A DNA stretch of 64,000 bases from a virus. The first letter of the stretch is position 1. Every line of letters starts with the position of its first letter. The stretch is from the IMG/VR virus record IMGVR_UViG_3300009183_000091, positions 1 through 64,000 of that record; one strand, given 5' to 3'. The position numbers and the translations under genes were made by a program. The notes under the pieces are model-generated. The model saw only the letters and a program-made list of their open reading frames with translations. It had not been told where the DNA came from and did no database searches. Positions 1 to 64,000 of the stretch are shown one piece after another.

Positions 1-118
1 CTTATTTATATTCATTCCAAATAAGCCAACAAAGAAAGATCATAACTATTGACTTTTGCCAAATGTTAAAAAACGTTAACAAAATGAAAATAGTAGTAAA
101 ATAACTAGTATAGTATAG

Positions 119-148
119 TTTGAAATCAATTAAGTATTACTATATTTG
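119..148 (+). promoter_or_regulatory. Bacteroidota-type promoter for the left arm
   Basis: TTTG (119-122) is followed after 18 nt by TATATTTG (141-148), matching the Bacteroidota -33/-7 consensus TTG(N17-23)TAnnTTTG. Transcription should start around 153-156, a few bases before the ATG at 160, so the first message would be nearly leaderless. No other clear promoter precedes the first block of + strand genes. Confidence 0.7.
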
Positions 149-159
149 TACTGTAGCAA

Positions 160-471
160 ATGAGTTACAAAAAACAAAAAACGATGCGAATCGTAACGGG
201 CGAATTATGTTTAAAAAGTAAAGTTATGAAAAACAGGTTTAACAGTATCGAAATTACCGAACATCTACAAAGTAGTACAGTTGATTTGCGCACCTCAAAA
301 TTAGTAAAGGTTAGCCATTCGCAAAAGTCACGTACTAGTAGCCGTAAAGCGCGAATAATGGAGGTTACCAATAATAAACCGCTCGAATTTTTAGCCATTG
401 CAAAGCGTGAAACGTTTAAAGAGAATCGAAGCGAAACGCAAAGAAACGAAAGACGCGCGAAGCGAAAGTAA
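160..471 (+). CDS. small, very basic hypothetical protein
   Basis: 103 aa, strongly Lys/Arg rich with a run of basic residues at the C terminus (RRAKRK) and no membrane segment. I do not recognise the family. It is the first gene after the 119-148 promoter. The ATG at 160 sits where transcription should begin; internal ATGs at 184 and 226 are possible starts if a leader is needed. The basic character suggests nucleic-acid binding, which is inference only. Confidence 0.5.
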   Translation: MSYKKQKTMRIVTGELCLKSKVMKNRFNSIEITEHLQSSTVDLRTSKLVKVSHSQKSRTSSRKARIMEVTNNKPLEFLAIAKRETFKENRSETQRNERRAKRK

Positions 472-660
472 TTTCATTCAAACATATACGAGGGTGACCA
501 CCTCAAAAAAAACGGACGTTAAAAAATAGGCGCAAACATATTTCTATATGTTGGTAAATTTAACAAGAGGTTGAATTTGTTTAGGTACTTTGATACGCTC
601 AAGTCTATTTATTTAAAGGCTTATTTATTTATTATTAATTTTTTTAAAAAACAAAATGTT

Positions 661-1095
661 ATGAAAAACGTAATTAACACAATCGAAACAGTTTCTAATT
701 TAGTAACTGTTAATGTAAAATTCATTCAAGGTGATGCAACTTTAAACGTAGTTAACAACGAGATGAATTTAGAGAACATTAAAGAAACCGCAGAAAATTT
801 AAGTATCAAAATTTTAACGGCTCGAGCTAACTTGAAAAGATACGGTAAAAAAATCAAAGGCTTTAATTTCAATAGAAAATTTACTTTACAAATTAGCGTT
901 AATGATAAGATTGTAAATTTAGATGATTTGTTCGGTAACTTAGATGAATTTACAACTACTTTAGCAACAACAGAAAAACATTTTTACAACTTTGCAAGTA
1001 TCATCTATGATATGTTATTTATGTTGACAAACGGAGGAGATAAATTAACAGTATCTGAAATTTTATCTAAAGAGAATACTTTGCTATTAGCTTAA
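661..1095 (+). CDS. hypothetical protein, start of second cistron
   Basis: 144 aa from the ATG at 661. The frame is open upstream to a TTG at 571, but that extension is low-complexity and its start is poor, so 661 is preferred. The protein is Asn/Leu/Thr rich, predicted soluble, and not recognised. A strong hairpin terminator follows at 1118-1143, so this gene closes the first transcription unit with the 103-aa gene. Confidence 0.7.
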   Translation: MKNVINTIETVSNLVTVNVKFIQGDATLNVVNNEMNLENIKETAENLSIKILTARANLKRYGKKIKGFNFNRKFTLQISVNDKIVNLDDLFGNLDEFTTTLATTEKHFYNFASIIYDMLFMLTNGGDKLTVSEILSKENTLLLA

Positions 1096-1117
1096 TTAAT
1101 CCAATATAAATTATTAC

Positions 1118-1143
1118 GGGGTGATTATTTCACCCCTTTTTTA
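1118..1143 (+). terminator. intrinsic terminator
   Basis: Perfect 7-bp stem GGGGTGA/TCACCCC (1118-1124 with 1130-1136), 5-nt loop TTATT, then an unbroken T tract. It closes the unit ending at 1095. Confidence 0.9.
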
Positions 1144-1204
1144 TTAATGTTCGCTATCAGCACTATTGTAGGCACGCGAATTATAAATTTTAATATCAGG
1201 TAAC

Positions 1205-1372
1205 ATGAAAAATCTAATCAGAGTTATTGTAGTTTATGCGCTTATTGTTATGCTATGGGCTGCATTCAGTTTAGCGTTGGGAAAGAATGGAGGTTACGCA
1301 CCATTAGTAGTTTTTGTAATATCATCAATATTGTTGGTATCATCAACATATATGTTAAAAATAACAAAGTAA
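1205..1372 (+). CDS. small membrane protein
   Basis: 55 aa, read directly from the sequence. Two hydrophobic segments (about residues 5-25 and 31-50) separated by a short GKNGG turn indicate a two-pass inner-membrane protein. The stop codon lies inside an AACAAAGTAA leader motif that precedes the next ATG by 1 nt. Function unknown; small membrane proteins in early phage regions often act on the host, but nothing here shows that. Confidence 0.65.
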   Translation: MKNLIRVIVVYALIVMLWAAFSLALGKNGGYAPLVVFVISSILLVSSTYMLKITK

Positions 1373-1373
1373 A

Positions 1374-1562
1374 ATGAATAAACAACAAATGTTTAGCACA
1401 GGTGTAGTAGGGTTACTATGCTTGATCATTGTTCTCACTTACAATAGTTGGGAACAATTCGAGGGAAGCCTATTAATATGGGCTATGTTATTAGTAGGGG
1501 AAATATTCATCACTGTAATTTATACAGTGGACTGGTTAATAAAAGAAATAGATGGAAAGTAA
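1374..1562 (+). CDS. small membrane protein
   Basis: 62 aa with two hydrophobic helices (about residues 8-24 and 31-52), the second followed by a short acidic/basic tail. It follows the preceding two-pass protein by 1 nt and overlaps the next gene, so the two membrane proteins are probably co-expressed. Family not recognised. Confidence 0.7.
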   Translation: MNKQQMFSTGVVGLLCLIIVLTYNSWEQFEGSLLIWAMLLVGEIFITVIYTVDWLIKEIDGK

Positions 1563-1698
1563 ACAAGTGTATAAAGTAAAGGTAGGTAATCGGATATTTT
1601 CCGTTTATACTCATTCAAAATACCATGCAATAGATAAAGTTTATACTGCATTTCATAGCGTGGAAAGTAATAAAAGTAAATATAAAGTAATAAAGTAA
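1552..1698 (+). CDS. small basic hypothetical protein
   Basis: 48 aa, overlapping the end of the upstream gene by 11 nt. It is Lys/Tyr/Val rich (10 Lys) with alternating hydrophobic residues (RIFSVYTH) suggesting a small beta fold. It ends just before an AACAAAGTAA leader. Not recognised. Confidence 0.6.
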   Translation: MESKQVYKVKVGNRIFSVYTHSKYHAIDKVYTAFHSVESNKSKYKVIK

Positions 1699-1709
1699 AA
1701 CAAAGTAAC

Positions 1710-1928
1710 ATGAGAAGAAACGGAACATTCTATTTGAATAACAGAGGCACAAAATGGGTAGCTTTTGAAGACGGTAAAAAAACTACTGTAACACTAGAAA
1801 CAAAGTCAGGTAAGTTAGTCACAAGGACTGCTATATACTACGAAGCATTCGGTAATTGGGCGACTGCATTAATAAGTTATAAAGGAAAGAAGATAAGCGT
1901 ATTTAGTGACACAATTTTAGAAGATTAA
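1710..1928 (+). CDS. small hypothetical protein, beta-rich
   Basis: 72 aa, rich in Gly, Thr and Lys, with alternating beta-type segments (GTKWVAFEDGKKTTVTLET; AIYYEAFGNW). No transmembrane segment. AACAAAGTAA lies at 1699-1708, one base before the ATG. Not recognised. Confidence 0.7.
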   Translation: MRRNGTFYLNNRGTKWVAFEDGKKTTVTLETKSGKLVTRTAIYYEAFGNWATALISYKGKKISVFSDTILED

Positions 1929-1953
1929 TTAATAATAAATAAAACAAAGTAAG

Positions 1954-2043
1954 ATGAAAAAAGTAAGATTAGGAATGGGATTAGTAGCAGCATCGTATGT
2001 TGCGGTAGTTATCTATGCGGTAACAATGTTATGTAAATTTTAA
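1954..2043 (+). CDS. 29-aa single-pass membrane peptide
   Basis: Very short ORF encoding MKKVRLGMGL followed by a hydrophobic helix to the C terminus (ending LCKF): basic N terminus, then one membrane span. The leader AACAAAGTAA at 1943-1952 sits 1 nt before the ATG, as for clearly real neighbours, which is the main reason to call it. Confidence 0.55.
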   Translation: MKKVRLGMGLVAASYVAVVIYAVTMLCKF

Positions 2044-2071
2044 TAGTAATAATAAATAAAACAAAGTAAAC

Positions 2072-2896
2072 ATGAAAACAGTATTCAGCAACACGCAAGA
2101 TTGCGTACATGCATTCGCACAAAGAGAAACTCCTCAAGGTAAGGCGAGTAGTATATTCTTCTATGGAGATAAGATCTATTCATTCGGCTATCATTATTTG
2201 TTAGGCGAGTTTATTGATGATAAGACAATCGTTATCAATAATTCAGGGTACAGTAGTACTACTAGTAAACATATATCTTATGTTGGGTCAGGCACACGAC
2301 AGTACAAACAGTTCTTCACAAGGGATTGCGAGATAGGTCTAGTGTACAATCAAGTACTAACATTGCAAGGTAATCTAGCTAATGCAAGGAAGCCCGAAAA
2401 CTATATCAATGGTATTCTATCCTTATGGGATTCGCTTAATGAGTATGTTAAGTATATCAAGTCTAAGAACATACCAAAAGATCCAAGATACAAAGCGATC
2501 AAGGCTATCGTTAAACACTTAAATATTGATTCGGTTCAATATCAGCAGAAATTAGCAGCAGCAAAGAAGAAAGATGAACTAGCAAAGAAACGCAAAGAAG
2601 CTAAACAAATCAAGGAAGCGTTAACTAAATGGTACAACTACGAAGTTAATTCATTCAGAATAGGAGATACAGACTTTCTAAGACTAAGCCAGGACGGTCA
2701 AATGGTAGAGACATCACAATATGTCAAAGTATCAGTAGGCGAAGCCAAAACACTATACAAAGCAATCTGTAACGGTGTCGACATCAAAGGTCATAGAATA
2801 AGTAATTACACAGTAAACTCTATCAATGGTAGACTAAAGATAGGTTGTCATAACATTGACATGGATTCAGTACATAAAGTAGGTAAACAATTATAA
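2072..2896 (+). CDS. conserved phage protein of unknown function
   Basis: 274 aa. The N-terminal ~110 residues (VHAFAQRETPQGKASSIFFYGDKIYSFG region, then a YSSTTSKHIS motif) resemble a widespread phage/mobile-element family of unknown role. Residues ~160-190 form a charged Lys/Ala/Glu coiled coil (KLAAAKKKDELAKKRKEA), and the C-terminal ~80 residues look like a separate beta-rich domain. It is the largest protein of the early accessory block, expressed behind an AACAAAGTAA leader at 2060-2069. No catalytic motif is visible. Confidence 0.8.
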   Translation: MKTVFSNTQDCVHAFAQRETPQGKASSIFFYGDKIYSFGYHYLLGEFIDDKTIVINNSGYSSTTSKHISYVGSGTRQYKQFFTRDCEIGLVYNQVLTLQGNLANARKPENYINGILSLWDSLNEYVKYIKSKNIPKDPRYKAIKAIVKHLNIDSVQYQQKLAAAKKKDELAKKRKEAKQIKEALTKWYNYEVNSFRIGDTDFLRLSQDGQMVETSQYVKVSVGEAKTLYKAICNGVDIKGHRISNYTVNSINGRLKIGCHNIDMDSVHKVGKQL

Positions 2897-2915
2897 AACA
2901 GTAAACAAAGTAAAT

Positions 2916-3044
2916 ATGAAAAAGTTAGTAGTAGTCATGGTGTCAATCGTAGTGTTGGCATCATGCAAATCAAGTAAGACATCATGCGAAGCGTATGGTC
3001 ACAAAGTAAAGATGACATCAACCACTAAACAAGTAAGAAGATGA
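2916..3044 (+). CDS. small lipoprotein
   Basis: 42 aa. Basic N terminus, hydrophobic core, then lipobox LASC with the acylated Cys at residue 17, leaving a 26-residue mature peptide. Leader AACAAAGTAA lies at 2904-2913. The stop overlaps the next start as ATGA (3041-3044), indicating translational coupling. Probably exported and lipidated; superinfection exclusion is one possible role but unproven. Confidence 0.7.
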   Translation: MKKLVVVMVSIVVLASCKSSKTSCEAYGHKVKMTSTTKQVRR

Positions 3045-3661
3045 GAACAGTAGAAGTAAAGCTATACAAGTTCGATGAACTAAGCGACAAGGCACAAGCA
3101 AAAGTAATAGAGAAGAATAGAGACATCAATGTGTATGATGACTGGCACGAGTTTATAATTGAGGACTGGATTAATGAAGAGATACCTAGTCGAGGATTCG
3201 AGGCAACGAAGATATACTACTCAGGCTTCTATAGTCAAGGAGACGGAGCAATGTTTGAGTACGATGGTATTAAAGATGATCTATTAAATAAGTTCTTAGA
3301 TACAATGTTAATAGGTATAGAACCTCTATCTCCTATGCGTAAACAATGGATATTAAATAATATATACGTTAGTGCTAAAGGTAGACATAGCGGTCATTAC
3401 AATCATGAAGGATGTTGCAGTCATCAAATATATTGGGAGGTAGATAATGGTGACTTACATTGGTCCACAACTTTTCATCAATGGCTCATGTCATTTGCGG
3501 ATGACTTCGAAGCATTCATAGTAGAAGAATACGAATATATATGTAGAGAATTATACAGAGCATTAGAAAAAGAATATGACTATTTCACAGAAGACGAACA
3601 GATAGTAGAGACATTGAGAATCAATGACTACGACTTTACAGAGGAGGGAGATAATTATTAA
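3041..3661 (+). CDS. conserved phage protein (FDELS / FYSQGDGA family)
   Basis: 206 aa. The opening YKFDELSDKAQAKVIEKNRD and the central YSGFYSQGDGAMFEYDG belong to a family I know as common and uncharacterised in phages. It is very acidic toward the C terminus, which could suit DNA mimicry. A His/Cys-rich stretch (HSGHYNHEGCCSHQ, around residues 116-130) could bind metal. Starts in an ATGA overlap with the lipoprotein gene. Confidence 0.8.
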   Translation: MRTVEVKLYKFDELSDKAQAKVIEKNRDINVYDDWHEFIIEDWINEEIPSRGFEATKIYYSGFYSQGDGAMFEYDGIKDDLLNKFLDTMLIGIEPLSPMRKQWILNNIYVSAKGRHSGHYNHEGCCSHQIYWEVDNGDLHWSTTFHQWLMSFADDFEAFIVEEYEYICRELYRALEKEYDYFTEDEQIVETLRINDYDFTEEGDNY

Positions 3662-3679
3662 TTAATAAAACAAAGTAAA

Positions 3680-4036
3680 ATGAAACGATCAGAAAAAATT
3701 GAGAAATTCTTTAGAGAAGAAATTAAAATGAATGAAATTGATATTATGTATTTTATTGATGCAGATGAAGTTAAGTCATTCGATGATGTCTATGAGGCAA
3801 TAGATAATGACGGTGGATTCAATGTAGAGGTAATATACTACACTGCTGCAATGGAATATCTAATGGAACGTGACCCATCACTACGAGAATCTGTAGGGAT
3901 AGCAGAGGAGTACGGCTACACCCCAAGTAATATTACAAGTGAGGTGTTAGCTTCTTTACTAGCATCTAGGGAATGTAGAGAAGAGTTTATGAGGTATGAG
4001 GATGAGATAACAGAGTTTTTTAATGAATTAAATTAA
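3680..4036 (+). CDS. acidic conserved hypothetical protein
   Basis: 118 aa, acidic, predicted alpha/beta. The SFDDVYEAIDNDGGFNVEVI pattern and the SLRESVGIAEEYGYTPSNI stretch are conserved-looking and of a type common in Bacteroidota phages and mobile elements. No enzyme motif. Leader AACAAAGTAA is at 3669-3678, directly before the ATG. Confidence 0.75.
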   Translation: MKRSEKIEKFFREEIKMNEIDIMYFIDADEVKSFDDVYEAIDNDGGFNVEVIYYTAAMEYLMERDPSLRESVGIAEEYGYTPSNITSEVLASLLASRECREEFMRYEDEITEFFNELN

Positions 4037-4082
4037 GTAAGGTTTTTAAAGTGTTCAATATCAACAAAGTAAAATAATAATT

Positions 4083-4643
4083 ATGAATCAATTTTTTGAA
4101 GGTTTAGCGAACCAAAACAACGCAGAAGTGACTAGTGTAGTTACAAAAAAGAATGCTTTTACTATGAATGTAGGGGGAAGTTTAATCGTAACCAAAGGAA
4201 TACTCTCTTTAAAGGTGAATTATTGGGCTGGAGTATATGAATCAAATAGGTATAGTAAATATCTTCACACAGATGATTTAGATTGGGATTATGATAACTA
4301 TTACATAAACGGAGTAAAGATAGATTCTATTTCTAAGTTCAATGAGGGATTAAATAATATGGGATTGTCTTCTATATCTAAACTAATGGAAATTGAACAA
4401 AACGAAATTAGAACAGAAGTATTAAAAGTATTATTTAGTGATGAAAACATATCTAAAATGTTTGATGGAATGGTATTCTTTGATTCACTAAGCAATGAAG
4501 AGCAAAAACAATTATTCATTGACCTTGCTATCCAAGATTACGATAAGGCTTATCCTTACGACATGAAAAGACATGGTATAATTGAACAGTCAGAAGAGAA
4601 GCCATCTTATGAAGAGTTCTTAGAAAGAATAAATCAACTATGA
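4083..4643 (+). CDS. hypothetical protein
   Basis: 186 aa, soluble. A beta-rich N-terminal half (to about residue 90) is followed by a helical, Glu-rich C-terminal half. Not recognised. It has the last AACAAAGTAA leader of the first cluster (4063-4072, 10 nt upstream of the ATG) and overlaps the next gene by 4 nt (ATGA), starting a tightly packed run of small genes. Confidence 0.75.
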   Translation: MNQFFEGLANQNNAEVTSVVTKKNAFTMNVGGSLIVTKGILSLKVNYWAGVYESNRYSKYLHTDDLDWDYDNYYINGVKIDSISKFNEGLNNMGLSSISKLMEIEQNEIRTEVLKVLFSDENISKMFDGMVFFDSLSNEEQKQLFIDLAIQDYDKAYPYDMKRHGIIEQSEEKPSYEEFLERINQL

Positions 4644-4831
4644 ATGTACAAGAAATAAAAGAAGCCGTTACGAATGGCGAAAAAGTATGTTGGTGTAACG
4701 ATGCTTATGAGGTTATCCAAGACGGTCTAGGACGCTTTTTAATTAAGTGTATAAATGGTCATTGCATAGGATTGACACATACAGACAATGTTACTCTCAA
4801 TGGTAATGAAGATGAATTTTATAAAAAATAA
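4640..4831 (+). CDS. small hypothetical protein
   Basis: 63 aa, starting in an ATGA overlap with the upstream gene. It contains scattered Cys residues (VCWCNDAYEV; KCINGHCIG) that could bind metal. It resembles small phage proteins that begin with a short helix followed by a compact beta domain. Function unknown. Confidence 0.7.
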   Translation: MNVQEIKEAVTNGEKVCWCNDAYEVIQDGLGRFLIKCINGHCIGLTHTDNVTLNGNEDEFYKK

Positions 4832-4834
4832 ATT

Positions 4835-5119
4835 ATGGAAAAGTTTGCAAGACGATGCGATGCTACTGGTTGTGGCATGAACGAAGGATATGTAGTAGGA
4901 GCAGGAGACTTATACTACTCTAAAAAAGAACACCTATTAGAACATCTAATGGGTTTAGATTGGGAAAATTGTAATGGAGTTAATTCATCCACTATAACAG
5001 ATGATGATGATTTAATAGAGTTCTTCTATAATGAAGACTACTGCTATTACACTGAGTGGGAACAGATTAGTATTGAGGATATATACTACGATGAAGATGG
5101 TAACGAATATAATGATTAA
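4835..5119 (+). CDS. acidic hypothetical protein, possible zinc site
   Basis: 94 aa, acidic, with Cys residues CDATGCGMNEGYV near the N terminus and many Tyr/Asp/Glu residues at the C terminus. It follows its neighbour by 3 nt. The family looks like small acidic phage proteins of unknown role; no motif proves a function. Confidence 0.7.
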   Translation: MEKFARRCDATGCGMNEGYVVGAGDLYYSKKEHLLEHLMGLDWENCNGVNSSTITDDDDLIEFFYNEDYCYYTEWEQISIEDIYYDEDGNEYND

Positions 5120-5122
5120 GCT

Positions 5123-5332
5123 ATGGAAATAAAAATTAACGGTATTGAGCTAGCTGCTGAGTTGGCTCATACTAGAACATTGTATGAATCAGGAGATATA
5201 TGCAATAACGAAGATGAAATGTATGATGATCCAGTAGATGGAGTACAGATATACACAGACGAGATACAAGATAGGTTTAATGAATGGTATGATTACTACC
5301 TATCAGAAATAGAAAAATATATAATCAATTAA
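5123..5332 (+). CDS. small acidic hypothetical protein
   Basis: 69 aa, rich in Asp/Glu/Tyr, predicted helical. Separated by 3 nt from the preceding gene. Not recognised. The following spacer holds the first copy of the second leader type (AAATTAAAAGTTATG). Confidence 0.7.
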   Translation: MEIKINGIELAAELAHTRTLYESGDICNNEDEMYDDPVDGVQIYTDEIQDRFNEWYDYYLSEIEKYIIN

Positions 5333-5342
5333 ATTAAAAGTT

Positions 5343-5495
5343 ATGAATGAGAAATTATTTGATGCCGTTATTAGCTTCATAGAGCAAGGCAAACAACACA
5401 AGTTAGACAATCTATTAAAGAACTTATCAAAGACTCGTAGAAGAGAGATGACAGAGTTATTAGATGCTATTAAATTACTAGAGTTAGAATTTTAA
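5343..5495 (+). CDS. small helical hypothetical protein
   Basis: 50 aa, mostly amphipathic helix, with charged KNLSKTRRREMTELLDAI in the second half. Leader AAATTAAAAGTT immediately precedes the ATG, as for three following genes. Not recognised. Confidence 0.6.
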   Translation: MNEKLFDAVISFIEQGKQHKLDNLLKNLSKTRRREMTELLDAIKLLELEF

Positions 5496-5505
5496 ATTAA
5501 ATGTT

Positions 5506-5724
5506 ATGAATAAAATAGATAAATCTACGCAAAATGCGTTACTCACATTGCGTAATGCAGGTTATTATGTTGGTAATCTTTGGCATATTGATGATGTAAA
5601 TAACGATGACTTAACTAAAGAAGAAAAGTTAGATGTATTACATCATGCTATCCATAGAGATTATATATATAGTCTTATCAACGAAGCTATCCAAGAAGAA
5701 GTATCAGCGTTAACAGAATTTTAA
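5506..5724 (+). CDS. small hypothetical protein
   Basis: 72 aa, soluble, helical. The N-terminal half reads STQNALLTLRNAGYYVGNLW; the C terminus is acidic. I recognise the NLWHIDDV type of segment from small proteins in other phages, with no function attached. Preceded by leader AAATTAAATGTT. Confidence 0.65.
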   Translation: MNKIDKSTQNALLTLRNAGYYVGNLWHIDDVNNDDLTKEEKLDVLHHAIHRDYIYSLINEAIQEEVSALTEF

Positions 5725-5734
5725 ATTAAAAGTT

Positions 5735-5959
5735 ATGAGAGATTTATTTGAGACACCAGAATTAATACCTCAAGATGTACAAGCTATACTTGAGACATTC
5801 AATGAAGATAGTCCTAACACTTACCTAGAGTTATCTAGGTTAATTAATGAGCTAGAGGTAACAGGATATATATTCGATTACTACCTAGATGCTGAGCCTT
5901 ATGGGTTAAGGCCTATCAATGTAGAGTTACAAGAGTTAGAAGGATGGGAACACGTTTAA
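5735..5959 (+). CDS. small acidic hypothetical protein
   Basis: 74 aa, acidic, helical, no membrane segment or motif. It keeps the module's leader AAATTAAAAGTT directly before the ATG. Not recognised. Confidence 0.65.
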   Translation: MRDLFETPELIPQDVQAILETFNEDSPNTYLELSRLINELEVTGYIFDYYLDAEPYGLRPINVELQELEGWEHV

Positions 5960-5971
5960 AAAATAAAAGTT

Positions 5972-6127
5972 ATGAGAGAAAAACTAATTAACCTAATCAT
6001 GTCCTATGCAGGAGATGAAATAGAGATGGCCGATGTAATTAAGATGGCTAAGGAATCAGAAGAAGAGTTATTAGATAGGGTAGAGGCTATCTTATCTTAT
6101 TATTGTCACGAATCACAAATGATGTAG
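5972..6127 (+). CDS. small hypothetical protein
   Basis: 51 aa, acidic and helical (IMSYAGDEIEMADVIKMAKE), ending at TAG. Leader AAAATAAAAGTT. The normal use of TAG here and elsewhere argues against TAG reassignment, which occurs in some crAss-like phages. Confidence 0.6.
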   Translation: MREKLINLIMSYAGDEIEMADVIKMAKESEEELLDRVEAILSYYCHESQMM

Positions 6128-6128
6128 C

Positions 6129-6449
6129 ATGAATGATACAATAGACTGGTCCGCTGGCAAGATTGCCGTATGGGCTAACAGAACAGGATTAATTGAGGTA
6201 GAAATAAAATCTAATCTTTATATACTAGAGTTTGATTGGTACGTTAAACATTGTATTGATGATAACTTTATAATAGAGTTAGAGCTTGATGATGTCTCAT
6301 GCTACAATAAAGACACTGGTGAGAACTCAGAGTCACTATCAGATATATATCAAGAAACAATTACAGAAATGGTTGAGCAATATATAAATGACAATGCTTA
6401 TGAATTAGGATTAGAAAGTTACAGTGAAGATAGATACGATTTTGATTAA
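6129..6449 (+). CDS. acidic hypothetical protein
   Basis: 106 aa, strongly acidic, with an apparent beta-rich N-terminal half (KIAVWANRTGLIEVEIKSN) and a helical acidic C terminus. Begins 1 nt after the upstream stop. A DNA-mimic or antirestriction role would fit the charge but is speculation. Confidence 0.7.
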   Translation: MNDTIDWSAGKIAVWANRTGLIEVEIKSNLYILEFDWYVKHCIDDNFIIELELDDVSCYNKDTGENSESLSDIYQETITEMVEQYINDNAYELGLESYSEDRYDFD

Positions 6450-6464
6450 TAAAAAAATAATAAT

Positions 6465-6629
6465 ATGAATACATACCACTTTTGCTATACGATAGGCGAT
6501 GACCTATGCACTGGCGTTAACATTAAATCAAGCTCTTATCTTGGAGCTTTACAGAAATTCAATAACAATTACGGTAGCAATAAAGATGTGCTATATGTAA
6601 TGAAAATAAAAACTATATATGGGGGATAA
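6465..6629 (+). CDS. small hypothetical protein
   Basis: 54 aa, polar, overlapping the next ORF by 11 nt. Contains GDDLCTGVNIKSSSYLGALQ and a C-terminal beta strand (VLYVMKIKTIY), the look of a small ferredoxin-like or ubiquitin-like fold. Not recognised. Confidence 0.55.
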   Translation: MNTYHFCYTIGDDLCTGVNIKSSSYLGALQKFNNNYGSNKDVLYVMKIKTIYGG

Positions 6630-6744
6630 AATAATATGGATGACACTTATAGTATCATGGATGTTAAACATATTCTATGTAATAGGTATGGGATTCATGA
6701 TGATCTCAGCAATGGTAAACACTATATACTTAATCTTTAAATAG
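6619..6744 (+). CDS. small membrane protein
   Basis: 41 aa, almost entirely hydrophobic after a short MGDK start, with two probable transmembrane helices separated by a Gly. Overlaps the preceding ORF out of frame. First of two adjacent tiny membrane proteins. Confidence 0.5.
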   Translation: MGDKIIWMTLIVSWMLNIFYVIGMGFMMISAMVNTIYLIFK

Positions 6745-6745
6745 T

Positions 6746-6871
6746 ATGAAAGAATCAATAATTAACATAAGCATAGTAATCTATTGCTTAACAAGTTCAA
6801 TCTTTTTTATATCGTTTATTTTTATATTGTTTAACATATCATTTGATACATTGATAAGATTTTTTAATTAA
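6746..6871 (+). CDS. small membrane protein
   Basis: 41 aa, one or two hydrophobic helices (residues ~5-31) with a short C-terminal tail. It follows the previous small membrane protein by 1 nt. No family recognised; together they form the second membrane-peptide pair of the left arm (the other is at 1205-1562). Confidence 0.5.
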   Translation: MKESIINISIVIYCLTSSIFFISFIFILFNISFDTLIRFFN

Positions 6872-6886
6872 TTTAGTATATAATAT

Positions 6887-7279
6887 ATGGACATGAAAAT
6901 AATAGATCTTCTAAAGAACAAACTACCCAAAGAATATGTTGATGCAATAATCAACAACTTAAAATCACCATCAATCCTGTACGAAGAAGCAGGAGACATA
7001 GAAGGAGAACTACTATCTCTATTTGATTGGACAGACTCTAATGAAGGACATGATTTCTGGAGTAATGTATTCGAGTCAGTAACAGAGAATAAGAAGTTAC
7101 CCAAGATGAATAGAGCAATCATCGACTACTTACCAGGAACAATCATCTTCACTAAAAGCTCTATAATGACTATGAATGTAGCAGGCATGGACATCAAGTT
7201 AAACTTTGACTACACACCTAGTATCATAGAGTTTATGTCTGAATCAATCGAAGAAAAATTTTATACCTGGATGAATTAA
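6887..7279 (+). CDS. hypothetical protein
   Basis: 130 aa, soluble, acidic N-terminal two thirds and a beta-rich C-terminal part. Not recognised. An alternative ATG lies 6 nt downstream. The gene ends 14 nt before the -7 box that serves the structured leader RNA and the next gene, so it closes a transcription unit. Confidence 0.7.
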   Translation: MDMKIIDLLKNKLPKEYVDAIINNLKSPSILYEEAGDIEGELLSLFDWTDSNEGHDFWSNVFESVTENKKLPKMNRAIIDYLPGTIIFTKSSIMTMNVAGMDIKLNFDYTPSIIEFMSESIEEKFYTWMN

Positions 7280-7293
7280 TTAAAATTATTTTG

Positions 7294-7301
7294 TATCTTT
7301 G
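7294..7301 (+). promoter_or_regulatory. -7 box TATCTTTG of leader RNA promoter
   Basis: Exact match to TAnnTTTG, 15 nt after a stop codon. No clear TTG lies 17-23 nt upstream, so recognition would depend on the -7 box. Transcription should begin about 7306-7308, putting helix A of the leader RNA at the 5' end. Confidence 0.6.
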
Positions 7302-7393
7302 CTGAGTTCCATCTCACACTATACGAACATAAGGTATTAATGAAGCCTTGCAATGAAACTGAAGTGAGATGCAGTGGATTTGCGAGGTTTTTT
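7302..7393 (+). ncRNA. pseudoknot-type leader RNA, copy 1
   Basis: Helix A is CATCTCAC (7310-7317) with GTGAGATG (7364-7371). Helix B is CCTTGCAA (7346-7353) with TTGCGAGG (7380-7387), eight pairs including one G-U, followed by six T. The helices interleave (A-B-A'-B'), giving an H-type pseudoknot or two alternative structures, with B acting as a terminator. The joining segments TGAAA (after B) and TGGAT (before B') are shared with the copy at 46497-46581, whose stems differ in sequence. A second CATCTCAC (7403-7410) abuts the ATG of the next gene and could compete for GTGAGATG. Not assigned to a known RNA family. Confidence 0.65.
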
Positions 7394-7410
7394 AATTTTA
7401 TACATCTCAC

Positions 7411-7941
7411 ATGAAAAAAGAAAGAAAAGATTTCTTCAAGATTACCTTTGAAGACATGCAACTAGCCAAAGATTTTTTTGAAAAAGAAAAGCATTACATT
7501 GAATGGTTTTATGCTGTTTCTGAATATTATCAGGGCAATTTAATTCAAATTAAAAACAAAATCGTTCAAAAATATTTCAATAATTATAAAAAAACGATGG
7601 ACTTCATAATAAAGTCTAAACACATTGGTGAAAAAGGCGGTTTGCAAAAGGCTATGAATCAAGAAGTTAAGTCTCAGACCCTAGAAGGGGTGGTAGAGCA
7701 ACCCTTGTACCATCCCCCCTACCTAATTAGTAATAATAAAATAGAAAATATAAATAATAAAACATTAATTAAAAAAGAAGAATTAATAAACAAGTTAGAA
7801 AAATTAATAAGTGAAGAAAATTTCGATAGGGAAATGACTTATGATTACATGAATGATTATATTCAGTTTGCTGAGTATTATTATTCAGATGAAGAAAGAA
7901 AAAAGATAGGCGATGATTTGTTACAATTTAAAATAAAATAA
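7411..7941 (+). CDS. putative replication-associated protein
   Basis: 176 aa. The N-terminal part (about residues 23-70: HYIEWFYAVSEYYQ, then KYFNNYKKTMDFIIKSKHIG) resembles the N-terminal region of small phage replication proteins in Bacteroidota phages; this is weak recognition from memory. A low-complexity Asn/Lys linker leads to a helical acidic C terminus. No DnaC-type ATPase motif is present. The ATG follows directly after a CATCTCAC element that can pair with the leader RNA, so expression is likely controlled by that RNA. Confidence 0.55.
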   Translation: MKKERKDFFKITFEDMQLAKDFFEKEKHYIEWFYAVSEYYQGNLIQIKNKIVQKYFNNYKKTMDFIIKSKHIGEKGGLQKAMNQEVKSQTLEGVVEQPLYHPPYLISNNKIENINNKTLIKKEELINKLEKLISEENFDREMTYDYMNDYIQFAEYYYSDEERKKIGDDLLQFKIK

Positions 7942-7943
7942 AT

Positions 7944-8333
7944 ATGAAAAAAGAAAAAGAAAAAAAAATGTATGTTAAATGTATTGACAACAAATGGCTT
8001 GAGAAGTATTTAACAGTTGGTAGTAAGTACATCGTTACATCTCGTTATGTTGATCCTAATGGAAACGTAATGTCTTATTTAGTCCTTGATGATTCAGGAG
8101 CATGGAATCATTACTCTCCTTCTCTTGTTGAACCTTGTTCACTATCTACAACAGATCCTATCGTAGAGCAAGTCAAAGAACTATTCGATCAACGTAGCTT
8201 TTTAGGTGTTAAAAAATATGGAACTACTCTTCATGCAAATAATACTGATGACTTCTTGCTACATGCACTTGAAGAAGCTATGGACTTATGTCTTTACTTA
8301 ACTAAAATAAGAGAACAATTAAAAAATAAATAA
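7944..8333 (+). CDS. two-part protein with MazG-like helical C terminus
   Basis: 129 aa. Residues ~9-70 form a small beta domain (YVKCIDNKWLEKYLTVGSKY, a pattern common in phage SH3-like domains). Residues ~78-125 (GVKKYGTTL, HALEEAMDLCLYL) resemble all-alpha NTP pyrophosphohydrolase-related phage proteins that carry a conserved EE..D cluster. Metal-binding acidic residues are visible, but activity is uncertain. It sits 2 nt after the putative replication protein. Confidence 0.6.
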   Translation: MKKEKEKKMYVKCIDNKWLEKYLTVGSKYIVTSRYVDPNGNVMSYLVLDDSGAWNHYSPSLVEPCSLSTTDPIVEQVKELFDQRSFLGVKKYGTTLHANNTDDFLLHALEEAMDLCLYLTKIREQLKNK

Positions 8334-8337
8334 TTAA

Positions 8338-9048
8338 ATGCGTACAGCTTATATATATAAAATAACAAATCCAAAAGGAAGAATATATGTAGGTTCTACC
8401 GTTAAATTAGATCAAAGAATTTCTAGTTATAAAGGCTTACATTGCAAATTACAAGTAAAAATATATAGGTCAATAAAAAAATATGGATGGGAAAATCATT
8501 TATTTGAAATATTAAAAGAATGCAAAGAATTAGATAGATATTATTATGAATCTTATTATGGTAATTTTTATAATGTATTATCTAAAGAAAATTTAAATTT
8601 AGCATTGCCAAAATCAGACATGTTAGGTTTTTGCTTATCAGAAGAAACCAGAAAAAAAATAGGTAAAGCACATAAAGGTAAAATAATAAGCGAAGAACAA
8701 AAAAAACAAATGAGAGAAAATCTTAGATTGTCATTAATAAAAGATGGTCATCCAATGAAAGGAAAAAGCCCATGGAACAAAGGTAAATCATTTCTTTCTG
8801 GCGAAAAAAATCCTATGTTTGGAATTAAAAGATCTGAAGATTGGAAAAGACAACATTCTGAAAGAGCTAAATTAAATAATGCTTCAGGAGAAAATCACTC
8901 CGCTTCAAAAATAGTTTTAGATTTTAATACTGGGATATATTATTTAACAGTAAAAGAAGCTAGCGAATCTCTTGGGATAAATTATTCAACCTTAAGATGC
9001 AAATTAAATAAATCTAGAAAAAATAAAACGAGTTTAAAATATGTGTAA
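8338..9048 (+). CDS. GIY-YIG homing endonuclease
   Basis: 236 aa. The N-terminal GIY-YIG nuclease has YIYKITNPKGRIYVGST, the downstream Arg (LDQRISSYK) and the Glu/Asn region (YESYYGNFYNVL). The middle has NUMOD3-type repeats (SEETRKKIGKAHKGK; GEKNPMFGIKRSEDWKR), and the C terminus a NUMOD1-like helix-turn-helix (TVKEASESLGINYSTLRCKL). It is a free-standing mobile endonuclease lodged in the early region. Codon use is more A/T rich and Lys rich than its neighbours, consistent with recent insertion. Confidence 0.9.
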   Translation: MRTAYIYKITNPKGRIYVGSTVKLDQRISSYKGLHCKLQVKIYRSIKKYGWENHLFEILKECKELDRYYYESYYGNFYNVLSKENLNLALPKSDMLGFCLSEETRKKIGKAHKGKIISEEQKKQMRENLRLSLIKDGHPMKGKSPWNKGKSFLSGEKNPMFGIKRSEDWKRQHSERAKLNNASGENHSASKIVLDFNTGIYYLTVKEASESLGINYSTLRCKLNKSRKNKTSLKYV

Positions 9049-9066
9049 CAATTAAAAATAAATAAT

Positions 9067-9441
9067 ATGAGACAATTAGTTTATAACGCAGTAAAATGCT
9101 TAGAGTGTGGAGAAACAATAATCTCCAGGACTAGACATGACTATGTACTATGTGGATGCCCTAACCTAGCTATGGCAGATGGTGGACTAGACTATATGAG
9201 GTATGGTGCTAAGGATATGAATAAGATTGAACCAATAGCTGTATATGCTGATGATGACTTTGAAGTAGTTAGGAAAGTAGCAGCTCGTGGTAGTAGAGGT
9301 CCTAATGGGGGTCAACCTTTATCGTGGATTGCGATATGCGATATGGATGATGATTACCTACAAGCAGTAGTTGAGTATGGTGGTGCAGATTGGCACATAG
9401 AGTTAATTGAAAAAGAAATAGAATATAGAAAAACAAAGTAA
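9067..9441 (+). CDS. zinc-ribbon-like conserved phage protein
   Basis: 124 aa. The N-terminal CLECGETIISRTRHDYVLCGC arrangement offers two Cys pairs and a His for one zinc site, followed by ADGGLDYMRYG, a combination I recognise from an uncharacterised phage/bacterial family. The C-terminal ~50 residues are acidic. Its stop overlaps an AACAAAGTAA leader for the next gene. Confidence 0.75.
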   Translation: MRQLVYNAVKCLECGETIISRTRHDYVLCGCPNLAMADGGLDYMRYGAKDMNKIEPIAVYADDDFEVVRKVAARGSRGPNGGQPLSWIAICDMDDDYLQAVVEYGGADWHIELIEKEIEYRKTK

Positions 9442-9442
9442 G

Positions 9443-9685
9443 ATGAAAAAAATAAGTTTAATAACTCTAATGAGTTTAAGTTTTATCAGTTGTAAAAAAG
9501 AAGTACAACCTCCAGAGCCAACTCCAGCAGGACCATGTCATTGTGGAGAGATACTACAAAGCAATGTAACTACTGGCACACTAACTGTAAAGAATTATTG
9601 TAGTGGTAATATATTAGATTTTCATGTAGGATCATCATGGTACATGAATCCACAGGTAGATTATTGTCAAGCAGTAGCATGGTAA
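9443..9685 (+). CDS. lipoprotein
   Basis: 80 aa with signal peptide and lipobox FISC (Cys17) followed by KKEVQPPEPTPAGP, a typical Pro-rich linker, then a small Cys-containing domain (CHCGE, NYCSGN, DYCQ). Probably lipidated and exported. Leader AACAAAGTAA at 9432-9441 is the only copy outside the first 4.1 kb, suggesting transfer of a gene-plus-leader cassette. Role unknown; superinfection exclusion is possible. Confidence 0.75.
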   Translation: MKKISLITLMSLSFISCKKEVQPPEPTPAGPCHCGEILQSNVTTGTLTVKNYCSGNILDFHVGSSWYMNPQVDYCQAVAW

Positions 9686-9707
9686 TTAATAATTAAATAA
9701 TAATAAA

Positions 9708-10010
9708 ATGAAAACAGCAATCGTATTTAGAGCAGATGGTAAACTTCAAGCTATGTTTAAAATAGACAATGAAGAAAAGTTTAAAGTATTACTAAAGTCA
9801 GTGTATGACTTTCCATACTACATTGAGTTAATAGATGACATACCTACCCTATCTTCCATGATGAGTGTAAGTCAGAATGATGGCGATATAACCATAGAGA
9901 TGAAAGATAGATACAATAGTAAAACTACAATCTATTCAATGGAAGAAGTAATAGTAAAGGATGGCATCATAATATGTACAGAAAAAAAATTTAATTCAAT
10001 CTTTAATTAA
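9708..10010 (+). CDS. hypothetical protein
   Basis: 100 aa, soluble, predicted alpha/beta. The N terminus MKTAIVFRADGKLQAMFKID shares only the first residues with the MKTAVE family downstream, so it is not a clear member. No motif recognised. Confidence 0.7.
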   Translation: MKTAIVFRADGKLQAMFKIDNEEKFKVLLKSVYDFPYYIELIDDIPTLSSMMSVSQNDGDITIEMKDRYNSKTTIYSMEEVIVKDGIIICTEKKFNSIFN

Positions 10011-10024
10011 TAAATGTTAATAAG

Positions 10025-10056
10025 TTTGGATTTATGATTAATAACTTTTAATTTAG
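10025..10056 (+). promoter_or_regulatory. weak promoter candidate
   Basis: TTTG (10025-10028), 20-nt spacer, then TAATTTAG (10049-10056), one mismatch from TAnnTTTG. It lies in a 54-nt spacer and ends 8 nt before the next ATG, the same geometry as the stronger promoters of this window. Confidence 0.35.
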
Positions 10057-10064
10057 CAGAATCA

Positions 10065-10373
10065 ATGGCAACAATAAGAAAATTTACAGGTATAAAAGAT
10101 ATACTAGATGATCAACGATATAGGATCGGACATCTTCAGAGTGAATTAGTAAAGAATGACATACCAGGATCTAACTGGTCATCATACATGAATGTTTATA
10201 ATCTAGTACATGGGTGCTACCCTAATGATGCTTACACGTTTGTGTTCTTATCTGAGTTACTAAACATAGATATTAATGTAATCATATCAAGATACTCAAT
10301 GAGAAACGTATCAAGTATAGGCGCATCTAGAAGCGTAGAGAAAAAAGAAGTCTCAACAGAGGATATATTTTAA
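10065..10373 (+). CDS. hypothetical protein, possible HTH
   Basis: 102 aa. A helical N-terminal region (TGIKDILDDQRYRIGHLQSELVKN approximately residues 7-31) is followed by NDAYTFVFLSELLNIDINVIISRY, which has the spacing of a phage XRE-like helical bundle without a clean recognition helix. The C terminus is a disordered Ser/Glu tail. It follows a probable promoter, which would suit a regulator, but this is inference. Confidence 0.6.
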   Translation: MATIRKFTGIKDILDDQRYRIGHLQSELVKNDIPGSNWSSYMNVYNLVHGCYPNDAYTFVFLSELLNIDINVIISRYSMRNVSSIGASRSVEKKEVSTEDIF

Positions 10374-10391
10374 TCTTTAAATCAGAATAAA

Positions 10392-10535
10392 ATGAAAGCA
10401 GTAGTAAAATGGTTATTTAGTTTAGATGAAGGACAAGCCTTTTCAGCTGGGATGCTATTTGGTGTAGGATTTGGAGTACTATTATCAGTTCTTTTTTATT
10501 TTCATAAAAAATGGAAAGATTACTATAAGCATTAA
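10392..10535 (+). CDS. small membrane protein
   Basis: 47 aa: a short amphipathic start (MKAVVKWLFSLDEG), one Gly-rich hydrophobic helix (residues ~20-37), and a basic tail. The spacer before it contains the third leader type (AAATCAGAATAAAATG). The start resembles the MKTAVEWL proteins that follow, so it may be a derivative with a membrane anchor. Confidence 0.6.
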   Translation: MKAVVKWLFSLDEGQAFSAGMLFGVGFGVLLSVLFYFHKKWKDYYKH

Positions 10536-10553
10536 CCTTTAAATCAGAATAGA

Positions 10554-10781
10554 ATGAAAACAGCAGTAGAATTAGTGAAAAAATGTCAGGACAGAATGAA
10601 GTCCATAAGAGATAAAATTGAAACTAAAAGAAAATCTAAAAAAGTATACAGTGAGGAAGAAGTAGTTGCATTACTGGAGTATGTAAGAGGAAACTTTTAT
10701 GACACTGGATTAAAATGGCACTCACAACCAGATACAGATTATACTTCAAGAGAATTACTTGAACAATTTAAAAATAAATAG
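10554..10781 (+). CDS. MKTAVE family small protein, paralogue 1
   Basis: 75 aa. N terminus MKTAVELVKKC, central YSEEEVVALLEY, C terminus ending LLEQFKNK. This architecture is a short helical family very common in Bacteroidota phages. Two clear paralogues follow in tandem. Preceded by AAATCAGAATAGAATG. Biochemical role unknown. Confidence 0.75.
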   Translation: MKTAVELVKKCQDRMKSIRDKIETKRKSKKVYSEEEVVALLEYVRGNFYDTGLKWHSQPDTDYTSRELLEQFKNK

Positions 10782-10784
10782 AAT

Positions 10785-11051
10785 ATGAAAACAGCAGTAG
10801 AATGGTTACAACAAGAAGTTATATTACAAACTAATTTACCATTAAATTTAGAAAATGTATTGGTATTTAATAAATTAATTGAACAAGCCAAAGAAATGGA
10901 GAAATCTCAGCATGAAAGAATGTATAGTGAGGAAGAAGTTTATAGTCTTTTAGAACAATCAATGAAAGATTGTTATTTATGGGAATTAGAAGGACATTAT
11001 TCAGGAGATTATAAAAATTTAAAAGAATGGTTTGAACAATTTAAAAAATAA
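10785..11051 (+). CDS. MKTAVE family small protein, paralogue 2
   Basis: 88 aa. MKTAVEWLQQE at the N terminus, an IEQAKEMEK helix, YSEEEVYSLLEQ, and WFEQFKK at the C terminus: the full family architecture. 3 nt after paralogue 1. Shared segments YSEEEV and EQFK show tandem duplication followed by divergence. Function unknown. Confidence 0.8.
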   Translation: MKTAVEWLQQEVILQTNLPLNLENVLVFNKLIEQAKEMEKSQHERMYSEEEVYSLLEQSMKDCYLWELEGHYSGDYKNLKEWFEQFKK

Positions 11052-11057
11052 AGAAAT

Positions 11058-11306
11058 ATGAAAACAGCAGTAGAATGGTTATTTGAGCAATATGTAAACA
11101 AAGGTATTATTACTTTAGAAGACATTGAACAAGCCAAACAAATGGAGAAAGAGCAGATAATAAATTGTTGTATTCAAACAACTCAAGACTGTTATATTGC
11201 AATAATGGGGCATTTAAACGCACCGTTACAATTTACGGATGAAGATTTGAGTAATCAAAAACTTGAAGCTGAACAATACTACAACGAAACATTTAAATCA
11301 GAATAG
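11058..11306 (+). CDS. MKTAVE family small protein, paralogue 3
   Basis: 82 aa. MKTAVEWLFEQY and IEQAKQMEKEQII match paralogue 2, but the YSEEEV segment is lost and the C-terminal half is different (EQYYNETFKSE), so the third copy is truncated or recombined at its C terminus. Its end overlaps the leader AAATCAGAATAGAATG of the next gene. Confidence 0.8.
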   Translation: MKTAVEWLFEQYVNKGIITLEDIEQAKQMEKEQIINCCIQTTQDCYIAIMGHLNAPLQFTDEDLSNQKLEAEQYYNETFKSE

Positions 11307-11307
11307 A

Positions 11308-11559
11308 ATGAAAATTAGATTTCACTTAATAGATAATGATGTGGAACATTTGATGTATATGTATGGAAGTAATTACATTCCAAATATAGGTGAGGATGTT
11401 TTATTTAGTGATTTAAAAAATGATGTTTGCATACATGAATTAGCCAAAGTCTTAGGAAAATATTATACGATTCATGAAGACGAATTAACTATTGAATGTC
11501 AAATTTATGATCAACCAAATGATTATGGCTATTCACAATTTAAAAAATATAACGGATAA
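11308..11559 (+). CDS. small hypothetical protein
   Basis: 83 aa from the ATG at 11308, chosen because the module leader AAATCAGAATAGA immediately precedes it. The frame is open 15 codons upstream, into the previous gene. Beta-rich and polar (GEDVLFSDLKNDVCIHELA). The family of short phage proteins beginning MKIRFHL is familiar but uncharacterised. Confidence 0.65.
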   Translation: MKIRFHLIDNDVEHLMYMYGSNYIPNIGEDVLFSDLKNDVCIHELAKVLGKYYTIHEDELTIECQIYDQPNDYGYSQFKKYNG

Positions 11560-11572
11560 ATCAGAATAAATA

Positions 11573-11740
11573 ATGAATAAAAAAGAGAATGGGAGCGCAA
11601 CATCCCACAACAAGGCAACCTTACAAGCTGAGGCTAACAAGAACAAATTAGTTATAGACAAGTCAGTGTTTGTTAAGACATCAGAAGAAAAAGAAAGATT
11701 AAAAATCGCTAAGGCAGAGTATAAATTAAAAAATAAGTAA
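11573..11740 (+). CDS. small Lys-rich hypothetical protein
   Basis: 55 aa, highly charged (Lys/Glu), probably a single long helix at the C terminus (SEEKERLKIAKAEYKLKNK). Leader AAATCAGAATAAATA lies upstream. One base separates its stop from the annealing-protein start. Not recognised. Confidence 0.55.
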   Translation: MNKKENGSATSHNKATLQAEANKNKLVIDKSVFVKTSEEKERLKIAKAEYKLKNK

Positions 11741-11741
11741 A

Positions 11742-12566
11742 ATGAATTTAAAAGAATTATCAAGACCATTAGACATTTCTGACATAGACTTCAGAGTACA
11801 ATCTATTAACGCTAAAGGGTACGCTACGATACTAGCATACAAAGATTCAAGAGTTGATATGAATAGATTAGATGAAGTAGTTGGACATACAGGATGGCAA
11901 AAGAGATACGAACTTATTAACGGCAATCTATTCTGTTCAGTAGGCGTGTATGACAAAGACAACAATCAATGGATATGGAAACAAGATGTAGGTACAGAGT
12001 CAATGACTGAGAAAGAAAAAGGTCAGGCATCTGATGCATTCAAACGTGCATGCTTTAATTGGGGTATAGGTCGTGAGCTTTATGAGTACCCAATCATATC
12101 TATTCCTCTTGTACTAGATTCTGAGTATGAAATGTCATCAGGTAAACCAAGACAAAAATGGGGATTAAAGCTAAGAGATTGGAAATGGCATACTCAATTT
12201 ACAGATGGTAAGATTAATTACCTGGCATGTAAAGATACTAATGGTAAGCTAAGATTTCAATGGGGTACGTTTGTTAAGGAAGTTACCGTACAACCTACCG
12301 TACAACCTACTGTAAAAGCAACTAAGAAAGTTGTTGATCCAGATGCTAACATCGAAGGCTTCTTGAAGAAGAAAGATGAAGAAGTTTCTATTGTGCTAAC
12401 ACCATTAGAGTCTGCTTTACAAGAGTTAAGCGAGATAACAAGCATTGAGCAACTTAAAGCATGGGCTAAGCCTAAGGCTCTAGAGCTAGAGAAAGAAGGC
12501 TCAGATGTGGCAGAGATGTTTAAGTTAGCGTGTAATAATTATGTAGTAAAATTAAGTAAGAAATAA
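11742..12566 (+). CDS. Rad52-type single-strand annealing protein
   Basis: 274 aa. Residues ~10-130 show the Rad52/22-type signature: GHTGWQKRYELINGNLFCSV, then VGTESMTEKEKGQASDAFKR and ACFNWGIGRELY. These proteins bind ssDNA as rings and anneal complementary strands in phage recombination. A tandem TVQPTVQPTV linker (12-nt DNA repeat near 12288-12311) separates the core from a helical C-terminal region that may contact SSB. It opens the DNA-metabolism module; the exonuclease at 57958-58713 and SSB at 18194-18631 are likely partners. Confidence 0.88.
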   Translation: MNLKELSRPLDISDIDFRVQSINAKGYATILAYKDSRVDMNRLDEVVGHTGWQKRYELINGNLFCSVGVYDKDNNQWIWKQDVGTESMTEKEKGQASDAFKRACFNWGIGRELYEYPIISIPLVLDSEYEMSSGKPRQKWGLKLRDWKWHTQFTDGKINYLACKDTNGKLRFQWGTFVKEVTVQPTVQPTVKATKKVVDPDANIEGFLKKKDEEVSIVLTPLESALQELSEITSIEQLKAWAKPKALELEKEGSDVAEMFKLACNNYVVKLSKK

Positions 12567-12567
12567 G

Positions 12568-12855
12568 ATGGACAAGGAAACATATTTAGCTAATCGTGAG
12601 CATCTTAAAAACTCTATAAAAGAATTAGAGGAATTAAAAAATGAAATAAGAGATCAATATATTGAAGAATGTCGCCCATGTAATCCTGGAGATATGATTG
12701 AGATAATAAGACAATCAGGAAGTAAAATAACAGGAGTGGCCAAAACATTTAGAATACTACAAGATCAAAACGTTTATGTTGATTCTATAGATGTAGGTAA
12801 ATCAAAAAAAGTTTATTTTTCCCAGCCATATAAATCATTAAGAATTTTAAATTAA
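12568..12855 (+). CDS. hypothetical protein, coiled coil plus SH3-like barrel
   Basis: 95 aa. Residues 1-35 form a charged helix (KEDLEEL-like: NSIKELEELKNEIRDQYIEE), and residues ~40-92 a beta-rich segment (GDMIEIIRQSGSKITGVAKT, then VGKSKKVYFSQPYKSL) like small phage SH3-type domains. Adjacent to the annealing protein, so probably part of the recombination module. Not recognised. Confidence 0.65.
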   Translation: MDKETYLANREHLKNSIKELEELKNEIRDQYIEECRPCNPGDMIEIIRQSGSKITGVAKTFRILQDQNVYVDSIDVGKSKKVYFSQPYKSLRILN

Positions 12856-12860
12856 AAGAT

Positions 12861-13301
12861 ATGACAAAGATATTTGAAGAGGTATTCATTACCAAAGATA
12901 CAATCAGACAAACAGCAATAGCATTTATTGCAGAGAACACTGATCCAATAGATGCCTACGTTAAAGGTAAAGAACTAGAAGAGATAGCAAAAGAAATCCT
13001 CGCTGAGTGTAAGCAATCTGCTATAGATTCACTATCAGAAGATAAAAAAGTTCAACACAATGGCTGCTGGATCTCCAAAAAAGCATTAGCTCCTACTTAT
13101 GACTTCTCAACCAATCCTGAGTGGGTAGAGTTAAACTTTAAAATTAAGCAATTAGAAGCCGATAGAAAGAAGATGGAGGTGTTAATGATAGAAGCATCTA
13201 AGTACGGTGAGTTAAAGGACGCAGAGGGCAGGAAAATAACTCCTGCGAAGGTTTCTAAAGAAGCTGGAGTAACTATTCAAGTAACAATACCAAAAGAGTA
13301 A
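12861..13301 (+). CDS. hypothetical protein of the recombination module
   Basis: 146 aa with a helical N-terminal region, then NGCWISKKALAPTYDFSTNP and a coiled coil (WVELNFKIKQLEADRKKMEVL), ending in a beta strand (VTIQVTIPKE). This order (DF/YD motif before a long helix) is familiar from proteins encoded next to phage annealing proteins. No catalytic motif. Its stop overlaps the next start. Confidence 0.7.
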   Translation: MTKIFEEVFITKDTIRQTAIAFIAENTDPIDAYVKGKELEEIAKEILAECKQSAIDSLSEDKKVQHNGCWISKKALAPTYDFSTNPEWVELNFKIKQLEADRKKMEVLMIEASKYGELKDAEGRKITPAKVSKEAGVTIQVTIPKE

Positions 13302-13846
13302 TGGAGACACCATCAATGTTAGATACCGTAAAAATGATACGGTGCGTACTAAAAATATCATCAGCATTCAATGATCTTGATAGCATCATCTACGAGAAAA
13401 AGTATTTCAAGTATAACTTTAAGAAAGAAGCCAGGAAGTGGTTAGAGGTAATGGAATCTCATACTAAGTCAATGATGGATGGTATGTCAGATGAAAATCC
13501 TGAGATACTTGACGATCTATACAAATCATTTGAAGAATCATTACTTAAAGTTCAGTTAGACAAGGAAGAGAAAGAGCCATTGATTAGGTTTTATATTAAG
13601 CTAAAGAGCTGCCTTAACGATATAGAGTCAATGGAAGAAGGTAAACAAAGGTTAGCCCCTATAATTATTAAGTTAATGACTGAGCCTGTTGTGTATTGGA
13701 TTGAGAAACAGTATATAAAAATAATAAATACAGTTGATAAAAATGGTATGTATGTCTACGAACTTATAGATTTTTTAGATAACTTTGGCCAATCCGTAGC
13801 TTACCTAGAAAATGATGAACACAATGATGATGGGAAAAATACTTAG
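13301..13846 (+). CDS. hypothetical helical protein
   Basis: 181 aa, almost entirely helical and rich in Lys/Glu/Met, without recognisable motifs. It overlaps the stop of the previous gene (TAATG) and the start of the next membrane protein. By position it belongs to the replication/recombination operon; function unknown. Confidence 0.7.
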   Translation: METPSMLDTVKMIRCVLKISSAFNDLDSIIYEKKYFKYNFKKEARKWLEVMESHTKSMMDGMSDENPEILDDLYKSFEESLLKVQLDKEEKEPLIRFYIKLKSCLNDIESMEEGKQRLAPIIIKLMTEPVVYWIEKQYIKIINTVDKNGMYVYELIDFLDNFGQSVAYLENDEHNDDGKNT

Positions 13847-14003
13847 CCTAGCAATAGGATTCTTAATGATTGCTATAATGTATTCAGTGTATGTTGAATC
13901 AGAACATGAAGATACACCTGGATCTCAGTTAAGAAGATTCACTCTTTTATACTGTATCATAACATCATTTATACTAGGTATTATTGTTAATTTAAACGTT
14001 TAA
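13812..14003 (+). CDS. small membrane protein
   Basis: 63 aa if started at 13812; later ATGs at 13815, 13824, 13827 and 13830 would shorten it and reduce the 35-nt overlap with the upstream gene. Two transmembrane helices (about residues 9-27 and 44-61) flank an acidic loop (EHEDTPGSQLRR). Unusual position inside a replication module. Confidence 0.55.
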   Translation: MMNTMMMGKILSLAIGFLMIAIMYSVYVESEHEDTPGSQLRRFTLLYCIITSFILGIIVNLNV

Positions 14004-14005
14004 TA

Positions 14006-14302
14006 ATGAAAAAATTAAATAAGGTAGAGCAATCAATATGGGATTGCTTAGTAGAACTATACGCTAACTCAACTCCTCCAGCAGATTTTAATAAGTTAGT
14101 TGAAGAAGCTGAAACAAATGACGAAGGACAAAAGGTAATTCACTTTATGGATTACGAGATAGAAAGGGGACAGATGGAAGAGATAGTTGATAAACATAGA
14201 AGTAAACTTCTTAAAGGTTCAAGAAATAAACGCTTGCATGAGCAGACATTTAACTTCAGTATCTATCTTGGCTGCTCCCCGAAAACAAAAACAATAGACT
14301 AA
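14006..14302 (+). CDS. hypothetical protein
   Basis: 98 aa. Helical, with a charged middle (EETNDEGQ, IHFMDYEIERGQMEEI) and basic C terminus (SRNKRLHEQTFNFSI). The ERGQMEEIVDKH segment is of a type seen in small phage proteins next to replication genes. A GC-rich imperfect hairpin (14314-14352) follows before the next gene. Confidence 0.7.
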   Translation: MKKLNKVEQSIWDCLVELYANSTPPADFNKLVEEAETNDEGQKVIHFMDYEIERGQMEEIVDKHRSKLLKGSRNKRLHEQTFNFSIYLGCSPKTKTID

Positions 14303-14313
14303 TTACTAACGCT

Positions 14314-14352
14314 GGGCGTGACTAGCTACGAAAGTGGCTGGTCATTCTGCCC
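14314..14352 (+). other. GC-rich extended hairpin between replication genes
   Basis: Outer stem GGGC/GCCC (14314-14317 with 14349-14352) encloses TGACTAGC (14319-14326) paired with GCTGGTCA (14337-14344), eight pairs with one T-G; the loop is TACGAAAGTG. No T tract follows, so it is not an ordinary terminator. It sits 15 nt upstream of a DnaA-domain-IV-like gene and just before DnaB. It could be a structured mRNA leader, a single-strand initiation site or part of an origin; the sequence cannot decide. Confidence 0.5.
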
Positions 14353-14367
14353 TCTAAACTTTACAAC

Positions 14368-14682
14368 ATGAGCTGGCATCATTGGATAGAAGAACATCAT
14401 CCAGAAGCGGACATAAACTACGATTACTTACTTGAATTAGCAATAAGTAGTTATAGCTTAATGAAGAAGTCAAGGAAGATGGGCCACATAGATAGAGTCC
14501 ATTACATAATAATGTGGTGGTACAAACATAAACATAAGTTTAAAACATATAACACTACAGTAAAGCTAGGTATAGCATTAGAGATTCATCACGCTACAGT
14601 AATTCATTACTATAAACGTAGAAAAATATCAAGAATATACGAAGAAGAAACAAAATGTATTAAAGACTTTATAGAAAGCTAA
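14368..14682 (+). CDS. small HTH protein resembling DnaA domain IV
   Basis: 104 aa. The C-terminal part (about residues 66-88: LGIALEIHHATVIHYYKRRK) matches the DnaA domain IV signature in which a (D/H)HxTV(I/M)HxxKK-type helix recognises DnaA boxes. The N-terminal half is helical and basic (SLMKKSRKMGHIDRVHYI). No AAA+ domain is present. The stop overlaps the DnaB start, and a GC-rich hairpin lies just upstream. A role in origin recognition or helicase recruitment is a reasonable inference. Confidence 0.5.
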   Translation: MSWHHWIEEHHPEADINYDYLLELAISSYSLMKKSRKMGHIDRVHYIIMWWYKHKHKFKTYNTTVKLGIALEIHHATVIHYYKRRKISRIYEEETKCIKDFIES

Positions 14683-16061
14683 TGAGCATACAGATAAGAG
14701 CAGAGAAAATAATCATACATGATATACTTGTCAACCCAGGTGACATGCATAAAATCATGGAGAAAATTGATACTACCATGATCACTGACCCTGTGAACAA
14801 GGCCGTATTTGAAGCTATCACATCTCTGTATTTATCTCAAGAAGCAGTTAACACTACATCTTTATTCCATGAGGTATGTAAACTTAAATCAATAGCAGCA
14901 AAGAAAGCAGCATCAGAGATAAGCTCCTTAATAGCGGTAAGTCCAGGGAAAGAAGAGCTTAAAGATGCTATGAACTTAGTGGTATCAGAAACGATTAGAA
15001 ACGAACATGTTACATTGTCTCAGACAATATCCAATATGGCTAGTCAACCAGACTATGATCCAGGTAATATACTTAATCTATTACAGGACCACATCACAAA
15101 TAACAAGTACAAGTCTATACTCAACAAGAAAAGCTATGACAATCAAACCCTACTAAATGAGTTAGAGGAGAAGATGAAGATAGCAGCGGACAGTAGTGGA
15201 GTATCAGGGATTCGCACTGGCTATCATAAGTTTGATGAGATTACTTCTGGTATGCAACCAACTAACCTTATCATCGTAGCCGCAAGGCCTGGTGCTGGTA
15301 AAACTCAGATGGGACTTGGTATAATGAAGACAGCATCCATAAGAGGTAACAAAAAAGGTTTGTTTATATCATGCGAGATGGATGAGGTTCAAGTAATGAA
15401 GAGACTAATAGCCGTTGACTCAGGTGTTGAAGGTTATTCAATTAAGAAAGGAAAGCTATCCCCAACAGAAAGAGGTAGGTTCGAGCGATCTAAAAGAAGA
15501 ATAGCAAATTCAGGCGTTAAGATTGTAGGTGGAGCATTCACAATAACAGATGTTATCACGATGGTTTACAAAATGAAATACTCAGAAGGATTGGATTATG
15601 TAGTAGTTGATTACATACAGAAGATTACAAGCCCTGGGGCGCAGAATAGAACCAATGAGGTAGGTGATGTATCAAGAAAGCTAAAAGATATGGCAAATGA
15701 GCTTAAAATACCTGTAGTGGCCCTTGCTCAGCTGTCTAGAGCAGTGGAGATGAGAACGGATAAGAGGCCTATCCTAAGTGACCTTAGAGAATCAGGAGAT
15801 ATAGAGCAAGATGCTGACATCGTAGCATTCCTTTACAGGCCTGCTTATTACTTGCCAGGAAACGAGAGAGACACTAGTCCACTAGCGAAACAAGCATTTG
15901 TTTACTTGGCTAAGCATAGAGATGGTGAGTTAGCAGATATAGAGCTAGAGTTTGAATCAGATATTCCAGCATGGAGAAATCCTAATGAGATTGGAGATTA
16001 TGATGAAGAGGTAGTTCAATCTACTATACAAAGATTTGACAATGAAAACTATATATTTTAA
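14682..16061 (+). CDS. dnaB: replicative DNA helicase, DnaB family
   Basis: 459 aa, the usual length. An N-terminal helical domain (residues 1-100) leads through a linker to the RecA-like ATPase. Walker A is ARPGAGKTQ (~residues 200-208), Walker B region VVVDYIQ (~307-313), DnaB motif LAQLSR (~348), then ESGDIEQDAD. It is a hexameric 5'-3' fork helicase. It follows the DnaA-like gene with overlapping stop/start. No primase gene was recognised in the window, so primase must come from the host or from outside the window. Confidence 0.95.
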   Translation: MSIQIRAEKIIIHDILVNPGDMHKIMEKIDTTMITDPVNKAVFEAITSLYLSQEAVNTTSLFHEVCKLKSIAAKKAASEISSLIAVSPGKEELKDAMNLVVSETIRNEHVTLSQTISNMASQPDYDPGNILNLLQDHITNNKYKSILNKKSYDNQTLLNELEEKMKIAADSSGVSGIRTGYHKFDEITSGMQPTNLIIVAARPGAGKTQMGLGIMKTASIRGNKKGLFISCEMDEVQVMKRLIAVDSGVEGYSIKKGKLSPTERGRFERSKRRIANSGVKIVGGAFTITDVITMVYKMKYSEGLDYVVVDYIQKITSPGAQNRTNEVGDVSRKLKDMANELKIPVVALAQLSRAVEMRTDKRPILSDLRESGDIEQDADIVAFLYRPAYYLPGNERDTSPLAKQAFVYLAKHRDGELADIELEFESDIPAWRNPNEIGDYDEEVVQSTIQRFDNENYIF

Positions 16062-16063
16062 TT

Positions 16064-16528
16064 ATGTACGAAAAGAATGTAGAACTATTCAAAGGAGTAG
16101 AAAGAAAGTTTGCTAAGGCAATAGATACAATGGGTAAGGTTGGCTTCTCAACAAAGGAACAAGATATGCATGAGCATTGGGATGTATCACTTACCATGCA
16201 GATTGATGTCAAGGCTATGAAGAAAAAACATAGGGGAGACGAGACTACCAATGAAAATATCCACTATGTAGAGTTGAAAAATGTTTTAGGTAATCCTGGT
16301 TGGTTGTATGGTGAAGCTCACTACTTTGCCTTTGAGCTAGAGGATTATTGGTTAATGGTTGATAAGATTAGGTTACAGGAGTTTATTAAAGATAAATGTG
16401 CGTCCAAAGAATGGTCAGAGATACCTGATTTTTACAAACTCACTCAAAGAAAAACAAGACAAGACATAATTACTCTTGTAAAAACAATAGATTTAATGTT
16501 TATTTGTGATAAAATTATAAAGAAATGA
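16064..16528 (+). CDS. putative PD-(D/E)XK-fold nuclease
   Basis: 154 aa. HEHWDVSLTMQIDVKAMKK (about residues 38-56) provides the D...(D)xK spacing of restriction-endonuclease-fold enzymes, followed by HYVELKNVLGNPGWLYGEAH and a second beta-rich pair. Such proteins beside DnaB in phages often act in DNA processing. No catalytic activity can be proven from this; the family is not firmly recognised. It overlaps the next gene by 4 nt. Confidence 0.5.
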   Translation: MYEKNVELFKGVERKFAKAIDTMGKVGFSTKEQDMHEHWDVSLTMQIDVKAMKKKHRGDETTNENIHYVELKNVLGNPGWLYGEAHYFAFELEDYWLMVDKIRLQEFIKDKCASKEWSEIPDFYKLTQRKTRQDIITLVKTIDLMFICDKIIKK

Positions 16529-16770
16529 AAACACCAGAAGAAAAAGCTACAGAAATATTCATCGAGTATTACAGATGGGTACGAATAATGGGATTCAATA
16601 TTGAAGCCGAAAAACTATTAGATGCAATAGCTATAGATATGGCCTTAACATCTGTTAACTTCACCCTAGATAGTCACAACACTAAGGATGAGATAATATA
16701 TTGGAGTCAAGTAAAGAAGTCACTAATCAGTAAGTTACCAAACGGTAAGTTACCAGACAGTAAGCTATGA
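16525..16770 (+). CDS. small helical phage protein (MKTPEEKA type)
   Basis: 81 aa. It begins MKTPEEKATEIFIEYY and has YWSQVKKSLISKL near its C terminus, the layout of a small all-helical family recurrent in Flavobacteriia phages. The C-terminal tandem NGKLPDSKL is low-complexity. ATGA overlaps at both ends. Function unknown. Confidence 0.7.
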   Translation: MKTPEEKATEIFIEYYRWVRIMGFNIEAEKLLDAIAIDMALTSVNFTLDSHNTKDEIIYWSQVKKSLISKLPNGKLPDSKL

Positions 16771-16907
16771 GAAGAAGAAGAATAAATTTGAATAAAAAAG
16801 TTTTTAATAAGCTTGGTATATATTTTAGACGTAAATTTTTAAAACTAATAAAGTCAATAAGAGTAAAAAAAGATTATAGTCATCGCATCAATAATGAGTT
16901 CGATTAA
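16767..16907 (+). CDS. 46-aa highly basic protein
   Basis: Begins MRRRRINLNKKVFNKLG and remains strongly basic, with hydrophobic residues spaced as one amphipathic helix. Overlaps the upstream stop (ATGA) and the next start. Could bind nucleic acid or membrane; no family recognised. Confidence 0.5.
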   Translation: MRRRRINLNKKVFNKLGIYFRRKFLKLIKSIRVKKDYSHRINNEFD

Positions 16908-17178
16908 TCCTGACATCTATTGTGTCAATGTTACACTAAGGGTAGTATTCCCTTCTAAGTCTAAATATATAGCCCCACAGGTTCGTAAAATACTATTAGA
17001 TAGAATACCTATGCTGCTACTAAATGAACAGCCGATACATAAAGAAAAAGAGAAGCTATATAGAAAAGTATTCGATGAATACATCCATAAAGGAGACTTC
17101 AGTAAATACAAATTCATTATAGATAATGTAGAAATAGTTAAATTTTTATCTAAAATTTGCTATGAATATACTTTTTGA
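16894..17178 (+). CDS. hypothetical protein
   Basis: 94 aa, overlapping the basic 46-aa gene by 14 nt. A beta strand pair at the N terminus (DIYCVNVTLRVVF) is followed by a helical middle and a beta/helical end. Not recognised. A clear promoter for the next unit lies in its 3' end and spacer (17156-17187). Confidence 0.6.
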   Translation: MSSINPDIYCVNVTLRVVFPSKSKYIAPQVRKILLDRIPMLLLNEQPIHKEKEKLYRKVFDEYIHKGDFSKYKFIIDNVEIVKFLSKICYEYTF

Positions 17179-17187
17179 TTACATTTG
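17156..17187 (+). promoter_or_regulatory. Bacteroidota-type promoter upstream of MazG-like gene
   Basis: TTTG (17156-17159), 20-nt spacer and TACATTTG (17180-17187) match both halves of the consensus. Start expected ~17192-17194; the ATG follows at 17209. Confidence 0.7.
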
Positions 17188-17208
17188 CTAACCTTTAAAT
17201 AAAATAGA

Positions 17209-17820
17209 ATGGAAAAACAATTATTACAAGTGCTTGATTTTCAGAATGCTTTTGGAATATCTAGCCCAGACAAACCTAAGATGTTGTCTAAGAAAAGAGC
17301 TACACTAAGACAACGACTACTAGAAGAAGAAGTTGGAGAACTTAGAGAAGCCAAAAATACTATCGAAGTAGCTGATGCGCTTATTGATATTCTATACATT
17401 ACGTGTGGAACAATCCATGAGTACGGACTAGGAGATAGAGCTGTAATACTATTTGATGAGGTTCACCGTTCTAACATGTCAAAGGTTGGTCCTGATGGTA
17501 AAGCTATCTTCAGGGCAGACGGTAAAGTAATGAAGCCTGAAACATATTCAGAGCCTAAGCTACAGCCAATAATTGAAAGAGACTTCTCTCTATACAAAGA
17601 AAGTGAAGTGCTTAAAGAATTAGCAGCTATATCAAAACAAGAAACAGAAGATGTTATTGTGGCTAAGATTAAAAACAAATTGAAACTATTTGATAGATTT
17701 TTATTCTGGTTAAACATTAAAATAGAAGATAGATTGAAGAAGAAAATAGAAGTTAAGTTTCCTACTACTGTAGATGGACGAGTGATCGTTAAAGTTTATG
17801 ACGAGGAATACGCAGTATGA
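17209..17820 (+). CDS. MazG-like / PRA-PH-type nucleotide pyrophosphohydrolase
   Basis: 203 aa. The all-alpha NTP-PPase core is visible: LLEEEVGELREA (EExxE) around residues 42-53 and DALIDILYITCGTIHEYG (ExxD-type second metal site) around 61-79, followed by LFDEVHRSNMSKVGPDGK and YSEPKLQPI, typical of phage phosphoribosyl-ATP pyrophosphohydrolase-like enzymes. Such enzymes hydrolyse (d)NTPs or alarmone-like nucleotides. The extra C-terminal ~80 residues are helical/basic and unusual for the family. First gene behind the 17156 promoter. Confidence 0.85.
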   Translation: MEKQLLQVLDFQNAFGISSPDKPKMLSKKRATLRQRLLEEEVGELREAKNTIEVADALIDILYITCGTIHEYGLGDRAVILFDEVHRSNMSKVGPDGKAIFRADGKVMKPETYSEPKLQPIIERDFSLYKESEVLKELAAISKQETEDVIVAKIKNKLKLFDRFLFWLNIKIEDRLKKKIEVKFPTTVDGRVIVKVYDEEYAV

Positions 17821-18191
17821 TTAAGTACTCAAAATATGGCAATACAAAAATAGTTGTTGATGGAGTTAAGTTTGACTCTAAGATGGAGATGTATTGCTAT
17901 GATTTACTTACTCAAATGAAATTTGAATTTGAATTTCAAAAAAAAATAATCCTTATAGATAGTTTTAAGTACAACAAGAAAGCAATAAGGCCAATTACAT
18001 TAATTGTAGATTTCGTAATCACCCATGAAGGTATAGAGCATTACGTTGACATTAAGGGCTTCGCTACAGATGTATCTAAGATTAAATATAAGATGCTACG
18101 TTATCAGCTTAAAGATAACCCAAAGACAGATGTTATATGGCTATATACAAAAAAATCCATATATCAATTTTTAATTAACTTAAAAGAATAA
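17817..18191 (+). CDS. DUF1064-type phage endonuclease
   Basis: 124 aa. KYGNTKIVVDGVKFDSKMEMYCYDLL is the typical start of DUF1064; only part is quoted: FDSKMEMY gives the first acidic residue. YVDIKGFATDVSKIKYKM (about residues 76-93) supplies the D-x-K motif of a restriction-endonuclease fold. Such proteins are predicted to cut branched or specific DNA during phage replication. Overlaps the MazG-like gene (ATGA) and precedes SSB by 2 nt. Confidence 0.8.
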   Translation: MIKYSKYGNTKIVVDGVKFDSKMEMYCYDLLTQMKFEFEFQKKIILIDSFKYNKKAIRPITLIVDFVITHEGIEHYVDIKGFATDVSKIKYKMLRYQLKDNPKTDVIWLYTKKSIYQFLINLKE

Positions 18192-18193
18192 AG

Positions 18194-18631
18194 ATGAGTG
18201 TAAACAAAGTGGTTTTATTAGGTAATGTCGGTTCAATAAACATTGTATCGTTTGACAATGGAGGTAAGATGGTTAATATCTCCGTAGCTACAACAGAAAG
18301 CTACAAGAAAGGTGAAGAGTGGATCAACAAAACAGAGTGGCATAGATGCTCTTGTGGAATCCCAGCAGTAGTAGAACGTGCTGACAGAATCAATAAAGGG
18401 GATATGGTTTACCTTGAAGGATCTATTGTTACTAGAACATGGGAGAAAGAAGGTGAGAAGAAAGAATCAAAAGAGATTTCCTTTAATAAAATTCAAGTAA
18501 TTAGTAGAGGTAATAAATTAGAAGAAGAATCAGGAGAAGAATCATTCGTTCCTAAGACTAAGGCTGAGCCTAAATCAGCTAAGCAAGTATTAGCTAAGAT
18601 GGATGACAATGATGATTTGCCTTTTAATTAG
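18194..18631 (+). CDS. ssb: single-stranded DNA-binding protein
   Basis: 145 aa. OB fold with canonical N terminus (NKVVLLGNVGSI), WINKTEWHRCSC and GDMVYLEGSIVTRTW, then a disordered Lys/Glu/Ser linker and the acidic tip DDNDDLPFN that recruits partner proteins. It coats ssDNA at replication forks and recombination intermediates and is expected to cooperate with the Rad52-type annealing protein and DnaB. Confidence 0.95.
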   Translation: MSVNKVVLLGNVGSINIVSFDNGGKMVNISVATTESYKKGEEWINKTEWHRCSCGIPAVVERADRINKGDMVYLEGSIVTRTWEKEGEKKESKEISFNKIQVISRGNKLEEESGEESFVPKTKAEPKSAKQVLAKMDDNDDLPFN

Positions 18632-18676
18632 GAGTTATAGTACCTCGTAATAAAAAACTAAAAAAAAATATAGATT

Positions 18677-18910
18677 ATGTCAAAATACATTGTAGATATT
18701 ACACCAGAAGATATTGGTGAGATAATTCAGATGATACGTATTCAGCATTTCAAGATGCATGTAGATCCATTCGCAGAGAAGATAGGGGTAAAATCTAAGG
18801 TTGTTATCCAGGCAGAAGAAGGAAGAGGCCCACATGGAATACTATTATTGAAAAAGATAAATGATGTATTTCCTACTATAGGAGTTTCTCTAGAAATAGA
18901 GTTCAAGTAA
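18677..18910 (+). CDS. small XRE-like helix-turn-helix protein
   Basis: 77 aa. DPFAEKIGVKSKVVIQAEEG followed by a long helix (GILLLKKINDVFP) has the spacing of a Cro/CI-type HTH, with VIQAEEG in place of the recognition-helix glutamate turn. Last gene of the left arm, immediately before the convergent terminator. It may regulate phage promoters. Confidence 0.6.
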   Translation: MSKYIVDITPEDIGEIIQMIRIQHFKMHVDPFAEKIGVKSKVVIQAEEGRGPHGILLLKKINDVFPTIGVSLEIEFK

Positions 18911-18915
18911 TTAAG

Positions 18916-18941
18916 GGGGAGTGTAACAGCTCCCCTTTTTT
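18916..18941 (+). terminator. bidirectional terminator between the two arms
   Basis: Stem GGGGAG/CTCCCC (18916-18921 with 18930-18935), 8-nt loop, six T on the + strand. On the - strand the same hairpin follows the stop at 18940 with a weaker T-rich tail. It separates the convergent early and late arms. Confidence 0.9.
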
Positions 18942-19221
18942 ATTTAAAGAATTTTCTTTTCTTATCTGCTCTATTCTTAGATTGATCTTGAGAAATAGTT
19001 TTAGTCTTTGATGTATGGGCGACATCGAGTCCATCGTGATTCCCATCAGTTCCATTCTTTCTATTGATTGCCTGTAATATGGTACGATACTTACGTCTAG
19101 CAGGAGTACTATGATATTCTTTATTGTACTCATCTCGCTTCTTACGAGCATCAGGGTTCTCCTGATAGAACCTAGCTGTCCTACTCTTACCCTTCTTAGT
19201 TCCTGCTAACTTATTTCTCAT
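18940..19221 (-). CDS. conserved small basic phage protein (KDGLDVxHT type)
   Basis: 93 aa from the ATG at 19221 (an upstream ATG would add eight non-conserved residues). Very basic: KGKSRTARFYQENPDARKKR, then TPARRKYRTILQAINRKNGT and DGNHDGLDVAHTSKT. This pattern recurs in many Bacteroidota phages and in cyanophages. The Asp/His segment may be a metal or nuclease-like site, but the role is not established. Last gene of the late arm, with its own -7 box. Confidence 0.8.
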   Translation of the reverse strand: MRNKLAGTKKGKSRTARFYQENPDARKKRDEYNKEYHSTPARRKYRTILQAINRKNGTDGNHDGLDVAHTSKTKTISQDQSKNRADKKRKFFK

Positions 19222-19222
19222 A

Positions 19223-20101
19223 CTACAAAGATAATAACATATCAATTAAGTCTGGATGAGGGTACATATCTACCTTACCTCTTAATACATTAGTATGCGA
19301 GTACATACCTGGGGTTGATTCTGCTTTAGCAGGCTCACATATATCAAATCCATCAGCCCCCTTAGCTTTAATATATTGAACTAATCCAATTCTAGGATCA
19401 ATATTGTACTTCTTAGCTATAAATAAAATCCATCTTTTCAATGTAAGTATCTGAGCATCTGAGTAATCATGCCAGTACTGTAATCCCCTAAATGGTTTAG
19501 CTAACTTAATTACTTGATCTGACTTAGCAACAGTACCAACATAAGTTTTACCATTAACAATTTGTCCCATGTTACATACCTCTACCGCTACAGAGTTTCT
19601 ATGCATAACAGAGTTACCTGTACCTGTGTGCCATCCATATCCTCCCTCAGGGAAACATTGTATTAGCTCACCATCAAACTTAGTGTTACCATCTCTAACA
19701 GATTGTCCACCTAGGATAAATTCAGTAGCTACATTGCCACGATTATCTCTAGCCCACATATCAGCAACTTGATAAGGATCTTCCCATCCTGCTGTATGAT
19801 GTAAGAATATCCACTTCTTAGGAACAGGACCAGCGAAATAAGTTCCAGCAGGCATGTAGTGTTGATTGATTTTTAAGGCGTGATCCACCTCACTATTCTC
19901 AGCATTGTCAGTGTTCAATATCCCCATAGCAGCCCAGGTGTTCTTTCCTACAATGCCATCATCAATTAATCCATGAGATTTCTGCCAAGTCTTTACAGCT
20001 GTTTCAGTCTGAGGACCAAAAGTACCATCAACTCCAATTTTAAGGAACTGCTGTAATGTTTTTACAGATTCTCCTTTACTTCCTAGTTTTATCACTATCA
20101 T
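19223..20101 (-). CDS. endolysin: peptidoglycan-binding domain plus amidase
   Basis: 292 aa. Residues ~3-58 are a PG_binding_1 repeat (KGESVKTLQQFLKIGVDGTF). From about residue 95, an N-acetylmuramoyl-L-alanine amidase (Amidase_2/PGRP fold) follows, with zinc-ligand motifs FLHHTAG (~100-106), MYSHTNVL (His ~269) and an Asp in GKVDMYPHPDL (~277). GGYGWHTGTGNSVMHRNSVA fits the substrate groove. It cleaves the peptide from MurNAc. No signal peptide, so it depends on the adjacent holin. Confidence 0.92.
   Translation of the reverse strand: MIVIKLGSKGESVKTLQQFLKIGVDGTFGPQTETAVKTWQKSHGLIDDGIVGKNTWAAMGILNTDNAENSEVDHALKINQHYMPAGTYFAGPVPKKWIFLHHTAGWEDPYQVADMWARDNRGNVATEFILGGQSVRDGNTKFDGELIQCFPEGGYGWHTGTGNSVMHRNSVAVEVCNMGQIVNGKTYVGTVAKSDQVIKLAKPFRGLQYWHDYSDAQILTLKRWILFIAKKYNIDPRIGLVQYIKAKGADGFDICEPAKAESTPGMYSHTNVLRGKVDMYPHPDLIDMLLSL
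19226..19233 (-). promoter_or_regulatory. -7 box for the last late gene
   Basis: On the - strand this reads TATCTTTG, matching TAnnTTTG. It overlaps the last codons of the endolysin gene and would start transcription about 19221, i.e. an almost leaderless message for the basic protein. Confidence 0.5.
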
Positions 20102-20171
20102 CTTTTTTTATATTAGTTAGACCTATTATTCCAGCCAAAGATAATATAAATAGACAAAATAAGAAAATCAT
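20076..20171 (-). CDS. 31-aa membrane peptide between holin and endolysin
   Basis: One hydrophobic helix (MIFLFCLFILSLAGIIGL) and a charged tail (KKDDSDKTRK). It starts in an ATGA overlap with the holin stop and runs 26 nt into the endolysin gene in another frame. Position in the lysis cassette and coupling suggest a holin modifier or antiholin; unproven, and the ORF is short. Confidence 0.5.
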   Translation of the reverse strand: MIFLFCLFILSLAGIIGLTNIKKDDSDKTRK

Positions 20172-20596
20172 GACTTTAATTTATCTGCTTCTTCCTTAGC
20201 TCTCGTGATGAACTCACGTAATGATTTAAGAACATTTTGGCCTGTTACAGACTCGTAAGACTCATTTATTGACTTAATCTCTACAACAACACAAAAGAAA
20301 GCTACTATTTTTGTCATTATAAGGTCAATAGAGATGAAATTAGCCACTATATCAGCTGCGATGTACTTCTCTGTTAAAAATACAAAAAGAATCGCTCCTG
20401 AGTAAAGTAATGACTTGCTTATAACGTGAGATAATCTTCTACTTCTTATTGATTTCCATCCTCCTTTCTTAACACTTCTCCAAACACCAAATCCTGTATC
20501 AATCAAAATAGCTAATAAAGCAATGTAAATCATAGGAAAAACTGGAGATACTACTGCTAGTATTGATGTGATCATTAAAACAAGTTTCGTCTTCAT
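20168..20596 (-). CDS. holin
   Basis: 142 aa with three or four hydrophobic helices (about residues 5-30, 60-80, 86-110) and a conserved phage-holin-family pattern: ILIDTGFGVWRSVKKGGWKS, SLLYSGAILFVF, VVVEIKSINESYE. The charged C-terminal helix is cytoplasmic. It forms inner-membrane holes that release the amidase. Start overlaps the spanin gene stop (ATGA). Confidence 0.85.
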   Translation of the reverse strand: MKTKLVLMITSILAVVSPVFPMIYIALLAILIDTGFGVWRSVKKGGWKSIRSRRLSHVISKSLLYSGAILFVFLTEKYIAADIVANFISIDLIMTKIVAFFCVVVEIKSINESYESVTGQNVLKSLREFITRAKEEADKLKS

Positions 20597-21051
20597 AGTA
20601 AGTATTTTCTTATTAACCTATACGTAAAATATACTAGAAGCAAAGATAAGGAAATTCCTATTATGTTATTTAAGAGCGTCTTATACCAAGGAGTCTTTTC
20701 ATAGTAACGAATCGGTATCTTTCTTTCTACTATTTTTTCATAAGGCTTTATGATATATACTGTATCACACTTTCCTTTGATGTAAACCTTTAACTCTCTG
20801 TCCATCCAGACCTTAACTTTAAGCTGTTCTTTTTCGATAAATATTGTATCGAATAAATCCATATACTCAACGATAGTATCTACACGAACCTCTGGTACAT
20901 TAAGTCGAATAGTATCTCTTATTGTATCTTTTACTATAAGTGTATCTTTAGTAAGAAGTTCAGGATGCTTTCTTATAAGTCTATCAAATCTTCTTTGAGG
21001 AGAGCATGATATAATTAATAGTATAATGATAAAGTATTTCATAATTTTCAT
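20593..21051 (-). CDS. candidate unimolecular spanin (u-spanin)
   Basis: 152 aa. The N terminus carries a signal peptide with lipobox LIISC (Cys16), so it is an outer-membrane lipoprotein. The periplasmic part is beta-rich with repeated DTI/DTIxL segments. Residues ~127-147 form one C-terminal transmembrane helix followed by RKYLL. Lipobox plus C-terminal TM is the defining topology of u-spanins (T1 gp11 type), which fuse inner and outer membranes in the last lysis step. Directly upstream of the holin and endolysin genes. Confidence 0.8.
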   Translation of the reverse strand: MKIMKYFIIILLIISCSPQRRFDRLIRKHPELLTKDTLIVKDTIRDTIRLNVPEVRVDTIVEYMDLFDTIFIEKEQLKVKVWMDRELKVYIKGKCDTVYIIKPYEKIVERKIPIRYYEKTPWYKTLLNNIIGISLSLLLVYFTYRLIRKYLL

Positions 21052-21054
21052 TTG

Positions 21055-21891
21055 CTAAACTTGACGAGCCAACGTGGTGTTGAATGCTTGTACCGCAGTT
21101 CTTAAATTAGCGGCTTCTGTTGCAGTAAGTGAATCATTAAATATAGCTGAAAAAGCATATCTAATATTTGTAGATAATAACAAAGCACCATTTCTATTAA
21201 GACCTCCTATATATACATTTCCATTGTATAATGTACCAGTAGTGTTTGTGCTTGTAACTACCAAAGAACCATTTTTATAAATATCATTATTAGAAAATCC
21301 TGGTGTTGGATTTGTTCTTTTAACTGCGGTATAAAAACCTAACCCCGTTGTATCTGAATAAGTTACGGGAGAAGCAGCAGCAAAAGCACCTACATTAGTT
21401 CCAAAAACGGAAGTTTTTACTGCTAAATACCAGTTGCTATTATTATCAGCCCCAAAGTCAATACCTCCAGTTGTATATTGATTGGTGTATAATGCTGCAC
21501 TAAAACTATTTACAGATGTTATTTGAGTGCTAAAATTAAATCCAGTGTTACCATAGGAATTAACTGCATTACCTTTAACGCCATTAGCATCCCAAGTCCA
21601 TCCACCAACCCAACTAATTTGAAATTGAGACGTATTTTTAAGATTAAAACTTGTTGAAGTAGAAGTACCACCAACATAAGGGTGTATCATTGAAGCCTTA
21701 GTCCATACTCCGTAACCTTTCAAGTCAACTACTAAAGTATTGATAGCAGTCTTCTGTGTAGCATCAGTAATACCAGCAGCAGTGATAAAGGCTTGAGCAT
21801 CTGGATCAAAAGAAGGAGCAGTAGGTAATATTATATTACATCCCTTAGTTCCTGCGCTTAATACCTTTCCTAAATATATACTAGCTCCCAT
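21055..21891 (-). CDS. appendage/fibre protein, paralogue A
   Basis: 278 aa. A conserved N-terminal segment (DPDAQAFITAAGITDATQK then AINTLVVDLKGYGVW) and C terminus (ATEAANLRTAVQAFNTTLAR) flank a variable Ser/Thr/Asn/Gly-rich lectin-like middle. It is clearly paralogous to the protein at 22703-23521. Probably a tail fibre or receptor-binding component with a concanavalin-like fold (inference). Confidence 0.75.
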   Translation of the reverse strand: MGASIYLGKVLSAGTKGCNIILPTAPSFDPDAQAFITAAGITDATQKTAINTLVVDLKGYGVWTKASMIHPYVGGTSTSTSFNLKNTSQFQISWVGGWTWDANGVKGNAVNSYGNTGFNFSTQITSVNSFSAALYTNQYTTGGIDFGADNNSNWYLAVKTSVFGTNVGAFAAASPVTYSDTTGLGFYTAVKRTNPTPGFSNNDIYKNGSLVVTSTNTTGTLYNGNVYIGGLNRNGALLLSTNIRYAFSAIFNDSLTATEAANLRTAVQAFNTTLARQV

Positions 21892-22448
21892 TAATATGTT
21901 TTATATAATGTAAATATTTCTGAATATATAGAGTTTCCTGCATTGTTAGTATTCCACTGAGCAGTGATAACTAATGTATTAGATACAGTAGTATCAAAAG
22001 TTGTATTGTTTACTATACTAAAATTTACTCCCTCAAAGTTAAATCCTGAATTTTTAGTATATGCAAACAATCCTCCTGATGCTATAGAAGCTACAGTAGC
22101 TGCTCCTACTTGTCTTACAGTAAAATTAACATCTAGTTTCCAATGCTTAGTAGTAGCAGCACTCATTGCCATGGCTCCTGTATCTGCTAGTAATATTCCT
22201 GACGCAGTTTTAACTCTAATCTCTAAAGTAGCTGTACCTACACAAGATAAGTGTCCTATTAATACACCAGCAAAGCTATCCCCTACTTGAAAACCATTTG
22301 CAGGAATAGTAAGACTTCCTAAACCTCCATCTAATAAACTACCCTCAACAGCTGTAGCTGTCACAGGAGTACTTGATGCTGTCTGTGTATATAACCCTCC
22401 TGTAATAGTATAAGGGTTCGCAGATAATATGTTTATTTGAGTACTCAT
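21891..22448 (-). CDS. virion appendage protein, beta-rich
   Basis: 185 aa, Thr/Ser/Ala/Gly rich, predicted all-beta, ending in IYSEIFTLYKTY. The VGDSFAGVLIGHLSCVG and TLVITAQWNT segments resemble phage fibre tips or decoration domains. Overlaps the next gene by 4 nt (ATGA). Binding specificity unknown. Confidence 0.65.
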   Translation of the reverse strand: MSTQINILSANPYTITGGLYTQTASSTPVTATAVEGSLLDGGLGSLTIPANGFQVGDSFAGVLIGHLSCVGTATLEIRVKTASGILLADTGAMAMSAATTKHWKLDVNFTVRQVGAATVASIASGGLFAYTKNSGFNFEGVNFSIVNNTTFDTTVSNTLVITAQWNTNNAGNSIYSEIFTLYKTY

Positions 22449-22699
22449 ACTTCAAATGGAGGAGGAGTAGGCTTCGGTTCATAGATAATTAAGTCTAAGT
22501 CTTTTACCCATAAGAAGTCAGGATTAACTGTTTGTTCCATCTCTTCTACTGAGATTATCCACCGATCCAATAAATCCAAAATTGGATTGTAAAATGAGTC
22601 TGGTGCATACCATTGTCCGACTAATTCGTCTTTTTGTACCTCTGTTAGTAAACCTACATAGGTCAACTTTTGTTCTGCTGTTAAATCTGTTAGTTTCAT
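22445..22699 (-). CDS. small fibre-module protein
   Basis: 84 aa. The N terminus is helical (LTAEQKLTYVGLLTEVQKDE) and the C terminus Pro-rich (KPTPPPFEV). The sequence LVGQWYAPDSFYNP and WIISVEEMEQTVNP suggests a compact domain resembling phage tail-fibre assembly or adaptor proteins. It sits between the two paralogous fibre genes, an arrangement common for fibre plus chaperone; unproven. Confidence 0.6.
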   Translation of the reverse strand: MKLTDLTAEQKLTYVGLLTEVQKDELVGQWYAPDSFYNPILDLLDRWIISVEEMEQTVNPDFLWVKDLDLIIYEPKPTPPPFEV

Positions 22700-22702
22700 A
22701 TA

Positions 22703-23521
22703 TTAAATATTTCTGGAAAGACTTGTTTGGAATGCTTGTACCGCTGTATAAAAGTTAGCCGCTTCGGTGTCACTTAAGCCGTCACCTATTGATGCGAAGG
22801 CTGTTTGTTTTGAACTGTACCATATAGCAGTGCCACCGCCAATGTTATTCGCACTACCTAAAAATATGTTACCATTAATTAAACCCGTACTGTTTACCGT
22901 AACTGTACTTAATAAACTTCCACTTTTATAATATTTTTCAGTTGTTGAATTCGCTCTACTTCCTATTAATAAACCAGTTGTTGGCGTTGCAATACTTCCA
23001 ACTATGCTTTCAGTTCTATTAATACTTTTATAACTTATTCCCGCAAAACTATATAATAAATAAGTTTGAATAAGCGGTGATGAACTTACAACACCTGTTT
23101 CAATTTGATTAGCAGAAATATTTGTTCTTGAATAATAAGCTAAATGAGTTGAATTTTGAGCTAACGAAACGGAAGGGTTTAACTTAGTATCTGCATAGGC
23201 ATTAGTTCCATTAGGTAAATATCCATTTGAACTATGAGTACCTCCACCAAAAAACACCAATCTAAACGCAGCATCTAAATCCCTTGGGTCTTTCAAGTTG
23301 AATTTTTGTTGCGAGGCAGTAGACCCTACAAATGGGTACAAAGCTTTCATTTTACTCCATATAGAATACCCTTTCAAGTCAACCACCAAAGTATTGATAG
23401 CCGCTTGTTGTGTTGGGTCTGTTATTGCAGCCGCTGTAATGAATGCTTGTGCGTCTGGGTCAACACTAGGAGTTAGTGAAGCTAAATAAATACCTGTATT
23501 TCCACCTAAGATAACAGGCAT
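22703..23521 (-). CDS. appendage/fibre protein, paralogue B
   Basis: 272 aa. DPDAQAFITAAAITDPTQQ, AINTLVVDLKGYSIW and the C-terminal TEAANFYTAVQAFQTSLSRN match paralogue A closely, while the middle is unrelated except for general lectin-like composition (SINRTESIVGS, GNIFLGSANN). This mosaic shows duplication and divergence of a receptor-binding module. Confidence 0.75.
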   Translation of the reverse strand: MPVILGGNTGIYLASLTPSVDPDAQAFITAAAITDPTQQAAINTLVVDLKGYSIWSKMKALYPFVGSTASQQKFNLKDPRDLDAAFRLVFFGGGTHSSNGYLPNGTNAYADTKLNPSVSLAQNSTHLAYYSRTNISANQIETGVVSSSPLIQTYLLYSFAGISYKSINRTESIVGSIATPTTGLLIGSRANSTTEKYYKSGSLLSTVTVNSTGLINGNIFLGSANNIGGGTAIWYSSKQTAFASIGDGLSDTEAANFYTAVQAFQTSLSRNI

Positions 23522-23522
23522 A

Positions 23523-24323
23523 TTATGCTACATAAATTATTATAAACTCAGTTCCTGTTGCATCGTAAGCAAATGAACTAAAGTAATTGTTTATTGCATC
23601 TGCTGAGAAGTTTAATACCTCTCCTGGTTTAATAGTAATACTTAATACAGTTCCATTAGCAGCTCCTACATTAGCAACTGATACAGAATAGAAAGTAGCA
23701 GCAGCAGAACTTACATTTCCTGATCCTGTAGGCCTAATTATTCCTGGAGTTCTAGCTAATCCTGTTCCTCCATCTACAGTAATGCTGTTGCCACCATCAT
23801 TAATAGCTACAGCTCCTTTATTATTTACTGCGATTGGTGAATAATCACCATCTGCATTTGTTAAGGTAGCATTAGAATCGTTCCTAACACCCATTACAAA
23901 CATACCAGAATTGGTAGATGCATGAGCTGAATCTTCACCATATAAACCTTGAATAGCAACTTGACCACTTGCATTTACAAAAACAGGTGTAGGGGTAGCT
24001 CCGTTATAACCATAAATACCAATGCTATCATTAGCAGCACTTATACTTACTTCGATAACTTCATTCATCCAAGATGCTATAGTGTTTACAGCTAGAGTAG
24101 CCCCAGCAAAAGTATTAACCCATAATATGGTAGGATCTACATCTTTTAAATAAATTCTTAATGAATTATTCTTATCGTTAGCTATGAAGTTAATTATTAC
24201 ATAGTAATCTCCATTAGTGTCCCAAGAGAAACTAACAGATTTAATTGAGTCAAATGCATAGACATCTTTTCTAGTGTCGTATGTTAGATTTAACTGATTA
24301 TTGAGATTGGTAATGTATATCAT
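23523..24323 (-). CDS. virion appendage protein
   Basis: 266 aa, beta-rich. An N-terminal domain (YITNLNNQLNLTYDTRKDV) leads through a Gly/Ser/Asn-rich central region (GGNSITVDGGTG) to a beta C terminus. The YGEDSAHASTNSGMFVMGVR segment is typical of phage fibre or baseplate-edge proteins in marine and soil Bacteroidota phages. No enzyme motif. Likely part of the tail appendage cluster. Confidence 0.65.
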   Translation of the reverse strand: MIYITNLNNQLNLTYDTRKDVYAFDSIKSVSFSWDTNGDYYVIINFIANDKNNSLRIYLKDVDPTILWVNTFAGATLAVNTIASWMNEVIEVSISAANDSIGIYGYNGATPTPVFVNASGQVAIQGLYGEDSAHASTNSGMFVMGVRNDSNATLTNADGDYSPIAVNNKGAVAINDGGNSITVDGGTGLARTPGIIRPTGSGNVSSAAATFYSVSVANVGAANGTVLSITIKPGEVLNFSADAINNYFSSFAYDATGTEFIIIYVA

Positions 24324-24342
24324 ATTATTTTATTTTTTATTA

Positions 24343-24903
24343 TTAAGCTACAACTGGTAATTTCCAGAAGAATACATCACTAGCGATACATCCATTCATA
24401 TCAGTAACAGTACATTTTATTAGTCCGAATTGATTTAATCCAGAGTCTCCTGTTACTACAACTGTATCATTTGTAGTAGGTAATGTAAGTGCTATATCAC
24501 CTATATTATCTTGAGTAGTCCATTGATAAGTATATGGAGCTAATCCTCCTGATGCAGTAACAGCCAATGTGCTAGGCAATGTTTGAGTAATAGAAGCAGC
24601 TAAAGGACAAGTACATAACTTAGCAATAACAGCATCAAGTAGTTGTTGGAATCCATAACTACCAGCTTCTAGTCCTAAACAGTTACCATCAGCTAACACA
24701 TACGTTACGCTATCCATTAACTCATTAACCATATTAGTAGTATAAGACTCTAACAAGGCTAGAACGTCATTTAAAGAAGCGTCACATGGAACTTCTAATA
24801 CGTTAAAGCTACCATCAAATACAGTTATGTCAGATGTCTTATAAGGACAGTTATCTGAACATGAACAATTTGATCCTAAATTTCCACAACTATTACAGCT
24901 CAT
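24343..24903 (-). CDS. Cys-rich appendage protein with Ig/PKD-like domain
   Basis: 186 aa. The first ~20 residues contain seven Cys (MSCNSCGNLGSNCSCSDNC). A helical middle follows, then residues ~110-180 look like a PKD/Ig-like fold (VTASGGLAPYTYQWTT and CTVTDMNGCIASDVFFW). It shares the Cys-rich start with the next two upstream genes, suggesting metal binding or disulfide-linked assembly. Surface-exposed adhesive role inferred. Confidence 0.7.
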   Translation of the reverse strand: MSCNSCGNLGSNCSCSDNCPYKTSDITVFDGSFNVLEVPCDASLNDVLALLESYTTNMVNELMDSVTYVLADGNCLGLEAGSYGFQQLLDAVIAKLCTCPLAASITQTLPSTLAVTASGGLAPYTYQWTTQDNIGDIALTLPTTNDTVVVTGDSGLNQFGLIKCTVTDMNGCIASDVFFWKLPVVA

Positions 24904-24906
24904 ATC

Positions 24907-26136
24907 TTAACAATTACAATTTTCATTCAAGTTATTTATTAAACATTGCTCCTCTTCTTCGCATATTACTCCGTAAGGTAAGCAAGATAATACATCAAAT
25001 ATTAAATGTTTCCTAAATAAGTCATCCCAACTAGTACCACATTTAAAACCAAATATCTCTTTATTCCTTATAGATGATATTTCATCTACAAAGATAGCTT
25101 TCTTTTTCTTTAGTAAATTTCTGTTTCTAGGCTGTACGTAATCACAACAATCAAAACACTCAGCACCTATAACTCTAAATACATCAAATGCTTCTGAGTT
25201 ATAAGAACCAAAAGGACATTCGTTTGTTGACGCTAAGTTAGCAAAAGTCATAGCTGAAATACTCAACGCTATCTTTACAACCCATTGACCACCTAAGTAA
25301 AATATATAATAGGTAACATCTCCAATATTAAATGTATAGTAGTTTATACCATTGTAAACCAGTATATTACCGTACTCATCATACTCTACACTAGCTGTGT
25401 AATCATCTCCATCTACCGTTACAATTAATTCAGTGTCACAGCAACCACAATCAATAATATATGATTTAACATCATATCCTGTAACACCTAAATCAGTAAA
25501 TGAAAAACGAGTAGTGTCTCCATTCCAGTTAGATACATAAGCTCCATAAGGACAATTATTTAATCCAAATAAAAAACCTGCATAACTATCTGAATCTAAA
25601 TCTGTTAAAATCCAACATAAAGTTCCGACAGGAGCTAAAGCATCAACAGGAGCTAATCCCCATGCTATGCTATAATTAATATCTGGACCAGACCAATCAC
25701 TTGTAAATGTATAAGACTTTTTACCATTGGTATAAGAACCATCCCAAATAAAGAAAGAATCAAAAGTACCTAGTGTATTAAAGGCTACAGCAATACAATC
25801 CATATCCCAGCAATTAGATGCAGGACATGAATCAGCAGAACCATAGAAAACTCCTATTACAACATCTTCTTCTATAGTGTCATTAAAATAAGACATTTCC
25901 CATCTGTCTAACACATCATTATACTGAATGGTTAAGATATATTCTTGACCTAATACAGATTCAAATGCAATACTATCGTTTATAATGTAAGGATAACCTA
26001 ATTCAGACACCTCTTGATATGCCGTAACAGTTTCTAATAACTCACCAAGAGAATCGTATATATTAAACTCTACGCCACATAAGCAGCTTACAGCGGTATC
26101 AGGACATTGGTTTATATCTGGACAGTTACAACTCAT
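24907..26136 (-). CDS. Cys-rich appendage protein
   Basis: 409 aa from the ATG at 26136; this start forms an ATGA overlap with the upstream gene and gives a MSCNCPDINQCPD N terminus like its neighbour. Many paired Cys are spread along the length (SCLCG, CGCCDTE, CFDCCDY, CLPYGVICEEEEQC). The chain is beta-rich and Tyr/Asp rich with repeated WD/GD segments. Probably a fibre or collar appendage; no enzyme motif recognised. Confidence 0.65.
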   Translation of the reverse strand: MSCNCPDINQCPDTAVSCLCGVEFNIYDSLGELLETVTAYQEVSELGYPYIINDSIAFESVLGQEYILTIQYNDVLDRWEMSYFNDTIEEDVVIGVFYGSADSCPASNCWDMDCIAVAFNTLGTFDSFFIWDGSYTNGKKSYTFTSDWSGPDINYSIAWGLAPVDALAPVGTLCWILTDLDSDSYAGFLFGLNNCPYGAYVSNWNGDTTRFSFTDLGVTGYDVKSYIIDCGCCDTELIVTVDGDDYTASVEYDEYGNILVYNGINYYTFNIGDVTYYIFYLGGQWVVKIALSISAMTFANLASTNECPFGSYNSEAFDVFRVIGAECFDCCDYVQPRNRNLLKKKKAIFVDEISSIRNKEIFGFKCGTSWDDLFRKHLIFDVLSCLPYGVICEEEEQCLINNLNENCNC

Positions 26137-26924
26137 GAAGTACAACAACAAAGTGATTTTAAAATATCTATATGATTCTGAGCGTTAACCCAATCAAATC
26201 CACAAGCAGCAAACTCTAATCCATCCATGACAACTCTCATCTTCATAGCCTTCATGAAATCTCTATTATCGCACATATCTTTGCATGGATTTTTCTCCAT
26301 ACCACAGAACGCACTAGCGACAGCTTCTCTATAACAATCTTCAATAGATATACACAATACGACAATTCGTTGCTTAGCACAGTAACGAGTAGTATCACAA
26401 GCGTTAACATCAGTATAAAGAGTCCAATAAGCATCGTTCGTAGGATCAGCAGGATCAGCATTAGTAGAAGAAGCAACAGCTTTATATAATTTCCCATCTC
26501 TCAGCACTATTGGTTTTAAAAATGTTTGATAAAAAACATCTGCCCTCCAGTTAGGATATGTACAAATTTCTACAGAGTATATACCATCAACATCAGCGTC
26601 AGTAATATTATACGTAAAGCTATTGTTAGAAGCTAAATGAGAAGGTATAATGTTATAAGCAATACCTTGTGTTGCCATTGGGTATGCCGTAGGATTATTC
26701 GTTCTTACATCAGCTGTAATTAGCATGAAGGTAGAGCCATCTCCCTTAGTTATTGTAATCGTCCTGCTTGTGAAGTCAGTAGATAAATGCCCTGGCATAT
26801 CACTATCAACATAGTTGGATGTGTCTTTAAAAGTTATCTTCCTGCAATCGCAAGACATTTCTAAAGAGCTACACTTATCAACTAATAATGAAGTTTTATA
26901 TGGATTTGTTATAGGTGTTGCCAT
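26133..26924 (-). CDS. appendage protein with CBM5/12-like segment
   Basis: 263 aa. Residues ~125-175 (WRADVFYQTFLKPIVLRDGK, then YKAVASSTNADPADPTNDAY, W at the end) resemble carbohydrate-binding modules of the CBM5/12 type found in chitinases and phage fibres. The N terminus contains CSSLEMSCDC and the C terminus CCCTS, in line with the two downstream Cys-rich proteins. Probably binds host surface glycan. Has its own -7 box at 26941-26948. Confidence 0.65.
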   Translation of the reverse strand: MATPITNPYKTSLLVDKCSSLEMSCDCRKITFKDTSNYVDSDMPGHLSTDFTSRTITITKGDGSTFMLITADVRTNNPTAYPMATQGIAYNIIPSHLASNNSFTYNITDADVDGIYSVEICTYPNWRADVFYQTFLKPIVLRDGKLYKAVASSTNADPADPTNDAYWTLYTDVNACDTTRYCAKQRIVVLCISIEDCYREAVASAFCGMEKNPCKDMCDNRDFMKAMKMRVVMDGLEFAACGFDWVNAQNHIDILKSLCCCTS

Positions 26925-26940
26925 TTCTTATTAATTGTTA

Positions 26941-26948
26941 CAAATTTA
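26941..26948 (-). promoter_or_regulatory. -7 box for the appendage/lysis operon
   Basis: The - strand reads TAAATTTG (matches TAnnTTTG) 17 nt upstream of the ATG at 26924, in the 51-nt spacer after the 2,240-aa gene. It is likely to start the appendage genes that run toward the lysis cassette. Confidence 0.55.
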
Positions 26949-26975
26949 ACATTTTTTATAATACACTAATTTATC

Positions 26976-29900
26976 TTAAAACTTAGGAATCTTTGGTCCA
27001 AAACTTTGTTTAGGAAATTGTCCTGGTTTTGAGCTGCCTCTACTTCTTCTTTTCTTAGGTTCTTCTTTTACTTTTCCAAGATATGGACTAATGTTGTCAT
27101 CATAAAACTTATCTGGCTTTTTATCTTTAAAGTAGAAATCTTTATCTCTTGATTTTATTTGAAGCAATACTTCGTTAGCATCAGCATCACCTTCTAGAAG
27201 CGCACCAAAACTTTCTACCATTTCATTGAAGTTATCTTTTCCTAATATTGTGTTTAAAGATTTTTTACTGCTTCCTCCCATTTTTTGAAAAATATTTAGA
27301 TTCTCATACTCTTTTGCAACTTCTTCGTAGAATTTTTTAACCGCAAATGGATTGTCTTTAAGGTATTGATCCCTTTCAGCTGGAGTCATTTTCTTCATTT
27401 TTCTCATTTCAAACTCAGTAGGCTCCCATCCTTTCCAGAAATCATTAAGTTCTGTTTTATCAAGTTTACTTATATCTCCTTCAGTATTATATAATCCAAC
27501 AGCTACATTAGCTATATTTGCCATTCTTTGGAATACTGGTATATTATTGTAAAAATCTCTTCCTCTAAGAGTGTTGAGAGCCATTTTTGAAATTAACCCA
27601 CTTATACCTAATGTACCCATATTACCCTGTATGTTATCAGCAAAAGAGTCATAAAGTATTCTGTTCTTTTTGATGTCAGATTCTTCTTCATCATCTTCAT
27701 TATATCTTAACCAAGCTACTATTCCACCTGTTGATATAAGTCCAAATGGAACTCCTGCAAAAAGAGTGTAATATACAACATCAGATAAAGCCTGTGCTCG
27801 CTCATTATTGTTTAAACTTTTCCAATCTGAAATATCTATTAATCCTTTTGAAATTTTCTTAACCATTGCATTATTAGCAGATAAGTAAGGGAAAAGAAGT
27901 CTGTATGTTGATTGATATGTCGCATTTGAGATAGTCTCTCTAGCTATTGATGGCTGCTGAGTTCTTTCCGTTTCTTCAAACCACCTCTGCATTGCATTTT
28001 CTTGCGCTGTTTCAAAATCTTGTCCTTTAGCTACATTATTCCTAAATTGAGCTAATGCAAAACTACCTCCTCCTCCAGGAGCTGTTATAGCTATAAAGTC
28101 ACCTAGTTTTATAGGAGACATACTTACATTTGTAGCTAGCTTAGTAAGGTCTTTAATCGCTTGATTTATATTTGAATGGACTTTATTATTAGCTCCATTA
28201 AATATTCTTGACTCTAAGAATTTATCTATACCAACTTTTAATGCTTGAGTATCTTGAGTAGCCATACCTCCAGTAATCCTTGTCCATAAATAACTATTAT
28301 CTAAGAAAAACTCTTTCATAAACTTAGCTTCTCCTTTGTTTATAGGAACAGGAGCAATTAAAACATCATGAGGATAAACTCCGTCTTTAATACCAGCCGT
28401 ATAATAGTTTAACGCTGATACAGCTTGTTGACTTATTGATTTGAATCGTAATAACAATGTTGTTAATGCGTTAGCGTTAGCCATTCTAGATACAAAGTCA
28501 TTTTGGAATGGGCTTTTATCAGTTAAAACAATTCCTAAATCAGTAATGAATGAGTTATATCTATTTACATCATTCAACTTATTTATTAAATGAGGAACAT
28601 TATTTTTAGCTAATAGAGAATAAACATTTTGAACCACAGGTATAAATTGTTCAGCATGAGCCATTGACTCAATATATCTATTAAACATTTCATCAGCACT
28701 AATAGCTTCAAAAGGATATGCTGAAGCATTATTCCTATGCATCATCTGAGGAGCTATAGCAGATATATTACTACTATTCCCCCCCTCTAAATCTAATATA
28801 CTTCCAGGATCTGTTGAAGCTCCTGATTTAGGTTCAGGCCAATAGTTTCCTTTTTCTATTTCAATACCATATAACGATTCTATTACTGGTATAAATCTAT
28901 CAGCAAGATCTCCATTATACATATCATTTAATAGATTATAGTAATCCATAAGTTTTTTATTCTTAGGATTATTCATATAATCAATTATTTCTTGAGGATT
29001 TATTGCATTTTGTTTTTTAAGTATTTCAATATTTGTTTTTCTTTTTTCAGCATCTTTATTGTTTATTAACCCGTAATAATGAACTACTTGAGCGTTAGTT
29101 AAACTATCAGATTCTCTTCCTTTTAAAGAAGTCTCACCTGCACTTATACCAGAAGAATTGTTTAATGTATATCTACCTCCAGCAGTACCAAATATCTCTC
29201 TCTTCTTTGCATTATACTCTCCTATTGTCCTAATTATGTAGTCTTGTTTTTTATATTCAGCCTCTCTTATTGGCTTCATTATTTGATTTTCTAACCAAGC
29301 TCTCATTTTAGGAGAACCTTTACCAAGTAATTTAACAGCTGTTTCTAAATCTCTAATAGCAAAAAGTGTAGATTGTTTAGCTCTTCTTAATGGTCCTTGA
29401 GTTTTTGATTTTAAATTTTCAACATTTGATTGTTCATTAATATAAAATTTAACATTAGACAAGTCTGCCTTAGGATTATTTTTTATAAATGTTTCAAACC
29501 TTGATTTATTCATAGATTGACCATTGATAACAACTACACCGTTTTTATCATCAAATTTATCTAATATTTTTTGCTTTCCATTAAGAATAACTGGTTTACC
29601 ACCTAGTTCCTCTAGAAACATAGCTTGATCTTTCCTTTTTCTATTGTCTTCTGTTATTTCATCAAACTTTGTATCGGCTCTACCTGTAGTTAAAATGTTA
29701 TCTATATTATCATTTAGTATTTTTAATTCTTCCTGAGTCATAGAATCTAAACTATCAAATGCGCCTTGTTTATACAGCTCACTTATTTTACGTTGAGCAG
29801 GTAAACTTATCTTACCTGTCTTTCTTCCAGTCTTTTTATTATAAGATATTATTTTTTTACTGTTAGCCTTTACCTTATCAGTTATATCTTTTATTAATTG

Positions 29901-32900
29901 CTCTTTAGATTTTTCAGCTATCTTAGCTTCTTTACCTTCTAGCAAAGTATTAACAGCCTCAAGATTCTTTTGAATATCAGCTACGTTTTTAGCTTTATCA
30001 AAGTTCTTAGCTACGTAACTTTTAACCTCAGTCTTTTTATAGTTGTCTACAGGAAGATTATCATTAACAAATTTCTTAGCTCTTGCTTTTAAAGCATTAA
30101 ACGCTTTAGGGTCTATATCTTTACCTTTAGCAGCTTCTAATTCTTGATTAAATGCATCAAACTCAGAAGCTCTTAAATCATCTGTGTTAAAATTAAAATG
30201 CTGAGGCACTAAGTCAACTAATGCTTTTCTATACTGTGAACTTATCTTAGCTCTTTCTTTAGGGTCTGTAATAGCTTTATATGCATCAGTGTTACGTAAT
30301 GCTTTCATACCAGCATCAATAGATTGTCTAAAGTTACCAGCAGTAACACCACCCACTTCAATAGCCTTAGCGACAGTCTCTATTGTAGCGTTCCATACTT
30401 TATCAAGTCCAGGAGCAATATTAACCATGGTTGTTCCTTTTGGTGTATTCCATTTAGCCTTACGTAATGTATCAGCTAGACTCTTAGCTACTTGAGCTTC
30501 TTTTGTAGGTTGTTTAGTTTTAGCCCCTTCTTCTTTTAGCATTGAGTCATATATAGACTTCATCTCTTTATTCAGCTTAATGTCTATTTCACTTCCTTTA
30601 ATACCGCTATAAATATCAGTTAACCATACTTTAAAGTTTTCAAATATCTTATTCAACGATTCTATTGGAGATTTACCTTCCGCTAAATATTTCTCAAATC
30701 CTCTTGCAAAATACTCACTTGTTTCTGTAGTCCAAGTTTTTGTTCCAGCAGCTTTTAAAATTTTATTTCTCTCAGTGTCAGTTAAATAGTGTTCATATAC
30801 GTGAGCTAACTCATGCAATGGAGTTGACACGTTAGGATCTGTTAAAGCGTATATTATAGCTTTTCCATCCATAGCTACCATTGCTCCTTTAGCTTTTCCA
30901 CCTTTATCTTTTTGAAATAAAGCTAATCCTTTTTCTACTTCCGCTTTTAGTTCGGGTGTTATGTCTATGGAGTTTTGAGTGGAGGTTTCTTGATATTCCC
31001 CATCTTTATAGTTAGTCATATCACTCTCACGACCTTTAGTAACGTTTTCTATCTCCACCGTTTTCGGTTCTTGTTTAGTCAATCCTTTAATTACATTTCC
31101 TAATATACCTAAATTACCTTCTGTTGTACTTCCATAAAACCCTTTCATTCCTTTGCCACCTACTTTTAACCCCTCACCACTAATTTTTCTTATTGGATTA
31201 TTTTCTTCTCTTTTTTGGGCAGAATGGAATAATTCTTTTTTAGTACCAAAATCATTTTGGATTTTTTCTGCCATATCCTTTCCAATAGTATTTTCTATCT
31301 CTTTAAGGGTTGCATCTTCTTTCCTATATATGATTTGAGTATCATCTCCTTTATCAAAAACATTTATTTTATAAGTGCCATCACCATTAGGAGAATACTC
31401 AATTCTGTCAACAGAATTTTGAAGATTATACCTATCATTTTGTTGCTCACCTGTTGTCCATGCTATTTTGGTAGCACCTTGTTTTACTGCTTCTTGAAGA
31501 GCTACTTTTGCACCAAGTTTTGCCCAAGCATTTGTATCGGTAACAAATGGAGCGTTTTCTACTCCTCTATTTTCATTCTCTTGTTCAAAATTATATAATT
31601 CATCTCTTAAATTTGAAAGAGAATTTTCTCCCTCAAATCTTAATTTGTAAATTTTATCTTTTAATTTTCTTTTTGTAGATTCGTAATTGTTAGATTTTTT
31701 TTCAATCTCGTTTATTTCTTCTTCAAGAGCATTAAAGTCTCTGTTATTTCTAACATTCATTTGAGCTTCTTTTAATCTTGATCTTTCTATATATAATTCA
31801 GTTTTTTCTTCTTTTGTTAATGGTTTTAAATTCTCAATTTTAAGTTCTAATTTTTTAACTTCATCTTCAGCTTTTTCTACCTTTTTCTTAATATTATCTC
31901 TTTCTTTTTGAACTTCTTTATTTTTAAATCCTCTTCTTTTTCCTTCTTGACCCCAATCACTTTGTACTTCTTCAAGAAACAAAACTTTATTTCCATCTGC
32001 ATCAGTTCTTGTATTCATCCTTAAATGAACAAGAATGTTAGATTCGTCAAAATGAGAAGATTTATATTTTTCATTCACATAAGCAAACCCTTGTTGATAA
32101 GATACGTCTTTTGGTAACTTTGATTCTAATTGACTTAACTCAGATTTCATTTCATTAACCTGATCTTTTTCTTGTTGAGTTGGCATTCTTAATCCTATAT
32201 CTTTTATAAGATTATTATATTCAGTTAATTTAAAATTATAATTTTTTACAGCATCCATGTTTTCAGGCATTGTAATTAATACCTCCTTGTAGTTTTCTTT
32301 TTCTCCTTTTAATTGATAATCAGAATATTTAGTTCTCTCAATAGGTTTTCTTCCTTTATATTTTTCAGGATTTAATATTATATCATTTGCTTCATCTTCG
32401 TTATTTATCTCCATTAAAATAGCTCTTTGCGGACGAGATTTACTATAAATATTCCAACTTTTTGCTGGATTTTGCTTAATAAACAAATCATTTTTATCAA
32501 GTCTTGATATAAAATCTAACGTAGAATCACTTTCTTCAGGATCTGTATAGAATGAACTAAGCCTTTTGTCCGATGATTCTTTTACCACTTCAACAACATT
32601 AATTCTATTGTCTTTTAAATATTGTTGTATATCTGATTTAGAAATAGAATTAGCTGCGTTTTCTTTTAAATAATCTTGTAACCCTGTCCAAGACATTTCT
32701 TCTTTATTACCCCCTCTAGAAAGTAATTGTGTGGCCCATTGATTGCCACTCATTTTTTCCTGTTTTACTTGAGATAATGCTTTTTCTGTATTGGAATAAA
32801 AACCATTCACAACATCTACATCTGCATTTCTAAGATTTACATTTTCTCCATTTACAGTTCCTTGAAATAAAACCCCTTCTAATTTAGATACATTTTGTTC

Positions 32901-33698
32901 TGTATCTTTTACGAAATCTAACCTACTATACATTTCGGATTTATCAACTCCAGCTCTTTTAGCCATTGTTCCAACCATTCTATCCATAGCTACAGCAGAA
33001 GCAAATGATTTAACTCTATCAAGTCCAAATAACTCTCTATTAATTCTATATAAATCTCTAAAGTTTTTAGGTGTTATTCCAGACTTTTCAGCTACTTTAT
33101 CTTGCTCTTCAGAAGTTGGCTCTGTCACAACTTCTTCTGTTTTTGTGACAGGAGTAACAGTTTCAGTAACCTCAGCAGTAGGATTGTATTCAAACTTATT
33201 ATCACCTACTTTAGTAAATCCATTTTTCTCATAAAAGGATTCTAATCTGCCTAAATCAGTTTCTTCATCTAATTCAGTAGTAGCATCTAATACTACCTTC
33301 TTACCTAATTTATCGGCTTGTTTTTTAACGCTCTCAAGAACTTTAGTGCCTATTCCTTTACCTCTATTTTCTTTGCCTACATACACAGCTGTTAAGGATA
33401 AATCTTCCCCTTTTGGAGTTAATAAAACACTAGCATCAGGATTCTCCTTACTTACTTCAGTTGTTACCTCTTGAGCTACTTTGTAATTGTCTTTAGCTTC
33501 CGTCACAGGGACAGTAGGTTTAATAGCAGATGGAAGTTTAAATGAAGAAGCCATAGCCTCATCAGCTTTTATCCCTCTGATTTTTAAGTCGTTCTCCATC
33601 ATTACTTTGTCAAGATAACCTTCACTAAGTAACTTCTTAAATTCACTTTCAGAGTAGACCTTATCGTCTCCCTTTATCTGGTATTCACAATCTGCCAT
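26976..33698 (-). CDS. 2,240-aa polyvalent virion protein (GNAT, zincin, LPD domains)
   Basis: Giant protein of the cargo block. N terminus: GNAT acetyltransferase core (residues ~70-165; NRGKGIGTKVLESVKK and YEKNGFTKVG). Residues ~560-760: a polyvalent-protein domain with FLEEVQSDWGQEGKRRG and IAWTTGEQQNDRYNL. Residues ~957-965: zinc metallopeptidase-like LHELAHVYEHY. Long helical regions follow, and residues ~1860-1960 resemble a C-terminal large-polyvalent-protein domain (KLGDFIAITAPGGGG, EETERTQQPS). Such proteins are packed in virions and ejected to modify the host; the polyvalent class is established knowledge, but the role here is inferred. Confidence 0.85.
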   Translation of the reverse strand: MADCEYQIKGDDKVYSESEFKKLLSEGYLDKVMMENDLKIRGIKADEAMASSFKLPSAIKPTVPVTEAKDNYKVAQEVTTEVSKENPDASVLLTPKGEDLSLTAVYVGKENRGKGIGTKVLESVKKQADKLGKKVVLDATTELDEETDLGRLESFYEKNGFTKVGDNKFEYNPTAEVTETVTPVTKTEEVVTEPTSEEQDKVAEKSGITPKNFRDLYRINRELFGLDRVKSFASAVAMDRMVGTMAKRAGVDKSEMYSRLDFVKDTEQNVSKLEGVLFQGTVNGENVNLRNADVDVVNGFYSNTEKALSQVKQEKMSGNQWATQLLSRGGNKEEMSWTGLQDYLKENAANSISKSDIQQYLKDNRINVVEVVKESSDKRLSSFYTDPEESDSTLDFISRLDKNDLFIKQNPAKSWNIYSKSRPQRAILMEINNEDEANDIILNPEKYKGRKPIERTKYSDYQLKGEKENYKEVLITMPENMDAVKNYNFKLTEYNNLIKDIGLRMPTQQEKDQVNEMKSELSQLESKLPKDVSYQQGFAYVNEKYKSSHFDESNILVHLRMNTRTDADGNKVLFLEEVQSDWGQEGKRRGFKNKEVQKERDNIKKKVEKAEDEVKKLELKIENLKPLTKEEKTELYIERSRLKEAQMNVRNNRDFNALEEEINEIEKKSNNYESTKRKLKDKIYKLRFEGENSLSNLRDELYNFEQENENRGVENAPFVTDTNAWAKLGAKVALQEAVKQGATKIAWTTGEQQNDRYNLQNSVDRIEYSPNGDGTYKINVFDKGDDTQIIYRKEDATLKEIENTIGKDMAEKIQNDFGTKKELFHSAQKREENNPIRKISGEGLKVGGKGMKGFYGSTTEGNLGILGNVIKGLTKQEPKTVEIENVTKGRESDMTNYKDGEYQETSTQNSIDITPELKAEVEKGLALFQKDKGGKAKGAMVAMDGKAIIYALTDPNVSTPLHELAHVYEHYLTDTERNKILKAAGTKTWTTETSEYFARGFEKYLAEGKSPIESLNKIFENFKVWLTDIYSGIKGSEIDIKLNKEMKSIYDSMLKEEGAKTKQPTKEAQVAKSLADTLRKAKWNTPKGTTMVNIAPGLDKVWNATIETVAKAIEVGGVTAGNFRQSIDAGMKALRNTDAYKAITDPKERAKISSQYRKALVDLVPQHFNFNTDDLRASEFDAFNQELEAAKGKDIDPKAFNALKARAKKFVNDNLPVDNYKKTEVKSYVAKNFDKAKNVADIQKNLEAVNTLLEGKEAKIAEKSKEQLIKDITDKVKANSKKIISYNKKTGRKTGKISLPAQRKISELYKQGAFDSLDSMTQEELKILNDNIDNILTTGRADTKFDEITEDNRKRKDQAMFLEELGGKPVILNGKQKILDKFDDKNGVVVINGQSMNKSRFETFIKNNPKADLSNVKFYINEQSNVENLKSKTQGPLRRAKQSTLFAIRDLETAVKLLGKGSPKMRAWLENQIMKPIREAEYKKQDYIIRTIGEYNAKKREIFGTAGGRYTLNNSSGISAGETSLKGRESDSLTNAQVVHYYGLINNKDAEKRKTNIEILKKQNAINPQEIIDYMNNPKNKKLMDYYNLLNDMYNGDLADRFIPVIESLYGIEIEKGNYWPEPKSGASTDPGSILDLEGGNSSNISAIAPQMMHRNNASAYPFEAISADEMFNRYIESMAHAEQFIPVVQNVYSLLAKNNVPHLINKLNDVNRYNSFITDLGIVLTDKSPFQNDFVSRMANANALTTLLLRFKSISQQAVSALNYYTAGIKDGVYPHDVLIAPVPINKGEAKFMKEFFLDNSYLWTRITGGMATQDTQALKVGIDKFLESRIFNGANNKVHSNINQAIKDLTKLATNVSMSPIKLGDFIAITAPGGGGSFALAQFRNNVAKGQDFETAQENAMQRWFEETERTQQPSIARETISNATYQSTYRLLFPYLSANNAMVKKISKGLIDISDWKSLNNNERAQALSDVVYYTLFAGVPFGLISTGGIVAWLRYNEDDEEESDIKKNRILYDSFADNIQGNMGTLGISGLISKMALNTLRGRDFYNNIPVFQRMANIANVAVGLYNTEGDISKLDKTELNDFWKGWEPTEFEMRKMKKMTPAERDQYLKDNPFAVKKFYEEVAKEYENLNIFQKMGGSSKKSLNTILGKDNFNEMVESFGALLEGDADANEVLLQIKSRDKDFYFKDKKPDKFYDDNISPYLGKVKEEPKKRRSRGSSKPGQFPKQSFGPKIPKF

Positions 33699-33699
33699 G

Positions 33700-34167
33700 T
33701 TATTTTCCTAATTCTTGATCAATTAAAATAGGTTCACTTGTTCTGCTTAATCTAGCAATTAAATCTCCATACTCTCCTACGCTATCACTTTGTAGTTGTA
33801 TAAACTCATTAAATAAAACTTTACATTTAGGACTAGACTTCTCCCAAGCGTCTTCATACTCACCTAATAAATCCATCTCAGCTTCTAATGCAGCTTGAAG
33901 AGAGTCCATAAGGTCATTTATAGGCGATTTAACAGCAGATACTGCTCTTACCTCTAATTGCTCTCCCATGTTGTTCATGAAGTCCTCTAACTTGCTGTAA
34001 TGCTCTCTCTCAGTGTTTGATTCTTTTATGAAGAATGCAGCTGCTCCAAAGAAGTTTATACTCTTCATTGAGTTCGCTAAATGTAAGTAAAGCTGACTAG
34101 CTTCTAATTCCATCTGACCTAAGTCATTAATCATTTCTATTTCCTTCGGGCTTAGTAAATTTTCCAT
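33700..34167 (-). CDS. ferritin-like protein in the virion cargo cluster
   Basis: 155 aa, full ferritin length. MELEASQLYLHLA (Glu22), FFGAAAFFIKESNTEREHYS (Glu53, His56) and LEAEMDLLGEYE (Glu97) align by eye with E. coli FtnA ferroxidase ligands Glu17, Glu50, His53 and Glu94, and the C terminus ILIDQELG matches the ferritin IDKEL end. The Glu/Gln ligands of helix D are only partly kept (Glu132). It would form a four-helix bundle and possibly a cage that oxidises and stores iron. It lies 1-2 nt between two giant cargo genes, so co-expression is certain and virion packaging plausible. Confidence 0.85.
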   Translation of the reverse strand: MENLLSPKEIEMINDLGQMELEASQLYLHLANSMKSINFFGAAAFFIKESNTEREHYSKLEDFMNNMGEQLEVRAVSAVKSPINDLMDSLQAALEAEMDLLGEYEDAWEKSSPKCKVLFNEFIQLQSDSVGEYGDLIARLSRTSEPILIDQELGK

Positions 34168-34168
34168 A

Positions 34169-37100
34169 TTAACATTTCTTTTTAATTATATTATTGCTCT
34201 CTAGTTTGTTTACAATCGATGTAAATTTACTATCTATTTTTGTAATTCTTTCTACTTTATCCCCATATTTTTCATTAAATGCTTTCATTGCCTTAACTTT
34301 CTTAGCAGGACTCATTGAGTTTATACTAGATAATTCATCAAATTCATTAGTAGTCTTCGTCTCAGTAACTACTTCTGGAGCTTCTTTTACTTCCTCTGTA
34401 GTAGTAACTTCTTCCGTAGGAGTTATTTCTGTTTGTTCTTCTTGAACCATTCCACCAGGGCTAACCTCTTCTTCGCTTGTTTCAACGATAGGCTGGGTTT
34501 CGATAGATTCTTTCCCTTCTCCGACTTCACTTGATACCCTTGATTGGTTTTCTTTAACATTTTCTTGTTGTTTGTTTATAGTTTCAATAGTTTTATCTAC
34601 TATTGATTGTATATCGCTATTTACTTGATCTAATGGAGGATTAGATAAGGCGGATTGAGTAGGATCAAGTTTTTTAGCTTGCTCTTCTAATGTTTGCTTT
34701 TTCATTAGCAAGTCAACCATTTTAACTCTATCTTCTCCCTCTATCTCATTACTAATTTTATCATTTACCTCAACAAATTTATCAAAGTTTAATATTTGAT
34801 TTTCAGCTTGCTCCTTAGATATTTCGTTAGTTAATTGTCTGTTAGCAACATAAGCCATGTATTGCTTTTTTAATACTTCATTACTAGCCGTAAGTCTAAA
34901 TGCATCAAGATCCTTAGCACTCATGTCGCTTATATTACCTCCAGAGAATACCTCAACAGCTTTAAATGTACTACCTAACGCTCCACCTCCTATTCCCCCC
35001 ATAGCGGAAGCTTCAGCAGTCATGGATAAATAATCTTGCCAAGTAGCACCTGTATTAAACGCATCTAAATCTAACCAATTATCAGATAGTTCTTTCCATC
35101 CAATTTCTAATAATGCTGTAGATGCACCCTCTGCAATCGCCTCTCTAGGAGCAGATTTTAAACCAGTAGCAGATATAGCACCTATATTAGCGAATACCTC
35201 TGATTTAATAATCTTATCTACTACTTCTATTGAAGAGTTTTTAGGTATTTTAGCAAGAGCTTTATTTAAAATTGGCGTTAACATGTCTCCTAAAAAAGAA
35301 GAAGTGTTACCCTTCATAATAGCACCAAGACCTAAATCTTCTATAACACCCATTCCTATAGCGTAAGGAAGAGCAATAAGCTTTTTCTGATACTCTGGTA
35401 AATCCTTTAATTCAGGATTACTATACAATTCTTTATTAATATCAGCATAAGCAATAGAACCAAATCCTGCTATCTGCCCAGCTTTTTCTAATACAGTTCC
35501 TTTAGTTATCCTTGCAACAGGATTAATATAAACACCAGCTACAGATTCAGCTACACCTAATAATGATTTTGTAACAAATCCTTCTTCTTTAGCATAAGCT
35601 TCAGTCTTACCTAAATCAAAAAACCCTAACATTTCATCAGGCCATTCTTGAAGAAGCTTCATTTTTCTTTCAGCTGTTTCTTCTTTTGTCTCGCTAATAA
35701 TACCTACCGCTTTTTCTATATCCATCATTACATCAACAGTAGATGTTAATGATTTTACCCCACCGTTTACAATGCCTGAAACAAGAGAACCTACAACAGT
35801 ATTAGGCCCTTCAAAATTAGCTCTTTCACTTTGTACTACAGCAGCATAAGTTGACTCTATATCTTTCTGAACTCCCTTTAATTGAGCCATAGTTTGATTT
35901 ACCTCAGCTTCTGTAGCTGTAATATTATCGTATAATCCTTTATTACCTTGTATAGCTTTATTAGCATTTGTAATAGAGGTATTTAGATTTGTTTGTAGTT
36001 CAGTTATCTTATTAGATAATTGAGTTACTTTTTGGGTATATACATCATCACCCATTAAATCTCTTTCTTTTTCAAGTAAGTCTATTTCAGAAGCTAGTTT
36101 CTTTTGTTGATCTCTTGTGCTTTTTTTCATAGCTTCTAACCTCTGTAAATCTGGTGTTACAGCTTCGTTATATTGCTTTGATTTTTGAGTAAGTACCTCA
36201 AGTTTTTTACCTAATTCATCTTGTTCATTCTGTAAGAAATCAGTAAACTCACTAGTATTTAATTTTTTAGTGTTAGGTGCGTATATAGATTCTCCCTCAA
36301 ACCCTTTACCAAAAGATACAGAAATAGGATTGCCCTTTTTATCAAATGAATAAAATAAAGATTGATTGTTTCTAGCTACTTCTCTTTGAGTTAATTTAGT
36401 AAATGCGTTTACAGGATCGTTATAAGCCATCCAGTCATATACATATTTTTGAGCAGGAGTTTCTTGAACTCCACTTAACCATGACTTCAATTTAGCTACT
36501 CTATCTTTATCTTGCTCGCTATCTTCTCCTAAATCTATCTCTAGGTTACTAACCATTGTTCCTTTAGGGGCAATTAAAAGAACTCTATCCATGTCAAAAA
36601 TAGTAGCTCTTTCATACAGGTCTTTATCTCCTCCTGTAAAAAGAGTAGAACCTAAAGGCTTAACTGTTATTCCTAATCCTATTCCTTCAATGTAATCTTT
36701 AAAGTCTCCTTGACTTTGATTAATCAAGTTGACATCTATTCCAGTGATAGGTTTAATATAAGTAGATAAATTCTTATTAGCCCATTTCTCAACTTCTTCA
36801 ACATTTTTAAACGTATTAAACGGAGTGTCCTTAAACTTTGTTTTACCGTAAGTAATATTAGATACTTTACCTGTTTGATTAAATTCATAAAAAGGATTGT
36901 TAGCTCCTACTTTATATTCTTCACCATTAACAAATACACTACCTTGCAATTCTTCAGCTATTCTAGTGTCTTCCTTACTCTTTTTAGATAGACTAGCTAA
37001 ATATCTTTTTTGAGCATCTGCGGTAGAATCATCCATTACACCAGTAAGACCAACACCAAAGAAAGGGTCATCACCTTTTAAAAATGGTTCTCCATTTTCA

Positions 37101-38821
37101 TCTAATGCTCTTAATAATCTTTTTTGAAGGTTAAATGTGCTTCTTTTAAATTTACCTGGAGATCTTACTACATTGCCTTGGTCATCAGTAGTAGTCATTC
37201 CGTACTTTTCCCAATAACTTAATGTTCTTGGCGGTATAAAATACGGATCGCTATCTGATGCTTTTATATCATAAGTCTTATATTGAAAACTATCTTTATT
37301 CCAAGAACTTATACCATATCCATTTTTGTTTCTTTTCTTCTGATCATCGTTCTCTTGAATATCTTTAAATAAAGTTACTTTTTGACCATTATCTAAAGTG
37401 ACGGTAACAGGAGGTAATATTCCCCAGTTAGGCAATAAAGCCGCTTTAAACTTTCCTTGTTCTTTACCATCGTTAGATCTTGACCAATTAACAGAACTTC
37501 TTAATATCTTATCAATAGCCATAAGTTCATTAGGCTTCATGTTGTATTGAGAGATGATACTGTTAGTGTGTTTAGCTGCTGCTTGTTCTCTACTTAACCC
37601 TTCTTTAGACATATATCTTTCTATAGTGCCTTCTCTTGCAAATAAATCTAATACAGCAACTATAGCGGTAGTATTATCTTTTATTTTATCTCCATATCTT
37701 CCACCTATTTGTTTGTCTCCATCAAATTGTATTCTATCATTAAATACATTTTTAGCAATAGTATTTTTTCTAAAATCAAATGGATCTTTAACAACCCACT
37801 TGTCAGGATAATAAGTATAATCTTTTTCACCTTCTGGAGCAGGAGGTAAACAAGGACCTGGAGATCCATAACTGGGAGAGTCTTTATTCATGCACAGCCC
37901 TTTAAAAGACTTCTTATGTGCGTACCTTGTTTCTTTTTTAGTAGCTTTTAATTCTTCTTTAACATACTCATTCTTACTTAATGAATTAAGTTGCTTATCT
38001 AAAGAATTTATTTTCTTTCTTAAATCAGAAAAATCTCCTTTTCTTTTTTCTTGTTTTGCTAAATCAAAAGATTGTTGAGCTGATTGTAAGTCTTCTAATA
38101 TACTATAATATTCATTAAGAGAATTTTGTTTCAACTCTTTTTTCTCTACGTCTTCAATGTTTTTTTCTATTTCTTTTCTTTCATCAGAAGATAAAGTAGC
38201 TGTAGTAGGATCATAATCTATTCCTACTTGTTTTAAACTTTCAGGATTAACATCAAGTCCAGATGTTGAAGAAATTTCATAATCGGTTTCAGGCGCACTA
38301 AAAAAACTATTTTTGTTAAATTCAGTTTTCTCCTTATCTAAAGGTTCTTCTATTAATCCATTTCTTCTTTGAAACTGAAGTATTCTATCTAACTCTGAAT
38401 CATAAGGCTCTTCTGGTATATTCTCAAAAGATGCATCAAATGAAAGTGGATCTTCATAATCATTAAATGGAAGATTTTGATCCTCTTCATCAATAGGAGA
38501 TTCATAAGGAGTAAACTCATCATTTTCTTCTGTTATATCAGATGGAGGTATTACTGGCTCTACAACAGGTAAAGAAGGAACTTCTCCTTGGAATGCTTCC
38601 TGATCAGCTATACCTCCTGTTGATTCAACTCCTATAACTTCTGGCTCTGTCATCTGACGTTGAACAGGAGGCTCTATAGGTGTTTCAGTAGGCGTTACTT
38701 CTGCTGGTGCTTTTATATTAACATCAAATTGCTCTGGAGTAACAGGTTCTTGAGTCTGTATCTGTACAGTCTCTCCCTCTCCTCCAGTCTGAGTATTCAT
38801 TAAGTTTTCTTCAACTGCCAT
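34169..38821 (-). CDS. 1,550-aa internal virion (cargo) protein
   Basis: Acidic, Pro/Glu-rich disordered N terminus (to about residue 170), then helical and coiled-coil regions (KQLNSLSKNEYVKEELKATK; SEIDLLEKERDLMGDD). Hydrophobic Gly-rich segments near residues 1005-1020 and 1277-1290 (MGGIGGGALGSTFKAVEVF) could insert in a membrane. The tail is acidic/Thr rich, ending in KKC. No enzyme signature recognised. Size and position match crAss-like cargo proteins or ejected core proteins. Own -7 box at 38841-38848. Confidence 0.75.
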   Translation of the reverse strand: MAVEENLMNTQTGGEGETVQIQTQEPVTPEQFDVNIKAPAEVTPTETPIEPPVQRQMTEPEVIGVESTGGIADQEAFQGEVPSLPVVEPVIPPSDITEENDEFTPYESPIDEEDQNLPFNDYEDPLSFDASFENIPEEPYDSELDRILQFQRRNGLIEEPLDKEKTEFNKNSFFSAPETDYEISSTSGLDVNPESLKQVGIDYDPTTATLSSDERKEIEKNIEDVEKKELKQNSLNEYYSILEDLQSAQQSFDLAKQEKRKGDFSDLRKKINSLDKQLNSLSKNEYVKEELKATKKETRYAHKKSFKGLCMNKDSPSYGSPGPCLPPAPEGEKDYTYYPDKWVVKDPFDFRKNTIAKNVFNDRIQFDGDKQIGGRYGDKIKDNTTAIVAVLDLFAREGTIERYMSKEGLSREQAAAKHTNSIISQYNMKPNELMAIDKILRSSVNWSRSNDGKEQGKFKAALLPNWGILPPVTVTLDNGQKVTLFKDIQENDDQKKRNKNGYGISSWNKDSFQYKTYDIKASDSDPYFIPPRTLSYWEKYGMTTTDDQGNVVRSPGKFKRSTFNLQKRLLRALDENGEPFLKGDDPFFGVGLTGVMDDSTADAQKRYLASLSKKSKEDTRIAEELQGSVFVNGEEYKVGANNPFYEFNQTGKVSNITYGKTKFKDTPFNTFKNVEEVEKWANKNLSTYIKPITGIDVNLINQSQGDFKDYIEGIGLGITVKPLGSTLFTGGDKDLYERATIFDMDRVLLIAPKGTMVSNLEIDLGEDSEQDKDRVAKLKSWLSGVQETPAQKYVYDWMAYNDPVNAFTKLTQREVARNNQSLFYSFDKKGNPISVSFGKGFEGESIYAPNTKKLNTSEFTDFLQNEQDELGKKLEVLTQKSKQYNEAVTPDLQRLEAMKKSTRDQQKKLASEIDLLEKERDLMGDDVYTQKVTQLSNKITELQTNLNTSITNANKAIQGNKGLYDNITATEAEVNQTMAQLKGVQKDIESTYAAVVQSERANFEGPNTVVGSLVSGIVNGGVKSLTSTVDVMMDIEKAVGIISETKEETAERKMKLLQEWPDEMLGFFDLGKTEAYAKEEGFVTKSLLGVAESVAGVYINPVARITKGTVLEKAGQIAGFGSIAYADINKELYSNPELKDLPEYQKKLIALPYAIGMGVIEDLGLGAIMKGNTSSFLGDMLTPILNKALAKIPKNSSIEVVDKIIKSEVFANIGAISATGLKSAPREAIAEGASTALLEIGWKELSDNWLDLDAFNTGATWQDYLSMTAEASAMGGIGGGALGSTFKAVEVFSGGNISDMSAKDLDAFRLTASNEVLKKQYMAYVANRQLTNEISKEQAENQILNFDKFVEVNDKISNEIEGEDRVKMVDLLMKKQTLEEQAKKLDPTQSALSNPPLDQVNSDIQSIVDKTIETINKQQENVKENQSRVSSEVGEGKESIETQPIVETSEEEVSPGGMVQEEQTEITPTEEVTTTEEVKEAPEVVTETKTTNEFDELSSINSMSPAKKVKAMKAFNEKYGDKVERITKIDSKFTSIVNKLESNNIIKKKC

Positions 38822-38840
38822 AAAATTATATCTATAAATG

Positions 38841-38848
38841 CAAATTTA
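38841..38848 (-). promoter_or_regulatory. -7 box for the 1,550-aa gene
   Basis: The - strand reads TAAATTTG inside the 31-nt spacer between the 777-aa gene and this gene, 20 nt before the ATG. Gives the cargo block (1,550 aa, ferritin, 2,240 aa) its own start. Confidence 0.55.
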
Positions 38849-38852
38849 ATAA

Positions 38853-41186
38853 TTAATTGCCAGGTTCGCTTGAATAGGTTGAACCAGATTGACCATCAGA
38901 TCCTTTACCACCTCCAGCATTTAAATTCTTAGCTCCAAATTTAGGATCTTGACCAGCAGCATTATTATATCCAATTATAGCTGATGCATTGTAACCATTA
39001 GGTGTTCTAAGTACATCATCACTTGTTCTCCACTCAACGTTATTAGGGGTATATTCTCTTACACCTGTGGTTGGATTAAGTTCTCCTGGAGTAAACATAA
39101 CTCCATATTGATTTCCTATATAATTATTCCCTTCCTTTCTTACTACATTTTCAGTGACACCAAAATATCCATCATTAGGCACACTAAACGCAGAACCATT
39201 TTTATTTGAAAGATACATTGATTGTCCATTTTTAGCAGCCGCTTCATTACCCCTAGTTATTTCAGAAGCAGCAACAAATTGCTGTCTCCATTCTCCTTTA
39301 GGATTCATCATCCAAACCTTATATTCTTTATTCGTTGTTTTACCTGCTGCAATTTTAGGGTCAGTAACACGTAAAGATGTTTCAGTTAGGTTACCTCCTT
39401 CCATTGCTTCAATCTGCGCCCTAGTATCGCTATTGTGATCTTCTCTTGACTTATTAAATCTCCAATTCTCAGCATCAATTCTATCTTTATTAGCTTTATA
39501 AGATAAATCTTGACCTCTTCTTTCAGTATATCCATTAGCCTCATTAGTTATAGTGCTAATGATACTTTCTTTAGGCATTTGAGCGAACATATATCTACTA
39601 ACAGAATCAATAACAGCATCTCTCTCTGACTTAGGCAAATCAGGCATGTGTCCTTCTATCCATTCTGTTACTATATTTTCATATCCAAAATCATAGTATT
39701 TTCTTTTTAATTGAGCATAAGTTTCATAATCAGGACTTGTGCTTTTTAACTGTTGAATAAGACTATTCATTTCTTTTATCTCATCAGGATTAAAGTTTTT
39801 TCCAGTCTTCATATTTATAGCCCTTTCAATAGCTCCCTTATCCATTAACTGTTTTACGATTTCATCAGCTTGTTTATAAGCATCAGGTATCTCTCTAATG
39901 TTTTTCTCTAAATCAGATATATTCTTAGTTCCATCAAAATAACCTTCCACTTCTCCTGGCAACATACCAGCATTAAAGTTATTCAACATCTTTAACATTC
40001 TCTCATTGGCCCAAACAGCAGGCTTACCATCAGCTGTAACTAATTTGCTTCTAAGATCTTTAAAGTTCTCATTTACCTTTAGGAAGTTTTCAGCTATAGA
40101 TTGTTGTTGACGAAGGCCTTTTAAGAAATCAGTATTTCTCATTAATTCTTCTGGCTTGTCTTTAAAAGCATCTAACCATGGAGCTATCCAATCCATGTGC
40201 TTTTCAGCAAAGTAAGGTTTAAATTGTTTAGCAATATCAGGCATTTCCTTTAATTGATCAACTAACGCTTCCTTCTTTTTAATCTCAGTAGCAATAGCCC
40301 TTTTCCTAGCGTCATATAGCCCTAGTGGTAATAATCCTCCTGCTCCTGAATATATCGTCTGAGAACCAATCCTACTGCCTGTAAATGTACCTACAGCAAT
40401 GTTTCTTCCAGCTTCAGGATAATAGTCTTGAAGTCCTAGTTTTTCTATTACTAATTGAGGAGCTTTAACTTTTGCTTGTCTTGCTTGCTCGTATATTTCT
40501 TCTCTTGAAGGTGCTTGATAGTTCTCTCCTTTAGTAACAAGTGATGTCCATTCTTCTTGATTTGGTGGGACAGCTCCTGTTATTCCTGCTACTGTTGCTC
40601 CACTTCCCCCTACAGCTGCTGGTGCATTGGGGTCTGTAGTAGGTATATTATTCTGTGTTGTTGTTTCTTTTTTAACTTGGTTATCTATCTCCTCATCTGT
40701 TGTATCAATTTCTTTCTCAACTACATTTGTAGCTGCTAGTAACTGTTCTTTCTCTTGAAGTGTAGGTTTAGGATCAGCAACAATTTTCTCAGTCATTGCT
40801 TTTTTAATAGCTGAGCCTGTATTAGGGTCATCAGCATTTAAAGCCGTAAATTGTTCAGCTGTTACAGGGGTAGCTTCTATTACTTCTCTATATCCTAGTC
40901 TTGAAGATAGCCCATCTTTTTTATATCCGTACTCTTTATTAACTAGAGCATTAGGGTCATTATAAGTAGTGCCTTGTTTTGTGCCTGTTAAAGGGTCAGA
41001 TGCTTTAGGTTCAAAAGGTTTCTTAACGTCTCTTATTTCTTTTTTAGAATAAAGTTTTTCTCCACCCATTTCCTCACGACCAGCATTGATAGACTTCATT
41101 TGTCTTCTCTCCTGACGTATCTCTTTCTTAGTCTTTTGAGTATTCGGAGTTCCTTCTTCTGGATCTTCTATATTTTTTTTAGCCAT
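38853..41186 (-). CDS. 777-aa internal virion (cargo) protein
   Basis: Lys/Glu-rich N terminus (GTPNTQKTKKEIRQERRQMK), a disordered Pro/Thr region to about residue 240, and then a long helical body. The C terminus is Gly/Asn/Ser rich (AGGGKGSDGQSGSTYSSEPGN). There is no catalytic motif. In podoviruses of this layout the proteins between the tail muzzle and the giant polyvalent protein are internal or ejected. Follows the 220-aa gene by 11 nt. Confidence 0.7.
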   Translation of the reverse strand: MAKKNIEDPEEGTPNTQKTKKEIRQERRQMKSINAGREEMGGEKLYSKKEIRDVKKPFEPKASDPLTGTKQGTTYNDPNALVNKEYGYKKDGLSSRLGYREVIEATPVTAEQFTALNADDPNTGSAIKKAMTEKIVADPKPTLQEKEQLLAATNVVEKEIDTTDEEIDNQVKKETTTQNNIPTTDPNAPAAVGGSGATVAGITGAVPPNQEEWTSLVTKGENYQAPSREEIYEQARQAKVKAPQLVIEKLGLQDYYPEAGRNIAVGTFTGSRIGSQTIYSGAGGLLPLGLYDARKRAIATEIKKKEALVDQLKEMPDIAKQFKPYFAEKHMDWIAPWLDAFKDKPEELMRNTDFLKGLRQQQSIAENFLKVNENFKDLRSKLVTADGKPAVWANERMLKMLNNFNAGMLPGEVEGYFDGTKNISDLEKNIREIPDAYKQADEIVKQLMDKGAIERAINMKTGKNFNPDEIKEMNSLIQQLKSTSPDYETYAQLKRKYYDFGYENIVTEWIEGHMPDLPKSERDAVIDSVSRYMFAQMPKESIISTITNEANGYTERRGQDLSYKANKDRIDAENWRFNKSREDHNSDTRAQIEAMEGGNLTETSLRVTDPKIAAGKTTNKEYKVWMMNPKGEWRQQFVAASEITRGNEAAAKNGQSMYLSNKNGSAFSVPNDGYFGVTENVVRKEGNNYIGNQYGVMFTPGELNPTTGVREYTPNNVEWRTSDDVLRTPNGYNASAIIGYNNAAGQDPKFGAKNLNAGGGKGSDGQSGSTYSSEPGN

Positions 41187-41197
41187 GATGTTATCCT

Positions 41198-41860
41198 TTA
41201 TTCTGTAGTAACTTTAGATGCTTTCATTTGCTCTTCTAATTCTTTCATCTTCTTTTTTAAAGTTTCATTTTCAGAATACAAATTTTTAGTAAAATCATAA
41301 GCACCTGATTCATCTTTAGGGATTGCTCCTGCTTTATAATTTTGATCACTAGGCATAACAGCAGCCATTAAGTTTTGACCACCAGACTTAGTTAACTCAG
41401 CAGCAGCAGCATTTTCCTCATTTCTTCTAAGTAATGTTAAATCCGCTTTTCTATTAGCCATGTCCTTAACTAATTGACCTTGTTGAGCAAAGTTTTGAGC
41501 TGTTTGTTGAGCTGACTGTTCAGCTATATTACCCATCGCTTGATTTAGCATTGCACCATAAGCACCTTGATTAACTTGACCTCCAGCGTTAAATGAATTT
41601 TTCATTAAAGTTTTTAAAGATCCTTTAGCAGCATTTACTTTATCCATAGACCCAGTTCCAGTAGATGTCATCTGTTGCTGTCTACGTAATGTATTGAATA
41701 AAGATCTTTCTCCTACATCTTCAGGTGGAGGCATCATAGCATCAGCTTTTTTCTTCTTTATTGCTCCTAAAATTGATTGACCAGCCCCAACAGCAAGTCC
41801 TAATGGGTTAGCACCAATAGTGTTTTTTGCTCCACTTAGTATCGTATCGAATAATCCCAT
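41198..41860 (-). CDS. internal virion protein, Ala/Gln rich
   Basis: 220 aa. Starts with a hydrophobic/Gly segment (MGLFDTILSGAKNTIGANPL then LAVGAGQSILGAIKKKK), followed by an Ala/Gln-rich helix (AEQSAQQTAQNFAQQGQL) and a C-terminal coiled coil (ENETLKKKMKELEEQMK). This composition resembles T7 gp14 or P22 gp7-type ejection proteins (analogy, not homology). It lies between the muzzle and the other cargo genes. Confidence 0.65.
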   Translation of the reverse strand: MGLFDTILSGAKNTIGANPLGLAVGAGQSILGAIKKKKADAMMPPPEDVGERSLFNTLRRQQQMTSTGTGSMDKVNAAKGSLKTLMKNSFNAGGQVNQGAYGAMLNQAMGNIAEQSAQQTAQNFAQQGQLVKDMANRKADLTLLRRNEENAAAAELTKSGGQNLMAAVMPSDQNYKAGAIPKDESGAYDFTKNLYSENETLKKKMKELEEQMKASKVTTE

Positions 41861-41874
41861 GATATATTTTTCCT

Positions 41875-41882
41875 CAAATTTA
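41875..41882 (-). promoter_or_regulatory. -7 box for the 220-aa internal protein
   Basis: The - strand reads TAAATTTG, 15 nt before the ATG at 41860 and inside the 26-nt spacer after the 1,517-aa gene. Confidence 0.55.
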
Positions 41883-41886
41883 ACAA

Positions 41887-44800
41887 TTATTTTAACTTCT
41901 TGTATTGTATACCTGTAGATGCTACTAAAAATTCTTCATCAGCACTACTTACAATCTTAAATAACAATACCCTTCCTTGTTGTCTATAATGTGGGGCAAC
42001 AAGATGTCTAGGTATATAACACTCATATCCATAGTAATCCTTCATAGATAATGGCACAGCTACAGTATCAATAAAGTTAGTGTAATTATCTATAATATAG
42101 TCCTGATATGAATCATAGAAATAAACTCTCTCAGGTTTACTATTTGAATTTACTCGTATTCTAAGGAACTCTTTGTCATAGTATAAGTCAGCATTAGATA
42201 CACCTGTTACATAACACTCCATATCCTCTCCATCAATCTGATTACCTACACCTAACTCAAAAGTCTTAGCGTCCTTCATACCATACAATAAATTGTTGTT
42301 ATATAGATACTTGTCATAGTTATAAGTACTTTGACATTGTAAAGCCTGTTGCTCTACACCGTATATTAACGCCTTATTGAATGGACTATCTTTTTCCCAT
42401 ACTCCTGCTACAACATTCATTATATACTCATTGTGAAGAACATCATATCCACCTACTAAATCAGACTCATATCCTGGGCCTAATCTAGCTAAAAATTCTC
42501 TTCTTAATAACTCATGGAATCCTGTTCTTGATATATCCGTTAATTGATTGTCCGTAAACATATACGCAGACTTATTATTAACAAAGAATAAGGTGTTAGA
42601 GTATTCAGCCCAGCTTCTCCAGGTTTGATCACTCATTCCTATTCTCTTATCAATCCATAATTGATTAAGAATACCCCCTATGCTTGAGCCAGCTGTAGCT
42701 AACTCATTAGCATTAATCTCATAGATAACTCTCTTATCTACCATCATTAAACATACACCGCTATCTGTAAATGCGTAAAGGTTATTACCCTTATCTCCAG
42801 ATAAAGCACTCCATGCAAACTTAATCTCTCCTGTATCATCAGATATATCAAATACATTTGATGGAGGAAAAGTACGTACAGATGGTGTGTTCTGTGCATT
42901 GATAGGCCTTTTTAATGACCATATAACTCTTGTACAGAAATCTGTTTGTTCATTAAATCCTACAGTAGGTACTGATGTATATATAGTAGTAGTTTGACTC
43001 TTTGAATAATCTTTATTTACTTGAGGTAAAAATCTAAATCCTCCTAGTCCCCACCAGTTCCATTCAAAACCGTAGTCATCGTAGTATTCAGACAATAGAT
43101 TATTTGCTGATTCCCAAGCTGCTCTATCTGTTGGGTCTTGATTATCATTCCACTCGTAAGGCCTTGGTATATAGTTTATTAATGGAAACGCTTGTTCGCT
43201 TACAGCTTTGTCAGGTGATTCTAAATTAAAATAAAATGATAAGTTACATCGTGTCTCAGCAGTCCACATTGTAACCGTTTGTCTCATTCTACATTTATTA
43301 CTTCCAGCACTATCTGCAAATTGATGCTCATCATAACCATACTTATTAGATGTTAGAGTATTCTCCCACCATCTATATCCATTAAATCCAGAAGGAAAAT
43401 CATTATTAAAGAAATATTGTTTAAAAGGAAAGGGATTACTCCAAATAAATTCATTTGAAGAATCATCAGGATTTCCATAATTATTATATTTATTATCTAA
43501 TACAGCCCAAATAGATTCATTAATAAATGTATCTCCTCCAAATACTCTTACAGGTATTCTATTATCATACTTGACATAAACTTTGCTTCCTGATGGAGGT
43601 GTTGATAAGGCAGGAAATAAACTATTAAATACTAATGTATAAATTTTACAAACACCATCTGAATCACCATTTATCTCTGTGCTTGTATATATCCCGTAAA
43701 TATCTAATCCATTAGTTAATACTGGATCATTAAAAATACCAAAAGTCAATAAAGCATTAGCTATTATAACTAAATCACCAGCAGATTCAAAAGTTACATT
43801 CATCCATCTCTTCTCTATTCCATCTGTATCTACAACATATACAAATCTTTTTATCGTTGAATAGCCGTTATAAATTTGACCACTTATTTCTGGAATACAA
43901 TCTTCCCATCTCTCTGATACTAATACAGAAGATTGATTGACAGCACCATTAGACTCAAGGACTAATGAACTAAATCTAACGTAATGTCCTGTATATTTAT
44001 ATTGAGTAGTTACACCTGAGCTTATGTCTTTATCTTTGTATAGATTTATAACATACATTGGTTCTCTCCACTCATATTGTGCTGAATCATCAGCATCTGT
44101 ATTAGCTCCTACCGTTGCTGTATTATATATTGCAGCATAATTAATGTCAGTGGTATCTACAGCTATTTGAAAATATGTTTGACGACCTCCACCAGCAGTA
44201 GTAACTTCCGTAGTAGCTATATCTAAAGGGAATATTCTATTACCATTGTCATTAGAAGGAAAGGCAGGAGAGTTCTGAGTATCTCTATTCATGTATCTTC
44301 CGTAAGCTACATAGCTATTACCATCTGCATCAGGAATACCAGAATAACCAGATTGATCATAATATGGATTTATTGTTCCATCATCACCCTCTCTTAGAAC
44401 CCTAGCATAGGTAATCATATCCGTTCCTTTCCTGGCTGTTTCAAATGTTTTTCTCCTACTGGCATTAACCTCCGTAAAATATCCCAATGGAGAAACTAAT
44501 TGTATTGAATATGATGTAGGATTGTTTAATAAATCTTCTGCTAAATCTGGAAACCTATGTTCTAAATCTGGAAAATAAGCCCAAAATTTGTCTATTTGTT
44601 TTGAAGTATTTGATCCTGAACCTTCAGCTGTTTCTAATCTATAAAAACCTAGCCCTTGAGCTACTACTTGTAATGCTGGATCAGTTTGAACAACTGAAAA
44701 TCCCTCAGCCCAAGAAGGATAAGTATCTAATCCTTTAATTGCCATTCCTTGAGAATAGTAATCTAAACCAAATCCTCTAGGAGCGTAGTCAAGTTGATCT

Positions 44801-46440
44801 CCTAAATCTGCTAATTTAACTCTATCATTAGGAGAAATACCTAATGTGCTTGATGAATCAGCTTGACTAACAGGAGTTAATGTTCTATATGGCGCATCGT
44901 GATATGATATTTTTACATCATTGTCAACTAAATTGCTTTTAGGAACAGCATCATAATGATCAAATACTTCGTGGGTTAATGTAACAGCTCCAGCTGTATT
45001 AGCAGCTTTAACTAATCCTTTGTATGATGTTCCATACGTATCACTACCTACAGCTATCTCATCTCTCCTATTAGGGAACTCATAGTTAGTTAAGGTTGGT
45101 ACTTCAGCAGCATAAGATGGATTATTATATGAATCAAATAATACTACACCAAAACCAGTCTTATCACCTCTCATGTTACTTTTAAACATGGCAGCGTTAT
45201 AAGGATGCTTATGTCCTGGCTTACCTATCTTTTCTATTGTTGGAAATCCTGGAGTACCAGCCTCATCAACAAATGTAACTTCTGCATTAATGTCTTTAGC
45301 GTTATATCCAATATTCATTAAATATAACCTCTCATTAAAATATCTTACAGACTTAGCCCTACGTATAGAAGAGTAAGTATCTGTTTGTTCTTGTAAATCT
45401 AAAACCTCAGCATCAATGAAGTTAGCCTCAGCCTTATCAAATATATTTAATATCCCTAGACCTGCACCTATATTAATGCTTCCTATGATCTCTGAAACAG
45501 GTGGGACACCATAAGCACTGTCTGAGTACCAAGAGTCTCTCCTAAGCTCTAAGAATGAAAAATCAGCATTGTTTTCATACTTGATTCTAATGTGATTTCC
45601 ATAATTAGTAGAAGATGCAATATTAGCAAAGTCTCCATGACTATGAGAATATGGATAATAAGGATCAAAGCTACTTGTGTTTCTTCTTAATACAGGTATC
45701 AATTCTGTAATAGGTGAGAATGGAGTTCTATCTCCTTCTCCTGTAACTAATCTATAAGAATAAGAATAACTACCTACAGCTAATCCTGATGTACCTATAA
45801 CGGCATCATATCCAGCACCAGAACTAACAGAAGCCTGTTGAATAAAGGCAGGTTTATACATCGTAGATGCTACAGGAATAGAGTAATTATCTGGATCAAA
45901 ATCATCAAAGTACTTTTGAGTACATTCTCCAGTAGATGTCATTGCTGAGTTATCCATCATATCAATAACAGAAAGTACCATTGGAGGTACGTTATTATCT
46001 GTGATATATATCTCTCCACCTACACAGCTTTCGTTCTTATCGTATTGTAAAGGGTAGTTTAAGTTAAATGGAAACTGATCACTCATTAAAACAATCTGAC
46101 CATCTATACGAATAAACGGAGGATATTTAGAAGGCTCTGTAGAGGCCCATAACTCAATGATATGACCATTAACCTCTTGAGTCATCATACACTCATAAGT
46201 ATCAGCTCCTGGCAAGTCTATAGGCTCAACAAAACATCTATTGTCTAATGCTTCATATAATAAATCCTCTCCCTTAATTTTTTTCTTAGCTAGATTATCA
46301 CCATCCATAGACATACTACGCATATTTAATGCATCAACATGCTCTCCTCCCTCTGATCTTCCTAATATCTCTTTATTAGTATCAGATTGGATTCCTTTTT
46401 GGTATGTTTTTATATCGTGTGGATAATGTTGTTGACGCAT
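41887..46440 (-). CDS. large tail protein, crAss-like muzzle/nozzle type
   Basis: 1,517 aa. The N-terminal third has SEGGEHVDALNMRSMSMDGD and GSYSYSYRLVTGEGDRTPFS, a beta-sandwich pattern seen in phage tail-nozzle and stabilisation proteins. The rest is beta-rich and Tyr/Asp/Trp rich. Near the C terminus, GNNLYAFTDSGVCLMMVDKR and SDQTWRSWAEYSNTLFFVNN have beta-propeller-like repeats. The size and position after the ring proteins match the muzzle of crAss001 (gp44). It forms the distal tail through which DNA and cargo pass. Assignment rests on context and general appearance. Confidence 0.75.
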   Translation of the reverse strand: MRQQHYPHDIKTYQKGIQSDTNKEILGRSEGGEHVDALNMRSMSMDGDNLAKKKIKGEDLLYEALDNRCFVEPIDLPGADTYECMMTQEVNGHIIELWASTEPSKYPPFIRIDGQIVLMSDQFPFNLNYPLQYDKNESCVGGEIYITDNNVPPMVLSVIDMMDNSAMTSTGECTQKYFDDFDPDNYSIPVASTMYKPAFIQQASVSSGAGYDAVIGTSGLAVGSYSYSYRLVTGEGDRTPFSPITELIPVLRRNTSSFDPYYPYSHSHGDFANIASSTNYGNHIRIKYENNADFSFLELRRDSWYSDSAYGVPPVSEIIGSINIGAGLGILNIFDKAEANFIDAEVLDLQEQTDTYSSIRRAKSVRYFNERLYLMNIGYNAKDINAEVTFVDEAGTPGFPTIEKIGKPGHKHPYNAAMFKSNMRGDKTGFGVVLFDSYNNPSYAAEVPTLTNYEFPNRRDEIAVGSDTYGTSYKGLVKAANTAGAVTLTHEVFDHYDAVPKSNLVDNDVKISYHDAPYRTLTPVSQADSSSTLGISPNDRVKLADLGDQLDYAPRGFGLDYYSQGMAIKGLDTYPSWAEGFSVVQTDPALQVVAQGLGFYRLETAEGSGSNTSKQIDKFWAYFPDLEHRFPDLAEDLLNNPTSYSIQLVSPLGYFTEVNASRRKTFETARKGTDMITYARVLREGDDGTINPYYDQSGYSGIPDADGNSYVAYGRYMNRDTQNSPAFPSNDNGNRIFPLDIATTEVTTAGGGRQTYFQIAVDTTDINYAAIYNTATVGANTDADDSAQYEWREPMYVINLYKDKDISSGVTTQYKYTGHYVRFSSLVLESNGAVNQSSVLVSERWEDCIPEISGQIYNGYSTIKRFVYVVDTDGIEKRWMNVTFESAGDLVIIANALLTFGIFNDPVLTNGLDIYGIYTSTEINGDSDGVCKIYTLVFNSLFPALSTPPSGSKVYVKYDNRIPVRVFGGDTFINESIWAVLDNKYNNYGNPDDSSNEFIWSNPFPFKQYFFNNDFPSGFNGYRWWENTLTSNKYGYDEHQFADSAGSNKCRMRQTVTMWTAETRCNLSFYFNLESPDKAVSEQAFPLINYIPRPYEWNDNQDPTDRAAWESANNLLSEYYDDYGFEWNWWGLGGFRFLPQVNKDYSKSQTTTIYTSVPTVGFNEQTDFCTRVIWSLKRPINAQNTPSVRTFPPSNVFDISDDTGEIKFAWSALSGDKGNNLYAFTDSGVCLMMVDKRVIYEINANELATAGSSIGGILNQLWIDKRIGMSDQTWRSWAEYSNTLFFVNNKSAYMFTDNQLTDISRTGFHELLRREFLARLGPGYESDLVGGYDVLHNEYIMNVVAGVWEKDSPFNKALIYGVEQQALQCQSTYNYDKYLYNNNLLYGMKDAKTFELGVGNQIDGEDMECYVTGVSNADLYYDKEFLRIRVNSNSKPERVYFYDSYQDYIIDNYTNFIDTVAVPLSMKDYYGYECYIPRHLVAPHYRQQGRVLLFKIVSSADEEFLVASTGIQYKKLK

Positions 46441-46468
46441 ATTATTTTTTTTTTATAAAAAAACTAAA

Positions 46469-46476
46469 CAAATATA
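46469..46476 (-). promoter_or_regulatory. -7 box for the 1,517-aa tail gene
   Basis: The - strand reads TATATTTG, 28 nt upstream of the ATG at 46440. It faces away from the + strand TATATTTG at 46489-46496, so two -7 boxes stand back to back within 28 bp. Confidence 0.6.
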
Positions 46477-46488
46477 CGAATTATTTAT

Positions 46489-46496
46489 TATATTTG
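46489..46496 (+). promoter_or_regulatory. -7 box TATATTTG of leader RNA copy 2
   Basis: Exact TAnnTTTG on the + strand, opposite to the surrounding late genes. Start expected about 46501-46503, just 5' of helix A of the structured RNA. No clear -33 TTG, as for copy 1. Confidence 0.6.
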
Positions 46497-46581
46497 TTGT
46501 GTCAGGTAGCAGTGACAATTAAGAAATTTATATAAATCCCTATGATGAAAGAACTGCTACTCTGGATTCATAGGGTTTTTT
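46497..46581 (+). ncRNA. pseudoknot-type leader RNA, copy 2
   Basis: Helix A is GTAGCAGT (46506-46513) with ACTGCTAC (46553-46560). Helix B is CCCTATGA (46538-46545) with TCATAGGG (46568-46575), both perfect 8-bp. B' is followed by six T (46576-46581), and the ATG of the homing endonuclease follows 3 nt later. Order A-B-A'-B' and joining segments TGAAA and TGGAT match copy 1 at 7302-7393, although none of the stems share sequence. The hairpin B plus T tract can terminate; pairing A with A' could oppose it or form a pseudoknot. Confidence 0.65.
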
Positions 46582-46584
46582 ATT

Positions 46585-47034
46585 ATGGAAGAAATTTGGG
46601 AAAAAGTATCGTGGGCAAAAAATTATTTGATTTCTAACTTAGGGAATGTTTTTTCATTGAAGTCAAAAAGATTAATGAAAAAAAATGTAAGCAATAGAGG
46701 TTATGAGCGAGTTACTATAAAAGGAAAACAAGTATCAGTACATAGATTGGTTTGCGTTGCTTTTTTAGGAGAAAATAAAAATAAAAAAATAGTAAATCAT
46801 AAAAATGGAATAAAAACAGATAACAGAATTGAAAATTTAGAATGGGTAACTTGTAGAGAAAATACAATGCATTATTATTCTTCTATTCCTCTTAGGGAAA
46901 TAAAGTTAAAAACATGTATTAGATATGAAAAATGGATGTATATAAATGGAAAAAATAGATCTATAGGAAGGTTTAAAACACCCGAAGAAGCAATTAAAGC
47001 ATATTATGATAAATTAAAAACTATAAATTTATAG
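46585..47034 (+). CDS. HNH homing endonuclease with AP2-like domain
   Basis: 149 aa. NUMOD4-like N terminus (EEIWEKVSWAKNYLISNLGN), HNH core (VHRLVCVAFLGENKNKKIVN, then HKNGIKTDNRIENLEWVT), and an AP2-like DNA-binding tail (NGKNRSIGRFKTPEEAIKAY). It is on the + strand, inserted between two - strand virion genes, with its own promoter and structured leader RNA. It converges on the 63-aa gene region with 2 nt separation. Confidence 0.9.
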   Translation: MEEIWEKVSWAKNYLISNLGNVFSLKSKRLMKKNVSNRGYERVTIKGKQVSVHRLVCVAFLGENKNKKIVNHKNGIKTDNRIENLEWVTCRENTMHYYSSIPLREIKLKTCIRYEKWMYINGKNRSIGRFKTPEEAIKAYYDKLKTINL

Positions 47035-47036
47035 TT

Positions 47037-47207
47037 TCATCGTTTTTTTCTTTTAAACGGAACTAGCTCATTGAGTTTGTCTGCCCTAGCATTGCAACCA
47101 CAATCCTTAGCTCCCATCTTCTTAGCTACAAAGTTAGCAACTTTATCCATTCGTGTAGCTTCAGCAACTCGCTTTACTACATCGCCTAAGCCTCTGTATT
47201 CTGCCAT
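47037..47207 (-). CDS. small conserved phage protein (GLGD...CGC type)
   Basis: 56 aa from the ATG at 47207 (an in-frame ATG at 47228 would add MVNNIFQ). MAEYRGLGDVVKRVAEAT and KKMGAKDCGCNARADKLNEL match a short family common in Bacteroidota phages: a helix, a CGC motif and a basic Pro-Phe tail. Probably a small virion component or assembly factor. Confidence 0.7.
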   Translation of the reverse strand: MAEYRGLGDVVKRVAEATRMDKVANFVAKKMGAKDCGCNARADKLNELVPFKRKKR

Positions 47208-47221
47208 CTGAAATATATTGT

Positions 47222-47491
47222 TTACCATTTTACTTTATCAGCCCAATAAGCAGCACTCATTTTACCTTTTGCTATATTCTTAGCGTGACGAGCTTTAAAT
47301 CTTTTTCTCCTATTAGCGTAAGCCTCAGATTCATTAGCCTTCTTAGGAGATCCTTTAACTCCTTGTTGGCCAAATCGAATAATCTTTTCTACTCCATTAG
47401 AGCATGCTTTTACAACATGAGATTTTTTAGCGTTATCAGGTGTACTTCTTGGAGAGTTACACTTCATTAACTTCTTATCTAACTTACTCAT
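47222..47491 (-). CDS. conserved small phage protein (KARHAKNIAKGKMSA family)
   Basis: 89 aa from the ATG at 47491 (the upstream TTG is rejected). Begins SKLDKKLMKCNSPRSTP, then KKSHVVKACSNGVEKIIRFG and a C terminus with KARHAKNIAKGKMSAAYWAD. This C-terminal signature is strikingly conserved in cyanophages and many other phages, usually next to structural genes. Function unestablished; likely a virion or DNA-packaging associated small protein. Confidence 0.8.
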   Translation of the reverse strand: MSKLDKKLMKCNSPRSTPDNAKKSHVVKACSNGVEKIIRFGQQGVKGSPKKANESEAYANRRKRFKARHAKNIAKGKMSAAYWADKVKW

Positions 47492-47497
47492 AATCAA

Positions 47498-48274
47498 TTA
47501 TTTATGATACATAGAACTTATGTATTCCTCCATAGAGTTCTTCTCAGAAGTGTCCATAGATTTAATTCTTTTCTTAGCCTTATTCCATGATCCATCTCTA
47601 GGGTCTGTTAGTCTAGTGAATGTATCTTGCCATAGAGGACGATATAAGCGTATGTCACGAGACTTCATAGCGTTGTAGAACTTCTCCTCCACATAATCAA
47701 CAACAGCTCTCTCAAAGAATCTAGGAACGATTGGAACGTCTCCAATAGGAACACCCATAGCGTTAAACTTCATTCTAATAAAAGGAAAGCCTCTACATTC
47801 TTTACTTAACATAATTATTCCATCTCCCTCAGCTATATTGTAATAATACTTTGGTCCATAAAACCCCTGCATATTATTAGTATATACCCTTTGATTAGGT
47901 TGGAATATATCAGCTCCATTACTTCCATCATCCTTTACTCGTGCTGTATATCCATCTCCACTATATCTATTATCAAATAATCGTTTCCAATAAATTACCT
48001 GAGTACTTCTTGGATTACATAACTCTCCTTGATAAGCATATATTTCTCTGAGGTTGAATACGTTAGGCGGCATAGGAATCTGACAATTTTCTGGCATCTC
48101 AAAATCATGAATAACAGTAAGCCAAAAAGTATCAAATGATAACTCTTGTAAAGCATCCTGTATTCTTGAGATATACCATCCCTTATTAAATCCTTTCTTA
48201 AAGTCAGTATCGTTTACTGTAGCTGTAACCTCAGCTAATAAGTGGTCAACTGAAACGAAATCATTAGCATTCAT
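47498..48274 (-). CDS. connector/ring (tail adaptor) protein
   Basis: 258 aa. ISRIQDALQELSFDTFWLTV near the N terminus and VDYVEEKFYNAMKSRDIRLY near the C terminus are the helical ends typical of head-tail connector proteins, with a beta-rich middle. It is one of four consecutive proteins (252, 244, 258 and 272 aa) between the major capsid and the muzzle, where crAss-like phages encode ring and hub proteins. Exact equivalence is not resolved. Confidence 0.65.
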   Translation of the reverse strand: MNANDFVSVDHLLAEVTATVNDTDFKKGFNKGWYISRIQDALQELSFDTFWLTVIHDFEMPENCQIPMPPNVFNLREIYAYQGELCNPRSTQVIYWKRLFDNRYSGDGYTARVKDDGSNGADIFQPNQRVYTNNMQGFYGPKYYYNIAEGDGIIMLSKECRGFPFIRMKFNAMGVPIGDVPIVPRFFERAVVDYVEEKFYNAMKSRDIRLYRPLWQDTFTRLTDPRDGSWNKAKKRIKSMDTSEKNSMEEYISSMYHK

Positions 48275-48285
48275 ATCCTATATTT

Positions 48286-49020
48286 TTATTCTGCCTGTTG
48301 TTGTTGTAAAGGTTGTAATTGAGGAGGATTCACCGATCTATTAGCATACATCTGAGTGTTTAACTCAGCCTCATCTTCTCCTTCATTTGTAACCTCTTTA
48401 GGCATTAACATAATAAACTTACCTAACTGAAGTACTTGCATTACCAAATCCTGAACCATCTCGTCTGGTAATGGAATATCCTCATCTATATTACAAAGTT
48501 TCTTAGGGTCTAAACTACATTTAATAGCTATCTCTACAGATTTAACTGGCGCACATTCGATTCCTAGTAAGTAAAGTCTATTAACTCCTGATCCATCAAC
48601 CTTATGCCCTACTCTATAGAAGTATGGACGTATTGAACTAGGTGTTGTATAAGTGTCTAAATATAAGTGTTGTACATTTCCAAGATTAACTCCTTGAAAC
48701 CAAACTTGAGCAAATGCAGGTCCACTACAATTACAAGTATCTTCGTTATAAGTAATATAAACAATACCAGCATTATTAGGTAAATCCATTACCTGCTCTG
48801 GTAAGTCTATGTATTTTCTTCCTTTAGCATCTGTAAGAACAGGAACGTCATCAAATGTAGAAGTGAATAAATCAGAGTTAGTAGCCATTGTTTGCTGAAC
48901 TCTTAATCTATTAGCTACAACCATCACCCAATACAATATCTGATTGAATGTAAAATCAGCATCATCAAATGTTGCATTAAAGTTTTTCTGAAGGTCATAT
49001 ACTACATATCTATACGTCAT
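48286..49020 (-). CDS. connector/ring (tail adaptor) protein
   Basis: 244 aa. Helical N terminus (DADFTFNQILYWVMVVANRL), central beta region with DTCNCSGPAF, and a C-terminal helix LPDEMVQDLVMQVLQLGKFI, then a Gln-rich disordered tail. The helical-ends/beta-centre build matches phage connector proteins. Ends 11 nt before the 258-aa gene. Confidence 0.65.
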   Translation of the reverse strand: MTYRYVVYDLQKNFNATFDDADFTFNQILYWVMVVANRLRVQQTMATNSDLFTSTFDDVPVLTDAKGRKYIDLPEQVMDLPNNAGIVYITYNEDTCNCSGPAFAQVWFQGVNLGNVQHLYLDTYTTPSSIRPYFYRVGHKVDGSGVNRLYLLGIECAPVKSVEIAIKCSLDPKKLCNIDEDIPLPDEMVQDLVMQVLQLGKFIMLMPKEVTNEGEDEAELNTQMYANRSVNPPQLQPLQQQQAE

Positions 49021-49021
49021 C

Positions 49022-49780
49022 TTACAATACGTTTAATAGTTGGTTAATATCTTGAGAAGTAACACCGAATAGATTTGTTTGATCGCCTTGTTTGTAAGCG
49101 ATATAATTCAATGCCTTATCAAATAATAATTGAAATACACTATGAGGGAAACTAATCTCATCTGCTAATGTCACAATTTGAGGTGGTTTCTTAGCCCAAA
49201 AAATAGTTACTTCTTTATTAGAAAGAGAAGGTCTTATTTCTAACTCTTGCGTCCTAAATGACGAAGATGTTTGTTGATAATTTATAGGAGTTAAATATGC
49301 GTATAATTTTAAATCCTCACATATTTGATTTCCTTCATATCCTGCTTCAAATGGATTACCATAGTTAGTGGCCCATTCTTCTAAGTTTAATCTTTTACAA
49401 GATGTCTCAGCTGTTACATGAAGTTTATTGTTTAATAAATAACTTCTAGTAGAGTCAGGTGTAACTGGAGCAGGAATACCAGATATAACGCTTGTTACAG
49501 GGTTTGGATAAATAGCCAATATAGACCATACCTCTGATGGAAATATAGCTAGAGAAACCCTTGAGGTGTTACTTGTACGAAACACCCCAGAGGTTGATAA
49601 TTCTCTAAAAAATTCCTCGCCTATTTTGTCTTGACCATACGCAGAATTAACGACAGATGTCAACCATTTAATAGATGCATTGATAGCAGGTATAATATCT
49701 AAATCATCTCTGTAATGATCTGAATCCTCCGCATCTAGTGCAAATCTTAACTGGTTTCTTAATTCTAACGCTGTAAACAT
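49022..49780 (-). CDS. connector/ring (tail adaptor) protein
   Basis: 252 aa. The N-terminal ELRNQLRFALDAEDSDHYRD and AINASIKWLTSVVNSAYG are typical of phage head-tail adaptors; the C terminus has a second helical pair (FPHSVFQLLFDKALNYIAYK). 1-2 nt spacing from both neighbours. Likely a ring below the portal. Confidence 0.65.
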   Translation of the reverse strand: MFTALELRNQLRFALDAEDSDHYRDDLDIIPAINASIKWLTSVVNSAYGQDKIGEEFFRELSTSGVFRTSNTSRVSLAIFPSEVWSILAIYPNPVTSVISGIPAPVTPDSTRSYLLNNKLHVTAETSCKRLNLEEWATNYGNPFEAGYEGNQICEDLKLYAYLTPINYQQTSSSFRTQELEIRPSLSNKEVTIFWAKKPPQIVTLADEISFPHSVFQLLFDKALNYIAYKQGDQTNLFGVTSQDINQLLNVL

Positions 49781-49781
49781 A

Positions 49782-50600
49782 TTAGCCTATAGTTTTTTCA
49801 ATTATACTTCTTCCTGTACCAGCATCTACAATAGATCTCTGAATACTTCCGTACAACATTTTTTCATGTTGCTCAACAGAACGCTTAGCCATCTTCTCTA
49901 CAAGTTGTCTACGCATGTTCTCAGGACTCTGTGTAACAGGTAATCCCTCTTGTTGCGCTCTTGAGATAACCTGAACATCAGATAATCTTGAGATAGAAGT
50001 TTGTGCTTCAACCATCTTTTGCGCCCAAGTAGCATCAACATTCATTGCAGATTCTACATTTTCAAAGAATAATATTCCGTACTGAGTATGACTACGTAAA
50101 TAATCAACTACAGCTTTAGAATGTATAATCACTGAAGATACAGAAATAACTTGTGTCTCTTTTCCTTTCTTTCTTTTCGTTCTGATTACAGGTTTAAATT
50201 TAATAGCTCCATGTGGAGGTATCTCTTCCATTCCTCTTCTTCTATCTCCATGAATAGAAAACTGATAAGAGAAAGCAAAAAATACAACAGGATTCTCTAA
50301 CCAATCTTCCTGTAACTCATTAACGTAATCTAAATCATCATCTAATGCTTCTCTGTCTTTGTTTAATTTTAATTTGTTGATCTGAGAATTAAACATATTC
50401 ATCATACGGTCCTCAGCATCCTTCATCATCTTCTGAACAGCAGATAAAGAAAAGGTAGCCTCTTCTTTCTTTGTCTTCTCTTCTTCAAATAATTCTACTT
50501 CAAAATTTACTGGAGCATCGTTTTGCTCTTCTGTGGATAACATCTCAATGTTTGATTCTTCAACTTTAGATGATACCTCTTCTTTTTTCTTAATTGCCAT
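49782..50600 (-). CDS. structural protein of head-tail joining region
   Basis: 272 aa. Acidic disordered N terminus with a coiled coil (VQKMMKDAEDRMMNMFNSQI) and a basic segment KPVIRTKRKKGKETQVISVS, then a helical C terminus (NMRRQLVEKMAKRSVEQHEK). Not recognised as a known family. First gene after the capsid terminator at 50629-50648, hence probably expressed at lower level than the capsid gene. Confidence 0.6.
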   Translation of the reverse strand: MAIKKKEEVSSKVEESNIEMLSTEEQNDAPVNFEVELFEEEKTKKEEATFSLSAVQKMMKDAEDRMMNMFNSQINKLKLNKDREALDDDLDYVNELQEDWLENPVVFFAFSYQFSIHGDRRRGMEEIPPHGAIKFKPVIRTKRKKGKETQVISVSSVIIHSKAVVDYLRSHTQYGILFFENVESAMNVDATWAQKMVEAQTSISRLSDVQVISRAQQEGLPVTQSPENMRRQLVEKMAKRSVEQHEKMLYGSIQRSIVDAGTGRSIIEKTIG

Positions 50601-50628
50601 TTTTATTATTTTATTTTAATAAGTAAAT

Positions 50629-50648
50629 AAAAGGGGAGCGAACTCCCC
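50629..50648 (-). terminator. terminator after the major capsid gene
   Basis: Read on the - strand: perfect GGGGAG/CTCCCC stem (50643-50648 with 50633-50638) closed by a TTCG tetraloop, then TTTTATTT. 16 nt after the capsid stop. Gives a partial block that keeps capsid expression high relative to downstream tail genes. Confidence 0.9.
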
Positions 50649-50663
50649 TCATATATATATCTA

Positions 50664-51902
50664 TTAGATTGTTACATCAAGATAAGCACATGCTAATGGA
50701 TTGTTAAATTTAACACCCATGTTGCAATCTACCCATACATCACCGTAACGTTTAGGAACTCCATCCTCTAATTTCAATGTATCTCCAGAACGCTCACCCC
50801 AAAGTTGTACTCTTTTGATATTTTTCATATCTGCGATAACGATTCTGTTAGCAAATGAACCAGGGAATGATGCAGCATCCTCAAATCGTTTGTAAGGAAC
50901 AAGAACGATACGAGATGATCCAAGGTTAATCTCTTTCAAGTTTAACAATGCGATCTCATCATTTGGAGCATAACGTGTCAACTCTTCTTTGTAAGCAAGA
51001 GACAACATACGATGCATACGTGGAGTCATGTAAGCCATACGAGCTTGTCCATAATCACCAAATTCAGAAGACAATACCATATCCTCAAATGCATCTACCA
51101 AAGTAGAAGCAGTAGCTACAGCGTTAGGAGATCCAGCTTCAACCATAGAAGTAAATATACCACCAGTTGTTTTAGCAGGAGTACCATTAGCAGTTACAAC
51201 CTCACCTTTTTGACCTGTCCAAAGTGCATTGGAAATATCAATTCTGTGTTGGTTAAACATTGCGTTACGCTCCATCTCTAAGAAGTTAGCAGTAGTACCC
51301 ATGTTTTTCAACTTGTGTAGTTCTACTTCAGAGTAACGGATAGCTTTGTTAAACAACTGTACGTAGTTAACTCGCTCGATTGTAGAAGCACGAAAATACT
51401 GAGCAAATCCCTCAGAACCATCATGATCTACTGTAGATACGTTAGCCAATACATCACCGATAGCAACAGCTGGTAAAGTATCACCATTGTAAGGAGAAAC
51501 AGTTACAGTTAATAAAGAAGTATCAACAGCAATAACACTACCTTTTTGTCCGTTAGGATAAGAGATGATTGTGTTAGTAGAGATATTATCTACAGACGCA
51601 ACATTTAAAGTTTGCGTAGTTGGATAAGATACAGAAGCAGATACAGCTGTTATTTGAAGAGGCTCACGTTGGTAGCCCATTTCTTGGAAGAAATACTCAT
51701 CAGAGTTCACAGTCTCAGCTGGAATCATGTTCATAAGTTTCAAATCCATGAACTGTTGTGGAGCAGCATCAAAGATAGCTCTGTTAGTTAATTTTTGGAC
51801 CAACAATGAGATGTCGTGACCATACAAGTTAGCATACTCAGACCCAACGGAGTTGTAGTTCTGATTCGAAAATCTTGCGCTTGTTTCGTTGTACAAAGAC
51901 AT
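50664..51902 (-). CDS. major capsid protein
   Basis: 412 aa, typical HK97-fold length. MSLYNETSARFSNQNYNSVG, the HDISLLVQKLTNRAIF segment and GEYGQARMAYMTPRMHRMLS-like helix (sequence EFGDYGQARMAYMTPRM) match capsid proteins of Bacteroidota phages. A beta-rich insertion around residues 90-150 could be a surface domain. Flanked by a scaffold-like gene and a strong terminator, with slightly more C/G-rich codons than neighbours, as for a highly expressed protein. Confidence 0.85.
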   Translation of the reverse strand: MSLYNETSARFSNQNYNSVGSEYANLYGHDISLLVQKLTNRAIFDAAPQQFMDLKLMNMIPAETVNSDEYFFQEMGYQREPLQITAVSASVSYPTTQTLNVASVDNISTNTIISYPNGQKGSVIAVDTSLLTVTVSPYNGDTLPAVAIGDVLANVSTVDHDGSEGFAQYFRASTIERVNYVQLFNKAIRYSEVELHKLKNMGTTANFLEMERNAMFNQHRIDISNALWTGQKGEVVTANGTPAKTTGGIFTSMVEAGSPNAVATASTLVDAFEDMVLSSEFGDYGQARMAYMTPRMHRMLSLAYKEELTRYAPNDEIALLNLKEINLGSSRIVLVPYKRFEDAASFPGSFANRIVIADMKNIKRVQLWGERSGDTLKLEDGVPKRYGDVWVDCNMGVKFNNPLACAYLDVTI

Positions 51903-51932
51903 AATTTAATTATTAAACGGTTTTACAAAATA

Positions 51933-53078
51933 TTAAGCGTAAGGATCATTTTTGAACATTGATGATAAGTGCTGCACTTCTTTTGAGCTGAAGTTCTGTT
52001 CGTTCCCAGATACTTTTTGCTTTCTAAGTTGTTTAGAACTTGTATCAACTATTCGCTGATTAGCCTTACTTTCCCCCCTACGTTCTGCCACTTTCTTAAC
52101 TGACTCCAGCATCTTCTTACCGTACACAGCGTATGCAACTAATTCTGCTGCATCTTCATTGTACGAGCCATCTGCCTTTGTAAACAAATTATCAATCTTC
52201 CCCTCAACCAAGATATTCCTAATCTTTGCGACTTCGGTCTTACTGAAGTTAGGGTAAGCCTTACTTAGATTTTCTACGGAAAGCAAAGCACTCTTTTTTG
52301 TCATCTGAAATTCATTCTTCTGACGTTGAGTAAATTGCTCACGCTCTTCATCTAACGCTTGTTTGTCTGTATTGAACATTCGTTTAGTTGAGCCTGCTAA
52401 CATCTTTAAGCGATCTTCAAATTCGTCATCATCAATCTTGCCATTTTCTAGCCTTTCTAATAACTCATCATACTGCTCACTCAAATAGTGCTGAACAAGG
52501 TTCTCAGGGTCTTGGCGACTAAAGTCGCTTGAGAAGTCCAGTCTTTCATTCTGATTAAAAGCCTTAGTGTAATCATCACCATTAGCCCACAAGTTAACTG
52601 CCTGTCTAATTTCAGGTGGCATAGCTTGTAAATCAGATGTCAATAATTCAAGCTCACGTTTAGTATCAGACACTTCCTGTGCTTGATTTCTCCACGTATC
52701 AGCAGAAGAAAAGAATTTAGCTACGTCTTTTACTCCGTACTTAGACTCAATGAATTTTTGCATTTCCTTAGTAGGCTCAAAAGTTAACTGAACTTCTTTC
52801 TCTACTTTAGCTTCTTTAGTAACTCCAAAGACATCATCAACGTCTTCATCATACTCTTCATCTTCGTCCTCATCCTCTTCATCCTCATCTGTCTCGCTTG
52901 ACTGACTGCTCATTTGTTCTTTTGCGGCCATCAAGTCTTTGTACTCTTGCGAGTTTGCGAAGGAAGCATCCATGCTTGCTAACGCTTCTATTTGTCTAAT
53001 CTGATCCTCCATTTCGGGGGTATATTCACCCCCTGATGTTGAGTCGTCATTAACAAAATCTTCCGAATTGTCAATCAT
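51933..53078 (-). CDS. scaffold-like protein
   Basis: 381 aa. An acidic low-complexity block (ETDEDEEDEDEDEEYDEDVD, residues ~62-82) precedes a helical, highly charged body (LDEEREQFTQRQKNEFQMTK). Acidic N terminus, helical body and position directly upstream of the major capsid gene (between portal and capsid) indicate a scaffolding protein. No protease domain is seen. Confidence 0.75.
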   Translation of the reverse strand: MIDNSEDFVNDDSTSGGEYTPEMEDQIRQIEALASMDASFANSQEYKDLMAAKEQMSSQSSETDEDEEDEDEDEEYDEDVDDVFGVTKEAKVEKEVQLTFEPTKEMQKFIESKYGVKDVAKFFSSADTWRNQAQEVSDTKRELELLTSDLQAMPPEIRQAVNLWANGDDYTKAFNQNERLDFSSDFSRQDPENLVQHYLSEQYDELLERLENGKIDDDEFEDRLKMLAGSTKRMFNTDKQALDEEREQFTQRQKNEFQMTKKSALLSVENLSKAYPNFSKTEVAKIRNILVEGKIDNLFTKADGSYNEDAAELVAYAVYGKKMLESVKKVAERRGESKANQRIVDTSSKQLRKQKVSGNEQNFSSKEVQHLSSMFKNDPYA

Positions 53079-53095
53079 ACGTATTTATTTTAGTT

Positions 53096-53103
53096 CAAAA
53101 TTA
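53096..53103 (-). promoter_or_regulatory. -7 box for scaffold/capsid unit
   Basis: The - strand reads TAATTTTG, matching TAnnTTTG, in the 45-nt spacer between portal stop and the scaffold-like ATG (18 nt upstream of it). Confidence 0.5.
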
Positions 53104-53123
53104 ACATATTTTTTCATATATCA

Positions 53124-55355
53124 TTATTGAGGAGGTAAACTTTCTTGAGATTGTACAGCTAACTTAGCTGCTTCTCTCTCATTCTTAGCTCCTTCCTTCA
53201 CTGCAATCTTCTCCATTTCTTGCTGATGTGCCATTTGCTCCATGCCCATTTGCTGCTGTTGAGCCGCTTGTTGTTGTTGAGCCATCTGATCTTGCATCTG
53301 TGCTTGTTGCTGTAATCCTTGCTCCACTCCTTGCTGTTGTGCTTGAGTAGCCATAGATTGTGCTTGCATTTTAAGTCTGTTGTAATTTCTTAATTCTCTA
53401 GCGATGACATCTGGGCTAGCTCTATTAAAGAGATTAGCGAAAATTACTTGGTCTATTAAACCAGCTTGCAACAAAGTAAATAGTAATTGATTTCCTGCGT
53501 TTACTCCTGCCTCAGCAGATTCAGAACGCTTGATAAATATTCTATAGTCCTGTAATAAGTGATCCTCTGTAAGAGTAATGTTCTGTAATCCTTTATCTCC
53601 TACCATCATAGCTAACTTACGAGGATTGTCAAAGTAAACAGCTTTACCTACAGTAGCCATGTGTTCGTATGCTTGTTTTAATATAGATGTCAAGGCCCAA
53701 TAGAAAGGCTCTTGAACTAATGAACCTCTTTGAATTTGAGCTTCTACTACACCTACTAACATATCTCCACCTCCCTGAGTTCCTGTCATCGCTTCATTAA
53801 CACCTGTAACGTCTTGAATTGATTGCTGAATAGTTTGTACTGCCTGGAACATTTGTAGTGTCCCCTGACCAATGTTTGTACCATAAGTACCAATAGCATT
53901 CTGTACTGAACCTACTCTATCTGTATCTACAAAGATTGGCTTAGATGCATTGATGTTTCTCATTACGTCAGCTTCTCCATCTCTATCGTCTACAGCAGAT
54001 TTAGATATTACAGTACCAGTACCCCTCATGTTTGACATTTGAGATTCTACTACAGACAATGTTCTATTTAAGAACCTTTGTGGATCTATGACATCATCAA
54101 GAGGCGTAAGTACTTCTCCACGATCATATACCCACGTATAGCATTTGTACGGAAATTTAACATTCGATGGTTCATATAAATTCTTTTCTTGGTATGGTAA
54201 TATTCCACACTCTAATATAATGTCTCCATCAGCACTACCTAACTCCTCAGCAGGAATCATAATAGCGTATCTCATGACATCTACATAGATCGTGTGTTTC
54301 TTCTTCTTTCCTAATTCTTCTTTATGTGCTTCTGTTTGTGGCTCTATCAAGTCTTTGTCTTTATACTTAGAGTCACTATCATTAATCATGGTGTATTGTG
54401 GATAACCAAAATCATCCATCACCCATCCGTATTCTTTTCTTTCAACGTCTTTCCAATATACTTCATAAACAGGAATCTTTCCACCAGGCTGCATGTAGAT
54501 ACCATTAACGATCTTATGCATGATATTAGACCTATTGTTCTTTCCGTACTCCTCAATTAATAGTCTTTCGTCTTTAGTTAAGTCTTCATACGTTTCATAG
54601 ATACTAGGAGCATCCATGTAGTACCATTCTCCCATGTGTTCAGCATCTGATAAATCAGGTTTAGTAGCTGACATATCCCACAAAAAGAATAATGGATTAA
54701 CGGATTTAGCCATGTAGTTGTCATTCAACTCATATCCTTTATAGATACCTAATCCACAAATAGCCAAGTTACGAGTAATCTGTACTTTTAACTCATCTAT
54801 ATTTATCTCCTGTGCGATGTATTCTATAAGGTTATTGATGTCTTGTTCGTATTCCTCAACGAAAGTGTTGTAGAACAGCTCCTCTGTCGTCACAGCGTCA
54901 TCCTGTACTGGTGAGTTCTCCTTGATTATATCTTTAAAGAATGGAAACTCATCTGCTATCTTTTGAAGAACTCTTATTTTCTTGATTTCTTCTTCTCTTT
55001 TATTGATTACAAAATCAGAGATACAAGTAGCCTTAGCATCGAATCCTAATCGTATAGCATTACCAATGTATTGTTGTACCATTGGCTTGATTACGTTCTT
55101 AGTCCATTTCAAACGGTTACGGATGTCTCCTGATTCATCAAGGAAGAAAGCCTCTACATCTTCATCAAATATCCATTGTCCATCTTGACCTCTAAAGAAT
55201 GACCAGTTTACAATACATTTATTTATAAATTGTCTGTAAAGGAAATTACTCATTGAAGACAAAACATACTTAGCATAATCTCTATGGTAAGTTTTATCTT
55301 TTATTCTAGTAAGTTTATTAGGTCTTACTCTATTTTGACTGAACATGTAACTCAT
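53124..55355 (-). CDS. portal protein
   Basis: 743 aa. The N-terminal helical part and the beta/helical core with VDRDGEADVMRNINASKPIF-like segments and VTGVNEAMTGTQGGGDMLVG resemble crAss-like and related portals. The C terminus is a long Gln/Met/Ala-rich helix (AQQQQMGMEQMAHQQEMEKI), typical of portals that project an internal barrel. It forms the dodecameric DNA channel at one vertex. Overlaps the upstream gene by 4 nt (ATGA). Confidence 0.85.
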   Translation of the reverse strand: MSYMFSQNRVRPNKLTRIKDKTYHRDYAKYVLSSMSNFLYRQFINKCIVNWSFFRGQDGQWIFDEDVEAFFLDESGDIRNRLKWTKNVIKPMVQQYIGNAIRLGFDAKATCISDFVINKREEEIKKIRVLQKIADEFPFFKDIIKENSPVQDDAVTTEELFYNTFVEEYEQDINNLIEYIAQEINIDELKVQITRNLAICGLGIYKGYELNDNYMAKSVNPLFFLWDMSATKPDLSDAEHMGEWYYMDAPSIYETYEDLTKDERLLIEEYGKNNRSNIMHKIVNGIYMQPGGKIPVYEVYWKDVERKEYGWVMDDFGYPQYTMINDSDSKYKDKDLIEPQTEAHKEELGKKKKHTIYVDVMRYAIMIPAEELGSADGDIILECGILPYQEKNLYEPSNVKFPYKCYTWVYDRGEVLTPLDDVIDPQRFLNRTLSVVESQMSNMRGTGTVISKSAVDDRDGEADVMRNINASKPIFVDTDRVGSVQNAIGTYGTNIGQGTLQMFQAVQTIQQSIQDVTGVNEAMTGTQGGGDMLVGVVEAQIQRGSLVQEPFYWALTSILKQAYEHMATVGKAVYFDNPRKLAMMVGDKGLQNITLTEDHLLQDYRIFIKRSESAEAGVNAGNQLLFTLLQAGLIDQVIFANLFNRASPDVIARELRNYNRLKMQAQSMATQAQQQGVEQGLQQQAQMQDQMAQQQQAAQQQQMGMEQMAHQQEMEKIAVKEGAKNEREAAKLAVQSQESLPPQ

Positions 55356-55918
55356 CGTAGTACATCATTTATTTTAACAAGGATCTCTTTCTTCGTCTTT
55401 CTATCTTTAACTTTCACACCGTATGAAGTCTCTAGTCGTTTTACCATATCAGGTAGCTCTTCATGAATCTTCACAAGTAAGTCAGTATATTTTTTCTTCT
55501 CATCTACTTCCATTGAAGCTAACTCAGAAGAACCAACCATCACCATCTCATTGAGCATCTCAAACATATATTCACTAAGTAGCTTTGCTCGTAGTCTATA
55601 CTCTGGATTAAACTCTTCCATTTTTTTAATGGCTTCTCTAATCTCTACAGGTATATCACCATCTATCAATGCTTTAAGATTCCTTTGTTGTTGATACGTT
55701 TTACCAAAAACAATCTCTAAAGCTCTACTCAATCTCTCTCTCTTGTCGCTCAACTTGTACAAAGGACTTGTTCTGTTTCCTAGTAACCAGCAGAGTCTTA
55801 CTTCTTTTGCTTTAAGGTTCTTAAACTCATCTATCTGAGCTAATTCAGGATATTCTATTCTTAGATCATCTCCTGACTCTAAACCAAAAAGCACTATTTC
55901 AACTTCTTTTTGTGCCAT
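55352..55918 (-). CDS. conserved helical protein upstream of portal
   Basis: 188 aa, predicted helical with charged residues (LNEMVMVGSSELASMEVDEK; IHEELPDMVKRLETSYGVKV). The N terminus starts AQKEVEIVLFGLESGDDLRI. Its position (translationally coupled to portal) suggests a portal chaperone or an accessory head protein. Not recognised. It has its own -7 box next to the upstream gene's terminator. Confidence 0.65.
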   Translation of the reverse strand: MAQKEVEIVLFGLESGDDLRIEYPELAQIDEFKNLKAKEVRLCWLLGNRTSPLYKLSDKRERLSRALEIVFGKTYQQQRNLKALIDGDIPVEIREAIKKMEEFNPEYRLRAKLLSEYMFEMLNEMVMVGSSELASMEVDEKKKYTDLLVKIHEELPDMVKRLETSYGVKVKDRKTKKEILVKINDVLR

Positions 55919-55927
55919 AAATTTAAT

Positions 55928-55957
55928 AAAAAAGGGTAGAGAAATTAATCCCTACCC
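55928..55957 (-). terminator. terminator after the 279-aa head protein
   Basis: Read on the - strand: GGGTAG/CTACCC (55952-55957 with 55934-55939), 12-nt loop, then six T. The T tract ends 9 nt before the next ATG (55918). It lies immediately downstream of a -7 box (55960-55967). Confidence 0.85.
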
Positions 55958-55959
55958 CA

Positions 55960-55967
55960 CAAAGATA
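55960..55967 (-). promoter_or_regulatory. -7 box for the 188-aa/portal unit
   Basis: The - strand reads TATCTTTG. It stands 2 nt before the terminator stem, so transcription starting here (about 55953-55955) would begin inside the hairpin. The terminator can therefore stop upstream transcripts while new ones start with little hairpin left. Confidence 0.55.
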
Positions 55968-55979
55968 ATAATTTTTTAA

Positions 55980-56819
55980 TTATACAGCAGGACAACCTTG
56001 GTAATTAGCAGCCTGAGCTAAAGAAGCAACAGCCCATGAACCATTCAAGATTGAAGTTAACTTAGTTACAGTAGCAGCAGTATTTGCTCCAGCAGTATTT
56101 AAATAAACTAAAGAAGTAGCATTTCTGATTACACCTAATCCAGATACAGCATTGTGACGAATCACACTTCGGTGTAAGATAATGTAACGATTATAAACAG
56201 GACCAGTAACTAAAGCAGCATTAGGAAAGTATCTTAATACTTCAGTAACAGTTCCAACTGGAGCTACCCATGCAGTAGAGCTAGTAATCATAGCAGGAGT
56301 AATTCCTGGTACATTGATTTCAACAAATAAAGGACCAGCTAAAGCAGAAAGAGCAGTGATACGAACAATGTCACCAGCTACAGAAGCAGCAGTAAAGTAT
56401 GCAGATGGATCAGCAGCAATACGAGCAACAAAAGCAGCTTGTAATTCAGCTACAGTTGGAGTAGCATCAACAGAAACTGTGTAAGTACGAGGGATGTAAA
56501 CGGCTCTAGTCTCTTGACCACCTCCAAAGAAGTTTTGTACGTAAGGAGCAGAAATTGTCAAAGAGTAAATGTTGTTAGCAACAAGTACAGCAGTAGTTAA
56601 ATCAACATCTACTACGTTAGGAGTTCCAGTAAGGTTAGCTGCATCATAGCGAAACCCTAACAAGTCACATGCTTTAAGAACAACTGCATTAGCTCCTGTT
56701 GCATCTTTAACTGTTAATACTCCGTTAGCTAACACTACATCTGTTGCAACTGTTGGTGCATTCAAGACAGAGATACTATCTAACTCTTGAACTCTTGGTA
56801 ATTTGTAATTAAAATTCAT
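55980..56819 (-). CDS. structural protein, probable head decoration or tube-like
   Basis: 279 aa, Ala/Val/Thr rich with very few charged residues, all-beta prediction (TVATDVVLANGVLTVKDATG; TYTVSVDATPTVAELQAAF). The codons are enriched for highly expressed-looking choices like the capsid gene. It is a monocistronic unit between a late promoter and a strong terminator, next to portal, so an abundant virion protein (head fibre, decoration or tail-tube) is likely. Family not recognised. Confidence 0.65.
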   Translation of the reverse strand: MNFNYKLPRVQELDSISVLNAPTVATDVVLANGVLTVKDATGANAVVLKACDLLGFRYDAANLTGTPNVVDVDLTTAVLVANNIYSLTISAPYVQNFFGGGQETRAVYIPRTYTVSVDATPTVAELQAAFVARIAADPSAYFTAASVAGDIVRITALSALAGPLFVEINVPGITPAMITSSTAWVAPVGTVTEVLRYFPNAALVTGPVYNRYIILHRSVIRHNAVSGLGVIRNATSLVYLNTAGANTAATVTKLTSILNGSWAVASLAQAANYQGCPAV

Positions 56820-56871
56820 AATAAAAAAATTTAGTCACTGATATTTCTATCTGTGTTGTTAATTAAAAAAC

Positions 56872-56886
56872 TTAACACTGTGTTAA
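56872..56886. promoter_or_regulatory. perfect palindrome at the late promoter start site
   Basis: TTAACACTGTGTTAA: 7-bp arms around a single T, directly downstream of the -7 box at 56894-56901, where the transcript for the 279-aa gene should begin. Position and symmetry fit a repressor/activator operator; a 5' stem-loop in the RNA is the alternative. Confidence 0.5.
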
Positions 56887-56893
56887 ATCCTGA

Positions 56894-56901
56894 CAAAGAT
56901 A
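56894..56901 (-). promoter_or_regulatory. -7 box of the late head gene promoter
   Basis: The - strand reads TATCTTTG, about 75 nt before the ATG at 56819. The long A/T-rich tract upstream (56930-57199, A-rich on this strand) resembles an UP-type element. No TTG at the -33 position. Confidence 0.6.
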
Positions 56902-56929
56902 TAAAAAATTTTAAATATGTTTTTTTTGG

Positions 56930-57199
56930 GAATAAAGATTAAGATTAAATTATAATTTATTATGATTTAATTTTTATTTTTATTTCTTTTTTCTTTTTCT
57001 CTTTTTTTTCTTTTTAGATTATGTATAGAGTATATATATTTATATATATACGAATATATATAATCGTTTTTCTTTTTTGATTAATTCTTTTTTGGTTCTT
57101 TTTTCTTATTAAACTTTTTTCTTTGTTTTTCTTTTTTTTCTCTTTCAGAAGTTATTTCTAAAAAAGTGTTAAAATATTTTTCGATTAAAAAAACTTTAA
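56930..57199. other. 270-bp pyrimidine-rich, A/T-rich non-coding tract
   Basis: Largest non-coding space in the window. The + strand is dominated by T with interspersed C (runs such as TTTTTTCTTTTTCTC), with a central alternating TATATA block (about 57029-57065) that forms several inverted repeats. No ORF. It lies between the divergent late head gene and the + strand 119-aa gene. Candidates: replication origin (unwinding element), A-tract UP element for late promoters, or packaging-related site. Confidence 0.6.
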
Positions 57200-57207
57200 T
57201 AACTTTG
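57200..57207 (+). promoter_or_regulatory. -7 box TAACTTTG upstream of an attenuator
   Basis: Matches TAnnTTTG on the + strand. The transcript would start about 57212-57214 and meet a terminator at 57257-57285, before the next gene at 57300. No clear -33 TTG. Confidence 0.5.
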
Positions 57208-57256
57208 TCTCGCTTTGAATGGATGATGATTTCATTTGATTTTACTTTGTTGAGAA

Positions 57257-57285
57257 GGGAGTGAAGGTTAGTAGCTCCCTTTTTT
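57257..57285 (+). terminator. terminator or attenuator upstream of the 119-aa gene
   Basis: GGGAG (57257-57261) with CTCCC (57275-57279), extendable by AA/TT, 13-nt loop, then six T (57280-57285). No gene lies between it and the -7 box at 57200, so it either ends a ~70-nt RNA or attenuates transcription into the 57300 gene, 14 nt downstream. Confidence 0.8.
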
Positions 57286-57299
57286 AAACCCTAAGAATT

Positions 57300-57659
57300 A
57301 TGAGTTATAAAGTTGTATGTAAAAACGATAAAGGTATGCCGAAGGATTTTCCTGCTAAGTATTGGATTAAGTCTGGAGAAGTTTATACAGTTATTGATGC
57401 TAAGGAGATGGCATACAACAGAATGGCATTAGGATATAAGTTAGAAGAGATTGATATGCCAGAGGATTGTGTGTATCAGTATTTTCTAGCGAATAGATTT
57501 GTTCCTCAATCAGATGATTTAGAAGCTGAGATGGCTATGCAAGAATTACTTGATGAGGTAAATGAGATTGTCCCCGAAGTACAAGGGGTCGTAGGTCAAC
57601 TAAGGCGATGTGTAAGGACAGTTTACTTGCTAACGCACACTCTAGTTCCTGAATCGTAA
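57300..57659 (+). CDS. small conserved hypothetical protein
   Basis: 119 aa. The N-terminal half (YKVVCKNDKGMPKDFPAKYW, then MPEDCVYQYFLANRF) is a compact alpha/beta domain of a type seen in small proteins of Bacteroidota phages. The C terminus is helical. Expression probably passes through the attenuator at 57257-57285. It lies on the + strand together with tRNAs and the exonuclease, opposite to the head genes. Confidence 0.75.
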   Translation: MSYKVVCKNDKGMPKDFPAKYWIKSGEVYTVIDAKEMAYNRMALGYKLEEIDMPEDCVYQYFLANRFVPQSDDLEAEMAMQELLDEVNEIVPEVQGVVGQLRRCVRTVYLLTHTLVPES

Positions 57660-57706
57660 GTCAGGCAAAGTTGGCAACTCTTTCGGTCATATTAAAAGTT
57701 GCACAT

Positions 57707-57769
57707 AGTCAGGTGGCGGAAGGGTAAACGCACTACAATCAGCAACAGGTTCGAGTCCTGTCCTGACTA
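57707..57769 (+). tRNA. truncated tRNA-like element lacking a normal anticodon arm
   Basis: Perfect 7-bp acceptor stem AGTCAGG/CCTGACT (57707-57713, 57762-57768), a D-arm like that of tRNA-Leu (GTGGCGGAAGGGTAAACGC), and a perfect T-arm ACAGG-TTCGAGT-CCTGT (57745-57761). Only 13 nt (57732-57744) lie between D and T arms, where 22-23 are needed, so the anticodon arm is missing or reduced to a 2-bp stub. Total 63 nt. It is a tRNA remnant or a tRNA-mimic, not a decoding tRNA. Confidence 0.6.
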
Positions 57770-57774
57770 CAATA

Positions 57775-57870
57775 AGCACGTAAACCTAAGTACCTGTACA
57801 GCGGTGAGTAACGGGCTAAGTTAGATACAATTCCTCGTGCTGGGAGTAGAATGCTTAGGAGCGTGTTTTT
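57775..57870 (+). ncRNA. candidate structured RNA between two tRNA genes
   Basis: AGCACG (57775-57780) pairs with CGTGCT (57836-57841), and CCTAAG (57785-57790) with CTTAGG (57854-57859), interleaved as in a pseudoknot. CCTGT (57793-57797) can pair with ACGGG (57811-57815), and the element ends in GTGTTTTTAT. The pairs are only 6 bp and gaps differ from the two leader RNAs, so it is not counted in that family. It may be a degenerate tRNA or a separate RNA. Confidence 0.35.
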
Positions 57871-57873
57871 ATA

Positions 57874-57944
57874 GCCAAGTAGCTTAGTGGTAAAGCCCGA
57901 CCTTTTAAGTCGGAGTACGCAGAGTTCGATTCTTTGTCTTGGCT
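57874..57944 (+). tRNA. tRNA-Lys(UUU)
   Basis: 71 nt. Acceptor GCCAAG/CTTGGC (six pairs plus a T-T seventh), D stem GCTT/AAGC, anticodon stem CCGAC/GTCGG with loop CTTTTAA giving anticodon TTT, T stem CAGAG/CTTTG with loop TTCGATT. CCA is not encoded. It suits the Lys AAA-rich codon use of the phage. Confidence 0.95.
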
Positions 57945-57957
57945 CAAAAAATTTTAT

Positions 57958-58713
57958 ATGTATCAATTAGTAACTGAGCTTAACAAGTTCAACAACGTAG
58001 TCTTCAATGAAGAAGATCACTCTTATTACCTTAACTTTAAAAGATGTGTATCAACAACAGAACTTATTGGAAGATATAAGAAGAAGTTTGAGACAGACAT
58101 CATGGCCTATAAAGTGGCTGTTCGTGATGGAAGAACTTTCAATGATGTAATAGCTGAGTGGGATGATAAGAGAATAACATCTCAAGTAAAAGGAACAGAG
58201 CTTCATAAATGCGCTGAGCTTATGTTTCAAAGTAAAGGATATAAACCTGATCCTATCGTAACAGATAAGCTATATAAAATGTTACATCAGTTTCATGCTG
58301 ACTATAAGGATAACCTGGCTTTGGTGAGAGCAGAGCTTGTAGTAGGAGATGATACCTATGGCGTATGTGGAATGCTTGATAAGTTGTTCTATAATATAGA
58401 AGAAGATGAGCTTCAAATATGGGATTATAAGACGAACAAAGAAATCAATATGAAGAGTAAGTATAAGGCTAAGATGATTAATGGCTTAAATCACTTAGAA
58501 GAGTGCGAATACAACACTTATTCACTACAATTAAGTATATATAAAAAAATAATTGAGAAAAACACTAGTTTAAAAATTGGAAAATCATATCTTTGCTGGA
58601 TTAACGAGGAAAATGATTCATATCAAGTAATAGAAACTAAATATTTTGATACGGAATCTACTCTAATGCTAAACAATAGAATAGATGAGTACAACTTCAG
58701 CTTATTCGAGTAA
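57958..58713 (+). CDS. PD-(D/E)XK exonuclease (Cas4/RecB-like)
   Basis: 251 aa from the ATG at 57958 (an upstream in-frame start would overlap the tRNA). GTELHKCAELMF, a GxxDxL-type motif (GVCGMLDKLFYN), LQIWDYKTNKEI (D-x-K), and the YSLQLSIYKKII motif Q-xxx-Y follow the order of RecB-family nucleases. Likely 5'-3' exonuclease in recombination with the Rad52-type protein and SSB, or in DNA packaging, as crAss-like phages place it near the terminase. Confidence 0.85.
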   Translation: MYQLVTELNKFNNVVFNEEDHSYYLNFKRCVSTTELIGRYKKKFETDIMAYKVAVRDGRTFNDVIAEWDDKRITSQVKGTELHKCAELMFQSKGYKPDPIVTDKLYKMLHQFHADYKDNLALVRAELVVGDDTYGVCGMLDKLFYNIEEDELQIWDYKTNKEINMKSKYKAKMINGLNHLEECEYNTYSLQLSIYKKIIEKNTSLKIGKSYLCWINEENDSYQVIETKYFDTESTLMLNNRIDEYNFSLFE

Positions 58714-59035
58714 TAAACTCAAACAGGTAATAGATAATAAAACAGATCACTTTATTACTAAGTCATTTGTGTCTGCTGCTTTTGAACATGAAAGAAGAAA
58801 AACAGAATACCACCTGTATTGGTATAATGCTAAGAAAGGGATATACAATGACTTCCATAGATACCAATGCTTATCCCATAAGTTACTAAACAAAAGAGAA
58901 ATGAAATTGTTTCTTCAACTTGTAAATGAATACAAAAAAGAAATAGAATCTGAAGATGGTATAATATGGGTTAATAAAGATATAGGATTCAATAAAGATA
59001 AAGTTATTATTCCTCAGTATCAGTTATTAGTCTAA
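58685..59035 (+). CDS. hypothetical protein
   Basis: 116 aa, overlapping the exonuclease by 29 nt and converging on the terminase gene with a 9-nt overlap. Contains basic/aromatic segments (FVSAAFEHERRKTEYHLYWY, GIYNDFHRYQCLSHKLLNKR) and ends in IIPQYQLLV. Not recognised. Probably co-expressed with the exonuclease. Confidence 0.65.
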   Translation: MSTTSAYSSNKLKQVIDNKTDHFITKSFVSAAFEHERRKTEYHLYWYNAKKGIYNDFHRYQCLSHKLLNKREMKLFLQLVNEYKKEIESEDGIIWVNKDIGFNKDKVIIPQYQLLV

Positions 59036-61081
59036 TATCTTTAGAATCTTACCTGTCGCCTTATCAACTCTTGCCTTCTTCATTCTGTAATTCGTTTCTT
59101 TCGATTGGACAAATCGTATCTCAACATTAGTTATCCCACCTTCAGTTTTTATATTCTCAGGCTCATACCTGGCGTGAGCAATACTATTTATGTAAGCAAA
59201 GGTTATAGCGAATATAGCATCATCATAATCATATCGTGGATCAGCTGCCTGATACCTCGTTTGCCTATGACTTGTCTGGCTCTTTAAATCTTTCTCCACA
59301 AAAGTCTTCAACTGCTCCCACAACCAAGGAATATCAATGTTATTACTATACGCCTCAAGCATCTCTTCCAGCTTAGCCATAATCCTAGGTGCTGTATTAG
59401 CCTTATTCGATATACCAAACCATTTACCACCATGCGTATGGAAATATTCTGGCAACTGAGCGTTAGCAGTAAACTTAGTCTTGAATCCATGCATCTCCTG
59501 AAAGTCAATATGCATATCCCCAATGTTATTCTCTACTAATTCCTTAACGCCACCTCTTCCTATCTGATCATAGTACAAACTCTGCAACAGAACCTGTAGA
59601 TACGTCTGCTTAAACTTCCTATCTCTGTGGAAGACTACGGATGATACAGCATTCGTCAATGAATCCCATATAGCACTACACATCATAGAGTGTCCTGTCT
59701 CAGAGTTGATGGGGTCAGTCCCTTGATACCACCTATTCTTCCATTTCTCCCCTGCTGGAGGGTGATGAATGATAACAGCAGATGTAGATACGTCCTCCCT
59801 TGCTCCTGTTGACACCCATTTAGCTCCTATAATCTTAAATTCAGTCAATAAATCAGGTGTTGGCCTACTTAAATCTAGTATAGGCTCAAAATAACCGTAT
59901 TCTAACGGCTTATCCATACCATAAATATCATTTAATCGCTGATTACAGGTATGAATAGGCACTAAAGTACGTGATTTACGTAGGAACATGTCATCTATCG
60001 TGATAGGATAATGCTGATGAAACTGAACCTTCGCTACATCCCCCTTTTTTGTCCCTTCAAGTGCTAAATAAGCCTTTCTCTCATTATTAATGTGAGCATC
60101 ATTAACGCCTCGCCTTGCGTAAGCATTAAAGAATAGAGGTATAATACCATAGTCATAGTTTTTTTCTTTCCATTGTTTAAGACACATCTTAAATTCAGAC
60201 TCAAATACAGAGCCTCCTTTATCCATCTCTCCTCCTGTACCCCATGCTAAGAACTGTTGCTGCATAGTCATTTTCTTAGTCTCAGGATTGTACTTAAATA
60301 AGGCTGGTCTACCTTCCCTCATCATCTCACCAAATATCTCAAATAAACCAATCTCATCAATGAATACCGCTGATGGAGATCCACCATTTATAGCATCTAC
60401 AGCTGGAGTATCTACCTGGAAGCGTGATGCACCCCCATCCTCTCGACCTTTCTTGTCTCCTTTCTTATCGAATGACATTACCTGGTCTGTCCAGTTCTTT
60501 ACTTCTTGAGCGATAACATCAGGTAGCTTAGTGTATGTCCACTTCACCTTATCTCTAAATATCTCCACGCCCTTATCTTTGGAGTGTGTAACAAATTTAA
60601 TGAAATATGATTTATTGAAGTTTACACGCTTCATTCCTGCTAGACACATCGTAGTGGTAAAACCAATCTGTCGTGCTTTACCGATCATTAGTGAATAACC
60701 ACAGTCGAATAAGAATAGTAATACTTTCTGAGCGTCCCAGGCTTGATATAATAGCATACCATTCTCAGACCTATCTTCTTTGATATATCCGTACTTATTA
60801 CAGAAGAATAGCGTATTATCCTTACATCGCTGTATCTCTCGTAGCAACCATTCTATCTGGTCGTCTTCTGTATCATAGTCTAGTATATCGGAATCATCCT
60901 GAAGCCATAGGTCAGCTTGCCTACAGTATATCTCAAATGGCTCGTGATAAATTTTATTCTGCCATCCACTATTGATTGAATTGATCCAATCTACAAATGG
61001 TTTTGGGTACTCAAATTCTGCGTGTGAAGGTTTCCATTCATCTGTGCGAATATCGAGTATCTCTTTATTTCTTTTACTCAT
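59027..61081 (-). CDS. terL: terminase large subunit
   Basis: 684 aa. Packaging ATPase: a Walker A-like LMIGKARQIGFTTTM (~residues 135-149, with the KxRQxG(F/A)TT form) and Walker B AVFIDEIGLFE (~236-246). RNase H-like nuclease: WYQGTDPINSETGHS (~447) and a downstream DYDDAIFAI Asp pair (~617). It motors DNA into the capsid and cuts concatemers. No small terminase subunit is recognised; the nearby small basic genes may supply it. Promoter and terminator separate it from those genes. Confidence 0.93.
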   Translation of the reverse strand: MSKRNKEILDIRTDEWKPSHAEFEYPKPFVDWINSINSGWQNKIYHEPFEIYCRQADLWLQDDSDILDYDTEDDQIEWLLREIQRCKDNTLFFCNKYGYIKEDRSENGMLLYQAWDAQKVLLFLFDCGYSLMIGKARQIGFTTTMCLAGMKRVNFNKSYFIKFVTHSKDKGVEIFRDKVKWTYTKLPDVIAQEVKNWTDQVMSFDKKGDKKGREDGGASRFQVDTPAVDAINGGSPSAVFIDEIGLFEIFGEMMREGRPALFKYNPETKKMTMQQQFLAWGTGGEMDKGGSVFESEFKMCLKQWKEKNYDYGIIPLFFNAYARRGVNDAHINNERKAYLALEGTKKGDVAKVQFHQHYPITIDDMFLRKSRTLVPIHTCNQRLNDIYGMDKPLEYGYFEPILDLSRPTPDLLTEFKIIGAKWVSTGAREDVSTSAVIIHHPPAGEKWKNRWYQGTDPINSETGHSMMCSAIWDSLTNAVSSVVFHRDRKFKQTYLQVLLQSLYYDQIGRGGVKELVENNIGDMHIDFQEMHGFKTKFTANAQLPEYFHTHGGKWFGISNKANTAPRIMAKLEEMLEAYSNNIDIPWLWEQLKTFVEKDLKSQTSHRQTRYQAADPRYDYDDAIFAITFAYINSIAHARYEPENIKTEGGITNVEIRFVQSKETNYRMKKARVDKATGKILKILD

Positions 61082-61085
61082 GTCA

Positions 61086-61093
61086 CAAATTTA
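61086..61093 (-). promoter_or_regulatory. -7 box for terminase
   Basis: The - strand reads TAAATTTG, 5 nt before the ATG region at 61081. Transcription would start at or beside the start codon, so a leaderless or very short-leader terL message is predicted. Confidence 0.55.
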
Positions 61094-61108
61094 GCAAATA
61101 TTCGGGAC

Positions 61109-61139
61109 AAAAGAAAAGCCCACCGTATTTAGTGAGCTT
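61109..61139 (-). terminator. terminator after the small basic genes
   Basis: Read on the - strand: AAGCTCAC (61132-61139) with GTGGGCTT (61116-61123), eight pairs with one G-T, then TTTTCTTTT. It lies 9 nt after the stop at 61148 and upstream of the terL -7 box. Confidence 0.75.
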
Positions 61140-61147
61140 AATTGATA

Positions 61148-61312
61148 TTAATATCCTTTATCTCTTGTGTATGCTTCCGATTGCTTAGCTGCTATGTCAT
61201 CAGAAGTATAATAGCCTGTATCAGACTTCTTTTTATTCTTCTTCATCTTGTCGTACTTATCGTAAGCCTTTTTAATTAGCTTAGGATCTATGCCTGAAGT
61301 TTTATTCAACAT
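61148..61312 (-). CDS. small charged protein of packaging region
   Basis: 54 aa, helical and highly charged (KKAYDKYDKMKKNKKKSDTG, ending RDKGY). Starts in a TAATG overlap with the upstream gene. Last of a chain of tiny Lys-rich genes upstream of terL; resembles small proteins associated with virions in Bacteroidota phages. Function unknown. Confidence 0.6.
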   Translation of the reverse strand: MLNKTSGIDPKLIKKAYDKYDKMKKNKKKSDTGYYTSDDIAAKQSEAYTRDKGY

Positions 61313-61563
61313 TAGTTTATTTTTGTATCTCTTATCTTTCTTGATACAATATTTCCAGCTTGATTGTATCGTTCTTTTTCTACACGTTTTCCTCCTCCAG
61401 GCATACTGTAAACTTCTTTTACTTTTTTACCTCCTTTAGATTCAATACGTTTTCCTTCAACTTCTTTACCATCAAACTCAGAAGAAATAGTAGATACATT
61501 TCTGCCTGTAGCTTTGTTATAAGCATTAGCTACTAATTCTTTTAATTTTTTAGGTTTATCCAT
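61312..61563 (-). CDS. small basic protein of packaging region
   Basis: 83 aa. Lys/Glu/Gly-rich, beta-turn rich (EGKRIESKGGKKVKEVYSMP, then GGGKRVEKERYNQAGNIVSR). Not recognised. TAATG coupling at both ends. Confidence 0.65.
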   Translation of the reverse strand: MDKPKKLKELVANAYNKATGRNVSTISSEFDGKEVEGKRIESKGGKKVKEVYSMPGGGKRVEKERYNQAGNIVSRKIRDTKIN

Positions 61564-61730
61564 TATTTTTTCTTTTTAAACCTAGACATAAAGTCTTCTT
61601 TCTTCTCTTTTTTCTTAGACTCACCTTTCTCGTGTTTAGCCTCAGCTTTCTTAGAAGAGTACTTTTCTTCAGCCATTGTTCCAGGATATTCTGTAACCAT
61701 CATAGCTTTTTTTAACGCATTTCTTTTCAT
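61563..61730 (-). CDS. small basic protein of packaging region
   Basis: 55 aa, very Lys rich (19 Lys). MKRNALKKAMMVTEYPGTMA then a polyampholytic Lys/Glu helix ending RFKKKK. Stop and start overlaps of the form TAATG with both neighbours show it is translated in the chain. Confidence 0.65.
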   Translation of the reverse strand: MKRNALKKAMMVTEYPGTMAEEKYSSKKAEAKHEKGESKKKEKKEDFMSRFKKKK

Positions 61731-61879
61731 TAGTACTTACAGTATTTAGTAGATGAGTTTTCTTTTTGAAGTTTAAATGGCCCTGGCTTTGAATTAGATT
61801 CAGTACCTACTGAGCTATTACCTTTGTCTCCTTTACTCTTAGTGTAGAAAACTTGTTTTGTGTTTTTTCCTGTTTCCAT
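61730..61879 (-). CDS. small basic protein of packaging region
   Basis: 49 aa, Lys/Ser/Gly rich (TKQVFYTKSKGDKGNSSVGT), ending STKYCKY. Predicted disordered. TAATG coupling to both neighbours. Not recognised. Confidence 0.65.
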   Translation of the reverse strand: METGKNTKQVFYTKSKGDKGNSSVGTESNSKPGPFKLQKENSSTKYCKY

Positions 61880-62049
61880 TAGTTTGAAAATTTAGATTTT
61901 GAATTTACATGTGTTAATTTAATCTTAGGCTTATCAATATTCATATCTTGCTTAAAATCAGGTTGAGCAGCAGGCCTTCCCTCTACTCTTCCTTTGTCTG
62001 TATAGCTTCCGTTCTTATCTGGGTTAGAAGCCCAATATTTATCTTTCAT
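61879..62049 (-). CDS. small basic protein of packaging region
   Basis: 56 aa (KDKYWASNPDKNGSYTDKGR at the N terminus, then VEGRPAAQPDFKQD). Disordered and basic. Its stop overlaps the next start (TAATG); it begins 4 nt after the 115-aa gene's stop. Not recognised. Confidence 0.65.
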   Translation of the reverse strand: MKDKYWASNPDKNGSYTDKGRVEGRPAAQPDFKQDMNIDKPKIKLTHVNSKSKFSN

Positions 62050-62053
62050 AAGA

Positions 62054-62401
62054 TTATTTATTTTTTTTAGCTTTAGCTACTTCTTTCTCGTAAGCAGATC
62101 TTTGACTAGTCATACTATTATACCCAGAATTGCTACCTCTTCTTCCTGAATCAAAAGCTCCATGAGGATTCGCTACATCAGAACTCTTATAATCTTGACC
62201 ATAAGTCAATTCATAAGCCTTATTTAAAAGAGGTTTATTAGCCGTAGCCTTACCAGCTTTATAAGGTGTATTAGCGGATGTATCAGCAGCAGTAGCTCCT
62301 TTAGTTTTCATATAAGATTGAAAAGGAGTATTAGGTGGATCTTTTTTAATTGTTTTAGCTTTGTTAATTGCTGCGCTTAATGCTTTTTTTAAGTTTGCCA
62401 T
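62054..62401 (-). CDS. hypothetical basic protein heading the small-gene operon
   Basis: 115 aa from the ATG at 62401, which the -7 box at 62416-62423 supports; the frame is open 14 codons further upstream. Ala/Lys/Thr rich (ANLKKALSAAINKAKTIKKD), likely disordered after a short helix. It heads the chain of small basic genes. Confidence 0.65.
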   Translation of the reverse strand: MANLKKALSAAINKAKTIKKDPPNTPFQSYMKTKGATAADTSANTPYKAGKATANKPLLNKAYELTYGQDYKSSDVANPHGAFDSGRRGSNSGYNSMTSQRSAYEKEVAKAKKNK

Positions 62402-62415
62402 AAGATTATTTTTGT

Positions 62416-62443
62416 CAAAGATATAAAAAATATAATAACACAA
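62416..62443 (-). promoter_or_regulatory. Bacteroidota-type promoter for the small basic operon
   Basis: On the - strand TTG (62441-62443), 17-nt spacer, TATCTTTG (62416-62423): both elements at consensus spacing. Transcription would start about 62410, 9 nt before the ATG at 62401. Confidence 0.7.
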
Positions 62444-62620
62444 TTATCTACCAAGAGTGAAAAAATTTACCGCAACATCATACGCCTGGTGTAGTAATTT
62501 TATATGATGCTCCTCTTTATCCTTATCATCAAATACTATCCTAACAGATGCCTGCTTCTTAACCATTAAGAACATCTCAACGACATTACACATCTCTTCT
62601 ATCTGCGGATTGATTCTCAT
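62444..62620 (-). CDS. small hypothetical protein
   Basis: 58 aa, helical (PQIEEMCNVVEMFLMVKKQA), starting in an ATGA overlap with the metallophosphoesterase gene. Its end coincides with the -33 element of the next promoter. Not recognised. Confidence 0.65.
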   Translation of the reverse strand: MRINPQIEEMCNVVEMFLMVKKQASVRIVFDDKDKEEHHIKLLHQAYDVAVNFFTLGR

Positions 62621-63495
62621 AACGGAAATTTAGTACTATCTATTTGTTTCACTAATATATCAGAATCATCTTTACGTATTCTTTTATGACTTATAGTAAG
62701 TATTCTTCCTCCTACAGGTTTAGGTGGCGCACCTCTCTCAACATGCCATCCTTTGCTACCATCCTCATACTCCTCCTTATACGTTCCAGTAATCATAAGA
62801 TGCATTTCCTTTAATACATTTTTAAATCCTGTCTTAGGCGAACAAACTACAGTATCTCTAACATCATTACGACAACTATTCTCGTGTATATGTCCCATAG
62901 AGAATACATCAAATCCTTCATACATTTCTAATGCCCTAGTAAGGTTTAATGCTCCTTTAGTTACTACACCACCGCCTCCTGATCCATGGAAGTACTTTAG
63001 TTTTGTAGAAGAGTAAGTTGCCCCACGAGCAAGTACATTAAAATTAATCCATCCACCATAGCCTCCTGTATATACATTGGACTTACATTTATAGTTAAGC
63101 AAGTCTACAAATCGTTGTAGTATATCTGTCTCCTGCCACTTGATAATTGCTGTTTCATGATTACCATATCCTATAACAGTCATAAGATGTGCGTATGGAG
63201 TAAACCATTCTACAGCTGTCTCAACTATGCTATCTAGGTATTTAGCGTTGTTATGCTCTGGGCGAATATCAGACTTATTCTTTCTTCGATCTCCCTGCCC
63301 CTGCATTAAACAAAAAAAGTCCCCATTGAAAACAATAGGGATATTCTCTGATACGCAATAATCTAAATTTCTTTTAAGCAAGTCCCAATCGCACTTAGGA
63401 TTATCCCAATGTATATCCGACAGCATAGCTATCTTCACATCCATACCCTCTAACTTTATCTCGTGGATATTCTTAGTGTGTTTAATTACGTTCAT
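62617..63495 (-). CDS. calcineurin-like metallophosphoesterase
   Basis: 292 aa. The two-metal signature is complete: SDIHWD (~residues 27-32), NGDFF (~57-61), YGNHE (~110-114), a His in KYFHGSGGGG (~165-174) and MGHIHEN (~200-206). Such phage enzymes act as nucleases or phosphodiesterases on nucleotides or nucleic acid; substrate not predictable here. It sits at the head of the late genes with a winged-helix gene, consistent with DNA processing. Overlaps both neighbours (ATGA). Confidence 0.85.
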   Translation of the reverse strand: MNVIKHTKNIHEIKLEGMDVKIAMLSDIHWDNPKCDWDLLKRNLDYCVSENIPIVFNGDFFCLMQGQGDRRKNKSDIRPEHNNAKYLDSIVETAVEWFTPYAHLMTVIGYGNHETAIIKWQETDILQRFVDLLNYKCKSNVYTGGYGGWINFNVLARGATYSSTKLKYFHGSGGGGVVTKGALNLTRALEMYEGFDVFSMGHIHENSCRNDVRDTVVCSPKTGFKNVLKEMHLMITGTYKEEYEDGSKGWHVERGAPPKPVGGRILTISHKRIRKDDSDILVKQIDSTKFPL

Positions 63496-63992
63496 ATAAT
63501 TTCTTTTAAGTCGATTCCTCTTTTCGGGAACTCTGATTCATACTTCTTCACTGCGAGAAATAAACTTTTAATTGACCCTCTGTAGAAATAAACTGGATTA
63601 ACCATGTATGTTCTTTTGTTTCTTTTTACTGTGAATCGAATAACATCCTTTTCGCATAAAATCTTTAATGATTTAATAATGAATTTCATGTTAGTGCCTA
63701 ATGATCCATGTAAATCTCTTATAGTCCAATCCTTTATTTTATTATCGTACCCCATGTTCTTTGCGAAGAGCAATGTGAGTTTGTTTGTGGATTTGCTTAG
63801 AGTTTCCATTACGTCAAGCCCTTCGGCAAAAGTAATGAAATATCTCATGCGCTTTCTTTTAAGAAGTTGTTTAAGGACTTCCTGTACTTCTGGGGAGTAC
63901 GCTTCTGCCAATGGAACTATCTCGCCAGTGTGATCCTTGTAGTATAGCTCCAGGTCTTTTTGTTTAAGGAAGCTAATCTTATCAGCCTCCAT
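63492..63992 (-). CDS. winged-helix protein, RepL-like
   Basis: 166 aa. The helical region ~60-130 with LTLLFAKNMGYDNKIKDWTI and IIKSLKILCEKDVIRFTVKR followed by YMVNPVYFYRGS has the look of plasmid RepL-type and phage winged-helix DNA-binding proteins. It may bind DNA at the late region or terminase small-subunit-like sites. Its upstream neighbour lies outside the window. Confidence 0.65.
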   Translation of the reverse strand: MEADKISFLKQKDLELYYKDHTGEIVPLAEAYSPEVQEVLKQLLKRKRMRYFITFAEGLDVMETLSKSTNKLTLLFAKNMGYDNKIKDWTIRDLHGSLGTNMKFIIKSLKILCEKDVIRFTVKRNKRTYMVNPVYFYRGSIKSLFLAVKKYESEFPKRGIDLKEII

Positions 63993-64000
63993 TAGTATCA

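Follow-up and report, generated by a model that had tools for sequence, protein, structure and literature searches.

What is the element that stands directly ahead of a homing endonuclease gene at 46489-46581 of the window (the whole 64,000-nt stretch analyzed, from IMG/VR virus record IMGVR_UViG_3300009183_000091), and what does it share with a second copy at 7294-7393? An earlier note had described both as leader RNAs built from two interleaved helices. On re-reading, its coordinates, sequence, and spacings between helix strands (24/28, 7/10, and 7/8 nt for copy 1/copy 2) were correct, as were the TGAAA and TGGAT joints, the tract of six T's, and the position of the ATG, 3 nt further on.

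Architecture of the two window elements

Both elements lie on the forward strand, and the ranges above include the promoter box. Copy 1 opens with a Bacteroidota -7 promoter box, TATATTTG (46489-46496), followed by a hairpin, P1 (46500-46517; TGTCA and TGACA around the loop GGTAGCAG), which was recovered by both descriptor and minimum free energy (MFE) fold and whose loop forms the kissing strand A (46505-46512). A 20-nt A/U-rich linker (46518-46537) leads to hairpin 2 (46538-46575; present in the MFE fold and matched by the covariance model R1, see below), comprising the stem P2 (CCCTATGA/TCATAGGG), an internal loop of TGAA (46546-46549) and GGAT (46564-46567), the inner helix P3 (AGA/TCT, 46550-46552/46561-46563), and the apical loop A', ACTGCTAC (46553-46560). 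A terminator-like T6 tract (46576-46581) completes the element and precedes the gene for a homing endonuclease with NUMOD4 and HNH_3 domains (Pfam; 46585-47034, forward strand), which is predicted to be transcribed by read-through from copy 1.

Copy 2 repeats this order, with a promoter box, TATCTTTG (7294-7301), a P1 hairpin (7306-7328; GTTC and GAAC around the loop CATCTCACACTATAC) carrying strand A at 7310-7317, and a hairpin 2 (7346-7387, likewise an R1 match) formed by P2 (CCTTGCAA/TTGCGAGG), the internal loop TGAA (7354-7357)/GGAT (7376-7379), P3 (ACTG/CAGT, 7358-7361/7372-7375), and the apical loop A', GTGAGATG (7364-7371), ahead of a T6 tract (7388-7393). The first gene after it (7411-7941, forward strand) encodes 176 a.a. 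with no family hit and belongs to the same gene block as a DnaB helicase (14682-16061). A NUMOD3/GIY-YIG homing endonuclease lies two genes past copy 2 (8338-9048), and 26976-33698 encodes a 2240-a.a. protein whose N-terminal part includes a GNAT acetyltransferase domain. Strand A of copy 2, CATCTCAC, recurs exactly at 7403-7410, directly 5' of the ATG at 7411, and by complementarity A' could also pair with this start-codon region. Such a second copy of A was seen only in copy 2 among 36 leaders and was discarded as a general feature.

The earlier note had overlooked P1 around A and P3 flanking A', in both copies, and its plain H-type pseudoknot, made of two interleaved helices only, gives way to a different fold in which A and A' each occupy the loop of a covarying hairpin. 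Strand A, in the P1 loop, forms the kissing helix with A', the apical loop of hairpin 2, itself composed of P2, the UGAA/GGAU internal loop, and P3 (3-5 bp in the family) and followed by the U-tract. When the kissing helix is left out, the predicted MFE structure of copy 1 is exactly P1 plus P2/P3, with the A and A' loops open. The 15-20-nt linker is about the length that would be needed to span a stacked rod of P1, kissing helix, P3, and P2.

In the window, a descriptor of the helices alone (two interleaved 8-bp helices with at most one G-U each, then T5) found the two copies and one AU-rich chance site (34592-34669). When the promoter, P1, the kissing helix, P2, and T4 were all required, exactly the two copies remained among the 102 TAnnTTTG boxes of the window and none at the 391 such boxes in Markov-shuffled windows.

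Covariation and distribution of the family

Homologues were sought in IMG/VR. A first pattern, limited to TTTG, the joint sequences, and a run of T's, returned true relatives among many chance matches, and a tighter one (AATGAAAC...GTGGATTT...T6, with no selection on the helices) matched 45 viral contigs, all 45 of which form P2, pair A strongly with A', and have a TAnnTTTG box upstream. The family is thus larger than the two copies first claimed, both of which are real. The tighter pattern gave seven matches in 84,980 cellular genomes (GTDB), none with P2, an A/A' helix, or the promoter; the element is restricted to viruses in the collections searched, the cellular pattern search covering the main class only.

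In an alignment of 25 sequences, four helices (P1, the kissing helix, P2, and P3) covary, with 94.1% of cells paired, two-sided change in 21 of the 26 pairs (4-8 in slid controls), and a covariation score of 0.626 (0.06-0.11 for slid versions). Because the first screen had selected on the A and B helices, we recounted covariation on 19 sequences chosen on the joints and T-tract only, P1 never having been a criterion. The kissing helix was 100% paired in this set, with six of its eight pairs doubly changed, and P1 was 88% paired, with all five pairs doubly changed. The proposal that the copies belong to a functional family of RNAs whose helices covary, and the expectation that related phages would hold homologues with conserved joints and covarying A and B helices, are strongly borne out by these homologues and by covariation counts far above those of the slid controls. 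Two hairpins with complementary loops, all of whose helices covary, make a kissing pair almost certainly the correct structure, while chance inverted repeats are excluded, to a vanishingly small residual probability, by the covariation, the recount, the 45/45 pattern result, the shuffled controls, and the topology scan described below.

Across aligned homologues, A lies in the P1 loop or directly before it, and the P1 stem varies in sequence; the main-class P1 loop consists of A plus ANNATA, and P1 is weak or absent in one subgroup (L176, L011, and L107). The joints are the sole strongly conserved unpaired positions of the main class. A register scan of the alignment revealed no conserved alternative antiterminator pairing, only the four helices covarying, and no conserved alternative pairing was found in the linkers of homologues. 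An antiterminator formed by linker AAGG and P2 CCTT is available in many members and was rejected, being neither general nor accompanied by covariation. All helices can coexist and no conserved element competes with P2, so that A-A' pairing, earlier suggested to compete with terminator B, is instead compatible with the terminator stem.

Model R1 was built from the copy at 7302 and 24 homologues, with no promoter or T-tract columns and with copy 1 excluded. Even so, copy 1 is matched at 46492-46576 with a score of 31 bits and an E value of 6e-4; copy 2, a member of the alignment, scores 78 bits, and viral elements reach 100 bits. R1 had no match among 299 Marixanthotalea-family genomes under strict filters and without a positive-control genome, a weak test, and a 29-bit Psychroflexus match lacking a T-tract looks like chance. 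No Rfam 15 family met its gathering threshold in the window or at three homologous loci, and the best matches of both copies in a relaxed search, the comparison proposed at the outset, fell far under the gathering scores. We found no earlier description of the element in the literature. It represents an apparently undescribed RNA family of phages infecting marine and freshwater Bacteroidota, the host being suggested by the promoter type and by cultured relatives.

Genomic setting and related leaders in other phages

P1 begins ~4-8 nt past the TAnnTTTG box, near the expected +1, and T5-T9 directly follows P2 in 55 of 55 R1 matches examined, although R1 holds no T columns. The base of the P2 stem is C/G-rich in most members. 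The first downstream ATG mostly occurs 17-32 nt past P2, the exceptions being copy 1 and locus L213 of G022, described below (8-9 nt), and six loci at 48-51 nt. A DnaD-like/DUF6291 replication protein is the first or second downstream gene at 30 of 51 loci, a Prim-Pol/DUF3987 primase-helicase takes that place in ~11 of the 51, and homing endonucleases follow in the window, at L213, and at loci L266 and L319.

Long stretches of a sister phage, IMG/VR record G022, match the window phage at 77-93% identity. At the copy 2 locus, G022 keeps the flank and promoter position and carries a different leader, with P1 AGTCGAA[CTCACTC]TTCGATT, loop partner GAGTGAG, P2 GACCCTAGTCA/TGGCTAGGGTT, and T6, and thus the topology is kept while the sequences turn over. 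Copy 1 and its endonuclease form a ~580-bp insertion (46454-47033, promoter, leader, and endonuclease) missing from the corresponding G022 site, where 3736 and 3755 are contiguous. One gene away, G022 has a cassette whose promoter, leader, and first codons are 92% identical to copy 1 (window 46459-46608 aligned to G022 2878-2728); its endonuclease is only 36% identical to that of the window. The displaced cassette indicates that the copy 1 leader moves as one component of a mobile expression cassette. The region that follows the swapped leader, on the reverse strand of G022 (L400, ~39800-40060), looks non-coding, contains self-complementary segments (ACGGGTGTC...GTCACCCGACATC), and has no Rfam match.

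A topology scan of 3.85 Mb (score >=50), requiring neither promoter nor joints, found 80 kissing-terminator sites against 2 expected from shuffles, most with a correctly placed TAnnTTTG. The same genomes carry 1-3 leaders each, with differing A/A' pairs and internal loops, the latter being UGAA/GGAU, UGAU/UGAU, or GGA/AAA by subclass. Among 19 leaders outside the main class, seven precede NUMOD4-HNH endonucleases, as judged from their sequences; separate subclasses devoted to such endonucleases occur at L191 (6739, 8846), L340 (1016, 4434), L176 (10421), L182 (2764), and L343 (2770), some with UGAU/UGAU-type internal loops. The topology also recurs, with no sequence similarity, in the cultured phages FL-1, 11b, phi18:3, Lillamyvirus, and Elemovirus, and in Cellulophaga phi18:3, Flavobacterium 11b, and Lillamyvirus the kissing leader lies upstream of replication genes. 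In phi13:2 and phi19:3, P2 and A/A' are present before the same gene and P1 is not tidy. No kissing terminators were found in lambda, Bacteroides phage B40-8, or half of crAss001. A second covarying kissing terminator is shared by FL-1 (L353, 3691-3800) and IMG/VR phage G021 (L422, 3994), with the kissing pair GGGCTGAA/TTCAGCCC in one and GGATAGGA/TCCTATCC in the other.

Possible functions of the leader

The elements have the layout of an attenuator, that is, a promoter-proximal GC-based hairpin and U-tract ahead of a gene. From the covarying fold, together with promoter, U-tract, position, and gene context, we infer, with somewhat better than even confidence, a promoter-proximal attenuator whose terminator is stabilized by kissing and which meters replication and endonuclease genes. 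Transcription would begin at the TAnnTTTG promoter just before P1, so that a phage mRNA would open with the element as its first ~80-90 nt. P1 would display A in its loop, and hairpin 2, on emerging, would pair A' with A, with a probable coaxial stack of P1, the kissing helix, and P3 on P2. Within one genome, predicted energies average -11.4 kcal/mol for cognate A/A' pairs against -1.9 kcal/mol for non-cognate ones, so the pairing is in cis. P2, a GC-based stem followed by U5-9, would act as an intrinsic terminator, so that by default transcription would end early, ~10-50 nt ahead of the first codon, and the gene would be expressed only from polymerases that read through. The kissing clamp may set the read-through fraction, either by aiding closure of a terminator whose own loop is otherwise ~20 nt long or, when unmade, by sparing that closure. 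Against this reading, the P2 loop exceeds what a simple terminator scan accepts, and no conserved antiterminator helix competes with the terminator. As an antiterminator pairing is typical of attenuators but not universal, we limit the claim to an element that works like an attenuator. The short gap from terminator to ATG could be explained by compact phage genomes alone.

Comparable parts are known from other systems. Loop-loop pairing controls plasmid pT181, whose repC leader shares with trp-type leaders a promoter-proximal intrinsic terminator ahead of a replication or biosynthesis gene, as in the layout seen here; in our elements, however, kissing takes place in cis, and the search for an alternative antiterminator helix yielded none. 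The RNAI and RNAII of ColE1 form a kissing complex through similar loop-loop helices of 6-8 bp, in which both strands change together as the sequences diverge, whereas kissing here is intramolecular and joined to a terminator stem. In T4, leader hairpins of homing endonuclease genes hide the ribosome site, a likeness in that a structured leader restrains (here, by prediction) endonuclease expression, but the present leader is terminator-like, kissing, and travels with its gene.

The earlier note had left the choice between a small RNA and a switch. A stand-alone, abundant ~85-nt RNA acting in trans, made from a strong promoter and terminator with the neighboring gene incidental, would suit the element's own promoter and terminator, the compact fold, and the leaders' place inside co-directional gene arrays, often 19-25 nt past the upstream stop codon. 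We consider it unlikely, given that a start codon from a narrow gene set is almost always close downstream, which favors a cis-acting leader, that A and A' vary freely as pairs and so make no fixed trans target evident, and that G022 replaced the whole sequence at the copy 2 locus with its topology kept. The hosts here use little Shine-Dalgarno pairing, and the leader might serve as a 5' protector and translation leader, its +1 hairpin and kissing fold resisting RNases and its U-tract providing a landing site for the ribosome or S1. P1 does begin only a few nt from the expected +1, and a U/A-rich stretch stands just before the ATG, but a C/G-rich stem base directly followed by U5-9 is how an intrinsic terminator is laid out and is unneeded for protection, and this role seems still less probable.

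The put RNAs of phage HK022 bind the zinc-binding domain of RNA polymerase beta' and suppress termination, and putL folds ~70 nt into two stem-loops close behind an early phage promoter (PMC9378689), so a nascent two-hairpin fold that binds RNA polymerase and makes it ignore downstream terminators, and its own U-tract, deserves consideration. The window elements, like putL and putR, are short cis RNAs with two stem-loops just after a promoter, where early phage transcripts begin. Compared by description, however, put comes from a gammaproteobacterial phage, no terminator tract is described for it, where our elements always end in one, and its structure paper reports no loop-loop kissing (PMC9378689); conserved loop residues also vary among our subclasses, and a put-like role is very unlikely. 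That variation likewise argues against one sequence-specific regulator: a switch in which a ligand or protein binds the internal UGAA/GGAU loop would account for the strong conservation of the joints in the main class, but other subclasses within the same genomes have different loops, and we regard it as highly improbable. A long shot of similar standing is that terminated ~85-nt leaders act in trans, kissing nascent leaders that share their specificity, and so tune termination in replication operons, the released leaders accumulating with phage genome copies by analogy with the antisense copy control of ColE1 and pT181. If so, coordinated diversification of A/A' would define incompatibility or superinfection groups. 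Avoidance of cross-kissing among leaders of one genome gave no signal beyond class make-up (permutation P = 0.35), which lends this reading no support.

On the attenuator reading, replication operons and homing endonucleases would be metered by this leader. Gene control is little known in phages of Bacteroidota, and the family adds an RNA architecture that seems to be undescribed, is restricted to phages, and sits at the switch to DNA replication. At one locus the topology has outlasted complete replacement of the sequence, which indicates that selection acts on the kissing terminator itself. The presence of the element in cultured phages makes it directly testable, and its paired, cis-working A/A' specificities are potential orthogonal terminator parts.
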